From Thiogranum sp. (GTDB lineage Bacteria > Pseudomonadota > Gammaproteobacteria > DSM-19610), in assembly GCA_030148805.1 (NCBI GenBank), contig JASBSS010000001.1:310001-374000 (forward strand): DNA of 64,000 bases, written 5' to 3'. Each line of letters starts with the position of its first letter. Position 1 is the stretch's first letter. Of the stretch, positions 1-64,000 are shown piece after piece. The notes under the pieces are model-generated. The model saw only the letters and a program-made list of their open reading frames with translations. It was not told the origin of the DNA and searched no databases. A program made the translations under genes and the position numbers.

Positions 1-1808
1 AATACGGCTATGGCCCGGCGGTGTTCCGCAACCGCTTCACCGCCGCCGGTCCCAAACCGCCGTTACCCGCCAATATCCAGGTGATGGCCGGCGCCGTCGA
101 CTGTGGTGACGTACCGGTGATCGCTGGGGTGACCGACCAGCCCGGCTTCTGCGTCGAGATGCCCCCCAGCCCCAGCGCCCACCGCGTAATTCGCGCCAAC
201 TTCCCCAGTCTGGCGGTGAACGTATACAACGACGCCGATACCGCGCCGTTGCCGGCAGCGCTGCATAACAAGCCCTTGCTGCCCGGTTATAAGATCTTTA
301 CGGTCGACGGCGTGAAGGTGGCGGTCATAGGGATCACCGCCGCGATCGTTCCGCAGCAGGCCGACGTGTTCAATATCGGCTTGCGTTTCACCCAGGGTGT
401 CGAGGAATTGCCCGGCGTGATCGAGCAGGTCAAGGCGCAAGGCGCGACGGTGATCGTGGTGCAGTCGGAACTCGGGCTTTCGCAGAACCTGGCCATCGCC
501 CAGCGTTTCGACGACGTCGATGTGGTGTTGTCGGCGCACACGCACGAAACCACCTTGAACGCCCTGGTCGGCTCCAGGCACGGGATCGAGCGCAAAGCGC
601 CAAATCAGGCCCACAAACTGAAGAAAGGCAGGACTGTGGTGGTGGAGACCACCGAGGACATGTACCTCGGCCGCCTGGACCTGGTCATCGACGACGGCAA
701 GGCGGAGAAGTTCATCTGGCAGGCCGTTCCCGTCGACGACAGCGTGGCCGAGGATCCGACGACGAAGATTCTCGTCGACGCCGCGGAGGCACCGTTCAAC
801 GGTTCGACCACGGTACGCCACACCTTCATGCCGGGCGGATTCTGTGCACCGGGTCCGGTTCCCGACCAGGCCACGCTGGATGCTAAGTGCGGCGACACCA
901 CTCAGCGCGGGCTGCAGTTGACCGAGAGCCTGGACAAAGTGGTCGGCTATACCGAGGTCACCCTGCATCGCGACAATGTGCTTGAAGACGAGATCAACAA
1001 TTTCATCGCCGACGCGCTGTTCAACGTCACCAATCAGGTGACCGGCGGCGCGGTGGACCTGGCGATGACCAACGGTTTCCGCTTCGGCAATCCGATACTG
1101 CCCGGGCCAATCACCCTGGGAGACCTTTACACGCAGTTCCCGATATCGCCGGCGGTGGCGATGGCGGAGTTTTCAGGCCAAGTGATCCAGAACGACCTGG
1201 AGCGCGTGTTGACGGCGGTGTTCGACCGCAACCCGTTCCTGCAACGTGGCGGCTGGTACGTGGGTCTGGCCAATATGACGCAGAAAATCGACCTGCTGAA
1301 CCGTCCCTACAGCAGCTCCGACAGGCGGATTATCGAAACCACCGTCGGTGGCCTGAAGCTCGACCCCAGCAAGCGCTATACCTTCGCCTCCTGCTTCCCA
1401 CACGGCGACGCCCTCGATCGCATCTGTCGCACCAATGGGGGGACCAACCATCAGTTCTTCCAGCTCGCCGATGCCGACGACTATGACAGCGCAATCACGC
1501 TGACCGGTCCGTTGAACACCACCCATATCATCACCGGCCCGGTCGTCAAGCAGGTCGCGCCCGATCGTTACCTGCATCCGGTGCACGTGCTGCGACGGTA
1601 TCTGGACAGTCTGCCCGGCAATACGGTGACCGCGGCTTCTGTCGCCACCGGGCGGATCCAGACCGTGGACTCCACCCAGTTCGGCAATCCGCCGATTCCG
1701 GCGCCGGTATCCGCCATCGATCCGACCCTGATCCAGCCGCCGGAAGGCGCCGGTCCCGCCTTCTTCGGCGGTATCAGCGGCATCGGCGGACCCACGCACG
1801 ACGACTGA
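1..1808 (+). CDS. 5'-nucleotidase/UshA-family metallophosphatase, 3' part (5' end outside window)
   Basis: The reading frame is open from base 3, so the gene starts before the window. The first visible residues (YGYGPAVFRNRF) fit the stretch just after the GNHEFD metal motif of this family. The SAHTH motif near residue 175 of the visible part is the last metal-binding motif of the calcineurin-like domain. The second half is the 5'-nucleotidase C-terminal substrate domain (TNGFRFG, then GPITLGDLYTQFP). Such enzymes are periplasmic or surface phosphohydrolases acting on nucleotides or related esters; the substrate cannot be told here. The C-terminus is rich in Pro and Gly. A relative lies at 26474-28834. 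The gene ends just before a strong terminator. Confidence 0.85.
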   Translation, partial: YGYGPAVFRNRFTAAGPKPPLPANIQVMAGAVDCGDVPVIAGVTDQPGFCVEMPPSPSAHRVIRANFPSLAVNVYNDADTAPLPAALHNKPLLPGYKIFTVDGVKVAVIGITAAIVPQQADVFNIGLRFTQGVEELPGVIEQVKAQGATVIVVQSELGLSQNLAIAQRFDDVDVVLSAHTHETTLNALVGSRHGIERKAPNQAHKLKKGRTVVVETTEDMYLGRLDLVIDDGKAEKFIWQAVPVDDSVAEDPTTKILVDAAEAPFNGSTTVRHTFMPGGFCAPGPVPDQATLDAKCGDTTQRGLQLTESLDKVVGYTEVTLHRDNVLEDEINNFIADALFNVTNQVTGGAVDLAMTNGFRFGNPILPGPITLGDLYTQFPISPAVAMAEFSGQVIQNDLERVLTAVFDRNPFLQRGGWYVGLANMTQKIDLLNRPYSSSDRRIIETTVGGLKLDPSKRYTFASCFPHGDALDRICRTNGGTNHQFFQLADADDYDSAITLTGPLNTTHIITGPVVKQVAPDRYLHPVHVLRRYLDSLPGNTVTAASVATGRIQTVDSTQFGNPPIPAPVSAIDPTLIQPPEGAGPAFFGGISGIGGPTHDD

Positions 1809-1835
1809 AGCCGCTGATGTGAGCGGGTAGCACCT

Positions 1836-1862
1836 GGGGCGGCCGTGGCCGCCCCTTTTTTT
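1836..1862 (+). terminator. Rho-independent terminator of the metallophosphatase gene
   Basis: A perfect 9-bp stem (GGGGCGGCC / GGCCGCCCC) with a 2-nt loop is followed by seven T. It lies 28 nt after the stop codon at 1808. It also sits between the convergent ABC gene ending at 1895 and this gene. Confidence 0.9.
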
Positions 1863-1894
1863 CGCCTCTATGTCTGCCCCGCCCCTCGACGTGG

Positions 1895-2749
1895 CTACTC
1901 CTGTCCCGTTGCCAAGACATAGGCGGCAGGGCTGGCCTCGAAACGGCTAAGACATTCATGGGAGCAAAACACATAGTCCCGCCCTCGATAGCGGCTCTTT
2001 TCCACCGCCGTCCATTCGTCCACCCGCATGCCACAGACGGGGTCTCGACGCCAGACATGCGTGTCGGTCTTACGATCGCGCAACTTTCCGTCTTCCAGCC
2101 ACAGTATCCGGTCCGCCGCCTCCTCGCTGCGCGAATCGTGGGTCACCATCACCACGGTGCAGCCCTGATCCCTGGCCACCGAGCGCAGGATCATCATCAC
2201 CTCCTGGCCCATGCGAGAGTCAAGGTTTCCGGTCGGTTCGTCCGCGAAGATGATCGTCGGTCGGTTGACTAGCGCCCGGGCGATCGCCACCCGTTGTTTT
2301 TCGCCCCCTGACAAGGTCCTGGGCAGCGCCCGGCGACGCCCGGTCAACTCGAGACGCTCCAGCAGTTGTTCTGCCCGAGCGCCCGCCGCCTTGACACCAC
2401 CGGCCACCAAGCGCGCGGGGAACAGCACATTCTCCTCCACCGTCAGCGCCGCGAGCAGATTGAAGGACTGAAACACGAAGCCGATCTTGTTCGCGCGCAG
2501 CCTTGGAAGCTGTCCCTCGCGCAAGGCGCTAACCTCGACATCCTCGATAAAAATACGCCCGGCATCCGGCTTCATCAGCGCGCCCAACATGGACAGAAGC
2601 GTGGTCTTACCCGATCCGGAAGGGCCCATGATCAGAACAAGCTCTCCTGGCGCCGCCTCCAGGCTGACATCGTCCACGGCGCGCACCAGCGCCGCCGCCG
2701 TCCCGAACTGCTTGGATAACCCTATTGCGCGCAAGATAGGCTCGCTCAT
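1895..2749 (-). CDS. ABC transporter ATPase (MacB/LolD type) with C-terminal YHS domain
   Basis: 284 residues. Walker A GPSGSGKTT is at 42-50, Q-loop at 94, signature LSGGE at 146-150, Walker B IIFADE at 166-171 and the switch His at 204. This is the MacB/LolD/FtsE class that powers FtsX-type permeases. Unusually, residues about 236-277 form a YHS domain (DPVCGM, then FCSHECLSRF), a small Cys/His metal-binding module normally seen on copper/heavy-metal ATPases or alone. The fusion suggests that the exporter senses, or is linked to, metal; this is inference. It is the last gene of a three-gene run with the two permeases, starting 11 nt after the preceding stop. Confidence 0.9.
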   Translation of the reverse strand: MSEPILRAIGLSKQFGTAAALVRAVDDVSLEAAPGELVLIMGPSGSGKTTLLSMLGALMKPDAGRIFIEDVEVSALREGQLPRLRANKIGFVFQSFNLLAALTVEENVLFPARLVAGGVKAAGARAEQLLERLELTGRRRALPRTLSGGEKQRVAIARALVNRPTIIFADEPTGNLDSRMGQEVMMILRSVARDQGCTVVMVTHDSRSEEAADRILWLEDGKLRDRKTDTHVWRRDPVCGMRVDEWTAVEKSRYRGRDYVFCSHECLSRFEASPAAYVLATGQE

Positions 2750-2760
2750 CGCTTCGCTCC

Positions 2761-3870
2761 TCAGCGCTGAAATACCGTGACGGGATCGACTCGGGTCACA
2801 TTTCGCGCCAAAACGAACACCACCAGCGTAGTCACGAGAATGCCGATCACGCCGAGTCGGACCAGCGACTCCACACTGACATAAAGCGATATCTGCGGCG
2901 CCACCAAGGGTATCATCGGCATCAGGGTGTAAGCGCCCGCTACGGCCAGGCCATAGCCCAGCGCGTTGATCGCGGCGGCCTGGAGAAACACGCCGGCGTA
3001 GATGTGTCGATGGCGAAAACCCAGCGCCTTGGCAAGCGCCAGCTCGCGTTGCTTATGAATGACCTGATAATAGACGGTGAAACCCGCGATAAGAACGGCC
3101 AGTAGCGTGCCAATGGTGATCATGATGCGGATGATCTCGCTGCCCATCTGCAGCGCCATTTCCCGGTCACGGTGAATGAACTGCTGTTTTGGCAAGGCGC
3201 TGACTTTATCGACCCCTGTTTTGATTCGGGCAGCTAGGTCTTGCGCTGAGATTCCGTCAGAACCTTTAACCAGAATGTAACTCACCGCCTCCCCGGCATC
3301 CATGAGCCGCGAAAGATCTTTTTTATTGATGAAGGTCACCGAATTGGCCATCGAGAACGTCCCGCGCGACAAGCCCACGATACGAAGCTCGGCATCCAGA
3401 ACCTGGACCGTGTCGCCGATTGACAGGCCCGAAAGGATGGCGACCACATCCGGTACTATCGCTTCGCCTTGCTGCGGCCAAGCCTCGCCGGCAGTCATTT
3501 CCCATGCACCCCCGGTGAATGCGTTCTCGTCCACGCCGACGATATAGGAAAACCAGCGCTTTCCTCCCGCGGACATCACCGTATTCATATAGAGAATGGA
3601 GGCGACCTCGGTCACCCCCGCAATACGGGCGATGCGCGGGGCTTTCCAATTCCACAGCAGGGAACTGGCCATGTGCATGTTTTCCACGCCGTCCTGCATC
3701 ACCCATACATCGGCATCGGTGTTCTGGATATAAGCGACAATCTGCCTCGACTCGCCTTCGAACACCGCCTGAAACACCATCACCAGCAGAAACGCACAGG
3801 CAACGCCCAATGAACCTGAAATCAAACGCAGCGGTTCGGCGAACAGACTTTTGAGGCTCCAGTACCACAT
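2761..3870 (-). CDS. FtsX/MacB-family ABC permease
   Basis: 369 residues with the topology of DevC/MacB/FtsX permeases: one N-terminal membrane segment (about 15-37), a large periplasmic domain to about 245, then three membrane segments and the characteristic end DPVTVFQR. The motif ELALAKALGF before the third segment is typical of FtsX proteins at the ATPase-contact loop. The gene begins 1 nt after the stop of the other permease, so the two very probably form a heterodimeric membrane part for the YHS-tailed ATPase. The transported substrate is unknown. No periplasmic adaptor (MacA/HlyD) gene is adjacent. Confidence 0.85.
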   Translation of the reverse strand: MWYWSLKSLFAEPLRLISGSLGVACAFLLVMVFQAVFEGESRQIVAYIQNTDADVWVMQDGVENMHMASSLLWNWKAPRIARIAGVTEVASILYMNTVMSAGGKRWFSYIVGVDENAFTGGAWEMTAGEAWPQQGEAIVPDVVAILSGLSIGDTVQVLDAELRIVGLSRGTFSMANSVTFINKKDLSRLMDAGEAVSYILVKGSDGISAQDLAARIKTGVDKVSALPKQQFIHRDREMALQMGSEIIRIMITIGTLLAVLIAGFTVYYQVIHKQRELALAKALGFRHRHIYAGVFLQAAAINALGYGLAVAGAYTLMPMIPLVAPQISLYVSVESLVRLGVIGILVTTLVVFVLARNVTRVDPVTVFQR

Positions 3871-3871
3871 G

Positions 3872-5002
3872 TCAGTCGCGAAAAACCGTTGCCGGATCCG
3901 CGCGCGCGATCAGGCTCAAGGGCAGCGTCGCGGCCACCATGGAAACGACGACGGCCGCGAGCAGCGTGCGTAGAACGATTTCCGGTTTTGCCACCGACAC
4001 CAGATAAAGCGGTTGGTCGATTTCGATCACCCAACCCGCGAGCAGCGCCCCAACCAGCGCCAGGGGCAACGCCAGGCCGGTCAATATGCCGGCCTCCAGC
4101 AGGCTCCAGCACATGAGGCTTTTGGTGGAAAAACCCATCGCCTTCATGACGCCGAAGCTGCGCAGCCGCGAACTGACGACGGCGAGCATGATGATACTGA
4201 CCACCATAAGGCACAAGCCGTAACTGATTCCGATCAGTACGTCCATGACCGGGCCGAACAGGGTTTTACCCAACGCAACCTCGTTCTGCGCGAGCTCCGT
4301 CGGCAGAAACACGTCCACATCGGGTACCGCCGCCGAAATTTCGGCGGCCAGCACATTAGCATCGCGACCGTTCTCGATGGCCACCAGCAGGAAACTGAGC
4401 AGTGGCAGGGTACTGATATCGCCCACAAGATCGGACTCGAAGTACAAATCGATCAGATCGTCGTAGGTGATGAACGCCAGTGGCGTGAACATCGCCGCCG
4501 CGTGCCTCGCAATACCCGACACCGTGAACCTATAGCCGGAGATGGACATTTCAGAGCCCACCGACAAACGATGCAGCGCGGCAAGCGAGGCGTCGATGAC
4601 AATCTGCTTTGGCCCGGTTATGCCCGCGCCCATAGTCAGATCGCCGGGCCCTCCCGCGGAATCGTAGACCACGAGGATCAAGGGAGTCTTTCTCGATCGC
4701 TTTTCGTAGACCACCGGCAACAACGTCAACGGGTAGGCTTCGCCCACGCCGGCGACCGCCTCGACATCCCGGCGACTGAGTTGTCTCAACTTCGAGCGGC
4801 TGGCAAGAAAATTGGTGACCCCGGCTTGCGTCACTATCAGGTCGGCGCCACGCTCGAGAACCACCTGGCGCAGCTGCTGCAGCAGCCCCTCCTGGAACCC
4901 TTCCAGCAACAACACCACCGCCAACGCGCAGGCGATGGAGACGCACAAGCCGGTCGTCTTGCCAGGCTCGCGCAGCATCTGCAGAAGGATCAATTTCCCC
5001 AT
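3872..5002 (-). CDS. FtsX/MacB-family ABC permease
   Basis: First gene of the ABC operon, about 376 residues from the ATG at 5002 (a TTG at 5026 is an alternative; neither has a strong ribosome site). It has an N-terminal membrane segment (LCVSIACALAVVLLLEGF), an extracytoplasmic domain and three C-terminal segments ending DPATVFRD, the usual FtsX terminus. The FGVMKAMGF motif in the coupling loop matches the sister permease. Sequence divergence from the neighbour shows a heterodimer rather than a recent duplication. The substrate is unknown; lipid, peptide or metal-complex export would all fit the family. Confidence 0.83.
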   Translation of the reverse strand: MGKLILLQMLREPGKTTGLCVSIACALAVVLLLEGFQEGLLQQLRQVVLERGADLIVTQAGVTNFLASRSKLRQLSRRDVEAVAGVGEAYPLTLLPVVYEKRSRKTPLILVVYDSAGGPGDLTMGAGITGPKQIVIDASLAALHRLSVGSEMSISGYRFTVSGIARHAAAMFTPLAFITYDDLIDLYFESDLVGDISTLPLLSFLLVAIENGRDANVLAAEISAAVPDVDVFLPTELAQNEVALGKTLFGPVMDVLIGISYGLCLMVVSIIMLAVVSSRLRSFGVMKAMGFSTKSLMCWSLLEAGILTGLALPLALVGALLAGWVIEIDQPLYLVSVAKPEIVLRTLLAAVVVSMVAATLPLSLIARADPATVFRD

Positions 5003-5292
5003 ACCGCTCAGCAACCGTGGTATCAACTAAGCGTAGTGTACGCCACCCCGGTGGGTCGATCACGGCCGGTTCCACCGTGCAATGGCGTTCCTGCAGGAAA
5101 CCTCGATCCGGCTTGCGTCACCGCCAGGGGCGGTGGCTACATGGCGCCTCGGTTTGGTTACACGCCGCGCGCTACTGCCATGCTCTAGGTGAGTGTAGAA
5201 TCAACCTTTGGCAGATATTTGACGCTTTAAGCACCGCGGATAGGGAGGAATGTGGAATATGCCCACCTGGCCGACACTCGCCGCTGCGACGA
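5003..5292. other. Intergenic region between ABC operon and cyo operon
   Basis: 290 nt between the start of the ABC permease and the end of cyoD, both on the minus strand. It should hold the ABC operon promoter. I see no convincing terminator hairpin or small gene in it. Confidence 0.5.
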
Positions 5293-5625
5293 TCACAGCA
5301 TGCGTCCATGCAGGTTGAACAATATCCAGAGGGTGCCCGCCGCCATTAAAAAAACAATCAAGGCGGTAAACAGGATCAAGTGCAAGTCATCGCGGTGCGA
5401 TTGCTTCAGATCGATATGCAGGAAGTAACGGAAATGCACGACAATCTGCATCAGCGCCAGAATAGACACCGCAATCCTGGCCGGGTTCGGGGGCAGCGTG
5501 TCGGCGGCCACCAGGGCGAAGGCCGCCAGCGTTAACAACAGGGCCCAGAAAATGCCGACCACATAGTGACGCCGCTCGGTCTTGCGTCCCTCCAGTTCGC
5601 TCTCCGGCAGGTCGTTCTCGCTCAT
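5293..5625 (-). CDS. cyoD: Cytochrome bo3-type quinol oxidase subunit IV
   Basis: 110 residues with three hydrophobic segments (about 22-42, 48-68, 81-103) and the subunit IV signature VHFRYFLHIDL. The ATG at 5625 overlaps the stop of cyoC as ATGA, indicating translational coupling. Subunit IV assists assembly and CuB binding of the proton-pumping quinol oxidase. It is the last gene of the cyoABCD cluster. Confidence 0.92.
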   Translation of the reverse strand: MSENDLPESELEGRKTERRHYVVGIFWALLLTLAAFALVAADTLPPNPARIAVSILALMQIVVHFRYFLHIDLKQSHRDDLHLILFTALIVFLMAAGTLWILFNLHGRML

Positions 5626-6254
5626 GCGCTCGCCCCGAAGAGATACACAAAAGTGAAAATACAGACCCAGACGACGTCCAGCATGTGCCAGAACAGCGCC
5701 AAGCGCAACAGCCGCAGCTTCACCTCCCGCACCCGACCCAGGACCGCGAGCTGCACCAGCAATACCAGCAACCACGCCAATCCCGAGACGACGTGCACCC
5801 CATGGGTTCCCACGAGCAGGTAGTAGGCGGAGAGAAAGCCGCTGCGCTGGGGCGGCGCCTGATCCTCGCTGATGTAGGTAGCGAAGTCGCTGATTTCCAT
5901 GGCGACGAAAACCGCCCCCAGAACGCCGGTCACCAGCAGCCACGCTGCCAGCGAGGATCGCTTTGCGCTGTATTTCAGCGCCAGCGATGCCATCCCGAAA
6001 GTAAAGCTGCTCAGCAGCAGAACCAGCGTCTCGATGAACGGCATTTTCAACGAGAATAGCTCGGCCGGCGCGGGCCCATCGGCGACACCGTGCACACTCA
6101 TCGCCGCGTAGGTCGCGAACAGCAAGGCGAACACCACCAGGTCCGCCATCAGGAAGATCCAAAACCCGAAAATCAGGGTTTGCGCGCCATGCTCGGCCTG
6201 CGCATCTTGCTCCCGGAGATTGAGGCCGACGTAGGAATATCTGGCCGCGCTCAT
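5622..6254 (-). CDS. cyoC: Cytochrome bo3-type quinol oxidase subunit III
   Basis: 210 residues with five hydrophobic segments. Family motifs include FGFWIFLMADLVVFALLFA near the N-terminus, and GTHGVHVVSGLAWLL and FWHMLDVVWVCIFTFVYL near the C-terminus. These match COX3/CyoC, a structural subunit of haem-copper oxidases. The start at 6254 overlaps the cyoB stop as ATGA. An in-frame upstream ATG at 6290 lies inside cyoB and is less likely. Confidence 0.92.
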   Translation of the reverse strand: MSAARYSYVGLNLREQDAQAEHGAQTLIFGFWIFLMADLVVFALLFATYAAMSVHGVADGPAPAELFSLKMPFIETLVLLLSSFTFGMASLALKYSAKRSSLAAWLLVTGVLGAVFVAMEISDFATYISEDQAPPQRSGFLSAYYLLVGTHGVHVVSGLAWLLVLLVQLAVLGRVREVKLRLLRLALFWHMLDVVWVCIFTFVYLFGASA

Positions 6255-8329
6255 GCCATGGGCTCCGCGTGTCCGCGGTTCGACGGGCACAGTTCCTGGA
6301 CGCGCGGCACGCGCGGCGTGGCCGCCACCGCGTCAAGCCAGCGCTCATGGTGCTCGCGAACGCTGGCCGCTGGAATCAGCCGCTCGGTCTCGCGCACGAA
6401 GCTGCGCGCGATCACCGCGCCCACGATCACGCTGAACCCCAGCACCGCCAGCCACCCGATGTGCCAGGTGAGCGCGAAGCCTAGCCCGGCTCCCGCCAGG
6501 CCAATGATGGGCCCCACCGCGGAGTTCTTAGGCATCGCGATATCCGTATAGGCCTCGGGTCTGGCGTAGGCGATCCCGCGGCGTTTCATCTGCCTAAAGG
6601 CATCTCTGGCCTCGACCCGGGGGATGAGCGCGAAGTTGTACTCCGGTGGCGGCGCGCTGGTGGCCCACTCGAGACTATGCCCGTCCCAAGGGTCCCCCAC
6701 CGGAACCCGGTAACGGTCGCGGTGGCGAACACTGACGCCAAGCTGAACCAGCAAACTGACGAAACCGGCGAACAGCAACAACGCCCCCAGCAACGCGATC
6801 AGCATCAACGGACTGTAGTCCGGCCGCAACCATTCGGACGTGCGGCGCATCGCGCCCATCAGTCCCAGTGCATAGAGCGGCATGAAGGCGAGGTAAAAGC
6901 CGACGGCCCAACACCAGAACGAGATCTTGCCCCAGGTCTCGTCCAGCCTGAAACCAAAAGCCTTGGGAAACCAATGCTGCGTCGCCGCGATCATGCCGAA
7001 CAGGAGACCGGGAATCAGCATGTTGTGGAAGTGCGCCACCAGAAACAGGGAATTGTGCACCACGAAGTCGACCGGCGGATTGGCAAGAATCACGCCGGTG
7101 ATGCCGCCGACCACAAAGGTGACCAGGAACATGATGGAAAACAGCATCGGCGCGGTAAAGCGGATGCGCCCGCGCAGCAGGGTCAGCAACCAGTCGTAGA
7201 CTTTCACCCCGGTTGGCACGCCGATGAGCATGGTGGCGATGCCGAAAATGGCGTTGACATTCGCCGTTTGCCCCATGGTGAAGAAATGATGCAGCCAGAC
7301 GGTGAACGACAGGACCGCGATCGCCAGGGTGGCATACACCAGCGATTTGTAACCGTAGAGGGTCTTGCCGGAATACGTCGAGATCACCGACGAGTAGACG
7401 CCAAAAGCGGGTAATATAAGAATATAGACTTCGGGATGTCCGAACAGCCAGAAAAGGTTGGCATAGTTCATCAGGTTCCCGCCCGCCTCGGCGGTGAAGA
7501 AATGGAATCCGGCGTAGCGGTCCAGCGCCAGCATCAACGAGGCGACCGTCAGCGGGGCCATGGCGAAGATCATCAAAATGGAGGTACAGAGCGTGGTCCA
7601 GCAAAACAGCGGCATGCGAAACAAGGTCATACCCGGCGCCCGCTCCTTGTAGATCGTCACCGCGAAATTCAACCCGGAAAGCGTCGAGGCGATGGAACTC
7701 AGGGTGACCGCCCAGATCCAGTAGTCCGGACCGACCCCGGGACTGAACTGGATGCCGGTATAGGGAGGATAGGCACTCCATCCGCCGGTGGAGAACTGGC
7801 CCACCACCAGCGAGATCATCACCAATGCCGCGCCGGCGGCCGTGAGCATCAGGCTGATGGAATTGAGCAAGGGGAAACTGACGTCACGCGCACCGATCTG
7901 CAGGGGCATTACGTAATTGATGATACCTGTCAGAAACGGCATGGCCATGAAGAAAATCATCACCGTGCCATGGGTGCTGAACAGTTGCGAGAAATGCTCG
8001 GGCGACAGAAAACCCGGATCTCCCACCGCGGCGAACTGCTGCATCCGCATCAGCACCGCCTCGATCAACGCCCGCGTCAACATCACCAACGCGATCACCA
8101 CATACATGATGCCGATCTTCTTGTGATCCAAGCTGGTCAACCAGCCGTCCCATAACCGCCGCCACGCCTTGCGCCGCGTCAGCATCACCAGCACCGCGAG
8201 TGCCGCGATGACCACCAGACCACCGGCCCCCGCGCCGATCCATTCGCTGACACTGGGGTGGCGCCAGGCACGCACGAACGGCAAGGCCTGCCAATCGAGT
8301 CTGCCCAGCAACCAGTACCCGTCTTCCAT
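6251..8329 (-). CDS. cyoB: Cytochrome bo3-type quinol oxidase subunit I
   Basis: 692 residues, slightly longer than E. coli CyoB. This is the catalytic haem-copper subunit: the low-spin haem ligand is in HGTVMIFFMAMPF, the CuB/Tyr cross-link motif in GHPEVYILILP, the CuB His pair in WLHHFF, and the binuclear-haem and low-spin-haem ligands in HFHN. An extra N-terminal membrane segment before the COX1 core is the CyoB form. It oxidises quinol and reduces oxygen to water in the inner membrane while pumping protons. It sits 2 nt after cyoA and is coupled to cyoC. For a sulfur oxidiser this would drain electrons delivered to quinone, for example from an SQR. Confidence 0.95.
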   Translation of the reverse strand: MEDGYWLLGRLDWQALPFVRAWRHPSVSEWIGAGAGGLVVIAALAVLVMLTRRKAWRRLWDGWLTSLDHKKIGIMYVVIALVMLTRALIEAVLMRMQQFAAVGDPGFLSPEHFSQLFSTHGTVMIFFMAMPFLTGIINYVMPLQIGARDVSFPLLNSISLMLTAAGAALVMISLVVGQFSTGGWSAYPPYTGIQFSPGVGPDYWIWAVTLSSIASTLSGLNFAVTIYKERAPGMTLFRMPLFCWTTLCTSILMIFAMAPLTVASLMLALDRYAGFHFFTAEAGGNLMNYANLFWLFGHPEVYILILPAFGVYSSVISTYSGKTLYGYKSLVYATLAIAVLSFTVWLHHFFTMGQTANVNAIFGIATMLIGVPTGVKVYDWLLTLLRGRIRFTAPMLFSIMFLVTFVVGGITGVILANPPVDFVVHNSLFLVAHFHNMLIPGLLFGMIAATQHWFPKAFGFRLDETWGKISFWCWAVGFYLAFMPLYALGLMGAMRRTSEWLRPDYSPLMLIALLGALLLFAGFVSLLVQLGVSVRHRDRYRVPVGDPWDGHSLEWATSAPPPEYNFALIPRVEARDAFRQMKRRGIAYARPEAYTDIAMPKNSAVGPIIGLAGAGLGFALTWHIGWLAVLGFSVIVGAVIARSFVRETERLIPAASVREHHERWLDAVAATPRVPRVQELCPSNRGHAEPMA

Positions 8330-8331
8330 GC

Positions 8332-9222
8332 CTAACGCGCTCCAACCGCCGGGGTGAAGGCGTACCCGCCGCCGCGCCTGAGCTGGGCGACGATCGCGTT
8401 GAAGGGATCGCCGTCGACCGATCCAAAACGTAGCGGCGAATCCAGGACCGAAGCTCGCCGCAGGCGCGCTAGGGTAGCGGCATCCAACGCCGCCTCGGTG
8501 GCGGCCATTCCCGCCAGCAGTTGCCGGTATCGCGCTTCACTGACCGCGCGGGCGATGAACTTCTGACGCGCGAACCCCTCGCCATTGAATTGGGTGTTCA
8601 ACCCCCGGTACTCCCCGGCCCGGGTGGCGATGAGATTGAGCTGCGAGACCATCCCGGGCATGGCATACATCTGCCCTCCCAGGCGGGGGATCATGAAGGA
8701 CTGAAGGACGGTCGCGCTGGTGAGCCGAAACCGCACCGGACGACCCACCGGCAATATCACCTCATTGACCGCGGCGACGCCCGCGGCTGGATAGATGAAC
8801 AACCATTTCCAGTCCATGCCGACCACCTGGATCTCTACTGGCGGCCTGTCGGCCGGAATGGGCCTATAGGGGTCCAGCCGATAGGTCTGGCGCCACGCCT
8901 CGTATCCCAGCACCGAGACCACCACAATCGGCAGACCCCAGATGAGTGTCTCCAGCAAACGCGAGAATTCCCAGTCCGGGCGATAATCCGCCTTGCGATT
9001 GCGCTGCCGATAGCGCCAGAGCACAAACGGCAGCGCCACGAACAACGGCAGGGACACCACCAGCATCCAGCCCACGATCAGCAGCAGATGGCTGCGCTGG
9101 GCCTCGGCGACTGGCCCGGCGGCGGCGAACAGTCCATAGTCGGCGCAGCCTGACAGCAGCAGGCCGCTGACCGCCGCCAACAACGACCGGCTATTCCGAG
9201 TCCATCGACTGGATACCCGCAT
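8332..9222 (-). CDS. cyoA: Cytochrome bo3-type quinol oxidase subunit II (lipoprotein)
   Basis: 296 residues from the ATG at 9222, chosen because a strong GGGGGAGGAGAG ribosome site precedes it. There is a lipoprotein signal with lipobox LSGC, then two membrane segments (about 38-60 and 80-100) and a cupredoxin-fold domain. The CuA ligands of cytochrome c oxidases are absent (NGEGF stands where a Cys-containing CuA motif would be), which marks a quinol oxidase. GMDWKWLFIYP is the typical start of the soluble domain. It is the first gene of cyoABCD. Confidence 0.93.
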   Translation of the reverse strand: MRVSSRWTRNSRSLLAAVSGLLLSGCADYGLFAAAGPVAEAQRSHLLLIVGWMLVVSLPLFVALPFVLWRYRQRNRKADYRPDWEFSRLLETLIWGLPIVVVSVLGYEAWRQTYRLDPYRPIPADRPPVEIQVVGMDWKWLFIYPAAGVAAVNEVILPVGRPVRFRLTSATVLQSFMIPRLGGQMYAMPGMVSQLNLIATRAGEYRGLNTQFNGEGFARQKFIARAVSEARYRQLLAGMAATEAALDAATLARLRRASVLDSPLRFGSVDGDPFNAIVAQLRRGGGYAFTPAVGAR

Positions 9223-9375
9223 CTCTCCTCCCCCACAGCGCGATACCCGCACGCGCCACCGTACGCATGCTGCTGGAACCTTCGCAGCGCCAGATCGGGT
9301 ACCTGCTCGAGAACGTCCACCGGCCGGCGCGTGCATCCTTTCCCTCAGGCCCGACGAGCGGCGCAAGCGTCAGGT

Positions 9376-11037
9376 TCACAGCGCCAGCCCCCCGGCGCCG
9401 CGCCGCTCGGTAACCTTCGCCACCAGGTCGATACGGGGCTTGAAGCTGTCGGCGTCGGCCGCCTCCCACCAGTGCGCGTAAGCGGTCTCCTGGGGCGCAT
9501 CGATTAAGCTGTTTGCCGGCACAAAGGTATGCACATCACCCATCGCCCGCGCCTCGGCGGCGTTGATCCGGGTGCTCAAATGGTGCGGCGCGAGATCGCG
9601 TGGATGCGTCAGGCCGACCGCGGCGACGATATTGGCGAGCGACGCCACGGTCTTTTCATGGAAACGCGCCGCCCGCTGTGCCTGGACATCCACCACCAGG
9701 CCCCGCTGGCGCCATTTGTCCTGGGTGGTGATGCCGGTGGGACAGGTGCCCAGATGACAGCGCTTGGCCTGAATACAACCGATGGAGAACATGAAAGCCC
9801 GGGCGGCGTTGCACCAGTCGGCGCCGAGCGCCAGGTTGTGCGCCAGTCCCATGCCCGAATAGACCTTGCCGCTGGCCGCCAGACGCACATGGCGGCGCAG
9901 GCCGGTGCCGACCAGCGCGTTGCGCACCAGCACCAGGCCTTCGATCAGCGGCATGCCCACCCAGTCGGACAACTCCTGTGGCGCCGCGCCAGTACCACCC
10001 TCGGCACCGTCGACGACGATGAACTCCGGATAGATGCCCGTTTTCAGCATCGCCTTCATCACCGCCATGACTTCATGCGGCTGACCGACGCACAGCTTCA
10101 GGCCGACCGGCTTGCCCCCGGACAGCTCGCGCATTCTGGCGGCGAACTCCAGCATCTCGACCGGGGTGGAAAATGCCGAGTGCGCGCGCGGCGACAGACA
10201 GTCCTGGTGCGCCGGGACCTGACGCGCCTGGGCGATCTCCGGGGTCACCTTCTTTCCCGGCAGCAGCCCACCGTGACCCGGCTTGGCGCCCTGGCTGAGT
10301 TTGATTTCCGTCATCTTGACCTGTTCGCGCTGTGCGTTGTCGGCGAACTGATCCGGATCGAAACGTCCCTTGTCGTCACGGCAACCGAAATAGCCGGTAC
10401 CGATCTCCCAGACGATGTCACCGCCGTGCTTGAGATGGTATTTGCTCAGACCGCCTTCGCCGGTGTCATGATAGAACTCACCCTGCCTGGCCCCCAGGTT
10501 CAACGCCTCGATCGCCCGGGGCGAAAGCGCGCCGAAACTCATCGCGGAGATGTTGAACACCGAGGCGCTGTAGGGCTTTGCGGTTTGCTCGTTGCCGACC
10601 GTAATCCGCGGATGTTGGTCGGGCTCGGACGCCGGCGCGATGGAGTGCGACACCCACGAGTAGCCTTCCTGGTCCATGTTGCGTTCGCTGCCGAACGGCT
10701 GGGTGTCGGTCTGACCGCGGGCGCGCAAGTGCACCAGGTTGCGCGCCTCGAAGCTGTAGGGCGTGCCCTCGAGGTCGTCCTCGACGATGTATTGTCTGAG
10801 GAAGGGACGCAGGTCGTAGAACAGCCAGCGGATGCGGGCGGCGACCGGATAGTTTCGCATCAGGGTAAAACGGCGCTGGAACCAGTCGTACACCCCGAGC
10901 AGAAGAATCGGCAAGGCGAGGAGAAACAGCAACCAGCCCCACGGACTGACCCGCGCCAAAGCGAGCGCCGCCAGCATCATGGCCATGGCGATCAGCGGCA
11001 GCAGTGCGCGTCGTAGGGCGTTGAGCAGCGATATCAT
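9376..11037 (-). CDS. FMN-binding glutamate-synthase-family membrane protein
   Basis: 553 residues. Two hydrophobic N-terminal segments (about 10-50) anchor it, followed by a GltB-type FMN barrel: MSFGALSPRAIEALNLGA, GEGGLSKYH, KLSQGAKPGHGG, DGAEGGTGAAP. The 3Fe-4S cluster motif CIQAKRCHLGTCPTG is present. The amidotransferase domain of true glutamate synthase is missing, as in the stand-alone GltB2/archaeal-type family whose function is mostly unproven. It may transfer electrons at the membrane. It lies upstream of cyoA in the same direction with a 153-nt gap, so co-transcription is uncertain. Confidence 0.88.
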   Translation of the reverse strand: MISLLNALRRALLPLIAMAMMLAALALARVSPWGWLLFLLALPILLLGVYDWFQRRFTLMRNYPVAARIRWLFYDLRPFLRQYIVEDDLEGTPYSFEARNLVHLRARGQTDTQPFGSERNMDQEGYSWVSHSIAPASEPDQHPRITVGNEQTAKPYSASVFNISAMSFGALSPRAIEALNLGARQGEFYHDTGEGGLSKYHLKHGGDIVWEIGTGYFGCRDDKGRFDPDQFADNAQREQVKMTEIKLSQGAKPGHGGLLPGKKVTPEIAQARQVPAHQDCLSPRAHSAFSTPVEMLEFAARMRELSGGKPVGLKLCVGQPHEVMAVMKAMLKTGIYPEFIVVDGAEGGTGAAPQELSDWVGMPLIEGLVLVRNALVGTGLRRHVRLAASGKVYSGMGLAHNLALGADWCNAARAFMFSIGCIQAKRCHLGTCPTGITTQDKWRQRGLVVDVQAQRAARFHEKTVASLANIVAAVGLTHPRDLAPHHLSTRINAAEARAMGDVHTFVPANSLIDAPQETAYAHWWEAADADSFKPRIDLVAKVTERRGAGGLAL

Positions 11038-11800
11038 GACGCACCCATCTTGCCTGAAGAACGCCGGCAGACGGTTAACATTTGAATCGCCGGATTCGCT
11101 TTGCCGAGGACCGGCGGAAGATGACTTCGACGATCGCCTACAGCCGAAAAGCGGTCGGAGCCTTCTGTCACCCTATAGCTCAGTTTTGCGTTAAATTCAG
11201 CGGCAATATTGTCAGAATGATCCGGCAGCCTCCGACCCGGTTGCCCGTTGTCGGCGGTGCTTGGGAAAGCACCGCCCCGCGCCGTCCGACAGCCAGTGTC
11301 ACCCCATTCCTTGAAAACCCCTGGTCATTGAATTCCGGCTGCCGAAAACCCGATGACGAGGTCTGGTTCGCAAGCCACAGCATGACCGGGGAAGCCACCC
11401 CGCCAACGGTGAGTGCATCACGCCGTATCATGATATGCGCCTGACCGCCGACCACCGAAAGACCCCGATGGAGATCCTTGCGTGTGCCGCACCGAGTCAA
11501 TCCGGCGACACCGTTCTCACGAGCCGTATGGACTTACGGATTGATTTGCGCAGTCCGTTATCCATAAGAAACGCCTATGAGAGCAATAGCAACAAAGTCT
11601 TGGACGCGAAATAGGGCTGTGACTAGGCTGACTGACATAGCTCATCGGAACACCAGCGGCAGCTCGAAACGTCGACCACGGGAAGCGGTGTTCGCACCGG
11701 CCGGTCTGTGAGAAACGGCCTTGATAGCGACAACGAACAGAAGCGAATCCGCGGTCGCCTGTCCGACAGGCGAGGCAAAACTCAATGGGAGGTACCGGTT
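11038..11800. other. Long intergenic region between GltB-like gene and porin gene
   Basis: 763 nt separating two divergent genes. Several short open frames exist on both strands but none has a ribosome site, family motif or membrane/signal pattern, so I annotate no gene. It presumably holds both promoters and a long leader. GGGAGGT at about 11787-11793 is the ribosome site of the porin gene. Confidence 0.5.
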
Positions 11801-13174
11801 ATGTCCATGCATGCATCACCCCATCTAAGCTCCAGCGCGGCAGGCGTGTGCGTGCTTGCGCTCTGCACCGCCTCCACGGCCTACGGCATCGGCGTACCGG
11901 CCCCGCCCGCGCCGGTGTCACCTCCCCAGACCGGCGGCTTCACCCAGGCACTGGTAAGCGGTCGTGCCAACATCGAGCTTCGGCCCCGCTACGAATACGT
12001 ACACGAAGACAACAGCAAGACCAATGCGAAGGCCTTTACCATCCGCTCGCGGGTCGGCTACACCAGTCAGCGCTGGAAGGCCTTGTGGATCGGGCTCGAG
12101 GGCGAGGCTGTCTCGCATCTCAATGACAGCGACTATTTCGACACCACCAACTTCAGCAAAGTCGGGACGGATTCACTGGTACCCGATCCGGCCACGACGG
12201 AAATCAATCAGGCCTACCTCGGTATCCATGCCTCAACCGGGCCTGCCCTGGTAAGAAAAACCCAGTTACGCGCCGGGCTGCAGCGCCTGGTACTGGACAA
12301 CGACCGCTGGATCGGCGACGTGCGCTGGCGCCAGAACATGCAAACGCTCGACGCCGTCAGCCTTTACAGCACCGCCATTCCCCATACCCGCCTCCAGTAC
12401 GCATTCGTGGAGCGGGCGAACCGCATATTTGGCAACGACTCGGTCTTCCAACAGTACAAATTCGATGCCGCTCATCTGATCAATCTGGCCTACCAGTCCC
12501 CCTGGGGTCAATGGGTGGGTTACGCATACTTGCTGGATTTCAAGGATCTCAAAAGGACGAACTCGGGAATACCCGCGCCCGCTCAGTTCAACGAACAGCA
12601 GCTTTCGACCAACACCTTCGGTATCCGGCTGACCGGCGCACGCCCCCTCAGCAAGGCTTTTACGCTGCTCTATGAGTTGGAATGGGCCAAACAAAAAGAC
12701 GCCTACAACAACCCACTCAGCATCGACGAAGACTACTACCTGGTCCAGTTCGGGGGGAAATTCAAGGCCGGCCCGCTGCCCCTGACACTCCAGGCAGCCC
12801 GCGAACACCTCGGCGGAAATGGGACGAGCTCGCTGCAGACGCCGCTTGCCACGGTGCATGCCTTCAACGGCTGGGCGGATAAATTTGTCGCCGCCAACTC
12901 GACCAACCCTGCACAAGGCTTGAACGACAACATGCTCATGGTGGCAACCAAAGTTGCGGGCGTCAAGTTCGTGGTCGCCTACCACAAGTATGAAACCGAT
13001 GCCGGCAGCAACGACTACGGGGACGAGTGGAATTTTCTTGCCGCAAAAAAATACGGCAAGAACTGGATGACGGGCTTCAAGTTCGCCACCTTTGAACGCG
13101 CCAGCGACAACCCCATCGCCGGCATGGTGGATACCACCAAGGCGTGGGTGTGGGGTGAGTTCCAGTTCAACTGA
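11801..13174 (+). CDS. Alginate-export-like outer-membrane porin
   Basis: 457 residues from the ATG at 11801, preceded by GGGAGGT; an in-frame GTG at 11708 is less likely. The signal peptide ends near TASTAYG. The mature part alternates short beta strands with turns (RPRYEYVHEDN, AFTIRSRVGYTS, TQLRAGLQRLVLDN, YAYLLDF) and closes with a strand ending in WGEFQFN, with the aromatic-rich terminal strand of an outer-membrane barrel. The pattern fits the alginate-export/AlgE-like porin superfamily found in many proteobacteria that do not make alginate. The solute is unknown. It is followed after 31 nt by a second porin. Confidence 0.8.
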   Translation: MSMHASPHLSSSAAGVCVLALCTASTAYGIGVPAPPAPVSPPQTGGFTQALVSGRANIELRPRYEYVHEDNSKTNAKAFTIRSRVGYTSQRWKALWIGLEGEAVSHLNDSDYFDTTNFSKVGTDSLVPDPATTEINQAYLGIHASTGPALVRKTQLRAGLQRLVLDNDRWIGDVRWRQNMQTLDAVSLYSTAIPHTRLQYAFVERANRIFGNDSVFQQYKFDAAHLINLAYQSPWGQWVGYAYLLDFKDLKRTNSGIPAPAQFNEQQLSTNTFGIRLTGARPLSKAFTLLYELEWAKQKDAYNNPLSIDEDYYLVQFGGKFKAGPLPLTLQAAREHLGGNGTSSLQTPLATVHAFNGWADKFVAANSTNPAQGLNDNMLMVATKVAGVKFVVAYHKYETDAGSNDYGDEWNFLAAKKYGKNWMTGFKFATFERASDNPIAGMVDTTKAWVWGEFQFN

Positions 13175-13205
13175 TACCGCGGCGGCTTTCGGCACGAAGT
13201 TCAGG

Positions 13206-14309
13206 TTGAATCGATCCAACTTAGTGCACATCTGGGCGCTGCTTGCGCCGGCCTCCATGGCCGGCGCGGCATGGGGGTTGGAAATCAATCGCAACTTATC
13301 CCTGAGCGGCACGATGGCCGCCGCCACGCAGTGCCAGCGTGCAACCGGGGCGCCGGGCTTTGCAGACAGTTGCAAAGGCGCCGGCATCATTCAACCGGAG
13401 CTGAGCTATAGGCCGACGCAATCAGACGAGCTACAGGCCAAGTTCGGCTTCGCGCTCGGCAACGGTCTTAACGGAAACTCGCCCTTTGCGCTCGCGCCCT
13501 GGTCGGCCGATCTTGAACACGACGTGAAGAACATCAACGGTCATCGACATGACCACCTCCTGACCGCCTGGTACCGACGCGACTTGCGCCTTGACGGCCA
13601 ACGTCTCGGCCTGACCGTCGGGATCGTCGACGCCACCGATTACCTCGATAAAAACCGCTACGCCAACGACGAATACCAGCAGTTCATGAACGCGGTGATG
13701 ACCAACGGGCCCAATGTCTTCCTGCCTTCATACGATCTCGGCTTCGTCCTGGAATGGGAGACTGAGCATTGGTCCGTGCGCGCGCTGGCGATGGACGTGG
13801 GCGAGAACGACGACGGAAATTCCTATCGGTTCTATGGCCTACAAGTCGCGCACGGCGTCCGTAACCGGTTTGGCGCCGGGAATTACCGGCTCATTCTCGC
13901 CGCCGGCAGCCGCGACTTTCTCCACCACAGCGGCACCCACGCCGAGAACCGGCGCGGTGTGCTGTTCTCTTTCGACCAGGAGTTCGGCAGACTGCTCGGG
14001 GCCTGGACCCGCTTCGGCTGGGAAAGCGACCAGGCGGCGGTCGAGCACAATGCCATCTACTCGGCCGGGATCGAGCTGGAAGGAACGGCGTGGGGGCGCG
14101 GCCGTGACCGTCTGGGTCTGGGCTTCGCCCGCCTCGACGGCGGCAGCCTGGATATCGCTGAATCCTGGGTGGTGGAATCCTATTATCGCTGGCAACTCAC
14201 CGCCGCCTTGAGTCTGAGCGCAGATCTGCAATATCAGAACGACACCCACACCGACGGACAAGGGCCGCAGGGCTGGATCGCCGGCCTGCGGGCCGTCGCC
14301 GAGTTCTGA
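13206..14309 (+). CDS. OprB-like carbohydrate/anion-type porin
   Basis: About 367 residues if started at the TTG at 13206; a GTG at 13224 is also possible, and no strong ribosome site decides. A signal-like segment (VHIWALLAPASMAGAAWG) precedes the mature barrel. Motifs of the OprB family are visible: GIVDATDYLDKNRYANDEYQQFMN, FGFALGNGLNG, and a C-terminal strand ending AVAEF with terminal Phe. Family members take up sugars or small solutes. Its position beside the sulfur/thiocyanate block is compatible with uptake of small anions, but that is a guess. The gene stops 5 nt before the end of the convergent DUF1641 gene. Confidence 0.8.
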   Translation: MNRSNLVHIWALLAPASMAGAAWGLEINRNLSLSGTMAAATQCQRATGAPGFADSCKGAGIIQPELSYRPTQSDELQAKFGFALGNGLNGNSPFALAPWSADLEHDVKNINGHRHDHLLTAWYRRDLRLDGQRLGLTVGIVDATDYLDKNRYANDEYQQFMNAVMTNGPNVFLPSYDLGFVLEWETEHWSVRALAMDVGENDDGNSYRFYGLQVAHGVRNRFGAGNYRLILAAGSRDFLHHSGTHAENRRGVLFSFDQEFGRLLGAWTRFGWESDQAAVEHNAIYSAGIELEGTAWGRGRDRLGLGFARLDGGSLDIAESWVVESYYRWQLTAALSLSADLQYQNDTHTDGQGPQGWIAGLRAVAEF

Positions 14310-14314
14310 AGGCT

Positions 14315-14785
14315 CTAAAGCGGCGCTCCAGAGCCCCCGGGGGACACCGACACCTTTGTCGCAGCTTCAAGATTACGGCTCAGGTGGCCGCCCAGGACAC
14401 AGACCAGACGCAGCGTGTCCCGGGTGCCCGGATCCCGCAACAGGCGCAGCAGACCCCCTCCTGCGCCACTGCCTGTCGGGTCACTGACCAGCTCCCGGCT
14501 GGTCGCCGTCAGGGCGTCGGCCAGTGCCTCCAGCAAAGACTGGCATTCGCTGCGCTCGAGCGCCTGGAGCAGCCGCATCAGGCCAGGGTTACGCGTAACC
14601 CGGTCGAGCAATATCAAGCCCTCGTTGACCGCCGAGGACATACGGGTGACGATATCGTCGGACATCGCATCCCGGGCCGCCGTGACCAGCGTTGCCAACT
14701 CCAACAGGTGGCGAAGATCGGCCGCACCCACATTTTCCTCGATCCGCCCGGCGGGCCCATCGGATAGATTTGTCTGCGAACTCAT
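14315..14785 (-). CDS. DUF1641 protein
   Basis: 156 residues, mostly helical and soluble. Features such as LLELATLVTAARDAMSDDIV and DPGTRDTLRLVCVLGGHLSRNL match the DUF1641 family, which is often encoded next to SQR-like flavoproteins or formate dehydrogenase-like genes. Function is not established. It begins 10 nt after the SQR-like gene stop, so they are almost surely co-transcribed. Last gene of the minus-strand block. Confidence 0.8.
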   Translation of the reverse strand: MSSQTNLSDGPAGRIEENVGAADLRHLLELATLVTAARDAMSDDIVTRMSSAVNEGLILLDRVTRNPGLMRLLQALERSECQSLLEALADALTATSRELVSDPTGSGAGGGLLRLLRDPGTRDTLRLVCVLGGHLSRNLEAATKVSVSPGGSGAPL

Positions 14786-14795
14786 CGTCGGCTCC

Positions 14796-15929
14796 TCAAA
14801 GCAGACCGCGGACGCTGCTCCAGTACAACTGGTTGTACGACATCTTGAACCAATGCATGGACTTGTTCGCGGGCTTCAGGTCAGGGGGATTCTGATAGTT
14901 GAACATAGCGTAAGTGGCCTGATCGTGACCGGCTTCGATAAAACAGTACACCTTACCGTCGTACTCGCGCACCGGTTCGCCGATCTTGACAATGGAGGCG
15001 ATATTCTCGGCCACCACCTCGGCCTCGAAATGCGCCGCCGAGCCGGTCTTGCTCACGGGAAGGTTTGTGGTATCCCCCAGTACGTAGACATTGTCGTAGC
15101 CCGCCATGGTGAGTTGATGGCGATCGGTAGGTATCCAGCCTGCCTGCCCGAGCTGGTTCTCTTCGATGACCGCCATGCCTCGATGGGCTGGAATGGAGAT
15201 CAGAAGGTCATAGGCATACTCCGTGTCCTCTTCACTTCGAATGATCCGGTTTGCTACGTCCACCTCTTTAAGATTGAACAAGGTTTCGTAGGCCACTTCC
15301 ATGCGATCGAATTCCGGCTTGGCCCATTTGGCGACATTCTCGATGCTGTGAATCCGGTTGATGGGATAGTGGTACTTGATTTCCACCTGGTCGCGGATGC
15401 CACGCGCCTTGAAAAAATCGTGCAGTGAAAACGTCGCTTCCACCGGCGCAATGGGACACTTGTGGGGCACCCCCACCACGAGAGCGATCCTGCCTCCCTG
15501 GAAATTGCGTAGTGCCTTGTACATCTTTATCGCGCCCGCCTCGGAATAGAACGTCTCTGAGCCCTCCACCAGTCCGGGAATCTCCTCTGGCACCATGCGC
15601 GATCCGGTCGCTATCACCAGAACGTCATAACCGAATACGCGATCCGAACCGGTTCTCACCTTCTGTTCGTCCAGCATGAAATGCTTAACCGGATCGACGT
15701 GAAACTCGATACTGGGTTCCAACAGGCTGGCCTGGTCCCTGTAGAGGGCATCAGGCATCATTTGTCCAAAGGCTACGTACAACAGCCCCGGTTGATACAT
15801 ATGTCGGTCGCTCGCCGAGAGCATCGTCAGCGTGACCTTGCCGGCGCGCAGCTCCGCCGATAACCGGCGCGCCAGATTGTTGGCGACGATGGTACCGCCC
15901 GTCCCGCCACCGACCACTAGGATTCGCAT
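14796..15929 (-). CDS. Sulfide:quinone oxidoreductase-like flavoprotein
   Basis: 377 residues. The FAD-binding motif VVGGGTGGTIVANNL is at 5-19, YQPGLLYVAFG at 45-55 is the SQR-family active-site strand, and GDTTNLPVSKTGSAAH at 285-300 is the second FAD motif. There are only two cysteines, C158 (VPHKCPIAPVE) and C329, matching the conserved pair that carries polysulfide in SQRs; the third Cys of classic type I enzymes is absent. The C-terminus (FKMSYNQLYWSSVRGLL) is amphipathic, as in membrane-associated SQR. It would oxidise sulfide or a related sulfane and reduce quinone. It sits with TusA and DsrE carriers in the thiocyanate block. Confidence 0.85.
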   Translation of the reverse strand: MRILVVGGGTGGTIVANNLARRLSAELRAGKVTLTMLSASDRHMYQPGLLYVAFGQMMPDALYRDQASLLEPSIEFHVDPVKHFMLDEQKVRTGSDRVFGYDVLVIATGSRMVPEEIPGLVEGSETFYSEAGAIKMYKALRNFQGGRIALVVGVPHKCPIAPVEATFSLHDFFKARGIRDQVEIKYHYPINRIHSIENVAKWAKPEFDRMEVAYETLFNLKEVDVANRIIRSEEDTEYAYDLLISIPAHRGMAVIEENQLGQAGWIPTDRHQLTMAGYDNVYVLGDTTNLPVSKTGSAAHFEAEVVAENIASIVKIGEPVREYDGKVYCFIEAGHDQATYAMFNYQNPPDLKPANKSMHWFKMSYNQLYWSSVRGLL

Positions 15930-15988
15930 TGCATTCTCCCGTCTCCAGCCACCGTTACCGCGGTAGCGCTAGCTCGCTTTCAGGCGAA

Positions 15989-16225
15989 CTATTTCGCCTT
16001 CCGGACTTTGATATGCCAGACTTCGCCGACCTTCTCGCTGCCGATCATTTCGTGGCCGACCTTCTCCACCCATTCCGGCACGTCAGACGCCGAGCCCTGG
16101 TCCGTTGACAGCAACTCGAGGGTATCGCCCACCTCGGCCTGTTTCATGTACGTGATGAGTTCCATCAACGGGCCCGGGCAGAACGTGTTGCAGGCGTCTA
16201 TAACCTTGGTATCACTCATGCTCAA
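15989..16225 (-). CDS. tusA: TusA-family sulfur carrier
   Basis: 78 residues, the normal size. The CPGP motif at 16-19 carries the persulfide Cys. The rest (GDTLELLSTDQGSASDVPEWVEKVGHEMI) is the TusA alpha/beta fold. TusA proteins hand sulfane sulfur between rhodaneses, DsrE proteins and oxidising complexes. It lies 28 nt after dsrE and 59 nt before the SQR-like gene, which indicates a sulfur-trafficking role rather than tRNA thiolation; that is inference. Confidence 0.92.
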   Translation of the reverse strand: MSMSDTKVIDACNTFCPGPLMELITYMKQAEVGDTLELLSTDQGSASDVPEWVEKVGHEMIGSEKVGEVWHIKVRKAK

Positions 16226-16253
16226 TTCCTCATTCCGATCGCAGGGATGCGCT

Positions 16254-16643
16254 CTAAAATGTCAGCAGCTGGCCATCTTCCGACTCGTTCAAAAATACGG
16301 TCAACCCGGTCGGGGGTCCGAACTGCGGGTCGAGGTCCTCCGGAGCGATTTTCAACAAATCGACAGCCATCGAACAGGGCAACAAGCTCGCATCCCCCAG
16401 TTCGGCCGCCTGATGAAACAGCTGCCTGAAACCGGGAACGCCGTCGGTCTGCAACAACCGTCCAAACTCACCTTCGCTCGGCACTTCAATCTCCCGGCCC
16501 TTGACGAAATAGCTCAAGGCGTTCATGGAGAAAAACACTGTCACCTGATCACCGGTGGCCGCGGCGACGGAAGCCAGCATGGCCGCCATCTGCAGTTTCT
16601 CCCGACTGGCCGAGGCACATACGATGCAGATTTTTCTGGACAT
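16254..16643 (-). CDS. DsrE/DsrF-family sulfur-relay protein
   Basis: 129 residues. It begins MSRKICIVCASASREKLQMAA and has the family core TVFFSMNALSYFVKG and LGDASLLPCSMAVDLL, where the central Cys is the candidate sulfur carrier. Members (DsrE, TusD, DsrE2/DsrE3) bind sulfane sulfur and work with TusA. Neighbouring tusA and SQR-like genes support a role in cytoplasmic sulfur transfer. A decayed relative appears fused to a CbtA-like remnant just upstream (16678-17337). Confidence 0.85.
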   Translation of the reverse strand: MSRKICIVCASASREKLQMAAMLASVAAATGDQVTVFFSMNALSYFVKGREIEVPSEGEFGRLLQTDGVPGFRQLFHQAAELGDASLLPCSMAVDLLKIAPEDLDPQFGPPTGLTVFLNESEDGQLLTF

Positions 16644-16677
16644 TCTAAGCGTCTCTCGTTAATGGAATTCGGATCGA

Positions 16678-17337
16678 CTACCTGTCGGTTGCCGGCGTGC
16701 GCCCGCCGCCATACCGCGGAATGCTACCCAAGGACCCGGACGGGTCGTGGCGGTAAGCGAATAGCTGACGGCCGCGCCCTATTACGTGCCCTCCGATAGG
16801 TGCAGTCCCAATGCTCCCGCCATTGCAAACGGTGCTACCTGCGTCCCCAGGACACCCGTCGCTGAGCGCCGGGACAGTCTGTGGGAAGCCAAAGCCCCGG
16901 CCGGCGCGAGATTCCGCCGCCCCGAAAGGCCCCGCGCTGCACGTCGACGGCACGCCGGCGTGGGCTTTCAGGAAATACGTCAGCGCACTCATGGATAAAC
17001 AAAACACCGTATAACCGGCCATGCCCAGGAGCACGCCATCACTCCAACCCAACCGGGACCTTCGCCTGACCCGGCATGAAGTGGCAACCGACGCGGCCAG
17101 CATCGTCATCAGTGCCACGGCACTCAATAAATAGGCAATCAGGCTGTAGAGCTTGCGTGGCCCCGAGGAAGCCGCGCCCGGCTGACGCGCCTCGATCAAG
17201 TCCATCGCCGCGTGCCACCCTCCCAGCGTAAGCGCCCCCGCGACCCGGTGCTCCTGCTCCAGCCCGGCATCGCCGACCAGCGAGGCAAGCGCCGTCATGA
17301 GCAGGAGCCCGTAGAACACGATCTGACGAGGGTGCAC
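16678..17337 (-). pseudogene. Decayed CbtA-like / DsrE-like chimeric remnant
   Basis: An open frame of 219 codons from a GTG at 17337, 31 nt after the stop of the intact cbtA. Its first part (RQIVFYGLLLMTALASLV, LYSLIAYLLSAVALMTML, LLGMAGYTVF) follows the membrane segments of CbtA but lacks the His-rich loop. It then continues VFCLSMSALTYFLK, which resembles VFFSMNALSYFVK of the DsrE gene immediately downstream. After that the frame loses resemblance. A different frame of the same DNA reads VLGTQVAPFAMAGAL, resembling the later DsrE core, which suggests a frameshift. I read this as a duplicated cbtA joined to a duplicated dsrE fragment, now degenerate. A functional small membrane protein cannot be excluded. 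Confidence 0.5.
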
Positions 17338-17368
17338 GGGTCGTCGTCCATCCGGCCTGGTGAGGATC

Positions 17369-18094
17369 TCAATACCGAGCCGATAGAATGCGCCGGGCCG
17401 CCCATACCGATCCCAGACCTAGCGCGACCCAGAGTGCCGCGTTGGCCAGCGCAGTGGCGGTGATGAACTCCCCCGCGAGCTGCGCGAGCTGGGCGGCCAC
17501 CTCCGGGGTTTGTTCGGGGAAGGCAGCCGCCGGCGGTTTGGGCGCCCCGATCAGATGGGGCGCCAGCAACACACCTGCACCCGCCCAACGCCAACGGTTG
17601 GTGCCGAAAGCCATCCACGCCAGGCCGGCTGCGCTACAGAGCACGCTCAACAGCCACCAGAGCTGTCGTGCTTCAAGCGGCGCGGCACTGGCGCCCGGGA
17701 TTTCCGGCGGCAGTCCGATCGCGGGGGCCACGTAGAAGACTACATACCCGGCGAATCCCCACAGCAGCCCCCGCCAACAGATTCCGCTTGACGGGGTTCG
17801 CTGCGCCCACCGCGCCACCAGGACCGGTAGGAGCACCAACGCCAGGCCGGCGGCTATCAGCACATTCGACAACAGGGTGTAGCCGGTTCGTTCAACCCCC
17901 GGCGCCGGCTTCCAGACCGTTGCTTCCGGCTCGTGCGCGTGGTGATCGTGCGCGTGAGCGGTCCCGGTGGTCTGCTCGAACCGTTCAGCGCTCTGGATGA
18001 TCGGAATCACCCGCCAGTGTTGAACGGCAGTGATCAGGATGCCGGACAATACGCCAATCAACAGCGCGTAGCTGACGATTTGTCGAAATAGCAT
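17369..18094 (-). CDS. cbtA: Predicted cobalt transporter subunit CbtA
   Basis: 241 residues from the ATG at 18094, preceded by GGAGACCGAAGG. It starts LFRQIVSYALLIGVLSGIL, the CbtA first membrane segment, followed by a His-rich loop (HAHDHHAHE) likely to bind metal, then four further membrane segments with the family motif GFAGYVVFYVAPAIGLPPEIPG. CbtA with CbtB was proposed as a cobalt/cobalamin-linked uptake system. Placed directly after cbtB and within the thiocyanate hydrolase block, it probably supplies Co for that enzyme. A degenerate second copy follows. Confidence 0.9.
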   Translation of the reverse strand: MLFRQIVSYALLIGVLSGILITAVQHWRVIPIIQSAERFEQTTGTAHAHDHHAHEPEATVWKPAPGVERTGYTLLSNVLIAAGLALVLLPVLVARWAQRTPSSGICWRGLLWGFAGYVVFYVAPAIGLPPEIPGASAAPLEARQLWWLLSVLCSAAGLAWMAFGTNRWRWAGAGVLLAPHLIGAPKPPAAAFPEQTPEVAAQLAQLAGEFITATALANAALWVALGLGSVWAARRILSARY

Positions 18095-18116
18095 GGCCTT
18101 CGGTCTCCGCCCTGGG

Positions 18117-18311
18117 CTAATGACAGGGAAACGCCTGGGAGTGGCGCATGTCATGGGCGGCATTGTGAACCGCCGGGGTCTCTATAAACACCGCCCCGTA
18201 AAGAATCACCACGCCGATCAGGCCGGCCAGCAACAGCTGAATGGGCGCGGCCACGCTGCCCGTTAAAGCCTTATCCGAAAAGACGGTCTCGTTTGAAAGT
18301 GTGTTTTGCAT
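18117..18311 (-). CDS. cbtB: Predicted cobalt transporter subunit CbtB
   Basis: 64 residues with a single membrane segment (IQLLLAGLIGVVILYGAVF) and the conserved His-containing C-terminus HNAAHDMRHSQAFPCH, the CbtB metal-ligand tail. The gene lies 22 nt before the cbtA start, the usual cbtBA order. CbtB is thought to pass Co(II) to CbtA. In this position it ties cobalt acquisition to expression of the cobalt-dependent thiocyanate hydrolase. Confidence 0.92.
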   Translation of the reverse strand: MQNTLSNETVFSDKALTGSVAAPIQLLLAGLIGVVILYGAVFIETPAVHNAAHDMRHSQAFPCH

Positions 18312-18339
18312 AGTGGGTCTCCTAATGGACTCAGGGAAC

Positions 18340-19179
18340 TCAAACGGCTCCGCGATGCCAGCTGAACCGTTTGATGGCTAGCGCGCAGGTGCTATCGAGC
18401 ATGTAGCCGATCACGCCAATGACCAGCACCATTGCGGTTAAATGGTTGTAGGAAAGCGTTTCTCTCGCATCTTCGATCGAATAGCCCAAACCCGAGGTCA
18501 CCCCAAGGAACTCCGCCGGAACCAGGACAATCCAGGCGACGCCCAACGCGGCACGGATGCCGGTCAGTATGTCGAAGGCGATGGCCGGGAGGATGATCTG
18601 GGTAAGGGTGTGCCAGGGCTTGGCGCCGAGATTTCTGGATACCTTGAACCAGGCGGGGTCGACCTTGGCCAGTCCCGCCGCCGTGGAAAATGCCACCGGC
18701 CAGATGGACGCAATGGCGATCAGGAATATAATGGCGTGGTTCCAGGAAAGAAAGACGATGACCGCTATCGGCTCCCAGGAAAGCGGGCTGATCATACGCA
18801 ACAACTGAAAGGGCGAGTTGCTCAGCTCGCGGAAAGTCCGGCTGCGCCCCATCAATATCCCGATGGGAATGCCGACGGCGATGGCGATCAACAAGCCGAC
18901 ACCCAGGCGGTAGCCGCTGGCGGAGACGGCGCTCTGAATCGTGCCGTCCGCCCACAGCACGGGAAACGCCTGAAAAGTGGGAACGGGACCGAAGTCGGCG
19001 AAATGCCGCGTGGAGGGATTGATTTCTATCAGATACGCCCCGAACCACCACAACGCGAGCAGAATGCTCAGACCCGCGACCCAGTTGAACATGCGCCGTC
19101 CGGCCGATTTCATCGCCCGGGTGGACTCCGAGAGTGCGGCGTCGACCACCACCGCGGTATGTGCGGCGTTCGTGTTCAT
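18340..19179 (-). CDS. ABC importer permease (SsuC/NrtB/CynB-type)
   Basis: 279 residues with six hydrophobic segments and the BPD-transport coupling motif around GLAKVDPAWFKVSRNLGAKPWHTLTQIILPAI. It belongs to the nitrate/sulfonate/bicarbonate/cyanate permease group. The ATG overlaps the stop of the binding-protein gene as ATGA. With the ATPase and binding protein it forms a complete importer. Its place between the hydrolase and the cobalt genes makes thiocyanate or cyanate the most economical substrate guess. Confidence 0.88.
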   Translation of the reverse strand: MNTNAAHTAVVVDAALSESTRAMKSAGRRMFNWVAGLSILLALWWFGAYLIEINPSTRHFADFGPVPTFQAFPVLWADGTIQSAVSASGYRLGVGLLIAIAVGIPIGILMGRSRTFRELSNSPFQLLRMISPLSWEPIAVIVFLSWNHAIIFLIAIASIWPVAFSTAAGLAKVDPAWFKVSRNLGAKPWHTLTQIILPAIAFDILTGIRAALGVAWIVLVPAEFLGVTSGLGYSIEDARETLSYNHLTAMVLVIGVIGYMLDSTCALAIKRFSWHRGAV

Positions 19180-20456
19180 ACCTCGACGACCTCCTTACGG
19201 GTGTAGGGATCGCCCGTGGAAGGCACACTCGGATCGGCGCGCCATTTCGGGTTCGCCTCCAGCGCCTTCTTGATAAAGTCGTAATTGACCAGATCGTTGG
19301 CGACGTGCTCAGGAGTGAGGGTATTGAGGAAGTCCGCGTCGCCGGTGACCACCGTCTTTTTCAGATCAGAGACCACCAGCTCCGTGGCCGATCGATAAGG
19401 CCAGGCCTGGAAATTGATTCTGTCCATGCCCCAGTCAGGGTGCTTGATGGCGCTGGGGTTTTTGTAGTAGGCGGGATCGTAGAACAGCATCGCGCGTTCA
19501 ATGACTTCTTTCGGGAACGGCAAGTAGCCTTTGCCGTCACGCGACAGCATCTGCGCCATCGACTTGCGGTTCTCCGCCAGATAGATCTGCGCCGCCACCA
19601 CGGCGTTGTGCACCCCTTGCGCCCAGGCCGCACGATCCGGATCCATGGCGTCCGCCTCGTGCATGACCACCACGCAACAGGGGTGACCCTTCCATACGTC
19701 ACCGGTGAAACGCAACACTTTTCCGCCTGCCTTCAATTCGCCCAGGGCGTTGAACGGCTCGGCCACACAGTAAGCGTCGATATTCTTGGCCGCGAGCGCC
19801 GGCGGCATGGACGGTGGCGCCAACACGAGGAAGTTGCATTCGTCGGGCGCAAGCTTGGCGTTCTGCGGACGAATTACCGGCTTGATGCCCGCCTCTTTCA
19901 GAATTCTTTGCGAGACGATGTTGTGGATCGAATACCAATAGGGTACCGCGAACTGCTTGCCGCCGAAGTCCTTGGGAGACTCGATACCGCTGTGCCGACC
20001 CACCACCACGGCGGAGCCGTTGGTATGATCCCAGGCGGTGATTTTGACGGGAAAGTTATTGTTGTAGCGCATCCAGATGGGAATCGGTATCAGCATATGC
20101 GTAAGATTGAAGCGGTGTGAGGCGAAGGCCTCCACCAGGGGGGACCAGCCGCGTATCAACGTCGGCTTGGCCGAATCGATGCCCTCGTTCTTGAAAAACC
20201 CCAACTCGTGCGCGACCAGAAGCGCGGCGGCATCGGTAATCGGGATATACCCGATCTTGACCACGGGGTTCCACTTCTTTTCCTGCGCGAACAGCGGTGC
20301 CGGCATGCCTCCGCTCAAGGCCGCAAGCGCTCCCAGGGCGAGAAATTCCCGGCGATTGATGCCCGTCCCCAACACACCTTTGAACAGGGGGTCATAGTCG
20401 AGAACCAGTTTGGGGTCCTGTATCGTGTCACCGTGCTTCTGGTAGATTTTTTTCAT
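19176..20456 (-). CDS. ABC importer substrate-binding protein (NrtA/CmpA/SsuA-like, Tat signal)
   Basis: 426 residues from the ATG at 20456 (GAGG 9 nt upstream); longer starts to 20495 lack ribosome sites. After about 30 residues comes a twin-arginine signal, NRREFLALGALAALSGG. The mature domain has family motifs VVKIGYIPITDAAALLVAHELGFFKNEGI and AYCVAEPFNALGE of the NrtA/CmpA group that bind nitrate, bicarbonate or cyanate-like small ions. An unusual pre-Tat extension (KKIYQKHGDTIQDPK) is seen in NrtA-like proteins. Likely ligand: thiocyanate, cyanate or a related anion, by context only. Confidence 0.87.
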   Translation of the reverse strand: MKKIYQKHGDTIQDPKLVLDYDPLFKGVLGTGINRREFLALGALAALSGGMPAPLFAQEKKWNPVVKIGYIPITDAAALLVAHELGFFKNEGIDSAKPTLIRGWSPLVEAFASHRFNLTHMLIPIPIWMRYNNNFPVKITAWDHTNGSAVVVGRHSGIESPKDFGGKQFAVPYWYSIHNIVSQRILKEAGIKPVIRPQNAKLAPDECNFLVLAPPSMPPALAAKNIDAYCVAEPFNALGELKAGGKVLRFTGDVWKGHPCCVVVMHEADAMDPDRAAWAQGVHNAVVAAQIYLAENRKSMAQMLSRDGKGYLPFPKEVIERAMLFYDPAYYKNPSAIKHPDWGMDRINFQAWPYRSATELVVSDLKKTVVTGDADFLNTLTPEHVANDLVNYDFIKKALEANPKWRADPSVPSTGDPYTRKEVVEV

Positions 20457-20506
20457 CTCGCGCATCCTCATTGGGTTATTGGAACCAAACTGCACGTTTC
20501 CACAGG

Positions 20507-21322
20507 CTAGGTAATTCCGACCAACCGGGTCGTGGCCTCGGCGGCGTTTCTGCGTATGGGAGATGGCTTGGCGGCATCCTGGAAAATCTGCATCAGATGC
20601 GCGCGTGTCGACTGCACCAACGGATCCTCCCGCTCGCGGGGGTCGTCCAGGTCCACGGGCAGATCGTGGACGATCCGGCCGGGCGATCCCGCCATGACCA
20701 GCGCGCGATCGGCCATCAGCACCGCTTCGTCGATATCGTGGGTGACCATCATCAGGTTGATCCCCAGCTGCTTGGCGATCGAGCGGACGTCCCGTTGCAA
20801 CGCGGTCCGGGTAAAGGCATCCAGGGCGGAGAAAGGTTCGTCCAGCAGCAGCAGCTCCGGCTCCATCACCAACGAACGCGCCAGCGCCACCCGTTGTTGT
20901 TGCCCCCCGGAGAGGTCCTGGACATTGCTGTTGGCGTAATCCTCCAGATTCACCAAGCGAATGGCCTCGGCCACTCGCTCCTGCATTTCCTTCTTGGGCC
21001 AGCCGGCGAAATGCAGACCGATACCAACATTCCGGGTCACGGTCATCCAGGGGAAAAGATGGGGCGCCTGGAACATCATGACCCAGCGAGACGACGGCGC
21101 CCTGACTTGCACATTATCCAGAAGCAAGGTGCCGTTGGTCGGTGGCAACAACCCGGCGACTATGTGCAGCAGCGTGGACTTTCCACAACCTGATCGGCCG
21201 ATTATCACCAGCGACTCGCCAGGCTCGGCAGCGATATTGACCCGATCGAAGGTGACGGGGCTCTTGGAGGAATAGCGGTGCGAAAGATTTTCAATACGAA
21301 TGTTGACGCCACGGGCAGCCAT
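20507..21322 (-). CDS. ABC importer ATPase (NrtD/SsuB/TauB-type)
   Basis: 271 residues from the ATG at 21322 (GAGG 8 nt upstream). Walker A is GRSGCGKSTLL, signature LSGGQQQRVALARSL, Walker B LLLLDEPFSALDAFTR, switch MVTHDIDEAV. This is the nitrate/sulfonate/taurine importer class. The gene is 50 nt upstream of the binding-protein gene and follows the hydrolase activator gene after 157 nt, the largest gap in the block, so an extra promoter could lie between 21323 and 21479. Confidence 0.9.
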   Translation of the reverse strand: MAARGVNIRIENLSHRYSSKSPVTFDRVNIAAEPGESLVIIGRSGCGKSTLLHIVAGLLPPTNGTLLLDNVQVRAPSSRWVMMFQAPHLFPWMTVTRNVGIGLHFAGWPKKEMQERVAEAIRLVNLEDYANSNVQDLSGGQQQRVALARSLVMEPELLLLDEPFSALDAFTRTALQRDVRSIAKQLGINLMMVTHDIDEAVLMADRALVMAGSPGRIVHDLPVDLDDPREREDPLVQSTRAHLMQIFQDAAKPSPIRRNAAEATTRLVGIT

Positions 21323-21479
21323 CAGAAACACCTCACTTGTGTGGTCGATTTGTCGGTATCTGCTCTACTGGCGTCCATGCGTAGGAATTTAATTGCAGTT
21401 GTTGTCATGCTTCGCAAGCCTTGTTTTTATCGTTTAAAAACAGAAATTCTGGCCGAAACGTCGGTTGAGGAAGGAGTTT

Positions 21480-21869
21480 CTATACGCTGTTCAGCCGCTC
21501 ACCAACCTTTTCTATTCGCCGCGCCAGCTCATCTTCCCCAAACAGCCCCCGCTGGATCAGCGTGTGGGCCAGCGCCAGCAGTTGTCGCTCCGGAAACGGA
21601 ACGCCCTGATAGAGGGTTTCGGAAAGCTCATCCTCGGCCCAGCGTCGCTCCAACGTGGGTAACGCACAGGCTTGCACGGCGAGCGCCTCGCAGGTCCCTT
21701 CGAGACAGACTTTCCAGGGCGGGTCCGGATTTTCCACACCGTACTGCGCGCACAAGTCCCCCCAGACCCGGCCTCGCTTTCGGATCCGCTCCAATATTGC
21801 AATAGAGGTGTATTCGCTCGACGTGTTTTTCGCGTCATTGATATCCGGGTTGTCTTGTGTGCCGCCCAT
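21480..21869 (-). CDS. Thiocyanate hydrolase-specific activator (P15K-like)
   Basis: 129 residues from the ATG at 21869 with an AGGAGGT ribosome site. It resembles the N-terminal part of the nitrile hydratase beta subunit and the nitrile hydratase accessory proteins (ERIRKRGRVWGDLCAQYG, then FPERQLLALAHTLIQRGLFGEDELARRI). In Thiobacillus thioparus a similar 15-kDa protein (P15K) delivers cobalt and aids oxidation of the active-site Cys ligands. It follows scnC after 11 nt. The Cys residues at 40, 55, 60 and 68 could bind metal. Confidence 0.85.
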   Translation of the reverse strand: MGGTQDNPDINDAKNTSSEYTSIAILERIRKRGRVWGDLCAQYGVENPDPPWKVCLEGTCEALAVQACALPTLERRWAEDELSETLYQGVPFPERQLLALAHTLIQRGLFGEDELARRIEKVGERLNSV

Positions 21870-21880
21870 CGACAGACCTC

Positions 21881-22588
21881 CTAATGATCGTGTTGCACGG
21901 GATGAACAGCTTTGTGAACCGGTCTCGCCGCGTTCTGTTTGCGCTCGGGGTGCGGAACCGCCACGCCTATGAGGCAATCGCGTGTGACAATGGCGGCCAA
22001 CTCTTCCTCGCTCCAACCCTCGGTACCTTCGGGGCGCATTGGCATGACCATGAAGCGGCACTTCTGGTTGGAGTCTTCCACGCGGATTTCCACATTCTCG
22101 GGCAGCTGCAAACCGAATTCGGAAAGTACCTGCCGGGGCCAACGTACGATACGGCGCCGATAGTTCGGTGTCCGGTACCACTCCGGCGAGTGGCCGAGAA
22201 TCGGCCGCGGATAGCACGAACAAAGGGTGCAGACGACCACATGTTTCACCGTGGGCGTGTCCTCGAGGACGCGCAGATCCGTGTAATCGCTAGGCGTGCC
22301 GAAGCCGGTAGGGTTCAACCAATCGATGCCCACCTCCTTGCTGGCAGCCACGCCATCCTCGAGCGCGAGCTTCTTGAACTGCGGATCCAGCCAGGCCTTG
22401 GCCACCAGACGGGCCGCCGGCAGGGGGCCTATGCTGTGCGCGAACTCGGTGAAATGACGGTGATCGTCCGCGGTAAACAGGCCCTTTTCAATAGCGAGTT
22501 CGCGCACCGCCAATTCCAGGATCTCAAAATCGCTGACTTCTTCCACCATTGGCGCGGCTTTGTGCTCGCCCTGATCTCTTTTTGCCAT
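21881..22588 (-). CDS. scnC: Thiocyanate hydrolase gamma subunit (cobalt-binding)
   Basis: 235 residues, homologous to the nitrile hydratase alpha subunit. The metal motif CTLCSC occupies 120-125; T before L rather than S-L is the cobalt-type signature, and C123 and C125 are expected to become sulfinic and sulfenic acids around Co(III). WYRTPNYRRRIVRWPRQVL and the conserved arginines that hold the oxidised cysteines follow. The enzyme converts thiocyanate and water to carbonyl sulfide and ammonia in the cytoplasm. Close in size to the T. thioparus subunit. Gene order scnB-scnA-scnC is conserved. Confidence 0.95.
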   Translation of the reverse strand: MAKRDQGEHKAAPMVEEVSDFEILELAVRELAIEKGLFTADDHRHFTEFAHSIGPLPAARLVAKAWLDPQFKKLALEDGVAASKEVGIDWLNPTGFGTPSDYTDLRVLEDTPTVKHVVVCTLCSCYPRPILGHSPEWYRTPNYRRRIVRWPRQVLSEFGLQLPENVEIRVEDSNQKCRFMVMPMRPEGTEGWSEEELAAIVTRDCLIGVAVPHPERKQNAARPVHKAVHPVQHDH

Positions 22589-22621
22589 TTGTTCTACCTC
22601 TAGGGTTAAGGTCGTCCGGAT

Positions 22622-22975
22622 CTATACCAGCTCTAACCAGCGCTCGGAGAATTCCGTCTGCAAGGTGTCGTTGGCATAGACAGCCGGATAGTCTGGCCAC
22701 AACTCACTTTGCTTGAAACGCACGATGTAAAACCATTCCGGCCGGTCGACGTTGTCCCAGGCCTCGTCCTCCGGTGCCGGGCTTTCATGGGTGACCACCG
22801 CCACCTCGCCGACCGCGCCGCGCGTATACACCTGGCAGCGCGTATAGAAAATGTCGGGCAGATCCTTGATCCTGACCTGGTCACCCACCTTGAACTTGGG
22901 GGGGCCGGCTTCGCCGGCAAAGCACTGCGGATCCCCCTTCCCGGTGGCTTTTTGCGCATGGTGGGTTTTACTCAT
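22622..22975 (-). CDS. scnA: Thiocyanate hydrolase alpha subunit
   Basis: 117 residues, corresponding to the C-terminal half of the nitrile hydratase beta subunit: FKVGDQVRIKDLPDIFYTRCQVYTRG and WPDYPAVYANDTLQTEFSERWLELV are family hallmarks. It has no metal site of its own and packs against the gamma subunit. Its start overlaps the scnB stop by 8 nt and scnC follows after 33 nt, so the three subunits are co-translated. Confidence 0.95.
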   Translation of the reverse strand: MSKTHHAQKATGKGDPQCFAGEAGPPKFKVGDQVRIKDLPDIFYTRCQVYTRGAVGEVAVVTHESPAPEDEAWDNVDRPEWFYIVRFKQSELWPDYPAVYANDTLQTEFSERWLELV

Positions 22976-23399
22976 AGCGTTTCTTGACCTCGTCTATCTT
23001 GGTGATCAGTTCCGTCAGCGTTATCGCCTGTTTGTCGACCAGGATTCGCGCCGCCGACAACAGCCAACGACCGTAGTAGGGCAGACCCAGATACTGGGTC
23101 TGACCGAGATCCACGTTCTGACGTCGACGCCGCTCTTCGGCATTCCACAAACCGCGCCAGGCGAGACATTCACAGGTCACATAGGTATTCAACTCCCACT
23201 GCTCTTCTTCTTTTTCCTCGTACTGAATGGGCACGTCGGGCTCACCGCCCACATCGTGGGAGGTACGCATATAGGCGCGGAACAACGCGTGGTCGATGGC
23301 CTCGGGAAAAGGCGCGTGCTGCGGCTGGTGAAGCGCCGGCTGCAATTGACCGACAAGCTCGATGTGGCGCAACACTTGCTGGCGGGTAGGCGATGACAT
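22968..23399 (-). CDS. scnB: Thiocyanate hydrolase beta subunit
   Basis: 143 residues, equivalent to the N-terminal half of the nitrile hydratase beta subunit. The core YVTCECLAWRGLWNAEERRRRQNVDLGQTQYLGLPYYGRWLLSAARILVDK is typical. An acidic stretch (EEKEEEQWE) precedes it. GAGGAGG lies upstream of the ATG at 23399. This is the first gene of the operon; a promoter and a palindrome lie in the 187-nt divergent region with the LysR gene. Confidence 0.94.
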   Translation of the reverse strand: MSSPTRQQVLRHIELVGQLQPALHQPQHAPFPEAIDHALFRAYMRTSHDVGGEPDVPIQYEEKEEEQWELNTYVTCECLAWRGLWNAEERRRRQNVDLGQTQYLGLPYYGRWLLSAARILVDKQAITLTELITKIDEVKKRYE

Positions 23400-23468
23400 A
23401 GGCCTTCAATCCTCCTCAGTGGTGGGTGCAGTCGTGAGAAAGCTCTGGAATGACCAAAAAATAAGCAT

Positions 23469-23485
23469 ATTAGGAATATTCTAAT
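23469..23485. promoter_or_regulatory. Palindromic candidate operator in the scn/LysR divergent region
   Basis: ATTAGGAATATTCTAAT is a 17-bp inverted repeat with one mismatched pair, AT-rich in a GC-rich genome. It contains the T-N11-A layout of LysR binding sites and lies between the divergent scnB and CynR-like genes. Binding is inferred. Confidence 0.45.
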
Positions 23486-23540
23486 AAACCCGTTTAATGG
23501 GGCATTTAATTAACCTGATGACAAGTCTAGATGAGATGTG

Positions 23541-23569
23541 CTATTAGTCCATGACTTTGTTGCTATCAA
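23541..23569 (-). promoter_or_regulatory. Candidate sigma-70 promoter of the scn operon
   Basis: On the minus strand TTGATA (-35, 23569-23564) is separated by 17 nt from TAATAG (-10, 23546-23541). Transcription would begin near 23534, about 135 nt before scnB, placing the palindrome at 23469-23485 in the leader. Confidence 0.4.
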
Positions 23570-23586
23570 CCCTATAGGTAATAGTT

Positions 23587-24570
23587 ATGGATCGACGCGA
23601 TGTTTTTCCCCGTTCGCTCCAGTACTTGATCGCCATCGCCGAGTACGGCAGCTATACGCGGGCGGCCGAAGCGCTGTATGTGTCGCAACCGACCCTGTCG
23701 CAACAAATCAAGCAGCTCGAGGAGTCGCTCGGCTCACCCCTGCTCGACCGATCGGGAAGAAGCGTGAGACTGACCGATGCCGGCGAAATCTATCTGCGTC
23801 ATGCCCGTCGCGCCTGGGGAGAGCTGCACGCGGGAACCCGCGCTATCCACGATGTCCAGGATTTGAGTCGCGGATCCCTGCGTCTGGGCTGGACGCCCAT
23901 CACCGATTACATGACCTGCCCCCTGCTGGAGAAATTCAACCATCTCTATCCAGGCATTACGCTCAATACCCTGGAGATGCCGCAAGACGATATCAAAGTC
24001 GCACTCACCGAAGGGCTCATCGACGTCGGTATCGCATTCAGCAAACCCTTGTCTCCTGAAGACGATTCGAGCGAAATCGAAACCTGCGTGCTGTTTGACG
24101 AGGCCCTGTGTCTCGCGGTCGGCAATCAGCACCCCCGTGCGGGCCAACGCAAACGCATGACTGCGCAGGAATTTGGGCAGGAATCGCTGGCGCTTCTCAA
24201 TACCGAATTCGCGTTGCGGCATATTGTCGATCAATATTGCATCGAACAGGGCGTCTCTCCGCGCAACGTCATCAACACCAACTCGCTCAGCGTGATAATC
24301 GAATTGATCCAGGTCGGGCCGCTGGCGACCGTGCTACCGATAAGCATCGTGCGCAGCCAATGCGGGCTCTATCCCATCATGATCAATCCCGACCTGCCAC
24401 ATAAAGCCGTCACCGTCATCAGTCGAAAAGGCGGTTACAAAAGCCAGGCCTGCATCGCCTTCACCAAGCTGGCATCGGAGTGGTCGGTGCAAAGACACAA
24501 GGAAACGCCCACGCGAAGGTTGAGGCCCTGCCCGCTGGCCGACACACGACCCAATTGCGCAAAAAAATAG
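23587..24570 (+). CDS. LysR-family regulator, CynR-like
   Basis: 327 residues. The N-terminal winged helix (QYLIAIAEYGSYTRAAEALYVSQPTLSQQIKQLEESLGSPLLDRSGRSVRLTDAG) and the following RAIHDVQDLSRGSLRLGWTP are close to CynR of E. coli, the cyanate-responsive activator. Later stretches (DVGIAFSKP, LLNTEFALRHIVDQYC, NTNSLSVIIELIQ) also follow CynR. It is divergent from scnB, so it most likely controls the thiocyanate operon; the inducer could be thiocyanate or cyanate. The C-terminal 25 residues extend past the usual CynR end. Confidence 0.88.
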   Translation: MDRRDVFPRSLQYLIAIAEYGSYTRAAEALYVSQPTLSQQIKQLEESLGSPLLDRSGRSVRLTDAGEIYLRHARRAWGELHAGTRAIHDVQDLSRGSLRLGWTPITDYMTCPLLEKFNHLYPGITLNTLEMPQDDIKVALTEGLIDVGIAFSKPLSPEDDSSEIETCVLFDEALCLAVGNQHPRAGQRKRMTAQEFGQESLALLNTEFALRHIVDQYCIEQGVSPRNVINTNSLSVIIELIQVGPLATVLPISIVRSQCGLYPIMINPDLPHKAVTVISRKGGYKSQACIAFTKLASEWSVQRHKETPTRRLRPCPLADTRPNCAKK

Positions 24571-24647
24571 AAACGACTACCCTGTTGGCGTTGCAACCCG
24601 CACGATCGCGGGCCCAGTACGCTCGCCCCGGCTGTCGGAATCCGTCC

Positions 24648-24968
24648 ATGACCAACTCCGAACAAGTGCTCAGGTCATTCTTCATCCGCGTGTCACAGCG
24701 CGAGGAAATGGAACTTTCATCTCTTTTGGACGAACCCGAATTCACGGTCAGCTCCGACACCTGGAGCTTCACCTTACCGGCACTGCATCGCTATCTACAG
24801 CGTAGATATGGGATATTCCGTAAGGTGAGTTACCCGCAGTTTCGTCGCCTGTTGTTTCACTGCCCGATAAACCGCAGTATCAACGCCAGCGGTGCCGAAA
24901 TCACCATTGCCGACAATCAGGGCAACACCGACCGATCCGTGTATGCCTTGTTGTGGAAGCACCCCTGA
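24648..24968 (+). CDS. Conserved-looking hypothetical protein
   Basis: 106 residues from the ATG at 24648, 77 nt after the LysR gene in the same direction. It is soluble and basic, with a helical first half (SEQVLRSFFIRVSQREEMELSSLLD) and a second half (HRYLQRRYGIFRKVSYPQFRRLLFHCPINRSIN) suggestive of a helix-turn-helix-like or nucleic-acid fold, but I recognise no family. A longer in-frame start inside the LysR tail is possible. It precedes the phosphoesterase gene by 36 nt and may be co-transcribed with it. Confidence 0.55.
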   Translation: MTNSEQVLRSFFIRVSQREEMELSSLLDEPEFTVSSDTWSFTLPALHRYLQRRYGIFRKVSYPQFRRLLFHCPINRSINASGAEITIADNQGNTDRSVYALLWKHP

Positions 24969-25004
24969 TCTCCCGGGGCCTAGGGCTGCCATGGGTGTGT
25001 ATCC

Positions 25005-25868
25005 GTGAAAATTCTTTTTGTCGGGGATGTGATGGGACAGGCAGGGTGCAGGGCCGTCGCGCATTATCTGCCCGCTCTTCGAAACTCGCTGGGAACCGAT
25101 GTCGTGATCGTCAACGGGGAAAACGCCGCAAACGGGCGCGGCATCACGCCGGCTCATTGCCGAGAGTTCCATGCCCTGGGCGTCGATTGCATCACCTCCG
25201 GCAACCATATCTGGGATCAAGCCGAGACGCTGCCTTATATCCAGCGTAACAAGACATTGTTGCGCCCGGCCAACTTCCCGCCGAATTTCCCAGGAAAAGG
25301 CTTCTATCTGCATGAGCTGGCCGACGAGAGAAAACTGGCAGTCGTGAATCTCATGGGCAGTCGATATATGCAGCCGTTGGACGATCCGTTTATCGTGATG
25401 AGCGGGATCCTCGACCTGGTGAAAGCGCAATACAACTGTCGTAACGTATTCGTGGACTTCCACGCCGAAGCCGCCGGAGAGAAAATGGCCTTCGCCCACT
25501 GCTTCGACGGGCAGATTTCGGCGGTGGTGGGCACCCATACCCATGTGCCCACCGCCGATGCCCGCATCCTTCCCGGAGGCACCGCCTTTATGACGGACGT
25601 CGGGATGAGCGGCGATTACGACAGTATTATCGGCATCCAGAAAGCGTGTTATTTACGGCACCTCGGGACCAACCTCCGGCAGCAGGAACTTATTCCCGCC
25701 ACAGCGCATATGACGCTCTGCGGCGCGCTGGTAACGCTCGATGACCTGACGGGGCTGGCGATAAATATCCAGCCGCTGCGTCTGGGCGATTCACTGGTTC
25801 CGGCGATGCCTGACACGACCCTTCCCCAGCCGTCCAACTCATGTAAACACGGAAGTCACTGGCAATAA
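25005..25868 (+). CDS. YmdB-family (TIGR00282) metallophosphoesterase
   Basis: 287 residues from a GTG start. Motifs: FVGDVMGQAG (metal Asp), NGENAANGRGIT, SGNHIWDQ (GNH motif), VDFHAEAAGEKMAFAH and GTHTHVPTADARILPGGTAFMTDVGM, all hallmarks of the YmdB group, whose members hydrolyse cyclic 2',3'/3',5'-nucleotides. The tail after about residue 255 diverges (PAMPDTTLPQPSNSCKHG) and is probably disordered. It is cytoplasmic, with no signal peptide. Confidence 0.88.
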   Translation: MKILFVGDVMGQAGCRAVAHYLPALRNSLGTDVVIVNGENAANGRGITPAHCREFHALGVDCITSGNHIWDQAETLPYIQRNKTLLRPANFPPNFPGKGFYLHELADERKLAVVNLMGSRYMQPLDDPFIVMSGILDLVKAQYNCRNVFVDFHAEAAGEKMAFAHCFDGQISAVVGTHTHVPTADARILPGGTAFMTDVGMSGDYDSIIGIQKACYLRHLGTNLRQQELIPATAHMTLCGALVTLDDLTGLAINIQPLRLGDSLVPAMPDTTLPQPSNSCKHGSHWQ

Positions 25869-26044
25869 CGGTGATCCCGCCGACCAGCAGCCGACCACTA
25901 CCGGCCTGGGCACCTTGCCAGGGTTCTGGTTCCCGGAGATTTCCGATCGGGCCGGATAAGGCGGTTGTCACCGTTGCCGCCGCTCGTGTTCTACGACCCT
26001 GAAGTTCAAGCAACGCGAGGCGCGCCGAATGAATAAGCAAGCTG

Positions 26045-26281
26045 TCAAGTCTTTGAGGTAAGCTTTTTCACCATTTTTCTGTCAGCCAGAACATCGGCCA
26101 GTGTATGCTGCTTGAGACTCTCCAAAAACGCGTTCTGGGCGCCAGTGAACGCTGCGCTCAGACCGCAGGCGTTCCTTAGCAGACAGGCCGATTTGTCGCA
26201 GTCTATCAGCGGTGTAAAGCCCTCGAAATCGACAAAGATCTGACCGACGTTCTCGCGCTTGGTCTTTCTACTCATGTCCAC
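26045..26281 (-). pseudogene. C-terminal remnant of an Rrf2-family regulator
   Basis: 78 residues. CDKSACLLRNACGLSAAFTGAQNAFLESLKQHTLADVL matches the Cys-containing effector half of Rrf2 proteins (IscR/NsrR/CymR), where the cysteines hold an Fe-S cluster. The roughly 80-residue N-terminal winged helix that binds DNA is missing and no frame upstream restores it. It therefore looks truncated, although a short ATG-started product could still be made. Confidence 0.55.
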
Positions 26282-26407
26282 AGGAACAGTTCGGCCTCCC
26301 CTCGAGGCCGCCGACGTAGTCCAGGTTCATGGCGTCGCTTCACCGGTAAACATGCGTCCGGCGTTCCTCGCGCTGACCGGGGGATCCCAGTGGCCTGCCT
26401 CGCCGAC

Positions 26408-26443
26408 AAAAAAAGCCCCGCTGCGTCACCGCAGCGGGGCTTT
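26408..26443 (-). terminator. Rho-independent terminator after the long metallophosphatase gene
   Basis: On the minus strand an 11-bp perfect stem (GCCCCGCTGCG and its complement, 4-nt loop) is followed by seven T. It lies about 30 nt after the stop at 26474. Confidence 0.9.
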
Positions 26444-26473
26444 GTCGCGAGCGGCGCTACCGCCCTGTCAGGC

Positions 26474-28834
26474 TCAGAACTCGCCCTCGTCGTCCGGCGT
26501 ATCGGCCATGCCGGAGATGTAGTCGGGCGGATAGACGAAGCCCGGAGGCGGCGCGCCACGCAATGGTTCGATCGCCGGGAAGCCGAACTCGACGGTGGAG
26601 TCGACCAGCTGGTTCAGCAGATTGTAGCGGGGAAAAAACGGCATGTCCGCGGGCGTCACGTTGCCGCCCAGGCCGGTGGCCGTATGCACCAGCGAGCCGT
26701 CCAGATCATAGACGTCGATGGCGGTTTCGGCGATATAGCGGCGCACCACTTCCACCGCGTCCACCACCTCGATGTCACCGGATGCGCGCATTGCCTTGTA
26801 GGTCAGCGGATCGACCAGCACCAGGGTGCCGTCGGGCTTCTTCGCCAATATCAGGGTCTTGTCCGCGACGCACTTGCGCAGGGCATCCGGATCCCCCGGG
26901 AACTGGGCGTTGCAGGCTCCGCCCGGCACGATCTGGTTACGGTTGATGCGGTTGGGATCGCCGTCGTAATAGTAGGACGCGTAGACCACCGTCGGCACGT
27001 CCTCCAACGGCGTGCCATCCCAGAGCTTGGCGTTGGAGACCCGCGAACCGTTCAGGTGGACCGCCGGATTGAAGTTAGCGGCGAACGGATCGAAATCGAA
27101 GGTGATGCCGCTGTAGTCCCAGGCCCAGCCGCCCGACCAGCGGGTCACCAGCGGGTTCATGGTACTGTTACCACCCAGCTCGATGTTCTGCAACAGGTTG
27201 CGCGGCCAGTCCAGGTTGCCCGTCTTGTTGTCGTTGCTCGGCGTGGACGGGATGCCCGCCTTGGCCACCTGCGGACCTATCGGGATGTAATGATAGAGAT
27301 CACCCAGGGTGATGTCGCCGGGCGGAATCGTGTTGGTATAACGGAAGCCACGAATCTCCCCCACCTGCGCGCCGCTCAGCGCGCGGAACGCGTCGACGAT
27401 AATGTCGTGACCGGTCCCCTCGATGACCGCCGGCATGATGAAATTGGCCGGATCGAACTCGTTGGAGAAGCGATTACGCGACAGCTCGATCTCGGTGGTC
27501 CCGATGACGGTGTCCAGCGGATCGTCGAGCGTGGCGTCGTTATACGGATTGGTGTAGTACCAGGGGTCCAGATTGGCCTGACCGTCGGCGAAACCGCTGC
27601 TCTCGTAAGGCGCCATCACTTCAGCCACCAGCGCCGCGACCGCGCTGTCTTCGGGGGTGTCCTCGGTGATGGCGTGCAGGGTCCATTCCCACTCATCGAG
27701 CTTGCCGCCCTTGAAGGAGATCTCCAACTCGCCGACCTGAGCGGCGTCCTCGCCCTCTTCCACGATCACGGTTTTGCCGCCACCCGGCTGGGTGACCACC
27801 ACCGGCACCAGGGTGCGCTCGTGCATGTCGGAAGAGAAGATGAGGTCGATGCCGTCGAAGTTCTCGGCATTGAAGATGTTCTCCGCAATCCCGGCTTCAG
27901 ACAACAGCACCACCAGGTCCACGGCTTCATCCTCGCGCAACAGTTTCACCATCTTGGGGATCTCGGGGTCGACACGGAAACCATTGTTCGGATCATTGGG
28001 ATCCTGATTCGGATGCGCGCCATTCCAGTTGATCGGCCGGTTCTGCGGGAAGCGCACCTCGCCTTTGCAGTTGGTAAAGCTCACGCCATTGGTAATGAAG
28101 GAGCTCACCACCTGCGGTCCGCGGTTAGTGGTGCAGCCGAAGATACCGATTTTTATGCCTTTGACCGTCATGATCTTGTAAGGACGGGTCAGCAGGTTAC
28201 CGGTGCCCTTGTTGACCACGCCGGCATCCAGCGGACGGGTACCGTTGATGTAGGCATTGGAGGCCACGGCGCCCCAACGATAGGCATCGGGGAACGGCTT
28301 GCCGAAGGTCGGCTTATGCCCCTGCTCGAAGGGCGGAATGTCCACCGCCAGGCTCATCCAGTCGTCGCCGGCAATCGGCTGGATGTCGCCCGGAAGACCG
28401 AAATATTGCAAATAGCGGTAAATGCCGTAGGAGAACTCCCAGTTGCCTGGAGTAAAGGCATCGATACCCAACTGGTCCACCACCCGGACCAGCGCCTCGC
28501 CGCGGGTGAAGGTCGCCTCCGCGCTGCCGGCGATGGTGTCGCCGGTGTGGACGTGGACCACCCTACCCTTGTTCTTCTTGCGGATCTTCTTCACTACGTG
28601 GGCCACACGTGCCAGACCGCCCTCTTCCAACGAAGAACCGGCGCGCAAGTTCGGATGCGGCTCGAGATCGCCGTGGAAATCGCCGGTGTGGATAAAGACG
28701 ATCTTCTCCTTCTTGCCATAGGCGTGATCGTCGTCGTGGTCGTCGTCGTAATCCTTCTTTCCCGCGTAAGCGGTCGAGCCAAGCGCAAGCGCGCCCGACA
28801 CCGCCACTGCAAGCAGTGTTCTGGTTGTCGACAT
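26474..28834 (-). CDS. Long secreted SoxB/UshA-like metallophosphatase
   Basis: 786 residues from the ATG at 28834, preceded by AGGGAGGAGAG. The signal peptide (TLLAVAVSGALALGSTAYA) is followed by an Asp/His-rich stretch. The catalytic domain shows HTGDFHGDLEPH, VHTGDTIAGSAEAT, TPGNWEFSYG and a SSDMHERT site. The family GNHE motif is GNWE here, and the GHTH site is SDMHE. A Trp at the first position recalls SoxB (HWEFTYG), the sulfate-thiol hydrolase. A 5'-nucleotidase C-terminal domain (GFRYTNTIPPGDITLGDLYHYIP) follows, and the protein is about 200 residues longer than UshA. The substrate is uncertain: a phosphoester or a sulfur ester. Confidence 0.8.
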   Translation of the reverse strand: MSTTRTLLAVAVSGALALGSTAYAGKKDYDDDHDDDHAYGKKEKIVFIHTGDFHGDLEPHPNLRAGSSLEEGGLARVAHVVKKIRKKNKGRVVHVHTGDTIAGSAEATFTRGEALVRVVDQLGIDAFTPGNWEFSYGIYRYLQYFGLPGDIQPIAGDDWMSLAVDIPPFEQGHKPTFGKPFPDAYRWGAVASNAYINGTRPLDAGVVNKGTGNLLTRPYKIMTVKGIKIGIFGCTTNRGPQVVSSFITNGVSFTNCKGEVRFPQNRPINWNGAHPNQDPNDPNNGFRVDPEIPKMVKLLREDEAVDLVVLLSEAGIAENIFNAENFDGIDLIFSSDMHERTLVPVVVTQPGGGKTVIVEEGEDAAQVGELEISFKGGKLDEWEWTLHAITEDTPEDSAVAALVAEVMAPYESSGFADGQANLDPWYYTNPYNDATLDDPLDTVIGTTEIELSRNRFSNEFDPANFIMPAVIEGTGHDIIVDAFRALSGAQVGEIRGFRYTNTIPPGDITLGDLYHYIPIGPQVAKAGIPSTPSNDNKTGNLDWPRNLLQNIELGGNSTMNPLVTRWSGGWAWDYSGITFDFDPFAANFNPAVHLNGSRVSNAKLWDGTPLEDVPTVVYASYYYDGDPNRINRNQIVPGGACNAQFPGDPDALRKCVADKTLILAKKPDGTLVLVDPLTYKAMRASGDIEVVDAVEVVRRYIAETAIDVYDLDGSLVHTATGLGGNVTPADMPFFPRYNLLNQLVDSTVEFGFPAIEPLRGAPPPGFVYPPDYISGMADTPDDEGEF

Positions 28835-28932
28835 GAGTCTCTCCTCCCTATCGGGTTGTAGTTTCCAGTAGCGACCCGCCGAGTCTAGGGTACGGCCCGC
28901 AGAGAAATAACTGGGTTCTACCCCAGCCGTAG

Positions 28933-28948
28933 CTAGGGATATCCCTAG
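28933..28948. promoter_or_regulatory. Perfect 16-bp palindrome upstream of the metallophosphatase gene
   Basis: CTAGGGATATCCCTAG is fully self-complementary and lies 99 nt upstream of the start codon at 28834. It could be an operator for a dimeric regulator; no regulator can be assigned. Confidence 0.4.
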
Positions 28949-29240
28949 GCGGTTCTGCCCGGCGCCGGTCAGCGCGCAGCCTCCGAAAATGGGTTCCACC
29001 GGGAAATACGGTAAACGCTGACAGTGTGAGTCATTGCACCCGAGGCAACGGCCGTGTCCTCGCATTAACCTGTTATCCCGACCACTTTTTTGCGACAGAG
29101 AGTAGAAGTAGACTCAGTTAAGAGAGCGCCATGTAATTGGCGGCTCAGGCTTCACTGGCGACGGCAACTCGGAACCGAGGCGGTTTTGACGCGCCACGGT
29201 GACCGACCAACTGCTTACTGACCGGACTTTGTCTCATAGG

Positions 29241-29311
29241 CTAGCTCACCCGCCAATCACAAATATCAATGCGGCACTTCTGTTTGGTTGTGATCTGATA
29301 TACCGACTCAA
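29241..29311. repeat. Diverged direct repeat, copy 1 (PII gene end)
   Basis: About 70 nt resembling 32643-32714, covering the last codons of a PII gene plus roughly 12 nt beyond its stop. The pair shows that a PII-gene-bearing segment was duplicated, or rearranged, around the phosphatase genes. Confidence 0.6.
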
Positions 29312-29312
29312 C
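29256..29312 (-). pseudogene. Remnant of the 3' end of a PII-family gene
   Basis: Translated on the minus strand this reads VESVYQITTKQKCRIDICD. The intact PII-like protein at 32656-32985 ends VESVYHVRTKQKCHVDVCD. Only these 19 codons survive; upstream DNA gives no further PII sequence in any frame. Confidence 0.65.
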
Positions 29313-29413
29313 GGATAACATTGTCCCGAAAATCGGCGAGAGTTTAGACCTGGGCTAGAAAGTGGTGATTCACGGTCCCCGACGAGACAGGAGAGAGCAC
29401 GGGAAATATCCAC

Positions 29414-30148
29414 TCAATGCGGATGATCTTGCCCTTCCAGCGCGTGCCCGTCGGCATCGTAGAATCCACTGGCGGCGTGAGACGCAAACCCTAGATGTAT
29501 CATCTTGCGCAAAAAAGGATCTGATTCGTTATCGCCTATATCGATATAATCAGTCGTTGCATAGGCTGCACGACGATCGAACGCCTGTCGAACTCTTTTG
29601 GGATCGGCTATGATTTCCTTAGCTACCCAGACCTCGACCCTGTCATCTGTCGTGACGGTATAGCGTGTCGGCAACTGCAAGGAAGCGTTCCACTCCAGTA
29701 CGACCTGACGACCGGATGCCTCTTTAACCAGTTCGTGTATCAGCTCGCAGCCCGTTCCGCTGGTCGTCTTTGACTGCAACGTCTTGCTGGCCTTGGCCGA
29801 CACCAACTGCCATTTCTCTGCCCATCGCTGCGGGTCAGAACGCCCGCCTAGATCCTCGGGCATGTACTCGATGCCCTGTCTGTCTGCGTCGAACCAGACG
29901 GTCAGATGCAAGGGGCCTTTCTCGGCGGAGCGCTCCCACTGCTCGGCTAAACCGCGATCCGGATAGACGTGCATCACGCGGTCGCCATCACGCCACAACT
30001 CCATGGCGCGGCTTACGACCGTGCTAGTCCGCAGCTCATGTATCTGCTGCTCGTAGCGAACCCCGAGGTGTGCCGGCGAGCGGTCGCAGTCTTCCTGTGC
30101 CTGCACCGCAGGCGGCGCGACGACTATACACAAAACCGACAATGGCAT
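29414..30148 (-). CDS. Secreted protein of unknown function downstream of phoA
   Basis: 244 residues from the ATG at 30148, chosen for the GGGAG 5 nt upstream and because it starts a clean signal peptide (PLSVLCIVVAPPAVQA). Longer in-frame starts would overlap phoA. The mature protein has beta-rich stretches (LHLTVWFDADRQGIEYMP, RQVVLEWNASLQLPTRYTV) reminiscent of LolA-like or other lipoprotein-carrier folds, but no family is certain. It ends in a His-containing tail. It follows phoA after 88 nt that include a hairpin, so it may be partly attenuated or separately expressed. Confidence 0.65.
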   Translation of the reverse strand: MPLSVLCIVVAPPAVQAQEDCDRSPAHLGVRYEQQIHELRTSTVVSRAMELWRDGDRVMHVYPDRGLAEQWERSAEKGPLHLTVWFDADRQGIEYMPEDLGGRSDPQRWAEKWQLVSAKASKTLQSKTTSGTGCELIHELVKEASGRQVVLEWNASLQLPTRYTVTTDDRVEVWVAKEIIADPKRVRQAFDRRAAYATTDYIDIGDNESDPFLRKMIHLGFASHAASGFYDADGHALEGQDHPH

Positions 30149-30181
30149 AATTCTCCCGAGAAGAGCGACCAATGACAACAA

Positions 30182-30206
30182 GGCGGGGGACCCAAGGTCC
30201 CCCGCC
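30182..30206 (-). terminator. Strong hairpin after phoA
   Basis: An 11-bp perfect stem (GGCGGGGGACC and its complement) with a 3-nt loop, 31 nt after the phoA stop. The following minus-strand bases are only moderately T-rich (TTGTTGTC), so termination or mRNA 3'-end protection is likely but not certain. Confidence 0.6.
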
Positions 30207-30236
30207 CCACCACCACTAGCGCCACGCGTAGCGCCA

Positions 30237-31877
30237 TCAGTCATCATCGCTCCTTCCCTGACCGTGACGCAGAACCTTGTTGGCCTGTTTTTCCAACTTC
30301 GCCGCGGCATTCATCAGGTGGAAAATGATGCTCTGCTCCTGGGTGCCGCCCAGCATCTGCGCACCCGGACCCGTCCCGTAGATTACGACGTCTTCACCAG
30401 CGTGGGTTTCCGAACCGCGCGGAATCAGTGTCTCCTGGTGGAAACCGGGCGCCTCGGTATCGACAGCCGTCAGATCGACGCGACCCGCGGCAATCGGCAA
30501 CGCATAGCTTGCGTCTGCGTCAGTCTCCGCCCCCAGATCGCGGAAACCACGTCCATTGGTATAGCCCAGGGTTGTATACGGCAAGTTATCCGCCGCCGTT
30601 GCCGGCGTATCATCACCCACGCTGACCACTTTGCCGAGAATCGGGTTGCCACGCTTGGGGTACCCGGCGATCGTAAATACGTGGCTATGGTCGGCGGTCA
30701 CCAGAATCAGGGTTTCCTCCATGTCCACCGAATCAATGGCCGCCTGCACGGCGTTGGCCATTTCCACGGTATCCGTCAACGCGGTATACGCGCTGCCGGC
30801 ATGATGACCATGGTCGATACGTCCCGACTCAACCATAAGAAAGTAACCATTATCGTTGTTGTCTAGCACTTGAATGGCTTTCTGGGTCATCTCCGTCAGC
30901 GACGGCTCACCGGCGATATCGTTGGCACGGTCGGCCTCGTACTGCATATGGGACTCGTTGAACAGCCCCAGCACTTTAGAAGTGGACTCAGGATTGATAG
31001 CGTCGAAACCGGCCTGGTCGTAAACGTACACCCCATCGGGATAATTTGCCCGCCATTCTGCCGTTAGGTCGCGCCCGTCGGTGCGGTCGCCTTCCACGGC
31101 ACTGCGCGCATCCGGACTGTTGAAAGCCGCATCCTTTGGCAGAAAGTGACGACGACCGCCACCCATTGCGACATCAATACCGTCGACGCGACTTTCCGCA
31201 GGAAAACGCTTCTTGAGCATCTTTTCATACTCGATCAGCTGAGTGGCAATATCGACACAACCGGCGGCCACAGCCTCAGTCGGCATGTCGGAAATATCCT
31301 CCCAGTTGCGGTCCGCTGACTTGGCATAAGTAGCTGCTGGCGTTGCATGGGTAATACGTGCGGTTGTCACCAACCCGGTGGACTTGCCAGAAATCTCGGC
31401 AAGATCAAGCGCGGTCACCAATTCGTGTCCATAAATCGATTTACAGTCGCCACGAGTGACATACTCATCCACGCCAATAACACCGATATCAGTCTTTACC
31501 CCTGTCATCATCGCTGTCATGGTGCCGGCCGAATCCGGGGTCTGGGCATCGACATTGTAAGTCTTTGACATAGCCGTGTACGGAAACATGTCGAAGCTCA
31601 GCATATGCTCTTCCCCGAGCATACCTTTGAGCTGACCCGCAAGAATACGAGCGGCCGTCACTGTGGATACGCCCATGCCGTCGCCGACAAAGAGAATAAC
31701 GTTTTTCGCCTTCTTGTATTCGTGCATTGAAGGGCGCTGTTTGATTGCCGCGACTCCATCAACATACCAGGAATTTCCCGCTTGATAAGACGGCACAACG
31801 CTAACGTCGCTTGCCAAGGCACTACAGGCCATGGCCGATGCCATGGCACTGCCCAGAACAGACAGTTTGGTTTTCAT
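30237..31877 (-). CDS. phoA: Alkaline phosphatase
   Basis: 546 residues with a signal peptide (SVLGSAMASAMACSALA). Catalytic motifs: FVGDGMG at 63-69 (metal Asp), TPDSAGTMTAMM with nucleophile Ser116, ITHATPAA, ESGRIDHGHHAG and TADHSH, and the late SETHAGEDV supplying the last Zn-site His. These define the PhoA superfamily with two zinc ions and one magnesium. It releases phosphate from organic esters in the periplasm. A possible Pho-type repeat lies upstream (31966-32004). The C-terminus (KVLRHGQGRSDDD) is charged. Confidence 0.93.
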   Translation of the reverse strand: MKTKLSVLGSAMASAMACSALASDVSVVPSYQAGNSWYVDGVAAIKQRPSMHEYKKAKNVILFVGDGMGVSTVTAARILAGQLKGMLGEEHMLSFDMFPYTAMSKTYNVDAQTPDSAGTMTAMMTGVKTDIGVIGVDEYVTRGDCKSIYGHELVTALDLAEISGKSTGLVTTARITHATPAATYAKSADRNWEDISDMPTEAVAAGCVDIATQLIEYEKMLKKRFPAESRVDGIDVAMGGGRRHFLPKDAAFNSPDARSAVEGDRTDGRDLTAEWRANYPDGVYVYDQAGFDAINPESTSKVLGLFNESHMQYEADRANDIAGEPSLTEMTQKAIQVLDNNDNGYFLMVESGRIDHGHHAGSAYTALTDTVEMANAVQAAIDSVDMEETLILVTADHSHVFTIAGYPKRGNPILGKVVSVGDDTPATAADNLPYTTLGYTNGRGFRDLGAETDADASYALPIAAGRVDLTAVDTEAPGFHQETLIPRGSETHAGEDVVIYGTGPGAQMLGGTQEQSIIFHLMNAAAKLEKQANKVLRHGQGRSDDD

Positions 31878-32184
31878 AGATTCACTCCACGGTCATAGGG
31901 AAGTATGCGTATATCGCCAGCCCGAACTCAGCGACCTCTGACGCCCTGGATGATCCGCCGGACTTGTTACACGAACATTAAACGTAAGTTACGGTTTCAT
32001 TAAGACCGGCAAAAACCTTTACGTGAATAGAGCTTTCGCCTTGAAGCGGACGCTTCTCTTTGCAACCCACGACCCAGGCCACGGCGGCCTTCTTTACCCA
32101 AAATAAATTCAAGGGAAACACATAAAATCGCAATAACAGTGAATCCATTGACAACTTCGCCAAATTGCTAACGGAGAAACGCTA
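31878..32184. other. Divergent region upstream of phoA
   Basis: 307 nt between phoA and the decayed nucleotidase. It carries the direct repeat at 31966-32004. Short open frames here show no ribosome site or motif. Confidence 0.5.
31966..32004 (-). promoter_or_regulatory. 22-nt direct repeats upstream of phoA, possible PhoB-type site
   Basis: On the minus strand CTTAATG-N3-CCGTAAC is followed 22 nt later by TTTAATG-N3-GTGTAAC. Each unit pairs two 7-mers about 10 nt apart, similar to but not matching well the CTGTCAT/CTGTAAC half-sites of Pho boxes. It lies 89-127 nt upstream of the phoA start. Confidence 0.35.
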
Positions 32185-32659
32185 GTGAAAAAGAAAACCG
32201 ATTGCCGCTTACTCGTGTTGGCAGCAGACATCGGCGTGCTGTTACAGTGGTTCAACCCCTCCTGACCCGCTTGACGTGGGTTCAATCGGGCCCATTATTC
32301 AGGAGCTGGATGATGAGATAGATATTGTGGTATCCGGACATTGGCATCGCTTCACCAATGCGCTGATGCCCAACAAAAACGGCAAGCAGATCCGGGTCAC
32401 CCAAGCGTTTTCACGTTCAACCGCATTTGCCGATATCGATGTCGCCATCGATCCCAAAAGCAAGGATATAGTGGAGAAAACCGCGAGCATCCTGACGACA
32501 TGGGCCGACGCGGGCCCTGGTCTGGAGCCGGATGACACCGGCGCCGAGCTGGTCGAGTCCGCGGCAATAGCGGTCGAGCCACTGATAAACCGGGTTATTG
32601 GAACCGTCGGCGCCCCCGGGTCGGACCACAGCGGCTATGAACCGCTCGCTCACGGCTAA
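32185..32659 (+). pseudogene. Decayed 5'-nucleotidase-family gene
   Basis: A GTG at 32185 with GGAG upstream starts a signal-like stretch (KKKTDCRLLVLAADIGVLLQW) that stops after 26 codons. In another frame, from 32276, comes IGPIIQELDDEIDIVVSGHWHRFTNALMPNKNGKQIRVTQAFS, the last metal motif (GHWH) and following strand of the UshA catalytic domain, then DVAIDPKSKDIVE. The open frame ends at 32659 without most of the C-terminal domain. The N-terminal catalytic half is deleted between the two parts. It overlaps the PII-like stop by 4 nt. Confidence 0.75.
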
Positions 32660-32714
32660 TCACAAACATCAACGTGACACTTCTGTTTGGTTCTAACGTG
32701 ATATACGGACTCCA
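32643..32714. repeat. Diverged direct repeat, copy 2 (PII gene end)
   Basis: Partner of 29241-29311; here it is the intact 3' end of the PII-like gene and the adjoining end of the nucleotidase remnant. Confidence 0.6.
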
Positions 32715-32985
32715 CCGGCAATACCGCTACCACGCCGTCGCCTTCAGACCCCGTATGCGCGGCATCCATAATCGCCTGCGCCACTTTTTCCGCCCGATCC
32801 CGACCGATGAAGACTTCCACTCGCGCATGCGTTAGCATCCAATCCCGCGCATAGAAATCCGCGTACTCCCCGTACCCTTTGACCTTGGTCACACTAACCC
32901 CGGGAACGCCCAACGCCTGCAGCGCCTGTTCGACCTTTTCCAGACAAGTAGGCCTAACAATAGCCGTCACTTTTCGAAATTCCAC
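32656..32985 (-). CDS. PII-like signalling protein
   Basis: 109 residues from the GTG at 32985, preceded by AAGGAG at ideal spacing (the open frame runs 5 codons further to a TTG). The ferredoxin-like fold is clear: FRKVTAIVRPTCLEKVEQALQALGVPGVSVTKVKGYGE, then ARVEVFIGRDRAEKVAQAIMDAAHTGSEGDGVVAVLPVESVY. The T-loop region (EYADFYARDWMLTH) is short and lacks the uridylylated Tyr context of GlnB/GlnK. The C-terminus has a Cys pair (KCHVDVC) that could be redox-active or metal-binding. It is probably a PII-like sensor for something other than the GlnB nitrogen cascade. Confidence 0.85.
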   Translation of the reverse strand: MEFRKVTAIVRPTCLEKVEQALQALGVPGVSVTKVKGYGEYADFYARDWMLTHARVEVFIGRDRAEKVAQAIMDAAHTGSEGDGVVAVLPVESVYHVRTKQKCHVDVCD

Positions 32986-33126
32986 ATCTATCTCCTTCAA
33001 GCCATTCCGCCGTTAACTATCAGGTGACGCCTGCGTCGACCGAGCCCCATTTGCCGAGACCCTGGTGGTACCACTGACGTTGAAATTTGTACCGGATATC
33101 TTTTCCGTCCAAAGCCAGGGGTCTCG

Positions 33127-33351
33127 TCAGCAATGCAGGCATTCTCGCAGTTCCTGCTCGGTCGGCTGACGCCGGAACTTGACCTCGTCATCTACAATCA
33201 GATTGGGTGAATGCCGAATGGAATACTTCTGCACTAATTCCGGCGCGTCTTCGGCATAGGCTAAGCGATAATCCACCCCCAACTCCTTCAGCTCCTTGAT
33301 CAGGTTTGCGCAATGACTGCAGTCCTTGGTTGCGATAATCAGTACGTTCAC
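33127..33351 (-). CDS. Small thioredoxin/glutaredoxin-fold protein
   Basis: 74 residues from a GTG at 33351, chosen because GAGGAG lies 6 nt upstream; a longer frame to 33396 exists. The CSHC redox motif is at 11-14, then ELGVDYRLAYAEDAPELVQKYSIRHSPNLIVDD with the cis-Pro loop (HSPN), and a C-terminal CLHC pair. It likely acts as a thiol oxidoreductase or a sensor of redox state in the cytoplasm. It lies between the PII-like and Rieske genes on the same strand. Confidence 0.8.
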   Translation of the reverse strand: MNVLIIATKDCSHCANLIKELKELGVDYRLAYAEDAPELVQKYSIRHSPNLIVDDEVKFRRQPTEQELRECLHC

Positions 33352-33460
33352 TTCACTCTCCTCATATTTCTCGGTTAAGTCACTAGGGCGAAGCATCGAC
33401 GCCAGCCACGTCCCTGGAGACTTTCACCCTCGTCAAAACTTCGAGCAAACAAACAATCCG

Positions 33461-34072
33461 CTACCCCTTGCCTTGGGCAGGAACGCCATCCTCACCCACG
33501 ATGACCTCGACATCGGAAGCAAAACGATAAGGAGGTATCACCAGGTTGGTTGGGGCCGGTACTCCCTTATAAACACGCCCCGCCAGATCAAAGCGTGATC
33601 CATGGCAGGGACAGAAATAGCCGCCTCGCCATTGCGGCCCCAGATCAGCGGGCGCGACATCCGGTCGAAAGGTTGGCACACAACCCAGGTGGGTGCAAAT
33701 CCCGATAACGACCAGGTATTCCGGTTTAATGGATCGGAATTCGTTTTGCGCATAGACCGGCTGCTGACTGGTGACCTTTGAATCCGGATCCCGTAACTGC
33801 TCACGGATCTCCGCTGACTGCAGGTCTTTCAGCATGCGCGGTGTTCTTCGCAGCACCCAGACCGGTTTGCCACGCCAGCCCACGGCGATTTGCTGTCCCG
33901 CTTCCAGTTTGCTGATATCGACAGATACCGGCGCGCCCGCGGAACGCGCCTTCTCGCTCGGATTCCACGACTCGATAAAAGGTACGATGGTGACCGCGAG
34001 ACCGATTCCACCCACAACCGTACCGGCGGCCACCAACAGACGGCGGCGTTTTTTATCGACGGACTGCTGCAT
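33461..34072 (-). CDS. petA: Rieske iron-sulfur subunit of a cytochrome bc1-type complex
   Basis: 203 residues from the ATG at 34072 (GGGAGG upstream; the frame extends to 34153 without a ribosome site). An N-terminal twin-Arg-like/anchor segment (KKRRRLLVAAGTVVGGIGLAVTIVPFI) is followed by the soluble domain with cluster motifs CTHLGC and CPCHGSRFD. Length and GAPVSVDISKLEAGQQIAVGWRGKPVWVLRRT match proteobacterial PetA. No cytochrome b or c1 gene is adjacent, so this is a solitary copy that may pair with petBC elsewhere or serve another oxidoreductase. Confidence 0.88.
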   Translation of the reverse strand: MQQSVDKKRRRLLVAAGTVVGGIGLAVTIVPFIESWNPSEKARSAGAPVSVDISKLEAGQQIAVGWRGKPVWVLRRTPRMLKDLQSAEIREQLRDPDSKVTSQQPVYAQNEFRSIKPEYLVVIGICTHLGCVPTFRPDVAPADLGPQWRGGYFCPCHGSRFDLAGRVYKGVPAPTNLVIPPYRFASDVEVIVGEDGVPAQGKG

Positions 34073-34498
34073 ATCCCTAGCCTCCCGCAAGCGGCTTCTT
34101 GGCCAAGCCGACGCTTCACAACTACCAGCCGAGGCCCTTTCATTGCTGCTCATTATATCTTAGCCATCAATTTCCGCGCGCCTATCAATCTCTGTGCGAT
34201 ACGAGGTGAAACTTACGTCCTTCATGGCTGTCCGCCTTGATTTAAGACAACCCAGAACGCGATTGCCGCGCGACGAGCTCAAGAAAGCATCAAATACAGT
34301 CTACAACCTGTGCCTTAGACTAAAGTCAAGCCTCGACGGCTCTTTGATCCGCCCTCCTCCGGCCGTTCATCGCCAGTTATAAACAGTGTACTATGAGCTA
34401 CCCTGATTCCAGGGTGGAAACAGAGCCACCAGGCAGGCTGCGGCGGAATCCGTCAGCCCCAATCTCAAATTTGGACCCATTGGCAAGACGAAGGCGTC
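34073..34498. other. Divergent promoter region between petA and flavoprotein gene
   Basis: 426 nt with no supported gene. It is more AT-rich than the flanks and should contain promoters for both genes. AAGGCGTC precedes the ATG of the flavoprotein. Confidence 0.5.
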
Positions 34499-35683
34499 AT
34501 GAAAAGAAGGATCATTATCATCGGCAACGGATTCGCTTCCTTGTTCTTCATTGGCGCCTTCCTCGCGCTGCCAATCATGCCCATTTTCGCATTCTTTCTG
34601 CGCAGACTCTATTCGCGTTATGACATCACCGTTATCGGCAACGGCCGGTTTGTGTATTTCCCCGCCATACCGGAATTTATCACGGGCAAAAAGTCCAAAG
34701 ACAGCGTTACCGTCGATATCCGTCCCTGGCTATGGCGGCGCAACATCCGGTTCATAGACGATCGCGTCATCAGCGTGCGGGACGGCGGCAGAACCGTTGT
34801 CACCACCAAGAGCCGCTATGGCAACGACGCCCTGTTTATCGGCACCGGCCCCGCATTTAGAACCGATGACATCCCCGGGACTAGGGAACACACATTCTCA
34901 CCCTGTGGCGGCCCGGACGAAATGAACAGGTTCATGGATCGCCTGAACGACCTTCAGCAGGGTATCATTTACGTAGGCTTCAAACTCAACAAGCGCGACG
35001 GTTTTGTCGCCGGTCGCGCCGGTCAGATGTACGAATGCGCTTGCCTGCTCGACTACTCGCTGAAAAAAAGAGGCCTACGCGATGATTTCGAAATTCATCT
35101 TTTCTCCGCGGATATAGCTCCGGGCGAAACCGGCGCCGTCACCGACCGACTGCAGGAACGTGGCATCATCCTCGACTACGGCTACGAACCCGCGGCATTT
35201 GTCGACGGCGGCATGCGCGACACGGACGGCACCTTCCGGGCCGCAGATTTGGTTCTGTTCACAGCGGGTATCCGCGCACCCGATTGGGTAGAACAATCCT
35301 GTCTGCCGGTTTCCGGTGGCGGGCATATCGATGTCGATAAATTTGGCCGTGTCAAAGGACTGGAACGCGTATTCGCCGCCGGCGATTGCAGCAACCATGA
35401 AAATCCACCGCCCTGGGTGCCCCACCAGGCCCACATGGCGCAATTACGCTCCGAGGCGGCGGCGAAAAATATGCGCCTGGTGTTAAAGGGCCGGCAGCCC
35501 TCGCACCACTACCGATTTGAATTATCCTGTATTTTAAACATGGAGAATGACGCCCTGTGGCTGCATGCCGCCAGCGACAACAAGCCGCCATTTTGGAATC
35601 TATTTCCGCGTCATTCGCCCAAGCTGATTGGCCTAAAAAATCTATTTGAGCGCCTGTATCTCTTTTATTTGCGCCACCTCTAA
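34499..35683 (+). CDS. SQR/NDH-2-like membrane flavoprotein
   Basis: 394 residues. The FAD motif IIIIGNGFAS opens the protein, but the helix that follows is a strongly hydrophobic 20-residue segment (LFFIGAFLALPIMPIFAFFL) before YDITVIGNGRFVYFPAIPEFITGKK. The second FAD motif is VFAAGDCSNHE, then PPPWVPHQAHMAQLRSEAAAKN, typical of NDH-2 and SQR proteins. There are cysteines in SPCGG, ECACLL and QSCLP. The C-terminal helix (LIGLKNLFERLYLFYLRHL) could bind membrane. It likely passes electrons from NADH, sulfide or another donor to quinone. Neighbouring petA is divergent. Confidence 0.8.
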   Translation: MKRRIIIIGNGFASLFFIGAFLALPIMPIFAFFLRRLYSRYDITVIGNGRFVYFPAIPEFITGKKSKDSVTVDIRPWLWRRNIRFIDDRVISVRDGGRTVVTTKSRYGNDALFIGTGPAFRTDDIPGTREHTFSPCGGPDEMNRFMDRLNDLQQGIIYVGFKLNKRDGFVAGRAGQMYECACLLDYSLKKRGLRDDFEIHLFSADIAPGETGAVTDRLQERGIILDYGYEPAAFVDGGMRDTDGTFRAADLVLFTAGIRAPDWVEQSCLPVSGGGHIDVDKFGRVKGLERVFAAGDCSNHENPPPWVPHQAHMAQLRSEAAAKNMRLVLKGRQPSHHYRFELSCILNMENDALWLHAASDNKPPFWNLFPRHSPKLIGLKNLFERLYLFYLRHL

Positions 35684-35744
35684 GCCGCTGCGTTTTTGGA
35701 GGGCTCCGCTCACACTCAGTCATGTTGACCTTAGCGCGGAAACG

Positions 35745-37445
35745 CTAACGGATATAAGCCTCGGTGGCATAACGCCGCATCATACGGTGACTGTTAAAAT
35801 AAGCGGCGTTTTTCGCGATCGCCCCCTTCATCACGGCGATCCAGCGGCTGCGATCCTTGTAATACAGCGGCAACACCAGATCGCCCAGCTTGCGATAAAG
35901 GGATTCAGCATCGGTGTCGTTGTCCGCCTCCTGACTGTCCCCTATCGCCCAACCGGTGATGCCCTCGATACACCCTTCAACCCACCAGCCGTCCAACACG
36001 CTGAGGTTGGGCACACCGTTGAACGTCGCCTTCATGCCGCTGGTGCCCGATGCCTCCAGCGGCCGCAGGGGCGTGTTCAGCCAGACATCCACGCCGGCGA
36101 CCAGACACTGCGCCTTGGCCAGGTCATAGCCCGGAAGAAAGAACATCGGAATCGCGTCGCCCAGGGCGCGGGCCTGCGCGTGCAACTGCTCGATCAGCTG
36201 CTTCCCTCGGGTATCGTGGGGATGCGCTTTACCGGCGATCACAATCTGAAACGGGTGGTGGGCAGCGATCTCCCGCAGCCGCTGCACATCCGCAAACAGT
36301 AGATCGGGCCGTTTGTAAGCCGTCATGCGCCGGGCAAAGCCCAGGATCGGCCGCTGCGGATCCAGCGAAGCACCCGTGGCCGCCTTTACACACTCGATCA
36401 GCCGCTGCTTCGTCTGGCGGTGGGCCTCCCATATCTCGGCATCGCCGATACAGCAGTCCGCACGCATCAGCAGTTCCGCCTCATGACACCAGCCGGGGAT
36501 ATACTTGTCATACAGTTTGCGAAAAGGCTCGCTGGTCCAGGTGAAAGGATGCACTCCGTTGGTCACCGCGTGCACCCGATAGCCTGGAAACATGCCGCGC
36601 GAGACTTCCGCATGCCGCTTGGCGACGCCATTGACGTATTCACTCAAGTTCAAGGCCAGCCGCGTCATATTGAGTGCGTCCTCACCACCAAGCTGTTTGA
36701 GCACCCCCAGGGCGATGGGCTCACCCGCCACCTGCTGCACCAGCTCGTAGCTGAAACGATCGTGGCCCGCCTCCACCGGCGTGTGGGTGGTGAAACTGCA
36801 TTGTTCGCGCACCCGCGGGACGTCGTAAGGCGATTCACCTGGGCGCAGCCCCTCGGCGGGATAGCGGTAGCGGCGCAGCAACTCGACTGCCAGGAGGGCC
36901 GAATGCCCCTCGTTCAGGTGATATTCCCGGATCGCGAAACCGAGCGCCTGCAACAGGCGCACACCGCCGATTCCCAGCACCATCTCCTGCTTGAGCCGGT
37001 AGGCCTGATCACCGCCATAAAGACCATCGGTGATATGGCGGTCCTCTGGCGTGTTCTCCTCCAGATCGGTATCGAGCAGAATCACCGGCTGAGCGTTGCC
37101 CATGTGCCCCTGCAACACATAGAGCCAGCCGCTGACCCAGACCATGCGCCCACCGATGGGCAGCGCCACCTTGGCATCCAACGGTTTGGCCCAGTCCTCC
37201 GGCCGCCAGGGGTCGCTGGCCTCCTGCTGCCGGCCCTGTTGGTCGATGGACTGACGAAAGTAGCCGGCACGGCTGACCAGGGTGACCGCCACCATCGGCA
37301 GCTCGAGGTCGGCCGCCGAGTACAGGGTATCGCCGGCCAACACGCCCAGGCCGCCGCTATAGGTCGGGATCTCGCTGCGCAGCGCGATCTCCATGGAGAA
37401 ATAGGCGATGCGCGGTTCCTGGGTAAAGCTGTCGAGAATGTTCAA
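35745..37445 (-). CDS. glgP: Alpha-glucan (glycogen) phosphorylase
   Basis: 566 residues, a short GT35 phosphorylase. Key stretches: [25 protein letters not shown] at the N-terminus, [30 protein letters not shown], and the PLP/phosphate region [29 protein letters not shown]. It is much shorter than E. coli GlgP (about 815) but of the alternative short glucan phosphorylase family. It releases glucose-1-phosphate from stored glucan. It starts at a TTG with GGAG upstream. A candidate FNR-type box lies 126 nt upstream, suggesting use of reserves at low oxygen. Confidence 0.9.
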
Positions 37446-37809
37446 GGGGTGCTCCGGCGGCTGTCTTCCCTAGTGCGTCATCGTCCAGCATGCAACAACG
37501 GACAGTATAGAAGCGATATCGGCACGCAAGGGTAAAAATCGCATCCGTGGGAAGGCAATCCTCGCTCTGCTTGACACAGATCAAGTAAGGCGTGCCGTGG
37601 ATGGCATGCCGCGGTAGTGAAACTGAATTCCGTACGCGTCGGGAAAAGACGCCCGCCGCGTCGGACGTTGCGGCAGCGAATTACATCTACATTGGTTCAC
37701 GCCGTCGATGACCGGCAGCCGGCGTATTCAACTAAGCCGCCGACGGTCGGGAAGGGTTAGCCGCAGAAACACCGGCCTCCATTCCCTCGATTCCCTCAAT
37801 ACTGGAAAA
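37446..37809. other. Intergenic region upstream of glgP
   Basis: 364 nt between two minus-strand genes, containing the FNR-type box at 37571-37584. No small gene or terminator is convincing. Confidence 0.5.
37571..37584. promoter_or_regulatory. FNR/ANR-type box upstream of glgP
   Basis: TTGACACAGATCAA differs from the TTGAT-N4-ATCAA consensus at one base (C for T in the left half). It is 126 nt upstream of the glgP start. A Crp/Fnr-family gene is present at 43807-44490, but a link is not shown. Confidence 0.5.
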
Positions 37810-38379
37810 CTAAGACCGAACCAGCGCTTTTAACGCGCGTCTTAGTGGTGGCAAGGCATCGCGCGGGTTCGCTTCGTACTGAGCGCGCACAATCGCGCCG
37901 TCGACAGCCAAGGCGATCGACTCGGCGAGCTGTTTGCGTCCTTTCCCCGGTTTCAGCAATCGCATGATGATAGTCAGCATGGCCTGCTTATGGCGGCGAG
38001 CGATGGCGACAATATCGGGAAGCTCAGCGCCCATCTCACCGACGCCATTGATAAACGCACAACCGCGAAAATCCGGCTGGCCGAACCATTCGCCCAGCGC
38101 GGCTATTAAAGCCTCGGGATCGTCGCCGTGACGCCTCAAGGCATCGCTGAACCAGGCAATCCAGCGCTCGTGACGACTCTCCAGGTAGGCGCTGATCAGA
38201 TCGCTCTTGCCGGGGAAATGACGGTAGAACGTCACTTTGGCAACCCCTGCCTCCGAGATAATTCGATCGATGCCCGTGGCGCGAATACCGTGGCGGTAAA
38301 AGAGACGATGCGCCGTCAGCAGTAAGCGCTCGCGCGCCGAGGCGACATCCGCTATGGCAGTGGCGTGCAAAATTTCCAT
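37810..38379 (-). CDS. TetR-family repressor
   Basis: 189 residues from the ATG at 38379. The N-terminal HTH ([56 protein letters not shown]) is typical of TetR proteins. The C-terminal ligand domain has [25 protein letters not shown], as in the TetR_C group often regulating small oxidoreductase or NTF2-like genes. It is divergent from the NTF2-like gene with 83 nt between them that hold two palindromes, so autoregulation and repression of the neighbour are very likely. Confidence 0.9.
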
Positions 38380-38387
38380 CCGTTGAG

Positions 38388-38407
38388 TGTAGACAACTTT
38401 GTCTACA
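38388..38407. promoter_or_regulatory. TetR operator 1
   Basis: TGTAGACAACTTTGTCTACA is a 20-bp palindrome with one mismatched pair, lying 9 nt upstream of the TetR start. It shares the GTAGACA half-site with operator 2. Confidence 0.75.
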
Positions 38408-38423
38408 TGCACTAGCCTTATCA

Positions 38424-38441
38424 GTAGACAGATCTGTCTAC
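38424..38441. promoter_or_regulatory. TetR operator 2
   Basis: GTAGACAGATCTGTCTAC is a perfect 18-bp palindrome, 21 nt upstream of the NTF2-like start and 35 nt centre-to-centre from operator 1. The same half-site occurs four times in 54 nt. Confidence 0.78.
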
Positions 38442-38462
38442 ACACAAACCTTGGAGTCACTA

Positions 38463-38930
38463 ATGGAAAGCAAACCCCCTCTGCCGCCGTTTACCGCCGA
38501 ATCCGCCGCCGAAAAAGTCCGTCTCGCGGAGGACGCCTGGAACACCCGCGACCCGGATCGCGTGGTGCTGGTGTATACGCATGCCACGCGCTGGCGTAAC
38601 CGCGCCGAGTTTCCGCAAGGCCGCGAGGAAGTTCGCCGTTTTCTTCAGCGCAAATGGGCGAAAGAACTGGATTACCGGCTGATTAAGGAACTGTGGAGTT
38701 TCACCGAGCAGCGCATCGCCGTGCGCTTCGCCTATGAATGGCACGACGACTCCAACCAGTGGTTCCGGTCCTACGGCAACGAAAACTGGGAATTCAACCC
38801 GCAGGGATTCATGACAAGACGCTTGGCCAGCATCAACGACCTGCCGATCGGAGAGTCCGAGCGTAAATATTTCTGGCCCTTGGGCCGTCGTCCGGATGAG
38901 CATCCGGGACTAAGTGAATTGGGGCTTTAG
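38463..38930 (+). CDS. DUF1348 / NTF2-like (SnoaL-fold) protein
   Basis: 155 residues from the ATG at 38463 (TTGGAG upstream). The sequence [44 protein letters not shown] and [27 protein letters not shown] is the DUF1348 signature, a cone-shaped NTF2-like fold about 150 residues long. Its function is not established; members are often under TetR control and may bind small hydrophobic or reactive compounds. Divergent from the TetR gene. Confidence 0.9.
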
Positions 38931-39177
38931 GGGCTAACGGCCGCACGAGTCGAGGATCGAGCCAGGAAAGGCTGTGTGGGGCACACCAACGTTGGGGATT
39001 TCGTAGCACTAGCACGTCATTTCCTAAACTATCCCCGAGAAGATGCCCCTCCAGTACAAGCACTCAGGTAGCTGGCTTTGCCTGATCGTATCTGCGCTAA
39101 CCTCGAGGATAAACTCGCAACTAAACAAGGTGATTTAGTGCTTGACAATCCAAAATTACTGGTTAGGATTCCTACCT

Positions 39178-39771
39178 ATGAAGTTCGACGCAATTACCGA
39201 GCCGTTGGATCTCCGTTTGGCCGAAGGACTGACCCGCCTGGCCGCTGTGGCGCGTCAACTGGATTGGGAATCGGCCGAATCCGCCGGATTGTCCCCAACC
39301 CAGGCCGACATCCTGCGCTTCGTCGCCAGCAGGCCAGTCGGCGTCCGGCTGACTGCGGCAGCGGACCACGCCGGCGTTCGCAAGGCCACGGCCAGTGACG
39401 CCGTCGCCGCGCTGGAACGAAAGGCTCTGGTGCGCAAACATGCCGATGCGCTGGATGCCCGGGCTGTCGCATTACGAACCACAACCAAAGGTCAGCGTTC
39501 CGCCGAAGCCTGGCCTATCAGTTTTCGATCGGTTATCGAAGGATTATCGGCTGCCGAACAGACGCTGCTTTTCGGTCTGGTCGTCAAGATGATCCGGCAG
39601 TTGCAGCACCGCGGACTCATCGCACCACAGCGAACCTGCGTGACGTGTCGGCATTTTCGTGAGAACCGCTCACCCGGCACAAATACGCCGCACTATTGTG
39701 CGCTGGTGGGTGCGCCGATGGCTGAACATCATTTGCGTCTCGATTGCCCGGAGCACGAATCCGCCGCCTGA
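39178..39771 (+). CDS. MarR-family regulator with C-terminal Cys/His metal-like tail
   Basis: 197 residues from the ATG at 39178; a TTG at 39142 is the alternative, but TTGACA there and TAGGAT at 39164-39169 could instead be a promoter. The winged helix is visible: SPTQADILRFVASRPVGVRLTAAADHAGVRKATASDAVAALERKALVRKHADALDARAVALRTTTKG. After about residue 155 there is an added module CVTCRHFRENR...HYCALVGAPMAEHHLRLDCPEHE with four cysteines and several His, a plausible Zn or Fe-S site for sensing redox. It heads a same-strand cluster of redox genes. Confidence 0.82.
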   Translation: MKFDAITEPLDLRLAEGLTRLAAVARQLDWESAESAGLSPTQADILRFVASRPVGVRLTAAADHAGVRKATASDAVAALERKALVRKHADALDARAVALRTTTKGQRSAEAWPISFRSVIEGLSAAEQTLLFGLVVKMIRQLQHRGLIAPQRTCVTCRHFRENRSPGTNTPHYCALVGAPMAEHHLRLDCPEHESAA

Positions 39772-39840
39772 CGGCGGCTATTAACCCCCCGTTGCCATTG
39801 AACGGGTTTTTTATTAAACCATATAGTTAGGAGTCCTTAC

Positions 39841-40077
39841 ATGAAAGAGCAAGCCATTTTCTACCACGCCGGCTGTCCCGTGTGCGTTGCCGCAGAGCAG
39901 CAGGTTGCCGAAGCCATCGATTCTGAGCGTTTCGAGGTCGAAATCGTGCACCTGGGCGAAAGTAAATCGCGTATCGGTGAAGCCGAATCCGTCGGGGTGA
40001 CGTCAGTGCCCGCACTGGTCATCGGCGGGCAGCCGTTTCACCTCAACTTCGGCGCAGCCATCGCCGATCTGAAATAG
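39841..40077 (+). CDS. Thioredoxin/glutaredoxin-like protein
   Basis: 78 residues with TTAGGAG before the ATG. The CPVC redox motif is at 12-15 (FYHAGCPVCVAAEQQV), and VTSVPALVIGG is the cis-Pro loop. It has no signal peptide, so it is cytoplasmic. It follows the MarR gene after 69 nt and precedes a cytochrome gene after 12 nt, suggesting an operon responding to thiol or oxidative stress. Confidence 0.85.
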   Translation: MKEQAIFYHAGCPVCVAAEQQVAEAIDSERFEVEIVHLGESKSRIGEAESVGVTSVPALVIGGQPFHLNFGAAIADLK

Positions 40078-40089
40078 AGAGGGAAACCA

Positions 40090-40566
40090 ATGAGACCACT
40101 TATCCTTGCCACACTTTGCGTGGCAATATCGACAGCAGCACTGGCCGCAGATCACGAGGTTCCGTACCCGGAGGGTTACCGCGACTGGCATCATGTGAAG
40201 AGCATGGTGATAGAGGAAGGTCACCCGTTGTACGCTTCCTTTGGCGGTATTCACCACCTGTATGCCAACGACAAGGCCATGAACGGTTACCAGAAAGGGG
40301 TATTTCCCGACGGATCCGTGATTGTCTTCGACCTGCTCGAGGCCATGCATGATGGTAATGCTGTCACTGAAGGCACCCGCAAAGTCGTCGGCGTCATGCA
40401 CAAGGATTCGAAGCAGTACAGGGACACCGGCGGCTGGGGCTTCGAAGGCTTCGGCGGGGGTGACCGGAGCAATCGGGTCGTGGGCGGGAATGCGGCCTCT
40501 GCCTGCTTCGCTTGTCATGCGCCGCGGAAGGCGCAGGACTACACCTTCAGCAAGCTAAGGGACTGA
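40090..40566 (+). CDS. Cytochrome P460-family periplasmic protein
   Basis: 158 residues with a signal peptide (LILATLCVAISTAALA). Family pattern: YPEGYRDWHHVKSMVI, then HHLYANDKAMNGYQKGVFPDGSVIVFDLLE, and GRKVVGVMHKDSKQYRDTGGWGFEGF-like core. The C-terminal haem site is CFACH. Cytochrome P460 and its relatives bind an unusual c-type haem; some oxidise hydroxylamine, others are cytochrome c'-beta that bind NO. A role in nitrogen-oxide detoxification is possible here; direct evidence is lacking. Confidence 0.88.
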   Translation: MRPLILATLCVAISTAALAADHEVPYPEGYRDWHHVKSMVIEEGHPLYASFGGIHHLYANDKAMNGYQKGVFPDGSVIVFDLLEAMHDGNAVTEGTRKVVGVMHKDSKQYRDTGGWGFEGFGGGDRSNRVVGGNAASACFACHAPRKAQDYTFSKLRD

Positions 40567-40573
40567 AGCAAGC

Positions 40574-40907
40574 ATGATTCAGCCAGATAAGACGCCAAAA
40601 TGGCGCATCTGCGAATGGCTGAAGACGCCAAAACCCATTGATCTGGAGGCGCAGCGCGGCCGTGTAGTGGTCGCCTGCGCCTTCCAGATGCTGTGTCCCG
40701 GGTGTGTCTCCCGCGCCATTCCCCAAATGGAGACCGACCTTTTTGTTGATCGATCGAAACGGACGACTGCGTCGTCAAGTATTCGGCCATATCCCGGATC
40801 TGCAACTTTGCGCTGAGATTTCTCAGCTGGTAATGGAATCCGTGAACAATGAGACAGGTTCGGCTGCCACGCCAGAAAAAGTTTTGTCACCAGGAGTACG
40901 AAAATGA
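40574..40907 (+). pseudogene. Broken redoxin (AhpC/TSA-like) gene
   Basis: The first frame reads WLKTPKPIDLEAQRGRVVVACAFQMLCPGCVSRAIPQ, the N-terminal half of a redoxin with the CPGC motif. Then a second frame gives FLLIDRNGRLRRQVFGHIPDLQLCAEISQLV, the C-terminal end. The middle of the domain (about 70-80 residues) is missing and the two parts are out of frame. It begins 7 nt after the P460 gene and overlaps the start of the amidotransferase gene. Confidence 0.75.
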
Positions 40908-41602
40908 ACGCGAGCGCCATTCGCCATGTTACCTTTGAAGATCTCGGTCTACTCGAACCACTGCTTAAAGACTTCGGCTTCGAGATCACCTACGTCAATG
41001 CCTGGGAGCTGGACAGGCAAGCCGCCGAGATGGCCGAACTGGTAGTGTTCCTGGGCGGGCCTATCAGCGTAAATGATGGGGCCGACTACCCCTTCCTGAC
41101 TGAGGAGGTCGAGCTTGCCAAGGCCAGACTCGCCGCCGCTAAGCCAACGCTCGGCATCTGCCTCGGCGCACAGATTCTGGCGCGCGCGATCGGTGGCAGC
41201 GTGCATCCCGGCTCGACGAAAGAGATCGGGTGGGAGCCGATCTCACTGACTGATGCCGGTCAGGCATCCGTGCTCGCCCCGCTGCGACACATTCCGGTGC
41301 TGCACTGGCACGGTGAAATGTGCAAGCTGCCGCAAGGCATAGACAGCCTGGCTCATACACCCGGCTGTGCCACCCAGGCTTTTATCCCCGGCTCCAATGC
41401 GCTGGCGCTGCAGTTCCATATCGAAGCCGGCGCAGACGGGATCGAGCCCTGGTTGGTAGGCCATACCGGCGAAATCGCACAAACACCCGGTGTTACCGTC
41501 GCCGATTTACGCGCCGATACACGTCGGCATGGAACTGAGTTGAGAACCGCCGCCGTTGAGGTCTTCCAACGCTGGTTTGCGGACATCGGGTTCCACCAAT
41601 GA
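40904..41602 (+). CDS. Class I glutamine amidotransferase-like protein
   Basis: 232 residues. The nucleophile elbow GICLGAQILARAIGG contains the catalytic Cys, and LQFHIEAGADGIEPWL carries the catalytic His/Glu. VVFLGGPISVND is the usual GATase oxyanion strand. This is the stand-alone GMP-synthase-like (YfeJ/GuaA-N) group, which probably hydrolyses glutamine or acts as a gamma-glutamyl peptidase. Overlaps the MOSC start by 4 nt. Confidence 0.87.
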   Translation: MNASAIRHVTFEDLGLLEPLLKDFGFEITYVNAWELDRQAAEMAELVVFLGGPISVNDGADYPFLTEEVELAKARLAAAKPTLGICLGAQILARAIGGSVHPGSTKEIGWEPISLTDAGQASVLAPLRHIPVLHWHGEMCKLPQGIDSLAHTPGCATQAFIPGSNALALQFHIEAGADGIEPWLVGHTGEIAQTPGVTVADLRADTRRHGTELRTAAVEVFQRWFADIGFHQ

Positions 41603-42321
41603 TCTCTTTTACCATCGTGGAACTGCGCGCCGGACGCACCAGGCCGCTTGGCGACAGAGGCCATGTATCCGCCATCGACAAGCAGCCGATCTCCGGATCG
41701 ATCCGTGTGGAAGCAGAGGGACTGGAAGGTGACGAGCAGGCCGATCGGCGACATCACGGCGGACGCGACAAGGCATTGCACGCCTACCCAGTGACCCACT
41801 ACGAAACATGGACGGCAGAGTTGCCGCAACTGGCGGACCGATTGGTAGCAGGCGGATTCGGAGAAAACCTCGTGGTCGAGGGTGTGACCGAGCAGGATCT
41901 GTGTCTTGGTGACCGTTTCCGCATCGGCCCGGTGCTCGTCGAGCTTACTCAGAGCCGCCAGCCTTGCTGGAAGCTGAACCTGCGATTCAACCAGTCGGAC
42001 ATGGCGCACCGAGTGCAGACGACAGGCCGTACGGGTTGGTATTTTCGTGTGCTTCGCTCGGGCGAAATCCAGGCAGGGTGCACGGCCGAACTCGTCAACC
42101 GACCTAACCCGGACTGGTCGCTAACGCGTGTCGCGAACCTGCTCTATCAATCCACCAATGATCCCGAGGCACTTGCTGAATTTGCGATGCTCCCGGAGCT
42201 GCCGGATAACTGGCGTCGCCTCGCTGAACGGCGAATCCGCTCAAAACGCACTGAAGATTGGCGTCCCCGGCTGATTGAATCGCCCCGGGTTTTGAGGAGG
42301 CTCCAACTTCTGAGAGAATGA
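41599..42321 (+). CDS. MOSC-domain protein (YiiM-like), C-terminus altered by IS
   Basis: 240 residues. The MOSC core has [52 protein letters not shown] and the Cys of [12 protein letters not shown], followed by a 3-alpha domain ([26 protein letters not shown]). MOSC proteins bind sulfur via the conserved Cys and work with molybdenum cofactor or N-hydroxylated compound reduction (YiiM). The last 15 codons (from about 42276) are encoded by the left end of the IS3 element, so the native terminus was replaced. The catalytic part is intact. Confidence 0.85.
42276..42303. repeat. IS3 left terminal inverted repeat
   Basis: Pairs with 43579-43606; about 22 of 28 positions match, including CGCCC, GGGTTT and GGAG. 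Confidence 0.8.
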
Positions 42322-42325
42322 AGCC

Positions 42326-42660
42326 ATGAAAAAGACCAACAAGACGAACAAGTTTTCCCCCGAGGTCCGGGAGCGCGCCGTGCGGCTGGTCCATGAGCAC
42401 CGATCCGAATACCCCTCGCTGTGGGCCGCCGTTGAATCCATCGCCCCGAAGATCGGCTGCGTGCCGCAGACGCTGCTGGAGTGGGTCAAGCGCGAGGAGG
42501 TCGACAGCGGCCAGCGCGACGGCCTGACCAGTTCCGAGCGTGAACGCCTCAAGCAGCTCTGGAACGCGAGAACAAGGAGCTGCGCCGGGCCAATGAGATC
42601 CTCAAGGCGGCCAGTGCGTTTTTCGCCCAGGCGGAGCTCGACCGCCGTTTGAAGAGCTGA
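42326..42660 (+). pseudogene. IS3 orfA (transposase helix-turn-helix protein), frameshifted
   Basis: The ATG-started frame has the OrfA HTH ([49 protein letters not shown]). At about 42558, CAGCTCTGGAACGC contains an extra CT. Removing it restores [32 protein letters not shown] and the normal stop at 42658-42660. As written, the frame runs to 42652 with unrelated residues. Confidence 0.85.
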
Positions 42661-42716
42661 AGCGGTTTACCGATCAGTACCGGCATACATACGGGGTCGA
42701 GCCGATCTGCGAGGTC

Positions 42717-43565
42717 TTGCAGATCGCCCCGTCGTGCTACCGACGCCATGCGGCACGGCTGCGTGATCCGGAATTGCGCAGTGCACGGGCCAAAGCTGAT
42801 GATGAACTGATTATCCCGATCCAGCGTGTCTGGCACGCCAACATGCAGGTCTACGGCGCTGACAAGGTCTGGCGGCAGATGAACCGCGAAGGTATCGCCG
42901 TGGCACGCTGCACGGTCGAGCGCTTGATGAGCCGCCTGGGCTTGCAGGGTGCGCGTCGCGGCAAATCGGTGCAAACCACGGTGCCGGACACTTCAGCGCC
43001 GTGCCCCCTGGACCGGATCAGCCGGGTGTTCAAGGCTGATCGCCCGAACCAGCTCTGGATGTCGGACTTCACCTATGTCTCGACCTGGCAGGGCTGGCTG
43101 TTCGTGGCGTTCATGATCGACGGGTTCGCCCGGCGCATTGTCGGCTGGCGCGTGAGCAGCACCATGCGCACAGACTTCGTGCTCGATGCATTGGAGCAAG
43201 CGCTCTATGACCGGCAGCCTGAGCGCACAGACGCCTTGGTGCATCACTCGGACAGAGGCTCGCAGTACGTCTCGATCCGTTATACCGAGCGGCTGGCTGA
43301 GGCTGGCATAGAGCCTTCGGTCGGCGGCCGCGGCGACAGCTACGACAACGCGTTGGCCGAGACGATCAACGGACTGTACAAGGCCGAGTTGGTCCCTCGC
43401 CGCGCGCCGTGGAAAACCAAGGAGTCCGTGGAGCTGGCCACGCTGCAATGGGTGCACTGGTTCAACCACCAGCGACTTCTGGAGCCGATCGGGTATATCC
43501 CATCGGCCGAAGCTGAGGCAAACTACTGGCGGCAGCTCGCTGAGAAGGACAAGCTTGCTGCCTGA
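42717..43565 (+). CDS. IS3 orfB transposase (DDE integrase core)
   Basis: 282 residues from a TTG at 42717; in the element the frame continues upstream to about 42651 ([23 protein letters not shown]) and is normally reached by a programmed -1 shift from orfA. The rve core has WMSDFTYV, HSDRGSQYVS and DNALAETINGLYKAELV, giving the D-D-E triad. The second domain closes with TLQWVHWFNHQRLLEPIGYIPSAEAEANY. Intact on its own, but unlikely to be made as OrfAB because orfA is disrupted. Confidence 0.9.
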   Translation: MQIAPSCYRRHAARLRDPELRSARAKADDELIIPIQRVWHANMQVYGADKVWRQMNREGIAVARCTVERLMSRLGLQGARRGKSVQTTVPDTSAPCPLDRISRVFKADRPNQLWMSDFTYVSTWQGWLFVAFMIDGFARRIVGWRVSSTMRTDFVLDALEQALYDRQPERTDALVHHSDRGSQYVSIRYTERLAEAGIEPSVGGRGDSYDNALAETINGLYKAELVPRRAPWKTKESVELATLQWVHWFNHQRLLEPIGYIPSAEAEANYWRQLAEKDKLAA

Positions 43566-43578
43566 CACTTAAACCAAA

Positions 43579-43606
43579 CAGTCTCCACGAAACCCAGGGC
43601 GGTTCA
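43579..43606. repeat. IS3 right terminal inverted repeat
   Basis: Complement reads TGAACCGCCCTGGGTTTCGT and onward; partner of 42276-42303. Confidence 0.8.
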
Positions 43607-43800
43607 GCATAGTCATCTATCCTGTACTCTAGCGGCTCATAACTACCACCTGGAGTTACTACGTACATGGCTTCTGGCTGTACACCTTGTAGCTTGCCCA
43701 GTAGATACGAGTAAACACAAAGCTGAAGAATCGTGCCGGCCTTAGTCTCGTAAGCAAGCTTTCGTGCACGCCTCCACTGACAAAGAGTAATTCGGGGCAG
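43607..43800 (-). pseudogene. Fragment of a TM0106-family RecB-like nuclease gene
   Basis: Minus-strand translation of 43800-43607 reads YETKAGTILQLCVYSYLLGK and then GVQPEAMYVVTPGGSYEPLEYRIDDYA without a stop. This matches the conserved stretch of TM0106-type RecB-like nucleases (ETKA-GTILQLC-YS-LL, then a VV-PG-FEP-R-DDY segment), including the Glu and Lys of the nuclease active site. It is cut exactly by the IS3 right end, and a stop codon lies just upstream at 43801-43803, so only about 64 codons of a protein usually over 1000 residues remain. Confidence 0.7.
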
Positions 43801-43806
43801 TCATTT

Positions 43807-44490
43807 CTACGACCGGCTAAACCAATTCAACCCCTCCCTGGACACCAGATGTATTTCCCCGCGCGACAACTGAATACACTCCTGATACTCAAATTCTTTC
43901 AGTATGCGACTGATCATTTCCCGCGTCGTGCCCAGCTCACGAGCGAGTTGCGCGTGAGTTTTCAACAGCGGTTCCCCGCCTGAACGTTCGAACAGTTGAC
44001 CGAGAAGGCAAGCCAGGCGCAAATCCAGTCGCTGGAAGGTGACTTCCGATATCAGCTGCACGACATCGCCAAGACGGCGCGACAACACTTTAAGGAGGTA
44101 ACGGCGAAATTCTTTTGAATCGTCGATCGCGCGGTCAAAATCGCGCTGATCGAGCGTTAACCCGTAAAGCTCGGTCTCCGCGACAGCCTCAGCGGGAAAA
44201 CCTTCGTCATCCAGCAGGCATTGTAGGCTAAGAACGCAGAGTTCCCCTGGCTTTACGCGGTACAAGGTTATTTCCCGCCCGCCGGGTGAATGTTTAAAGA
44301 CGCGGACGGTGCCTTCCAGCAACCACATGAAGTGCCGGCAACGCTCAGACTCCCGGAACAAATGTGCACCTGCTGGAATGCGTGACAGGTTCGCAGACGC
44401 CCGTATAGTCTGCGATACGGACTCCAGCAGGTTCTCCACTTCTGGATACTGGCACTGCAGTAATTCCTGAATTTCGGTTATTCCGCTCAC
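43807..44490 (-). CDS. Crp/Fnr-family transcriptional regulator
   Basis: 227 residues if started at the GTG at 44490; the frame extends to 44613, but that would be longer than the family. The cyclic-nucleotide-like sensor domain (IPAGAHLFRESERCRHFMWLLEGTVRVFKHSPGGREITLYRVKPGELCVLSLQCLLDD) precedes a C-terminal HTH (THAQLARELGTTREMISRILKEFEYQECIQLSRGEIHLV). Cys residues occur near 53 and in LCVLSLQCLL; the spacing is not that of FNR, so an Fe-S cluster is unlikely and the effector is unknown. It is divergent from the multicopper oxidase gene and probably controls it. Confidence 0.87.
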   Translation of the reverse strand: MSGITEIQELLQCQYPEVENLLESVSQTIRASANLSRIPAGAHLFRESERCRHFMWLLEGTVRVFKHSPGGREITLYRVKPGELCVLSLQCLLDDEGFPAEAVAETELYGLTLDQRDFDRAIDDSKEFRRYLLKVLSRRLGDVVQLISEVTFQRLDLRLACLLGQLFERSGGEPLLKTHAQLARELGTTREMISRILKEFEYQECIQLSRGEIHLVSREGLNWFSRS

Positions 44491-44572
44491 TTTATATTTA
44501 TATTCGCCTGTCAGTTCCCTATTGCGACAGCTCCTCCAACCGCGGCCCCCTATTTTGAGCGAGCATACCACG

Positions 44573-44615
44573 CAATGTGTGTACTGAAAGATACATACAT
44601 TGAATACATACATTG
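44573..44615. promoter_or_regulatory. Repeat cluster upstream of the Crp/Fnr gene
   Basis: CAATGTGTGTA (44573-44583) is inverted relative to two direct copies of ATACATACATTG (44591-44602 and 44604-44615). It lies between the Crp/Fnr start and the multicopper oxidase start, and could be a binding site for the regulator. Confidence 0.45.
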
Positions 44616-44720
44616 CGCTCAGAATTCATTACCTTATTTGCGCTTTTTATAAAATTGTAACAAAGACAACTCCCATAAATATTTTATTGAAATAGAATTT
44701 TTTCACCGGAGGAGAGAGCG

Positions 44721-46190
44721 ATGACTGCCACAAGAAGACAGTTTCTTAAAACAGTTAGCGTAGCTGCACCCGCGCTGCTATTACCGAAAGTCGCGTTGAG
44801 TCGCATGGGAGGTGGCAGCGGAATGGGCGGCGGAGGCGGCGGCAGCGCCATTTCTGCACCTGTATTTGAGCTCCCGCTAAACATCCCGCCGGTGCTGCAG
44901 CCGATCAGTTCAACGGCTACCCAGGACATTTTTGAATTGACCCAGAGAAATGCAACGGTGGGAATCATTCCCGGCACCCAGACAGCCATCCTGGGCTACA
45001 ACGGGATGACACCGGGACCCACGATTCGTGTCGATAGTGACCGCGAGACGGTCGTCCGGCACATCAACAACAGTAACGTGCGGACCACGACGCATTTGCA
45101 CGGCGGACACATGCGCGCCGGGGACGACGGACATCCTGTCGACTATGTAAACCCGGGTGCCACACGAGCGTATACCTATTCGAACAAGCAACTGCCCGCA
45201 ACGCTCTGGTACCACGATCACACCATGGATCTGACCGGTGACCAGGTCTATGCCGGTCTGGCCGGATTCTACCTGATGTCCGATGACTATGAACGTGCCC
45301 TGGGCCTGCCCAGCGGCGACCAGGAGGTCGCAATCGTAATCCAGGATCGTACCTTTGCAGCGGATGGGTCACTGATCTACAACGACAACATCATGGGTGA
45401 GCTGGGCGACACGATTCTTGTCAATGGTGCACCGTACCCCTACTTCGAAGTATCAACACGGAAATACCGTGTGCGCATATTGAATGGCTCGAACGCACGA
45501 ACCTACAACCTGGCTTTAAGCAACGGCACGACCTTCACCCAGATCGGTTCCGACGGCGGTCTGTTACCGGCGCCGGTATCACGCACCACTATGAGCATCG
45601 CACCGGCTGAACGTCTGGATGTCATCATCGATTTCTCCAATGCCTCAGTTGGTGACCAGATTGTTTTTCTAAATACGGCCGGCAGCGGAAGCACGACACA
45701 GATCATGCGGTTCGATGTCACCCGTGTGGAAGACGATGGCAGTGTGGTGCCGCAGGTACTGCGGCCGGTCGAGCGACTGGATCCCGCCGCGGCCGTGCAA
45801 ACACGGCGCTGGGTGTTCGGCATGTCCGGTGGAAGCTATCCCTGGGTGATCAACGGCCGACCCTATGATCCAGAGCGTATCGACGCCATGCCCCGCCTGG
45901 GCACCACCGAGATCTGGGAACTGACCAACCGGACCGGCATGATGCACCCGGTACACATCCACGACATCATGTGGCAGATCCTCGATATCAACGGCCGGCC
46001 ACCGGCGCCGCAGGATGCCGGCTGGAAAGACACCTTCCAGGTACCGCCCATGGGCACGGTGCGCGTCATCGGTCGGTTTGACGACTATGTTGGCGATCCC
46101 AACGATGTCACCACGGCCTATATGATGCACTGCCATATTCTGGAACACGAAGACCACGCCATGATGAGCCAGTTCGTGGTGGTCGAGTAG
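44721..46190 (+). CDS. Tat-exported multicopper oxidase
   Basis: 489 residues with GGAGGAGAGAG before the ATG. Tat signal TRRQFLKTVSVAAPALLL, then a Gly/Met-rich linker (RMGGGSGMGGGGGGS). The copper motifs are all present: THLHGGH, WYHDH, HPVHIHD and HCHILEHEDHAMM. Three cupredoxin domains give the CueO/SpoIII-type layout. It oxidises a metal or phenol in the periplasm and reduces oxygen to water; Cu(I) or Mn(II) would be typical. A terminator follows after 17 nt. Confidence 0.93.
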   Translation: MTATRRQFLKTVSVAAPALLLPKVALSRMGGGSGMGGGGGGSAISAPVFELPLNIPPVLQPISSTATQDIFELTQRNATVGIIPGTQTAILGYNGMTPGPTIRVDSDRETVVRHINNSNVRTTTHLHGGHMRAGDDGHPVDYVNPGATRAYTYSNKQLPATLWYHDHTMDLTGDQVYAGLAGFYLMSDDYERALGLPSGDQEVAIVIQDRTFAADGSLIYNDNIMGELGDTILVNGAPYPYFEVSTRKYRVRILNGSNARTYNLALSNGTTFTQIGSDGGLLPAPVSRTTMSIAPAERLDVIIDFSNASVGDQIVFLNTAGSGSTTQIMRFDVTRVEDDGSVVPQVLRPVERLDPAAAVQTRRWVFGMSGGSYPWVINGRPYDPERIDAMPRLGTTEIWELTNRTGMMHPVHIHDIMWQILDINGRPPAPQDAGWKDTFQVPPMGTVRVIGRFDDYVGDPNDVTTAYMMHCHILEHEDHAMMSQFVVVE

Positions 46191-46207
46191 CTACCGCAGA
46201 AAGAATG

Positions 46208-46252
46208 CCGGGTAACAGCGCCGTGACGTGCCTCGGTGCTGTTACCCGGTTT
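46208..46252 (+). terminator. Terminator of the multicopper oxidase gene
   Basis: A 12-bp perfect stem (CCGGGTAACAGC and complement) with an 18-nt loop, followed by TTT, 17 nt after the stop. Confidence 0.75.
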
Positions 46253-46316
46253 GGCCAAAACGGCCACGTATCGTCACAGGATTGGATATGACGATGAAGA
46301 GGGGTCCATTAAACAT

Positions 46317-47081
46317 TTAGCGCAGGTGTCGCGTTTGACCTCGCGCAACACCGACCAACCCGGCCAGCCCGGATGCAAACAGCCAGACTGCCGCAGGCAC
46401 CGGCACGGCGGTCAACTCATAGCGTGTGTTGAAGGTCGCCGTGTCGCCCGCCGACAGATCGAAATTGAGATGAATACCAATCGAGTCAACCGGATTACCG
46501 CCGTGATCAGCCGGACCGTGTTGTTGCGACGCGGTAGCCGGCGGAAACAATGCCGTCGCACACCCGGACCCGCCGCTGCAATTGAAACTGGAGCCAATCA
46601 ACAGAGCCATATCCAGATCCGGCGGTGGCGCAAGGGGGTTGATCAGACCATGCCACTGGTTCAATGTCAGGTCCGCGCTACCGTTACCACCGCTATCGGA
46701 CAGCGTCAGCGCCAGCTCGCCGGTTTCGTTAACCAGCCCGGCCTCCTGCAGAATCGGTAACGACAAAACAACATTAAACGTCTGGTTTGACAACGTTGTA
46801 TTGGTAAAGGTTAGATCACCGGCGATAAAAGGATCGGCGTTGGCTGTAACATCCCAGCCGAAGTCCCAGTTGCTACCGGAAAAGCTGCCCATATAACCGA
46901 AGGTGCCACCACCCTGATCGATTACACTATTGCTGGTTGTAAAATCAAAGTCGGTATCCCATCCACCGATGCTGACGGTTCCCGCCAACGGCGTTACTGA
47001 CGCATCAATGGTTCCCGCCATCGCGGCCGGTATACCAGCCAAGCACACAACACCGGCAAGTACGCCATTTCTAATTGTCAT
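46317..47081 (-). CDS. VPLPA-CTERM secreted protein
   Basis: 254 residues. A signal peptide (GVLAGVVCLAGIPAAMA) is followed by a beta-rich domain of unknown function with Gly, Asn and Ser-rich strands. The end, AVPVPAAVWLFASGLAGLVGVARGQTRHLR, is a VPLPA/PEP-CTERM sorting signal: motif, membrane helix, basic tail. Such proteins are processed by exosortase and often associated with exopolysaccharide or surface display. No exosortase is present in the window. The promoter lies in a segment duplicated at 48372-48569. Confidence 0.85.
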   Translation of the reverse strand: MTIRNGVLAGVVCLAGIPAAMAGTIDASVTPLAGTVSIGGWDTDFDFTTSNSVIDQGGGTFGYMGSFSGSNWDFGWDVTANADPFIAGDLTFTNTTLSNQTFNVVLSLPILQEAGLVNETGELALTLSDSGGNGSADLTLNQWHGLINPLAPPPDLDMALLIGSSFNCSGGSGCATALFPPATASQQHGPADHGGNPVDSIGIHLNFDLSAGDTATFNTRYELTAVPVPAAVWLFASGLAGLVGVARGQTRHLR

Positions 47082-47270
47082 AACCCGCCTCCTCCAAGGT
47101 AGTTTTACTTTATTTTGCTTCGTGGGGTCCGGGCCTCGGCCACACCGTATGCGGCCGAGGCTTTCTAACTGTGTTGTATGATGATCGTTCTCGCGGGTGT
47201 TGTCTGTACTACAGATCTGTGCTCAATGACACACAGGAAAGATTTCGTAAATACTTTATATCAACGCAGG
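47072..47270. repeat. 199-nt direct repeat, copy 1
   Basis: About 85 percent identical to 48372-48569. It covers the first three codons, ribosome site and promoter of the first VPLPA-CTERM gene and runs into the tail of the second. It includes a hairpin at 47133-47161 (GCCTCGGCC stem) not conserved in copy 2. Confidence 0.85.
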
Positions 47271-48069
47271 GAAGGCTGCGCCACAGGTGAGACAGGACCT
47301 TCCCCGCCCCCTCCTCCAGCCAAGACCGACCGGCTCCGGAGAACTGATTTAAATTCCTTGAAATGCACCTTTTATGTTTGGCCATACCAGCCATACCAAT
47401 TAACCCCGACGCAAAGAGCCAGAAAGCTGCGGGTAAAGGCACGGCGGTCACATCTTGAAGCTGTAATTCGAAATCAAAACTCGCGGTCGCGTTTCCAGGG
47501 CTATCAAGTGCTGAAATGGCCTCAAAAAGCAATGCATAGTTGCCTGGCTCCAATGTACCTGAGAGGCTGAATGCTCCATCCGCCTCGGATAATGTCGTTG
47601 AATCAAAAAACAAGTTGGCGCTGCCGAACTCGTTGGCAAAAAGACTCCCAGTCAGAGTGTAAGTGTGGGGCGTAACGACACTAAACCTAAGACCAGCTGA
47701 GGCTTCACCATCGATTTGTATAAAGGAAAGTTGGTTCAATGGGTCGCTAACGTCAGCATACGCGCCACCGCTACCCCTTGCTTCGTGGCCTTCTATGCCA
47801 ATATCCAGTAATGCAGTACCTGCGCCTAATCCCGATGAGCTATTCGGCGTGGCGAATGAATTCCCATCGAAATATACCCCGGCATCAAAGGAGCCAGAAG
47901 AGAAATCGCTGATTTCATTTAAATTTCTAGCTCTTATGAAGTAATCACCATCGACAGAGCTAGATTCTGAAAAGAATATGTAATCGGCCAAGGCTTGCTG
48001 TGAAAACGATGCTGCGGCAATAGAAAATACAGCACCTGAAATTATTGGAATAAAACTAAGTTTATTCAT
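47209..48069 (-). CDS. VPLPA-CTERM secreted protein with run-on C-terminus
   Basis: 286 residues. Signal peptide ending SQQALA, a beta-rich mature domain, and AVPLPAAFWLFASGLIGMAGMAKHKR, the VPLPA sorting helix and basic tail. Normally the protein would end within a few residues of the tail; here it continues about 50 residues (ending DIKYLRNLSCVSLSTDL), the last part encoded by repeat copy 1. The native stop was lost, probably at the repeat junction. The start has GGAGGGAT upstream. Confidence 0.8.
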   Translation of the reverse strand: MNKLSFIPIISGAVFSIAAASFSQQALADYIFFSESSSVDGDYFIRARNLNEISDFSSGSFDAGVYFDGNSFATPNSSSGLGAGTALLDIGIEGHEARGSGGAYADVSDPLNQLSFIQIDGEASAGLRFSVVTPHTYTLTGSLFANEFGSANLFFDSTTLSEADGAFSLSGTLEPGNYALLFEAISALDSPGNATASFDFELQLQDVTAVPLPAAFWLFASGLIGMAGMAKHKRCISRNLNQFSGAGRSWLEEGAGKVLSHLWRSLPCVDIKYLRNLSCVSLSTDL

Positions 48070-48371
48070 TATAATCCCTCCTGTTAGTGAGAATTGAAAA
48101 GAGCTCCTTCGCTGAAATGTTACTGTCGAATCGTTTGCTTCGACCGTCTGGATAGTGTTGCGCCTGGAAATATCGTTCGCATAAACAAAGTTTGGTTTCC
48201 GGTTTCTTGTTGGTTGTCAGTGTAATAAACTACTAGGTTTTTTATCCAATTAGCTAGTCGGAGTTTTATCCTGTTTCCTCCGACGGTTTAAAAACGGCTG
48301 AAAAGTTCTGATCCCGCTTGGCGGCTCTACGCATTTTCGGATTGCGGAACCACTCAATATAGTCAAAGACA
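48070..48371. other. Region upstream of the second VPLPA gene, with an unidentified short frame
   Basis: About 300 nt. The AT-rich half next to 48069 should hold that gene's promoter. On the minus strand, 48376-48266 reads YVFDYIEWFRNPKMRRAAKR and then QNFSAVFKPSEETG, recalling the C-terminal YIE-FYN region of IS3-type transposases, but it is too short to assign. Confidence 0.35.
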
Positions 48372-48569
48372 TAATTGTCATAACCCGCCTCTTCCAAGGT
48401 AGTTTTACTTTATTTTGCTTCGTGGAGTCCGGGTATCGACCCCACCGTGCGCGGGCGAGGCTTTCGCACCATGTTGTATGATTATCGTTCTCGCGGGTAT
48501 TGTCTGTACTCTGAGTCTGTGCTCAATGACACAGGCAACGATTTCATAAATACGTTATGTCAACGCAGG
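48372..48569. repeat. 199-nt direct repeat, copy 2
   Basis: Partner of 47072-47270. The initiation region equivalent here leads into unrelated sequence rather than a VPLPA gene, and its far end runs into the tail of the hybrid kinase remnant. Confidence 0.85.
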
Positions 48570-49063
48570 CGGAGCTGCTCTGTGTCATGCACTGTTACCC
48601 GATCAACTCCGGTATTGGTCTTCAGGACATGGATCATTAGCGCGCGCAACTTGGCAGGTCGAACCGGTTTGTGTAACAAGGGATAGTCGCCTGAATCCGA
48701 TTCATTCAGACCGGATTCGCCACTGATTATCATAACTGGCGGTTGTTAATTGGCTTGCCCACACAGGGCACAGACTGCAGCCAGATAGCGACGATCCCAT
48801 TGCCGTGTGGCGGCAATCGATGGATTGCGCCGATACAAAAACCAGAGGACAGCCAGAGATACATGCGCTACAACGACAGCCGACAGCCAGGATGACGTAA
48901 GCAGGACCGGTCTCTGCGGACCTACAATCAACGCCAGTAACACCGCACCAGGCTGCCGCCGAGAAACAGTCCGGGACTTTGCTGATACAGCATGTGCACG
49001 CTAGAATCGCGGATCTCATTGTCGCGCTGACCGGATGGTTGTGTGCCGGATGCATCGTTATTC
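48560..49063 (-). pseudogene. Collapsed hybrid histidine kinase
   Basis: On the minus strand, an ATG at 49063 starts NNDASGTQPSGQRDNEIRDSSVHMLYQQSPGLFLGGSLV. After a frameshift near 48943 it continues VLLALIVGPQRPVLLTSSWLSAVVVAHVSLAVLWFLYRRNPS, the N-terminal membrane part of a hybrid sensor kinase. A stop follows at about 48745, and in the same frame comes PPVMIISGESGLNESDSGDYPLLHKPVRPAKLRALMIHVL, the end of a receiver domain including its conserved Lys. The dimerisation and ATPase domains are deleted. It lies near a frameshifted response regulator (49922). Confidence 0.75.
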
Positions 49064-49179
49064 ATAGTCAATGATTCCCTGGCGAAGCGAGCGGCTCGTG
49101 AATTCAGCTTTACACACTGAGGCAGGCCTTCAATGTAACACGGACTACCCGTTGACTGTGGGTGGTCCTTGTCATTCCG

Positions 49180-49710
49180 TCACTCGATTTCTTCTGGAGC
49201 AGATTCACCCGATCCACACAGCTTTCCGATTGCCGTGGCATTGGTCGTAGCACTACCGTCCGGTGCCAACTGCGACGGACCCTGCAAACGGGCCTTGCCG
49301 CGCACCCCGCTATAAGGCCCGCTTCCACCGGTAAAGTGTATCCGTACGCTCAACTCGAACTCGCCCGGGTTTCCGGTCGGGGTCGCTACCGTTTTGTTAC
49401 GAGCCGTCAGGCTATTACCGTCAGGAAATACCCATTGATCGTTAAACCTGGCCACGATAATACCGTTGTCCAGTATTTCCGGCGAGCCGTTGAGTATGGC
49501 AGTGAACTGCTCCACCGTGGCTTCGTTACCAATTTCCAGCGCCGAAAAACCCTGAAATGGACCAAAGGGCGTCGGCGCCAGCGTCTGTAATTGTTCGCTG
49601 AAAGAGACACAGTTACCATGACTCCAGGCGGGTGTCTGCACCATGGCTAGTACCAGGGCTATGCAGCCCAGCCAGTGCCGACGTAATCGAACAGCTTGTT
49701 GGTTTTTCAT
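49180..49710 (-). CDS. Secreted protein of unknown function
   Basis: 176 residues from the ATG at 49710 (AAAGGAG upstream). Signal peptide ending TPAWS. The mature part is beta-rich (VEQFTAILNGSPEILDNGIIVARFNDQWVF, FELSVRIHFTGGSGPYSGVRGKARLQGPS), of allene-oxide-cyclase-like or lipocalin-like character, and ends in an acidic tail. No family is certain. It precedes the response-regulator gene, which is divergent. Confidence 0.65.
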   Translation of the reverse strand: MKNQQAVRLRRHWLGCIALVLAMVQTPAWSHGNCVSFSEQLQTLAPTPFGPFQGFSALEIGNEATVEQFTAILNGSPEILDNGIIVARFNDQWVFPDGNSLTARNKTVATPTGNPGEFELSVRIHFTGGSGPYSGVRGKARLQGPSQLAPDGSATTNATAIGKLCGSGESAPEEIE

Positions 49711-49921
49711 CTGATCGCTCCTTTGTTTGAGGTTAATTAACGCCGGTAAGGCGATGGGCCTCACCGGCAGGAGCGAGTCTGGCCGGGTTACAAGTTGCTG
49801 TAAATCCAGCTTTAGCACTAACCGTTTGGACTAGTTCTTTTGGTTAGTTTGCCATGCCGCACGCACACGATCTGCGTGCACAGGTTACACTAATGCCGAA
49901 TAAACCAAGGAAGTCACGACC

Positions 49922-50568
49922 ATGGATATTCTCATAGCGGATGACCACGCCATGTTCCGCGACGGGCTGCGACATCTCCTTAACGCGTTGGATAATATTG
50001 TGAACATCATTGAAGCGGCCACCTGTGACGAGACCGTCGACATGGCGAGCGCTAATATCCTCAACTGGACCTGGTGTTACTCGACCTTGCGCTGGGCAAA
50101 GAGGACGGGCTAAGCGTGTTGGCACGAATCAGCGAACATGCGCCAAGCGTGCCCGTCGTCATTGTTTCGGCGACGGAAACCACGAGTGTCATTCGCCGCG
50201 CCTTGGCATGCGGCGCCGCCGGTTTTTTGCCCAAGTCTGCCGACAGCACCACACTCATTGCGGCGTTGCGGCTGGTGCTGGACGGCGGGATCTACGTGCC
50301 GCCTGCGGTGCTGAACAGTGAGGCGGTCGATGATACATCTGTCGCCTCTCGAGCCAACCCCGCACGTCATAACCACAACCTGACCTTGCGTCAGCTTGAG
50401 GTCTTGAGTCTGTTAAGCAAAGGCTTATCGAACAAAGGTATCGCCCGTCGACTCAATCTCAGCGAATCGACGGTCAAGCTGCATATCGCGGCCATATTGC
50501 GGGCACTGGGAGTAAACAACCGCACCCAGGCTGCGCTGGTTGCCGAACGACTGGACTTGGAGGGCTAG
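49922..50568 (+). pseudogene. NarL/LuxR-type response regulator with frameshift
   Basis: The first frame gives MDILIADDHAMFRDGLRHLLNALDNIVNII, the receiver start with the acidic pair. At about 50058, AATATCCTCAACTGG carries an extra AT. The second frame then reads LDLVLLDLALGKEDGLSVLARISEH with the phospho-acceptor Asp, the receiver end, and a complete LuxR HTH (LTLRQLEVLSLLSKGLSNKGIARRLNLSESTVKLHIAAILRALGV). Deleting 2 nt yields an intact roughly 214-residue regulator, so this may be a recent mutation or a sequence error. The gene partly overlaps the convergent methyltransferase gene end. Confidence 0.85.
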
Positions 50569-51224
50569 GACTCGGCTTCTCCGGCAATACCGACCGCAAT
50601 CAAGGCCACCCCGAAATAGCGGGTCTTCATCAGGACGCGGGGGAAATACCGCTTTAATACCGCCTCGGGCCGGTAGGCGGCGTTGTCTTCGTTGGCGCCA
50701 AAGGGGCTGAGCAGCCTGATCATCAGCCACCTCAACCAGCCCGGGCACCAGCCCGGTTCGACCAGCTCCAGAAACACAAAGCATCTACCCGCTGGCAGCG
50801 CTTCAGCGGCCTGACGAATAATGGCGTCATAGTCCGGCATCGCCTTGATGGCAAAGGTCGCCAGTACGGCATCCGTTGATTCCGGGAAGCGAAACCCGGC
50901 TGCGTCACACTCGACCAGTTCCACATTTGTCCAACCCTTGTATCGGACGCGTTGGCGTGCGCGATCGAGCATCGCATCGGTAAGATCAACACCGATCACA
51001 CGGCCCTGTGGCCCGACGGCGTCTTCCAACAGGGAGAAGTTCAGTCCCGTACCGCAGCCGATTTCCACAACGGTATCGCCCGGCCTTAGATGCAGAGCGG
51101 CCACCGCTTGCTTGCGATAAGCCCATTCCCGGAAGCCGATCAGATAAAACAGGTTGGCGGTGAAGTCATAACGCCGCGCCCGCTTTCGGTACAATTGCAC
51201 CATGCGCGCCTTGCCATCATCCAT
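50565..51224 (-). CDS. SAM-dependent methyltransferase
   Basis: 219 residues. Motif I VVEIGCGTGLNFSLL binds S-adenosylmethionine, followed by VIGVDLTDAMLDRARQR and the post-I region VECDAAGFRFPESTDAVLATFAIKAMP. It is a class I methyltransferase of the UbiE/phospholipid N-methyltransferase-like group. The C-terminal hydrophobic stretch (PGWLRWLMIRLLSPF) suggests a lipid or membrane substrate. It ends 4 nt inside the response regulator gene. Confidence 0.85.
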   Translation of the reverse strand: MDDGKARMVQLYRKRARRYDFTANLFYLIGFREWAYRKQAVAALHLRPGDTVVEIGCGTGLNFSLLEDAVGPQGRVIGVDLTDAMLDRARQRVRYKGWTNVELVECDAAGFRFPESTDAVLATFAIKAMPDYDAIIRQAAEALPAGRCFVFLELVEPGWCPGWLRWLMIRLLSPFGANEDNAAYRPEAVLKRYFPRVLMKTRYFGVALIAVGIAGEAES

Positions 51225-51359
51225 AACATTTTCCCTGTGTACAGACTCATAACCGGTCAGTCAGCGGCTTGGCCACCACCATTCAAGGGCGGCCGCAAGC
51301 CGGTTTAGCCAACCATTGGTGAGCAACTCCGAACCGCACGAGTGCTCGGTTATTCGCTT

Positions 51360-51923
51360 TCACAGTTTGCTGGCCGCCTCCCACAGGTGCTCCTTGTCTA
51401 CCTTCCGATACCATGTATCGAACGCTGCACGATCGGCTTGCCAAGGTTGTTTGAGCGGATGAGGAGGGTCTTCGCTAAGTGAATAGGCCATGCCCTCCGT
51501 GAGCCATTTTGGTGCCATCCACTGCGTTAACGTTCCAAGCTCCTCCGACTGGCGGTAGTGAATCATCTCATGGCGCAGATAATACGGGCTCCAACCTCGC
51601 GGGCTGATGACAATTCCAAACTTGCCAACCGTCATCGCGCTCGCGCGCTTGAACCCGAAAAAGCGAAAACACTTTTCAGTGGAACAAAAGATGACTCGCG
51701 GGTTGTGACGAAATGGACCAACCGCCTTTGCAACGAAGCGCAAGCTGTATCTGTACAGCTTGGATGCCTGCTCGTACCGCGAGACATCGTCCAAACACAC
51801 CTCCTCGCGAACGCAGGTAATATCACTTATCAACTCGGGGGAAAAAACCCGTATCGGTTTGTAAAACGCCCATGCAGCGACGGGGCTGAACAACAAAGAA
51901 ATCAGCAGACATCGTTTCAACAC
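51360..51923 (-). CDS. Secreted zincin-like protein (HExxH)
   Basis: 187 residues from a GTG at 51923. Signal peptide LLISLLFSPVAAWA. The sequence YYLRHEMIHYRQSEELG has HEMIH, a zinc metallopeptidase signature, and LTEGMAYSLSED about 25 residues on supplies a Glu in the gluzincin position. Four Cys earlier in the mature protein may form disulfides. It is probably a periplasmic or secreted protease-like protein. Overlaps the end of a small membrane-protein frame. Confidence 0.7.
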   Translation of the reverse strand: MLKRCLLISLLFSPVAAWAFYKPIRVFSPELISDITCVREEVCLDDVSRYEQASKLYRYSLRFVAKAVGPFRHNPRVIFCSTEKCFRFFGFKRASAMTVGKFGIVISPRGWSPYYLRHEMIHYRQSEELGTLTQWMAPKWLTEGMAYSLSEDPPHPLKQPWQADRAAFDTWYRKVDKEHLWEAASKL

Positions 51924-52069
51924 GGCTTCACCTCATGGAGGATAACATTCACTCCGTCCTTCTCAATGGCGCAGCCGGGAATGATGTCAAACTCACCAAT
52001 CACTAGCAACAGCACGAGCGTGAGCAGTGTCGATGATATCAGGCCAGCCGCAGTCACCGCTTCAGGCAC
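51917..52069 (-). CDS. Possible small single-span membrane protein
   Basis: 50 codons from a GTG at 52069: LISSTLLTLVLLLVIGEF is one membrane helix, then PGCAIEKDGVNVILHEVKPC. Its stop overlaps the GTG start of the zincin-like gene, the arrangement of translational coupling. The start is unsupported by a strong ribosome site, so this is tentative. Confidence 0.35.
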   Translation of the reverse strand: MPEAVTAAGLISSTLLTLVLLLVIGEFDIIPGCAIEKDGVNVILHEVKPC

Positions 52070-52151
52070 GGAGTGCTACTCTATATGCAGTTCGTTGATG
52101 GAGTAGACACAACAAGCAAGATGCCGTTCAACATGGCCAAGCTGAGTCATG

Positions 52152-54482
52152 TTAGCGGACCAGACCGCGGTAACGCAGCAAACGCAGGGCGTTGAACACC
52201 ACCACCAGTGTCGAGCCCTCGTGAACAATGACCGCCGGGCCGATACCCGCCAGGCCGGTCAATGTTGCCGGGATCAACAGCGCCACGATACCGAGCGACA
52301 ACCATAAGTTCTGGCGAATGATGCGCCGGGCGGCGTGTGACAGACCCACGGCAAACGGCAGTTTTGACAGGTCGTCAGCCATCAGGGCGACATCCGCCGT
52401 CTCCAGCGCCACGTCGGTGCCGGCACCGCCCATGGCGATACCCACCGTGGCGCGCGCCAGCGCCGGGGCATCGTTGACACCGTCACCGATCATGGCCACC
52501 TGGCCTTCGCGCCGCAGCAGTTCATCGACCGCGGCGACCTTGTCCTCGGGCAACAAACTGGCGCGCACCTCGTCCAGGCCAACGGTCCGACCGATGGCCT
52601 GCCCCACCCGCTCGTTGTCGCCGGTGAGCATGATGGTCTTACGGATGCCCAGGCGATGCAGTTGCCCCAACATGTCGGCCACGCCCTCGCGCGGCGTATC
52701 AGCCAGGGCCAACACGCCCAGGAAACGATCGCCGGCCTGCACCACCATGGTGGTCTTACCCTCGGCCTCCAGCCGGGTGACGGTAGTGCGTACCTCGCCA
52801 GGAATCGCCGCATCGCGGAACAGCTTGAGGTTGCCGATGGCAACCGTCTCGCCGCTGAGCCGGGCGCGCACGCCCATGCCGGTCACCGACTCCAGATCGC
52901 CAGCCTCGGCCCAGCGCAGATCCCGCGCCTGCGCGGCGGCGACAATGGCCCGGGCCAGGGGATGACTGCTGCGGCTCTCCACCGCCGCGGCGGCGGCGAG
53001 CAGCGCACTCTCCTCGACCTCGAACGGCACGATGTCCGTCACCGCCGGTTCGCCGCGGGTGATGGTACCGGTCTTGTCGAAGGCGATGGCGCGCAGGGTG
53101 CCGAGGTTCTCCAGGTGCGCGCCGCCCTTGATCAGCACCCCGCCGCGCGCCGCGCGCGCCACCCCCGACAGCACTGCCGCCGGCGTAGCGATGGCCAAGG
53201 CGCAGGGTGAGGCCGCCACCAGCACCGCCATGGCACGGTAGAAGGATTCGGCGAAGGGAAAACCGAGCAGCGGCGGTATGGCAATGAGCAGGGCCGCACC
53301 GACTAGCACCACGGGCACGAAGATGCGTTCGAAGCGCTCGGTGAAACGCTGGGTCGGCGAGCGCTGGGCGCCCGCTTCGGCGACCAGCTTCACCATCCGG
53401 CTCAGGGTGCTTTCGCGGGCCAGGCGGGTAACGCGGATCTCCAGGGTCGCCTCGCCGTTGACGGTGCCGGCGAACACCGGGTCACCCATCTGTTTGTCCA
53501 CGGGCATGGACTCACCGGTAATGGGGGCCTGGTCGACGGCAGAGGCGCCGGATAGCACCTCGCCGTCGGCGGGGATGCGCTGGCCGGGCTTGACGATGAC
53601 CCGCTCGTCACGCGCCAGCGCCTCCACCGGCACTTCCACCTCACCGCCGTCGCGGCGCACGAGCGCCATTTTCGGCGCCAGCTCCGCCAGCGCCTCAATG
53701 GCGCGGCGCGCACGGCCCATAGCGGTATGTTCCAGTGCATGGCCCAGGCTGAACAGGAACAACAGCAAGGCGCCCTCGGCCCAGGCGCCGAGCGCGGCGG
53801 CACCGGCGGCGGCGACGATCATCAGCGTATCGATATCGAAGCGGCCCTGGCGCAGGCTCTGCCAGGCGTCGCGCAGCGCGAAGAAGCCGCCTGTGATATA
53901 GGCGCCGACAAACAGCACCAGGGACAGTGCGGCGGGTGCCGCGGTAAATTCCAGCAACCAGCCGGCCAGCAGCAACAGCCCGGCAGCCAGGCTCAGAATC
54001 AGTTCGCGGTGTTCGGCCCACCAACCCAGTTCGTGACCTTCTTCAATCACGCCATAACCCAGTACCCGGATACGTTCCCGCACGGCATCGATCGAGGTCT
54101 TGTCGGTATCGAACTCGAGGCGCAGCCGCTCCGCGCCGTAACTGACGCTCGCCTCGAGCACGCCGTCCATGCGTCCAAGGGCATGCTCGATCACGGTCGC
54201 GCAGGTGGCACAGTCCATGCCGTCGATGCGCAGACTTTCGTGGTGATAACGCTTGCCGATCCGGGCGCCGGCCGCCTGCACCAGGCTGCGTACCTGGCTG
54301 ACACTGAACCGCCTCGGATCGTAGTGCAGGCACAGGCGCGCGGTGTCATCCTCGCTCACCAGGTGGGCCTTTTCCAATCCTTCAGCCTCCAGTAGTTCGA
54401 TCAGGCGCCCGACACAGGCATCACGTTCGTCCGGCACCGCAGGCAAAACCAGCTCCAGATCCAAGGTCAATTTATCGCTCAT
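52152..54482 (-). CDS. P1B-type metal ATPase with SPC motif (cobalt/zinc type)
   Basis: 776 residues from the ATG at 54482 with GGAGG upstream. The N-terminal HMA domain has GMDCATC at 88-94. The membrane core has DQAPITGESMPVDKQ, the transmembrane metal motif ASPCALAIATPAAV, AFDKTGTITRGEP (phosphorylated Asp), TGDNERVGQ, and MIGDGVNDAPALARATVGIAMG. The SPC motif and the end segment VHEGSTLVVVFNALRLLRYR mark the P1B-4 group (CoaT/CzcP), which exports Co(II), Zn(II) or Cd(II). It could keep cobalt in balance with the CbtAB uptake system. A metal-efflux RND operon follows within 3-8 kb. Confidence 0.92.
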   Translation of the reverse strand: MSDKLTLDLELVLPAVPDERDACVGRLIELLEAEGLEKAHLVSEDDTARLCLHYDPRRFSVSQVRSLVQAAGARIGKRYHHESLRIDGMDCATCATVIEHALGRMDGVLEASVSYGAERLRLEFDTDKTSIDAVRERIRVLGYGVIEEGHELGWWAEHRELILSLAAGLLLLAGWLLEFTAAPAALSLVLFVGAYITGGFFALRDAWQSLRQGRFDIDTLMIVAAAGAAALGAWAEGALLLFLFSLGHALEHTAMGRARRAIEALAELAPKMALVRRDGGEVEVPVEALARDERVIVKPGQRIPADGEVLSGASAVDQAPITGESMPVDKQMGDPVFAGTVNGEATLEIRVTRLARESTLSRMVKLVAEAGAQRSPTQRFTERFERIFVPVVLVGAALLIAIPPLLGFPFAESFYRAMAVLVAASPCALAIATPAAVLSGVARAARGGVLIKGGAHLENLGTLRAIAFDKTGTITRGEPAVTDIVPFEVEESALLAAAAAVESRSSHPLARAIVAAAQARDLRWAEAGDLESVTGMGVRARLSGETVAIGNLKLFRDAAIPGEVRTTVTRLEAEGKTTMVVQAGDRFLGVLALADTPREGVADMLGQLHRLGIRKTIMLTGDNERVGQAIGRTVGLDEVRASLLPEDKVAAVDELLRREGQVAMIGDGVNDAPALARATVGIAMGGAGTDVALETADVALMADDLSKLPFAVGLSHAARRIIRQNLWLSLGIVALLIPATLTGLAGIGPAVIVHEGSTLVVVFNALRLLRYRGLVR

Positions 54483-54532
54483 GCGAACCTCCAGTGCTTT
54501 GCGCTTGTCTCTCGTCGATGCGATCAATCAGG

Positions 54533-54971
54533 TCAGGCATTGGCCAGGACGCGCTGGGAAAGATAGGCTTGCGCCTCCCGCACATCCAGCTCCCGAGTGC
54601 TGTTGCCGGCGCGCAGCAGAAACCGCGCGACTAGCCCATCCAGGTAATAGACGGGTTGCAGACTCTTCTCGATGATGACTCGGCATACCAAGCTGCCGCT
54701 TTAGCCCCGGCGCCCACTGTTCCAGCTCCTCCTTTAGTCCCGGTCCCGCCTGTTCGAACTGAGTGACGGCATCGTCGGCCAGACGTTTCCCGGCCTCGGT
54801 CATGGCCGGCGCCTCGGCCCACAGCCAGGTCAACACCGCCACGGCGACCCAGACCAGAAGTCCGAAAAAACCGAGCGCCACCGCGGCTAGCATCAGCCAA
54901 GTGCGTGTGCGGACCGTACGCAACCTTGATACGGCCCGCTCCAACAGGATAAATCTGTTCGTATCGTTCAT
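54533..54971 (-). pseudogene. Small membrane protein, frameshifted near the 3' end
   Basis: The ATG at 54971 gives TWLMLAAVALGFFGLLVWVAVAVLTWLWAEAPAMTEAGKRLADD, a helical anchor and a charged domain. Near 54687 one extra nucleotide shifts the frame; in the other frame it continues RVIIEKSLQPVYYLDGLVARFLLRAGNSTRELDVREAQAYLSQRVL and a stop at 54533. The restored product is about 146 residues. Function unknown; upstream of the ATPase gene and probably co-transcribed. It could be a sequence error. Confidence 0.7.
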
Positions 54972-55097
54972 AGGTCACGCCCAAAAAACAGCCATCGAAT
55001 CATCACGCCGACGTTCACGGAAAGAGGCTGGAAACTGCTCCGCGTCGACCATAGAGGCGCACCTTCGACTCTGTCCCGGAGTGGTTATCGAGCTTCA

Positions 55098-55505
55098 CTA
55101 GCGTATGAGTGCCGAAAATAGATCGGTCCCGGTAAGCAGCTCATACAAGACAATGGCGAGGACAACATACCAGATAACAATGGCGATAAAGGTGGCGCCG
55201 GCCGCCATGTCTTTGATGTGCTTTATCCTCACATCCTGGTTCGGCTGCACGTAATCACACAGGGACTCGATGGCGGTATTGAGCACCTCTGCTACCAGCA
55301 TCAGGCCGGTCACGGCCAGCACGAATAGAAAATGAAACAGTGTCTCGAACAGTCCGGCCAGCGCAAGAAACATCACAGATATGACCAGCTTGTAGCGTAC
55401 ACTGAAGTCCTTGAGCACCGCGCGCGTGACACCCGAGAGGGCGATGCCGATCTTGCGCACCGGATGGTAACCCATACCGGCGCGACGCGAGTCGGGCTCG
55501 CTCAT
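55098..55505 (-). CDS. dgkA: Diacylglycerol kinase (DgkA)
   Basis: 135 residues with three membrane segments. The conserved active-site region VAEVLNTAIESLCDYVQPNQDVRIKHIKDMAAGATFIA matches DgkA, including Glu, Asn and Asp residues that bind Mg-ATP and the lipid. It phosphorylates diacylglycerol left by periplasmic glucan or lipid-A modification. Its N-terminal extension (MSEPDSRRAGMGYHPVRKIG) is slightly longer than usual. Confidence 0.92.
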   Translation of the reverse strand: MSEPDSRRAGMGYHPVRKIGIALSGVTRAVLKDFSVRYKLVISVMFLALAGLFETLFHFLFVLAVTGLMLVAEVLNTAIESLCDYVQPNQDVRIKHIKDMAAGATFIAIVIWYVVLAIVLYELLTGTDLFSALIR

Positions 55506-55533
55506 ACCGATTTACCCTGTAACCGCACGGCGC

Positions 55534-55827
55534 TTACTCACCTGGCCCGAGCGCTTGTCCGCAATCGGGACAAAACTTGGCGCCGGGTGGCACCTCCGCG
55601 CCGCAAGCCGAACATTTCGCCGCCTGCAACGAAGCACCGCACTGCGCGCAGAAACGCGCGCCCGGTGCGTTACGGGTGTGGCACTTTGCGCAAACCACCC
55701 CTGGCGCTGGCGTTGCATCATAACCGTCACCGGGGTAACCCCCGTGGTGCCCGTAACGCCGCTTGCCATGATGGCCGGAATAGCCACCCCCCATCCAACT
55801 CCGAACTAGGTGCTTGAAAAATGACAT
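55534..55827 (-). CDS. Double zinc-ribbon protein
   Basis: 97 residues. A basic and His/Gly-rich N-terminal half (SGHHGKRRYGHHGGYPG) is followed by CAKC, CAQC, CSAC and CPDC pairs, making two zinc ribbons of the double-zinc-ribbon type. It is likely a structural Zn protein of unknown partner. It lies 28 nt upstream of dgkA and on the same strand. Confidence 0.8.
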   Translation of the reverse strand: MSFFKHLVRSWMGGGYSGHHGKRRYGHHGGYPGDGYDATPAPGVVCAKCHTRNAPGARFCAQCGASLQAAKCSACGAEVPPGAKFCPDCGQALGPGE

Positions 55828-55971
55828 GATTACCTCCTAATAAACTCAGACAGCTTTATTCGATATTCCGTTGAAGCGGTTCACTACCGCTAGTTGACTG
55901 CCACCAGTAGACCCGTAAATTCCATTACCATAAACAAGGTGCGCTGCTTCGCGGTCGGCGAGCGGCTCGGC

Positions 55972-56193
55972 TCAACGCTCGTCATCCGCCTCATCCTGCC
56001 ATTCTTCCTCCCTTAGCCGAGATGATGTGTCCCGTCCCTCGAGAAAGCTCGCGAGTGCCTGCTCGGCCAGGCGCCGTGTGAGGTACGGCCCGTGCGCCGA
56101 GCCTTCGCGCACTTCGAAATACCAGCCGCCGGCTACACCTTCCGGATCGTCGACATGAAACACACGTTGATCGCGAAATCGCGCTCGACTCAT
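55972..56193 (-). CDS. Small conserved protein (DUF6316-like)
   Basis: 73 residues from the ATG at 56193 (GGAGG upstream). The compact sequence FRDQRVFHVDDPEGVAGGWYFEVREGSAHGPYLTRRLAEQALASFL is typical of short proteobacterial proteins annotated DUF6316, then a charged tail. Function unknown. Confidence 0.7.
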   Translation of the reverse strand: MSRARFRDQRVFHVDDPEGVAGGWYFEVREGSAHGPYLTRRLAEQALASFLEGRDTSSRLREEEWQDEADDER

Positions 56194-56323
56194 GCGCTTG
56201 CCTCCGAACGATGCAGGCTTAGCGCCCGACGCTGCGCCCTTGCCCGGGTCTCGCGGCCCCGGCCTTGGACGTGCGCCCATCTCCCATGATGGATGTCGGC
56301 GTGGTGCTCACCGACGAATTGGC

Positions 56324-56728
56324 TCAGTGCGAATTCACCGTTGCCGCCAGCACCCGCTCCAGCCGCGCACGCACCTCACCGGCTAACTGGGTGACTGCCG
56401 GATTATCCACCAGCTCCAGCACCGCCGCCGGGTCCATGCACTCCACGTGCACTGTACCATCGTCTTCCTGCCTGACGACCACATTGCACGGTAATAGCAG
56501 GCCGATCGACGGCTCGGCGGTGAGCGCCTGGTGCGCCAGCGGCGGATTGCAGGCACCCAAAATGCGATAGGGCGGCATGTCCTCACCGAGTTTCTGTTTC
56601 AGGGTCGCCTGCACGTCGATGTCGGTGAGCACACCGAAACCTTCGTTCTTGAGCGCCGCGGTGACGACATCGATGGCGTGCTCGAAGTCCATGGGAACCG
56701 TTTTGCCAAAACCGTATTGCGTTGTCAT
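56324..56728 (-). CDS. DUF302 family protein
   Basis: 134 residues from the ATG at 56728 with AGAGGAG upstream. The family core is clear: [81 protein letters not shown]302 domains have a conserved Cys in the LGACNP loop and the LLPCNVV strand; several are linked to metal or sulfur stress. It lies between two metal-related groups. Confidence 0.92.
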
Positions 56729-56778
56729 GGATGACTCCTCTTGCAAATGGGTAGACGAAAAAAAACGGGTGACACCGG

Positions 56779-57213
56779 CTACGTACCTCCGGATTCAACG
56801 GGGCCTGTCTCGCCGGCCCCGAGCGATGCATGATGGATCACGCGCACCGTGCTTCCCGGCGGTGGCCGTTGCGCCAATGGCACGGTGAAGGCCAGTCGGC
56901 GCGAGTCACCACCGGCGGTTTGCACCGGTACCAGCATCACGTTAGTTATAGTCGTTTTCGCGTTATTTGGCACAAGCACCTCGATGTCCATATGCCCCAA
57001 GCGGTCAACGGGCCACGCCTGATGACGGATGAACTCGCCGACGACCCTGACATCCTGACCAAAGGTCCTCACATCGGACCACCAGACGTGCCCCGCGGTC
57101 GATGAGACGTTCTCAACCGCAATCTTCCCGTCGACTGTGAGACTGATAGGCTCACTTGCGCAGCCAACCAGGAACAACGCCCCCACGAAAAACGACCAAT
57201 AAAATTTTCGCAT
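56779..57213 (-). CDS. Putative lipoprotein
   Basis: 144 residues from the ATG at 57213 (AGAGG upstream). The lipoprotein signal is [15 protein letters not shown] with Cys as the acylated residue. The mature part is mainly beta strands ([42 protein letters not shown]), recalling FxLYD-like domains. Function unknown. It starts 69 nt after the RND permease gene. Confidence 0.7.
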
Positions 57214-57282
57214 ATCTGAACCTCTGTCATCGCGCCGCAGCACCTGCCTTTCAGTGGTCCGCAATGGGCAGGGCGGCGATCA

Positions 57283-60200
57283 CTATATCTCCGCCAACTT
57301 TCTACGAGAGAAAAATACATAGAGTACCGGCACCACAAACAGCGTCAGCAGGGTCGACGACACCAGGCCACCGACCACCACGGTGGCCAGCGGTTTCTGA
57401 ATTTCAGAGCCGACGCCGCTGGACAGCAGCAATGGAATCAGCCCCAGCGCCGAGGTGATCGCCGTCATCAGCACCGGCCGCAGGCGTGACAGGGCGCCCT
57501 CGAAGACACCGCTCTCGACAGACTGCCCGCCTTCGATGCGCTGGTTGATGGAACTGACCATGACCACACCATTGAGGACTGCAACACCCAGCAAGGTAAT
57601 AAAACCGATGGAACCGGGCACCGACAAATACTGGCCGGAGACAAACAAGGCGGCGATACCGCCAATCAGGGCCAGTGGCACATTCACCATGATCAGTAAT
57701 GCCTGTCCCACTGACTGGAAGGCGAGATACAGCAACAAGAAGATCAGGCCCAGTGAAACCGGCACCACAATCATCAGCCGCGCCTGGGCGCGCTGCTGGT
57801 TTTCGAACTGGCCGCCGAATACCACTGTATACCCGGCCGGCAGGTCGATTTCGTTCTGGATGCGTTGCTGCAACTCGGCCACCAGACCGCCCATGTCGCG
57901 TCCTTCCACGTTGGCCTGGATCACCACGCGCCGCTGCACATCATCACGCCGCACCTGCGGCGGCCCGGATTCAATGGCAACCCTGGCGACGTCTGATAAC
58001 TTGACCCAGGCGCCGTTGGCCGCTTCAAGGATCAGGCCGCGGATGGCCTCGACACTGTCGCGGTGCTCATCGGCCAGCCGCACATAGATGTCATAGCGCT
58101 CGTTACCCCTGATCACCTGCCCGGCGCTCACGCCACCGATGGCATCGGCCACCAGTTCCATGACCTGGGCCACGGGTATGCCGAAGCGCGCCAGCGCGGT
58201 CCGGTCCGGACGCACCACCAGCTGCGCCTCACCGGCGATCTGTTCCATGGCGACGCCGCGGGTGCCCTCGACCGTCTTGGTCAGCGCCTCGATCTCCTGC
58301 CCCTTGGCCGCCAGCACCTGCAGCTCCGGCCCGAACAGCTTGATCGCCAGTTGCGCCTTGACCCCGGACAGCAATTCGTCTACGCGCGTGGCGATGGGCT
58401 GTGAGAAAGAGAACAACAGGCCCGGGTGAATCGACAGGCGTTCCTCCATCATAGCCTGAAGCTGCTGGCGGTTATCGGCGCTGGTCCATTCGGCCACCGG
58501 CTTGAGGCCGACAAAGATCTCCACATTGGACACCGGCTCCGGATCACCGCCGATTTCCGCCCGCCCCACCCGGCTGGAGACATACAACACCTCGGGGAAG
58601 GTCATCAGTTGCTGTTCCAGTTTCTGCGCCGCCGCCAGCGAAGTCTCCAGGCTGGATGACGGCGCCAGGGTGACGCGGATATTGAGCGTTCCCTCTTCCA
58701 GTTCGGGCACGAACTCGGTGCCCAGGAACGGTACCATCAGCACAGCGCCGGTAAACAGCGCGGCGGCACTCACGGCCACAAGCGTTCTTTTACCCAGCGC
58801 CTGTTGCAGTGTCTTTCGATACAAGCGGTCCAGCGGTTTCAGTAGCGGACTGTCTTTTTGCTTGATTTCCCGCCTGAAGAGGTAGGAGGCCAGCGGTGGC
58901 ACAATTAGCAGCGCCACGACCAGCGCACCGAGCATCGCCAGCACGATGGACACGGCCATGGGCTGAAACAGCTTGCCCTCTACGCCTTGCAGGGTGAACA
59001 GGGGCGCAAACACGATGATGACAATCATCACCGCGAAGAACACCGGCCGGCCCACCTCGCGCGCGGCTTCCTTGATACGTATCCCGACCGCGTGCCGATC
59101 CTCCCGTGCATCCGCGGTCGAGTCCGGCACCGAACGGGTCAGATGGCTGAAGATGTTTTCCATCATCACCACCGAGCCATCCACTAGCATGCCGATGGCA
59201 ATCGCCAGCCCGCCCAGCGACATCAAGTTGGCCGACACGCCCCACCAGGCCATGACCATCAGCGCCAGACCGATGGCGATGGGCACCGAGATTAAGACCA
59301 GGAAGGTGGCACGCAGGTTGACCAGGAACAGCATCAATATAATGACGATGAGCACGAAGGCCTGCAGCAGAGCCGAGGTCACGGTGTTCACTGCCTTGCT
59401 GACCAGGTCGGCCTGATCGTAGAAGGCCTCGATGGTGACGCCCTCCGGCAGCGCGGTCTGGATGATCGGCAGGCGCTCGCTGATATTGTCGATGGTACTC
59501 TTGGTATTGGCGCCCATGCGTTTGAGCACGATGCCGGCCACCACTTCGCCCAGTGGTTCCGGTTCGCCATTGGCGCCACGGCGGGTCATGGTCACGGCAC
59601 CCTGGCGGATCTCCGGGCCAAAGGCCACCCGGGCCACGTCGCGCACCCGCACCGGCACGCCATCGATATCTTTCAGGGGAATATCGGCAATGTCACTCAG
59701 ACCATCTTCACCACTGCGCACCCAGCCCACACCGCGGATCACCAGTTGTTCCTCACCGCGATCCAGATACCAGCCACCGGCATTGCGATTATTGGCTTCG
59801 ACCGATTCGACCACCTCGTCCACCGTCAGCCCGTACGCCAACAGCCGTTCGGGGCTCAACTGCACCTGGTATTGCCGCACCTCACCACCGAAAGACAGCA
59901 CATCGGTGACACCAGGCACCGGCATCAATAACAGCTTGACCACCCAGTCATTGATGCTGCGCAGGGCGGTGGCATCATATTTTTGCGGGTCGTCCGCGCG
60001 CAGGATGTACTGATAGACCTGCCCTAACCCTGAGGTGTTCGGCCCCATTTCCGGGGTACCGATGCCGTCGGGAATTTGTTCCTTCGCTGCCTGCAGACGC
60101 TCGAACACCAGTTGCCGCGCGAAGTAAATGTTCGTGCCTTCCCTGAAGACCACGGTGATCACCGACAGGCCGGTCTTGGAGATGGAGCGCACTTCTTCCA

Positions 60201-60435
60201 CGTCGGGCAGCGAGTACATCACCGCCTCGATGGGGAAGGTAATCAACTGTTCGACTTCTTCCGAGGCCAGACCGCGCGCCTCGGTGTTGATCTGCACCTG
60301 CACGTTGGTCACATCCGGAAAGGCATCCAGGTTAAGCTTCGGCAGGATCAGCGCGCCGCCCACCATGGCCGCCAGCAGCGCCAGCACCACCATCAACCGG
60401 TTCTCGACCCCGAGGTCGATGAGCTTATTCAGCAT
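57283..60435 (-). CDS. Heavy-metal efflux RND permease (CzcA/CusA family)
   Basis: 1050 residues, the full RND length, with two sets of six membrane segments and two large periplasmic loops. In the fourth helix it has LGGLAIAIGMLVDGSVVMMEN. CzcA-type zinc/cobalt pumps have an Asp (LDFGIIIDGA) where this has Ala-Ile, yet the periplasmic Met ligands of CusA are also not evident, so metal choice cannot be set from motifs. Ends in FFSRRKLAEI. The adaptor gene is 11 nt upstream in the same operon. It exports cations from periplasm and cytoplasm using proton flow. Confidence 0.92.
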   Translation of the reverse strand: MLNKLIDLGVENRLMVVLALLAAMVGGALILPKLNLDAFPDVTNVQVQINTEARGLASEEVEQLITFPIEAVMYSLPDVEEVRSISKTGLSVITVVFREGTNIYFARQLVFERLQAAKEQIPDGIGTPEMGPNTSGLGQVYQYILRADDPQKYDATALRSINDWVVKLLLMPVPGVTDVLSFGGEVRQYQVQLSPERLLAYGLTVDEVVESVEANNRNAGGWYLDRGEEQLVIRGVGWVRSGEDGLSDIADIPLKDIDGVPVRVRDVARVAFGPEIRQGAVTMTRRGANGEPEPLGEVVAGIVLKRMGANTKSTIDNISERLPIIQTALPEGVTIEAFYDQADLVSKAVNTVTSALLQAFVLIVIILMLFLVNLRATFLVLISVPIAIGLALMVMAWWGVSANLMSLGGLAIAIGMLVDGSVVMMENIFSHLTRSVPDSTADAREDRHAVGIRIKEAAREVGRPVFFAVMIVIIVFAPLFTLQGVEGKLFQPMAVSIVLAMLGALVVALLIVPPLASYLFRREIKQKDSPLLKPLDRLYRKTLQQALGKRTLVAVSAAALFTGAVLMVPFLGTEFVPELEEGTLNIRVTLAPSSSLETSLAAAQKLEQQLMTFPEVLYVSSRVGRAEIGGDPEPVSNVEIFVGLKPVAEWTSADNRQQLQAMMEERLSIHPGLLFSFSQPIATRVDELLSGVKAQLAIKLFGPELQVLAAKGQEIEALTKTVEGTRGVAMEQIAGEAQLVVRPDRTALARFGIPVAQVMELVADAIGGVSAGQVIRGNERYDIYVRLADEHRDSVEAIRGLILEAANGAWVKLSDVARVAIESGPPQVRRDDVQRRVVIQANVEGRDMGGLVAELQQRIQNEIDLPAGYTVVFGGQFENQQRAQARLMIVVPVSLGLIFLLLYLAFQSVGQALLIMVNVPLALIGGIAALFVSGQYLSVPGSIGFITLLGVAVLNGVVMVSSINQRIEGGQSVESGVFEGALSRLRPVLMTAITSALGLIPLLLSSGVGSEIQKPLATVVVGGLVSSTLLTLFVVPVLYVFFSRRKLAEI

Positions 60436-60446
60436 ACCCCATCTCC

Positions 60447-61733
60447 TCAGTGGTTATGAATATCGAAACCGCTCTTGGCGATCTCGGACTGAATAAAAAA
60501 AGCGCCCTTACTGACGATGCGTTCGCCGGCTTTCAGCCCTTCGACGACGATGCGGTCACCGATGCTGCGCTGCACCTCGACTTCCTTTGGTTCGTAACGT
60601 CCGGGAGCTTCCTCGATGAACACCTGCCAGTCACCATCCGGGCTGCGCAACACGGCCGCAACCGGCACCGCGATACCAGCCTGGCTCGCGGAGCTGTCGA
60701 TTTTCACCGTGACAAATTCGCCGGGGTGCAGCTCATCAGCGGGGTTGGCGACCTGCAGGCGCACCGGCAGCGTGCGGGTGGTTTCGTGCAGCATGTGTTG
60801 TGCCTGGATCACTTCCCCTTCCAGCCAGTGCCCCTTCGCCTTGATCCGCGCCCTGGCGCCGACCCGTACATTCGCCGCATCCTCCGGCGTCAGGCGGGCG
60901 TCGATCCACAGCTGCTGCTCGTCGGTGATCACAAACAGTTCCCGGCCGGGTTCCGCCAGTTCGCCGACGATAAAGTCATCACGAATCACCGTACCGTGCT
61001 GCGGGCTGAGCAATGCCAGTTCACCCGTGGCTGCGGACGCGTCCCGGTTTCTCAACAGGGCCTTGGCCTGACCGTCTGTCATGCCGTAGGCACGCACTTT
61101 GGCAGCCGCTTGCTGTCGCGCGACCTGGGCTTCGACATAGCGGCGTTCGGACACGACTTTGCGGCCCAGTTTTTTGACGCGTTGCCATTCGCGGTCACTG
61201 ACCAACAACTCGCCCTGCGCCTGGGCAACCTCGGTACTAGACAGGGTCACCAGCACCTGACCCGGCTCCACGCTTTGGCCCAGCTGAACATGGCGTTTGA
61301 TGATTTGTGCCGCGATGCGCGGCGCGACCTTGGTGGTGCGGTAGGCGTTCAGGCCGACCTCGCCGGGCGCGACCACGACACCCGCAACTTCGCCCCGTTG
61401 GATCACAAGCGTTTCGATGCCCGCGGTCCGGATCTGCTGCGCGGTCAGTTCCGGCACACCCTCTTCATGGCCCGCTCCGCCGTGGCCATGCCCGTCTTCT
61501 TCATGTCCTTTTGCTTCGTGTTCGTGATCGCCGTCCTTGTGACCCTCTTCCTTATGGCCCTCTTCCTTATGGCCATGATCATCATTTTCATGATCACCCT
61601 CTTCGTGGCCTGCTTCATTGTGCACATGAGTGGCCTTGTCATGATCCGCTTTCTGGTGATCGTGGCCGCCGGCCGACAACGCGTTCCCCGAGGCAAAAGC
61701 GAACAATAAAATAATCAAATGCGAATAACACAT
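60447..61733 (-). CDS. RND efflux periplasmic adaptor with His-rich N-terminus (CzcB-like)
   Basis: 428 residues. After a signal peptide there is a stretch of about 75 residues packed with His, Asp and Glu (HDHQKADHDKATHVHNEAGHEEG and similar), a likely metal buffer. Then comes the HlyD/CzcB body: VAPGEVGLNAYRTTKVAPRIAAQIIKRHVQLGQSVEPGQVLVTL, an alpha-hairpin (EVAQAQGELLVSDREWQRVKKLG), and the beta-barrel. It links the RND pump to the outer-membrane channel. The N-terminal metal domain is a feature of CzcB-type adaptors. Confidence 0.92.
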   Translation of the reverse strand: MCYSHLIILLFAFASGNALSAGGHDHQKADHDKATHVHNEAGHEEGDHENDDHGHKEEGHKEEGHKDGDHEHEAKGHEEDGHGHGGAGHEEGVPELTAQQIRTAGIETLVIQRGEVAGVVVAPGEVGLNAYRTTKVAPRIAAQIIKRHVQLGQSVEPGQVLVTLSSTEVAQAQGELLVSDREWQRVKKLGRKVVSERRYVEAQVARQQAAAKVRAYGMTDGQAKALLRNRDASAATGELALLSPQHGTVIRDDFIVGELAEPGRELFVITDEQQLWIDARLTPEDAANVRVGARARIKAKGHWLEGEVIQAQHMLHETTRTLPVRLQVANPADELHPGEFVTVKIDSSASQAGIAVPVAAVLRSPDGDWQVFIEEAPGRYEPKEVEVQRSIGDRIVVEGLKAGERIVSKGAFFIQSEIAKSGFDIHNH

Positions 61734-61866
61734 GATGTGATTTCTCCAATAATTGATTCGTTATCGTTGGCTGTGGTTTACCACGCCGTTCAATGTTCGG
61801 TTGGCCCCGAGGCCGTCAACCAGGCACCCATCTGGCCACTGGCCACCAGCCAGTCTGCCCAGGCTG

Positions 61867-62961
61867 TCACAGGCGCCCCTGGACCTCCCTGGCATTGAGC
61901 CGGGTATCGAGGGTCTGATGGATCTGTACCAGGTAATCGGCCGTGCTCATCTCGCCGGTCCGCCAAATACGTTCCAGCAGCGCCACCTGGCTGCCGAGGC
62001 TGACCTGACCACTGGCTTGCCAGGCCGCCCAGGCGCCACGGCTCAGCCGATAGCGCTCGGCGGCGGATAACAACTGTGCCCGCGCCCGGCGATACGCGTC
62101 CTGCAAAGACTGCTCGGCTTGCGTCTGCTCGGCACCGGCGGCCTCCACCTCGGCGCGCAAGCTGTTTCGCACATATAAAGGTATGCTGAGGGTCATACCG
62201 GCAACGCCATAGCTATCGTTGTTACCATTGCGAAAGCCGCGTTCCTGTCCGGCGCGCATACCGATCGTCGGATCGGGCTGACGCTCACAGCGGCGCAACG
62301 TCACGGTGGACCGGGCAACGTTGACCTGCGTCTGGTGGGTGCGCAATGCCGGCAAATCCTTAAGCAGGGTGTCCGCATCGACCGTTTGCGACAGGTGCAG
62401 ATCATCCGGTAACAGCGGCCAGTCCCGGCGCGGGCTGCCGGTGATCGCGGCAAGGGCCTGCTCCGCCTCGGCCAGTTCCGAGGCTGACTGGGACAGTTGG
62501 AGCGTAGCCTGGGTGCGCGCGAGCCGGGCCAGCTCCAGCTCGACCTGCCTGGTGTCGCCGGCCAGCTGTTGGCGCACAGCCGCATACTCCGCCCGCGCAT
62601 TTTCGAGTCCGGCGTCTTTCACCTCGGTGCACGCACCGCGTTTGTCGGCCCAGTCGATGGCCTGACTCAGGCCCACGGTGCCGGTGCGGATTTCGACCTG
62701 CTCGGCGTCAAGTTCCAATTCCGGGTTGTAGAGCGGCCGGTCCGCGTCCCGGCCGCGGGCCTCGGCGGCTTCCACCGCAGCGCGCGCGGCCTGTACGCCG
62801 GGGTTTTGCTCCAGCGTCTCGCCGAGCAGTTGCCGCAGCGCCGGCGAGGTCTGCAGGGTTGTAGGTTCGTCTTGCGCTGCGGCCATACCAATAGCAGCAA
62901 ATGACAAGAGTAGGCTCAGCAGCCGGACCAGCACCGGCCACTGCATTGGCAGTGTGTACAT
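61867..62961 (-). CDS. RND outer-membrane channel (CzcC/TolC-like)
   Basis: 364 residues from the ATG at 62961 (GGAGA upstream), somewhat short for CzcC. A signal peptide (LVRLLSLLLSFAAIGMAAA) precedes helical OEP repeats: ALRQLLGETLEQNPGVQAARAAVEAAEARGRDADRPLYNPELELDAEQ, and the second repeat with YGVAGMTLSIPLYVRNSLRAEVEAA. It forms the outer-membrane exit duct. First gene of czcCBA order on the minus strand; 133 nt before the adaptor gene. Confidence 0.88.
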   Translation of the reverse strand: MYTLPMQWPVLVRLLSLLLSFAAIGMAAAQDEPTTLQTSPALRQLLGETLEQNPGVQAARAAVEAAEARGRDADRPLYNPELELDAEQVEIRTGTVGLSQAIDWADKRGACTEVKDAGLENARAEYAAVRQQLAGDTRQVELELARLARTQATLQLSQSASELAEAEQALAAITGSPRRDWPLLPDDLHLSQTVDADTLLKDLPALRTHQTQVNVARSTVTLRRCERQPDPTIGMRAGQERGFRNGNNDSYGVAGMTLSIPLYVRNSLRAEVEAAGAEQTQAEQSLQDAYRRARAQLLSAAERYRLSRGAWAAWQASGQVSLGSQVALLERIWRTGEMSTADYLVQIHQTLDTRLNAREVQGRL

Positions 62962-63042
62962 GAATTCCAAGTCTCCATTCGACAGATCAAAATCACGCGC
63001 TCGCATGCGCGCGAGGCGTCTCAGCAACGAAGCGAAAGGGAC

Positions 63043-63366
63043 TTAGATATTGGGGGGTGGAACAGGAGGCTCTAGGTCGCGGCCGAGATAAGCGGCCAGT
63101 TGCGGCGAGGGGGCACAGGAAGTATTGTCGGTGAACGTCGGTGTCGACTTGTGCGGAAGACCGACGTAAAGCGCTGTCCCATGACAGCAGGGATCGCAGG
63201 GATCCTTCTTGTGTCCGTCGTTATCGACTGGATCTTGCGGCGCATCACTGATAACAAGCAGCTTGGCGCTATCATGCACAACACCGACTTCATCCATGTC
63301 CGCGGCCCAGGCGAGGTTCGCGAACAGAATGAAAAGGATCAGCACTTTAGCAAGCATTCGATACAT
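63043..63366 (-). CDS. Small secreted Cys/His protein upstream of czcC-like gene
   Basis: About 107 residues. Signal peptide LILFILFANLAWA. The mature part has PCDPCCHG followed by His and Cys-containing stretches, and ends in a Pro-rich tail. It occupies the place of CzcI, a regulatory periplasmic protein of czc operons, but the similarity is positional only. The start is uncertain: no ribosome site is clear for any of three ATG/TTG codons. Confidence 0.6.
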   Translation of the reverse strand: MYRMLAKVLILFILFANLAWAADMDEVGVVHDSAKLLVISDAPQDPVDNDGHKKDPCDPCCHGTALYVGLPHKSTPTFTDNTSCAPSPQLAAYLGRDLEPPVPPPNI

Positions 63367-63488
63367 GTTGGGAAGTCTATTCAAATTCTTTTTTCAAACA
63401 AACTGATATATTGGCACTGGCCGACTCTCGAATATGACCGAAAACAGCGGCGGAAGTTCCAGACTCACCAGCAATCTCTCAGCGGACT

Positions 63489-63629
63489 TTAACGCCCGTC
63501 CAGATCCTCGAGCCATTGCAGGAACTCCTGCCGCTCGATCTCGCCGCGCACAAAACACTTGCACAGAATAACGGCGGGCGTTCTGTGCGATGGTGAGGAC
63601 AGGTCCGACTGAACTTTCGAACGGCGCAT
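63489..63629 (-). CDS. Possible small protein with SHOCT-like C-terminus
   Basis: 46 codons from the ATG at 63629; the core AVILCKCFVRGEIERQEFLQWLEDL resembles the SHOCT helix pair (LRERFARGEI-EEF-RLL). GCGAGG is about 12 nt upstream, so the ribosome site is weak. It lies between the MFS and small secreted protein genes and may be a relic or a genuine micro-protein. Confidence 0.35.
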   Translation of the reverse strand: MRRSKVQSDLSSPSHRTPAVILCKCFVRGEIERQEFLQWLEDLDGR

Positions 63630-63647
63630 GGCCGCCGATAACCTCGC

Positions 63648-64000
63648 CTATAGCGCTACCCGCTCACAACACTGGCGGTGTTTCAGCCACAACACCGCGA
63701 TCAATATCGCCCCGATGAGGGGTAGTACACCAAGATTGACCAGACGCCAGCCGAATTCATGCTGCAATATGCCTGCTGTGAGGGTGGCGCCCACGACCGT
63801 GGTGTAGATGAGGAAGTCGTTCAACGCCTGGACCTTGGCCTTTTCCTGTTCGTCGTGGGCCTCGGTCAGCAGCGTGGTGCCGCCGATATAGAGAAAATTC
63901 CAGCCGATGCCGAGCAGCAACAGTGCCACCCAGAAGTGTGTTTCGCTGCTGCCGGTGAGATTGATGGCGATGGCCATCGCATACAGTAGCGCACCGGAGA
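63648..64000 (-). CDS. MFS transporter, C-terminal part (5' end outside window)
   Basis: The frame is open to the window edge. About 118 residues are visible: four hydrophobic helices, with NFLYIGGTTLLTEAHDEQEKAKVQALNDFLIYTTVVGATLTAGIL, the MFS pattern seen in the second half of the YitG/NarK-like group of transporters. The C-terminus (LIAVLWLKHRQCCERVAL) is cytoplasmic. The substrate is unknown. Confidence 0.75.
   Translation of the reverse strand, partial: SGALLYAMAIAINLTGSSETHFWVALLLLGIGWNFLYIGGTTLLTEAHDEQEKAKVQALNDFLIYTTVVGATLTAGILQHEFGWRLVNLGVLPLIGAILIAVLWLKHRQCCERVAL

Follow-up and report, generated by a model that had tools for sequence, protein, structure and literature searches.

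Six genes lie on the plus strand of the window, the 64,000-nucleotide stretch of the Thiogranum sp. contig JASBSS010000001.1 that was analysed, at the place and in the orientation given by the first-pass annotation (Table 1). The redoxin gene had been called a remnant, and comparison with two related loci, L019 and L023, bore this out: both carry intact 178-aa copies, relative to which the copy in the window has one internal, out-of-frame deletion of 203 nt. The cluster may therefore be decaying in this genome. L019 and L023 also have N-terminal remnants of the glutamine amidotransferase (GATase) gene at the corresponding place. The TetR and DUF1348 genes upstream were considered as further members of the cluster and set aside, since no relative of either was found in the close loci. 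The genes had also been described as a single group with short gaps. They do share a strand, but a terminator-like hairpin splits marR from the genes that follow, and a similar stretch is visible in many close loci; the arrangement is thus one of marR plus a second unit.

Table 1. Genes and predicted regulatory features of the cluster (positions in the window).
Feature	Position	Strand	Basis or remark
Sigma-70-like marR promoter, TTGACA-16-TAGGAT	39142..39169	+	10/12 consensus matches; putative function
Operator 1, GTTAGGATTCCTACC, predicted	39162..39176	.	Kept in 20/20 close loci; also upstream of distant tail-MarR genes
MarR-family regulator, 197 aa, C-terminal Cys4 tail	39178..39771	+	Domain profiles, homologue comparison
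Terminator-like hairpin, then T run	39788..39806	+	Between marR and thioredoxin gene
Operator 2, GTTAGGAGTCCTTAC, predicted	39826..39840	.	Kept in 20/20 close loci; overlaps thioredoxin RBS
Small thioredoxin-like protein (Thioredoxin_3), 78 aa, CPVC	39841..40077	+	Domain profile
Secreted cytochrome c'-beta type protein (PF16694), CFACH haem motif	40090..40566	+	Structure-relative match, pocket residues
Redoxin/TlpA-like gene, broken	40574..40904	+	Comparison with L019 and L023
Class-I glutamine amidotransferase (GATase)	40904..41602	+	NF005458
MOSC domain protein with YiiM_3-alpha domain	41599..42321	+	Domain profiles

The regulator exceeds the curated Pfam cut-offs for PF12802 (MarR_2; 40.4 bits, cut-off 27) and PF01047 (27.0 bits, cut-off 24.6). 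None of the named MarR equivalogs in NCBIfam passed its cut-off, the only one to score being HpaR (19 bits compared to 121.2), and a PADLOC scan returned only a weak winged-helix match. The tail CVTC..HYC..DCPEH is present as annotated, with four cysteines (C154, C157, C174, and C190) and two histidines (H172 and H193). The four cysteines are invariant in 51 of 51 homologues, with the pattern CxxC-x(8-30)-C-x(11-20)-C, and by this feature of its sequence the protein is a member of an unnamed subfamily. Given such invariance, a sensory role for the tail is a reasonable idea. Pfam and PDB scans of the tail gave no convincing family or chain match, and its pLDDT in the AlphaFold model is below 50. 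OhrR, SarZ/MgrA, and HypR are cysteine-based redox repressors of the MarR family, and the window protein shares with this type the fold, a palindromic operator on its own promoter, and, probably, thiol switching. Unlike them, it carries its four putative sensor cysteines in a tail that follows the dimerisation helix at the C-terminus, and their spacing (CxxC-x16-C-x15-C) resembles that of a metal site; the tail is probably a Zn or Fe-S site. A possible metal site is also a point of likeness to the zinc-sensing MarR proteins AdcR and ZitR, but those control zinc uptake, whereas the window protein would act on redox genes and use the Cys4 tail as its putative ligands. We found no description of the Cys4-tail MarR, its operator, or its gene set in open PMC text.

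The palindrome TTAGGA-N-TCCTAA, which is absent from the first-pass annotation, occurs twice, on the marR promoter and ahead of the following gene. Operator 1 encloses the -10 element of marR, and the ATG comes 8 nt further downstream, so that a leaderless marR mRNA is expected; as judged by eye, TTGAC(A) stands at an equal distance in nearly all close loci. Copies of the operator with at most one mismatch flank marR on both sides in 20 of 20 close loci, compared to 0 of 4000 random 170-bp control windows. The two copies also co-vary: in L034 both read TAGGACTCCT, and in L035 TAGTACTCCTA is accompanied by TAGGAGTACTA. Across the genomes of 18 relatives (71.9 Mb), the 14-letter operator pattern was found at marR loci only (14 strand matches, 8 genomes), and 12 of 13 TAGGANTCCTA sites in 12 further genomes or records are at tail-MarR loci. 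The sole exception (L103) falls within a long reading frame which by eye resembles a DNA methyltransferase. No other site within one mismatch, and hence no second target, was found in the window's own genome. The motif recurs before tail-MarR genes in other phyla, and this recurrence, together with the joint change of the copies in two genomes, suggests that the palindrome is a DNA operator. We consider it very likely that MarR regulates both its own gene and the operon.

Alternatively, operator 2 could act not as a MarR site but as an mRNA hairpin that hides the thioredoxin RBS. Its arms could form a stem with a 3-nt loop and, by eye, the AGGAG or AGGA in front of the following gene falls within it in almost all close loci. 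However, the fold of 39766-39860 is no better than that of shuffled sequences (z -0.60), the marR promoter, for which no 5' leader is expected, bears the motif as well, and in plasmid records (L045, L050, L052, and L053) the motif is 23-41 nt from the start codon. The co-variation of the two copies also speaks against a hairpin, and we regard this alternative as very improbable. Operator 2 lacks a conserved strong promoter and overlaps the thioredoxin RBS, which counts against a simple MarR switch there; MarR could block a weak promoter, read-through, or both.

Partner genes (thioredoxin, redoxin, GATase, MOSC, and others) were found at 18 of 20 distant tail-MarR loci, several of which are close relatives of one another (L104-L106, L112-L114, L115-L117, and L119 with L121), compared to 0 of 20 ordinary MarR loci, which were PF12802 places, one per genome, hand-picked from among the higher entries of the list. 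The distant loci were chosen before counting as 20 of 22 matches outside the window's own genome; G330 and G166 were left out, the latter because its match stopped short of the tail. The omitted G330 carries genes for MarR, thioredoxin, a secreted protein, and TlpA. Among 397 genomes searched, the thioredoxin lies beside a tail-MarR in 12 of the 12 that carry it, and this linkage and the partner counts rule out a chance grouping. Co-occurrence elsewhere was the test on which the earlier hypothesis had been staked, and it survived: the regulator, thioredoxin, redoxin, GATase, MOSC, and cytochrome occur together across Pseudomonadota, MOSC genes are found repeatedly at tail-MarR loci, and parts of the set adjoin tail-MarRs on plasmids (Cyanobacteriota, Deinococcota, and Bacteroidota). 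Co-regulation of the gene set is thus well supported by its genomic context. The thioredoxin matches the structure 2k8s over its full length (E 8e-31); 2k8s is presumably from Nitrosomonas, and we know of no function for it.

The haem protein had been annotated as a cytochrome P460, and it does contain a Cytochrome_P460 domain (Pfam, 113.6 bits), with a hydrophobic N-terminus like a signal peptide. The pocket residues, however, are those of a cytochrome c'-beta. The protein aligns to 6hih with 176 bits, compared to about 50 for cytochromes P460, and keeps equivalents of Phe32, Phe61, and Gly82. The haem-Lys cross-link residue of cytochrome P460 sensu stricto is replaced by Phe (alignment with 7zqz, Phe61Val), and the position equivalent to Gly82 (counting from Phe61) holds Gly in place of the distal carboxylate for NH2OH oxidation. 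A Phe or Arg cap, no cross-linking Lys, no carboxylate, and a CXXCH motif mark cytochrome c'-beta, and judged by these residues, which are tabulated in a published review (PMC11928373), the protein is a cytochrome c'-beta. The proteins of Methylococcus capsulatus (6hih) and Thermus (7ead) likewise have a Phe cap, Phe for the cross-linking Lys, and Gly for the carboxylate, but the window protein, unlike them, is part of a predicted regulated operon. A 2025 review describes the physiological roles of cytochrome c'-beta proteins as undetermined, and the words “operon”, “gene cluster”, and “thioredoxin” are absent from its text (PMC11928373); the locus described here ties such a cytochrome to a regulator and a thioredoxin. 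A pocket of the c'-beta type favours NO binding and speaks against the oxidation of hydroxylamine.

The last point weakens the N-hydroxyl part of the first-pass annotation. In a hydroxylamine or N-hydroxyl stress system, the cytochrome would oxidise NH2OH and the MOSC protein would reduce N-hydroxylated bases. Proteins without the cross-linking Lys and distal carboxylate do not oxidise NH2OH, and the MOSC protein falls below the cut-off for 6-hydroxyaminopurine reductase (YiiM; NF008577, 174.5 compared to 294 bits). The GATase is PRK07053-type (NF005458, 277.7 bits, cut-off 250), and in a Nostoc relative the tail-MarR is followed by an AurF-family diiron oxygenase and a GATase, a pairing shared with the dnf (Dirammox) cluster of Alcaligenes. 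In the dnf cluster, which forms hydroxylamine, dnfA and dnfC are reported to co-occur (PMC9478400), and the Nostoc pairing therefore counts in favour of this explanation. However, AurF was found at that one locus only, with none in the close loci or in a 17-kb stretch of the window, which thus does not qualify as a Dirammox cluster. DnfR was rejected as a related regulator because it is a MocR protein, whereas the window cluster has a MarR. Overall, we find a hydroxylamine system quite improbable.

On balance, we lean towards a one-component thiol or metal-thiolate switch over a redox unit. MarR would bind TTAGGA-N-TCCTAA on its own -10 element and in front of the thioredoxin-cytochrome c'-beta-redoxin-GATase-MOSC unit and would act there as a repressor. 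A thiol-reactive species would attack the four-Cys tail by oxidation or nitrosation, upon which MarR would be released and the unit made. The sequences themselves show the order of the genes, the conserved tail, the paired and co-varying operators, and the linkage between genomes; repression, a metal in the tail, its release on oxidation or nitrosation, and the nature of the signal are inferred. Thioredoxin and redoxin would restore thiols, the periplasmic cytochrome would bind NO, and the GATase and MOSC proteins may act on a nitrogen-containing small molecule or its damage. Our best guess for the signal is NO/nitrosative or thiol-electrophile stress. An NO or nitrosative signal taken alone, as first proposed, is possible but falls somewhat short of being probable. 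Consistent with it, unrelated gas-binding haem proteins (globin, protoglobin, and HTHP) recur at other tail-MarR loci, and nitrite reductase or NnrS genes adjoin a few tail-MarRs. Denitrification or NO genes, however, were found near tail-MarRs in some plasmid records only, and near none of the 20 distant and none of the 20 close loci. The cytochrome is missing from many tail-MarR loci, and NO is therefore no constant theme. Cytochrome relatives of no more than 43% identity are unlinked in 21 of 23 places.

A different signal would fit some of these neighbourhoods. The tail may sense thiol-specific oxidants or electrophiles (hypochlorite, quinones, aldehydes, or hypothiocyanite), with an operon that repairs thiols and no involvement of NO. 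Thioredoxin and redoxin/TlpA belong to the most frequent partners, a thiol peroxidase gene adjoins the Nostoc MarR, and genes for Old-Yellow-Enzyme-like flavoproteins were found at 5 of 20 tail loci compared to 1 of 20 controls, although most of these matches are remote (28-46% identity) and several stem from related genomes. Such a regulon would not be expected to include gas-binding haem proteins, GATase, or MOSC, and we think this explanation rather unlikely. Less likely still is a tail that senses sulfane sulfur or sulfite/sulfide, with thioredoxin and redoxin clearing persulfides: the Novosphingobium copy adjoins genes for sulfite reductase and cystathionine synthase, and the names of several close relatives point to sulfur-oxidiser or symbiont lineages, but sulfur genes are missing from the recurrent neighbour families and are hence not constant neighbours.

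More speculatively, and with doubts of our own, Cys4-tail MarRs could constitute a new class of NO/reactive-nitrogen sensors that use a Zn- or Fe-S-thiolate tail to run a shared detoxification guild across several phyla. If this were true, c'-beta cytochromes, globins, protoglobins, and hexameric Tyr-haem proteins would be interchangeable within the guild, which would also hold a dedicated thioredoxin, redoxin, GATase, MOSC, DUF2024, and a secreted protein, so far undescribed, that is some 240 residues long (AlphaFold mean pLDDT 33.6). Under the switch that we prefer, an unstudied regulator subfamily gains predictions of its operator and regulon, along with a sensor site that can be tested. 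A different operator, GTATCGA-N-TCGATAC, belongs to a sister branch, which adjoins the same thioredoxin in Pseudomonas aeruginosa and on plasmids of Enterobacter and Citrobacter. We take the P. aeruginosa region to be PA0939-PA0942; in P. aeruginosa papers that contain one of these tags, we found mentions in lists only. The presence of this branch in P. aeruginosa and on Enterobacter and Citrobacter plasmids means that the predictions could be tested in laboratory strains.

The genes that the first-pass annotation had described as a redox cluster led by a Cys/His-tailed MarR protein lie on one strand at that place in the window (genome of 3.78 Mb in 38 contigs), and we confirm and extend this observation; the interpretation attached to it is supported in part. 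Compared with the intact copies in two close loci, L019 and L023, the redoxin of the window has a single 203-nt deletion that shifts the frame. Both L019 and L023 retain, by eye, a short remnant of the GATase start at the same junction 3' of redoxin (tblastn E 4e-4 in L023), so the GATase is an old member of the unit. Just upstream of the cluster, a TetR gene is divergent from a DUF1348 (SnoaL-like) gene (37810-38930), and relatives of neither were found in the close loci. Starting 5 nt downstream of the stop codon of the MOSC gene are IS3-like transposase genes in two reading frames (42326-43565); a repeat search of the ends of this element gave no terminal inverted repeat pair of 14 nt or longer. 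At 43807-46190, a gene for a Crp/Fnr-type regulator points away from a multicopper-oxidase-like gene (identified by eye) with a Gly/Met-rich stretch; neither has a relative at other tail-MarR loci.

Coordinates of the cluster, its predicted operators and a recurrent secreted protein
Feature	Position	Strand
Operator 1, before marR	39162-39176		
MarR regulator	39178-39771	+
Terminator-like hairpin between MarR and thioredoxin genes	39788-39806		
Operator 2, before thioredoxin gene	39826-39840		
Thioredoxin, 78 residues, CPVC	39841-40077	+
Haem protein, Cytochrome_P460 family	40090-40566	+
Redoxin, broken	40574-40904	+
Glutamine amidotransferase (GATase)	40904-41602	+
MOSC protein	41599-42321	+
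Secreted ~240-residue protein	L033:5663-6412, L034:4702-5454, L035:5661-6485, L187:7010-7759		

A scan of 84,980 species identified 19 close relatives of the MarR regulator with 60-78% identity. Its tail, CxxC-x16-C-x15-C plus two His, has no convincing match among Pfam families and PDB chains; in the AlphaFold model the winged helix is clear and the tail is without confident structure. All 51 homologues, whether from close, plasmid or distant loci, share a Cys4 tail of varying spacing in which C154, C157, C174 and C190 are invariant; the tail His are less constant (H172 in 41 and H193 in 43). The MarR alignment profile matched 22 of 397 Pseudomonadota genomes. Because same-genus genomes among 56 relatives searched gave no MarR match except one weak partial (G002, E 3.9e-4), the cluster was probably either acquired by transfer or lost from the same-genus relatives. 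We found no description of this regulator, its operators or its gene set in searches of the open PMC literature.

In the close set, the palindrome GTTAGGA-N-TCCTAAC or a near copy precedes almost all MarR genes, usually 3 nt upstream of the ATG, and the -10 box (TAGGAT) of the TTGACA promoter of marR falls within it. A second copy 3' of the MarR gene overlies, in most loci, the following gene's ribosome-binding site, irrespective of what that gene encodes. Both copies, with at most one mismatch to TAGGANTCCTA, are present in 20 of 20 close loci (the window and L017-L035), compared to 0 of 4000 random 170-bp windows from control loci. In L034 and L035 both copies have atypical centres or arms, as would be expected if a single protein recognises the two predicted sites. 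The motif also lies upstream of tail-MarR genes on plasmids (7 of 11, with a cyanobacterium and a Deinococcus among the hosts of the seven) and at distant loci (3 of 20); additional copies lie 3' of MarR in L109 (one) and at the operon head in L111 (two). When 18 relatives' genomes were searched with a 14-letter pattern, all 14 strand matches were at the MarR locus. Given that simple arithmetic with even base composition predicts about 9 matches anywhere and that the reversed control gave 3, the weight of this evidence is where the matches fall, not how many there are.

A sister branch, visible in the homologue tree, has TATCGA-N-TCGATA in place of this motif (9 of 20 distant loci within one mismatch). 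Its Cys4-tail MarR proteins, with GTATCGA-N-TCGATAC as predicted operator (L112-L121, L180, L181), occur in Pseudomonas aeruginosa and on Enterobacter/Citrobacter plasmids, adjoining the same thioredoxin. A Rho-binding antiterminator (ROF-like) gene occurs repeatedly in the vicinity of these regulators (L112-L117, L180, L181), at 6 of 20 distant loci and 0 of 20 controls.

The co-occurrence elsewhere that the first-pass annotation proposed checking was borne out: at least one partner lies within ~8.5 kb at 18 of 20 distant loci and at 0 of 20 ordinary MarR loci. The distant set comprises 20 of 22 distant profile matches that are not all independent, several being closely related (about 11 lineages, judged by eye), and the partner queries were taken from the window, L019 and plasmid loci. 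Every one of the 19 close loci has some partner: cytochrome in 15, redoxin or part of it in 14, intact thioredoxin in 8 and a DUF2024 gene in 2. In three of the close loci (L033-L035), a secreted protein of ~240 residues without a Pfam family, repeatedly found beside tail-MarR genes, occupies the cytochrome's place; structure prediction yielded no fold for it. Among distant loci, L105 and L107 have both GATase and MOSC 3' of the regulator, L104, L106 and L110 have GATase there, and L118 has MOSC; plasmid loci of Novosphingobium, Nostoc, Hymenobacter and Phaeobacter have MOSC near the tail-MarR gene. On a Nostoc plasmid (L045:5346-7793), tail-MarR is followed by an AurF-type diiron oxygenase, GATase and globin, and the oxygenase and GATase recall the dnfA/dnfC pair of hydroxylamine-forming bacteria. 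In the reverse search, thioredoxin was found in 12 of 397 genomes and adjoins tail-MarR in all 12. This link is not absolute, because Thiothrix, Cytobacillus and Agrobacterium plasmids carry the thioredoxin without an annotated neighbouring MarR. The cytochrome is linked to tail-MarR in its two closest forms only (2 of 23 places).

The window cytochrome matched cytochrome c'-beta of M. capsulatus (McCP-beta) with 176 bits and cytochromes P460 with ~50. Alignment with the structures 7zs4 (Phe32Val) and 7zqz (Phe61Val), whose substitutions mark these positions, places Phe at the Phe32 and Phe61 positions and Gly at the Gly82 position, as in McCP-beta. A review table assigns these residues to the c'-beta pocket, with no Lys cross-link, carboxylate or hydroxylamine oxidation, and the text of the review puts the NO dissociation constant of McCP-beta at 1e-10 M or less (PMC11928373). 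Therefore, of the nitrosative or N-hydroxyl stress proposed earlier, the NO part is strengthened and the hydroxylamine part weakened.

Gene content suggests, tentatively, that the signal could be nitrosative. In addition to c'-beta here, globin, protoglobin and a hexameric Tyr-haem protein occur at other tail-MarR loci; in Thermus and Phaeobacter the tail-MarR copy lies by nitrite reductase, and in Defluviimonas by NnrS. Counting against NO, none of NirK, NirS, NorB and NnrS was found near the 20 distant or 20 close loci. Thiol oxidants or electrophiles are a somewhat less probable alternative signal, one consistent with the predominance of thioredoxin and redoxin among the partners and with OYE-like genes at 5 of 20 loci compared to 1 of 20 controls.
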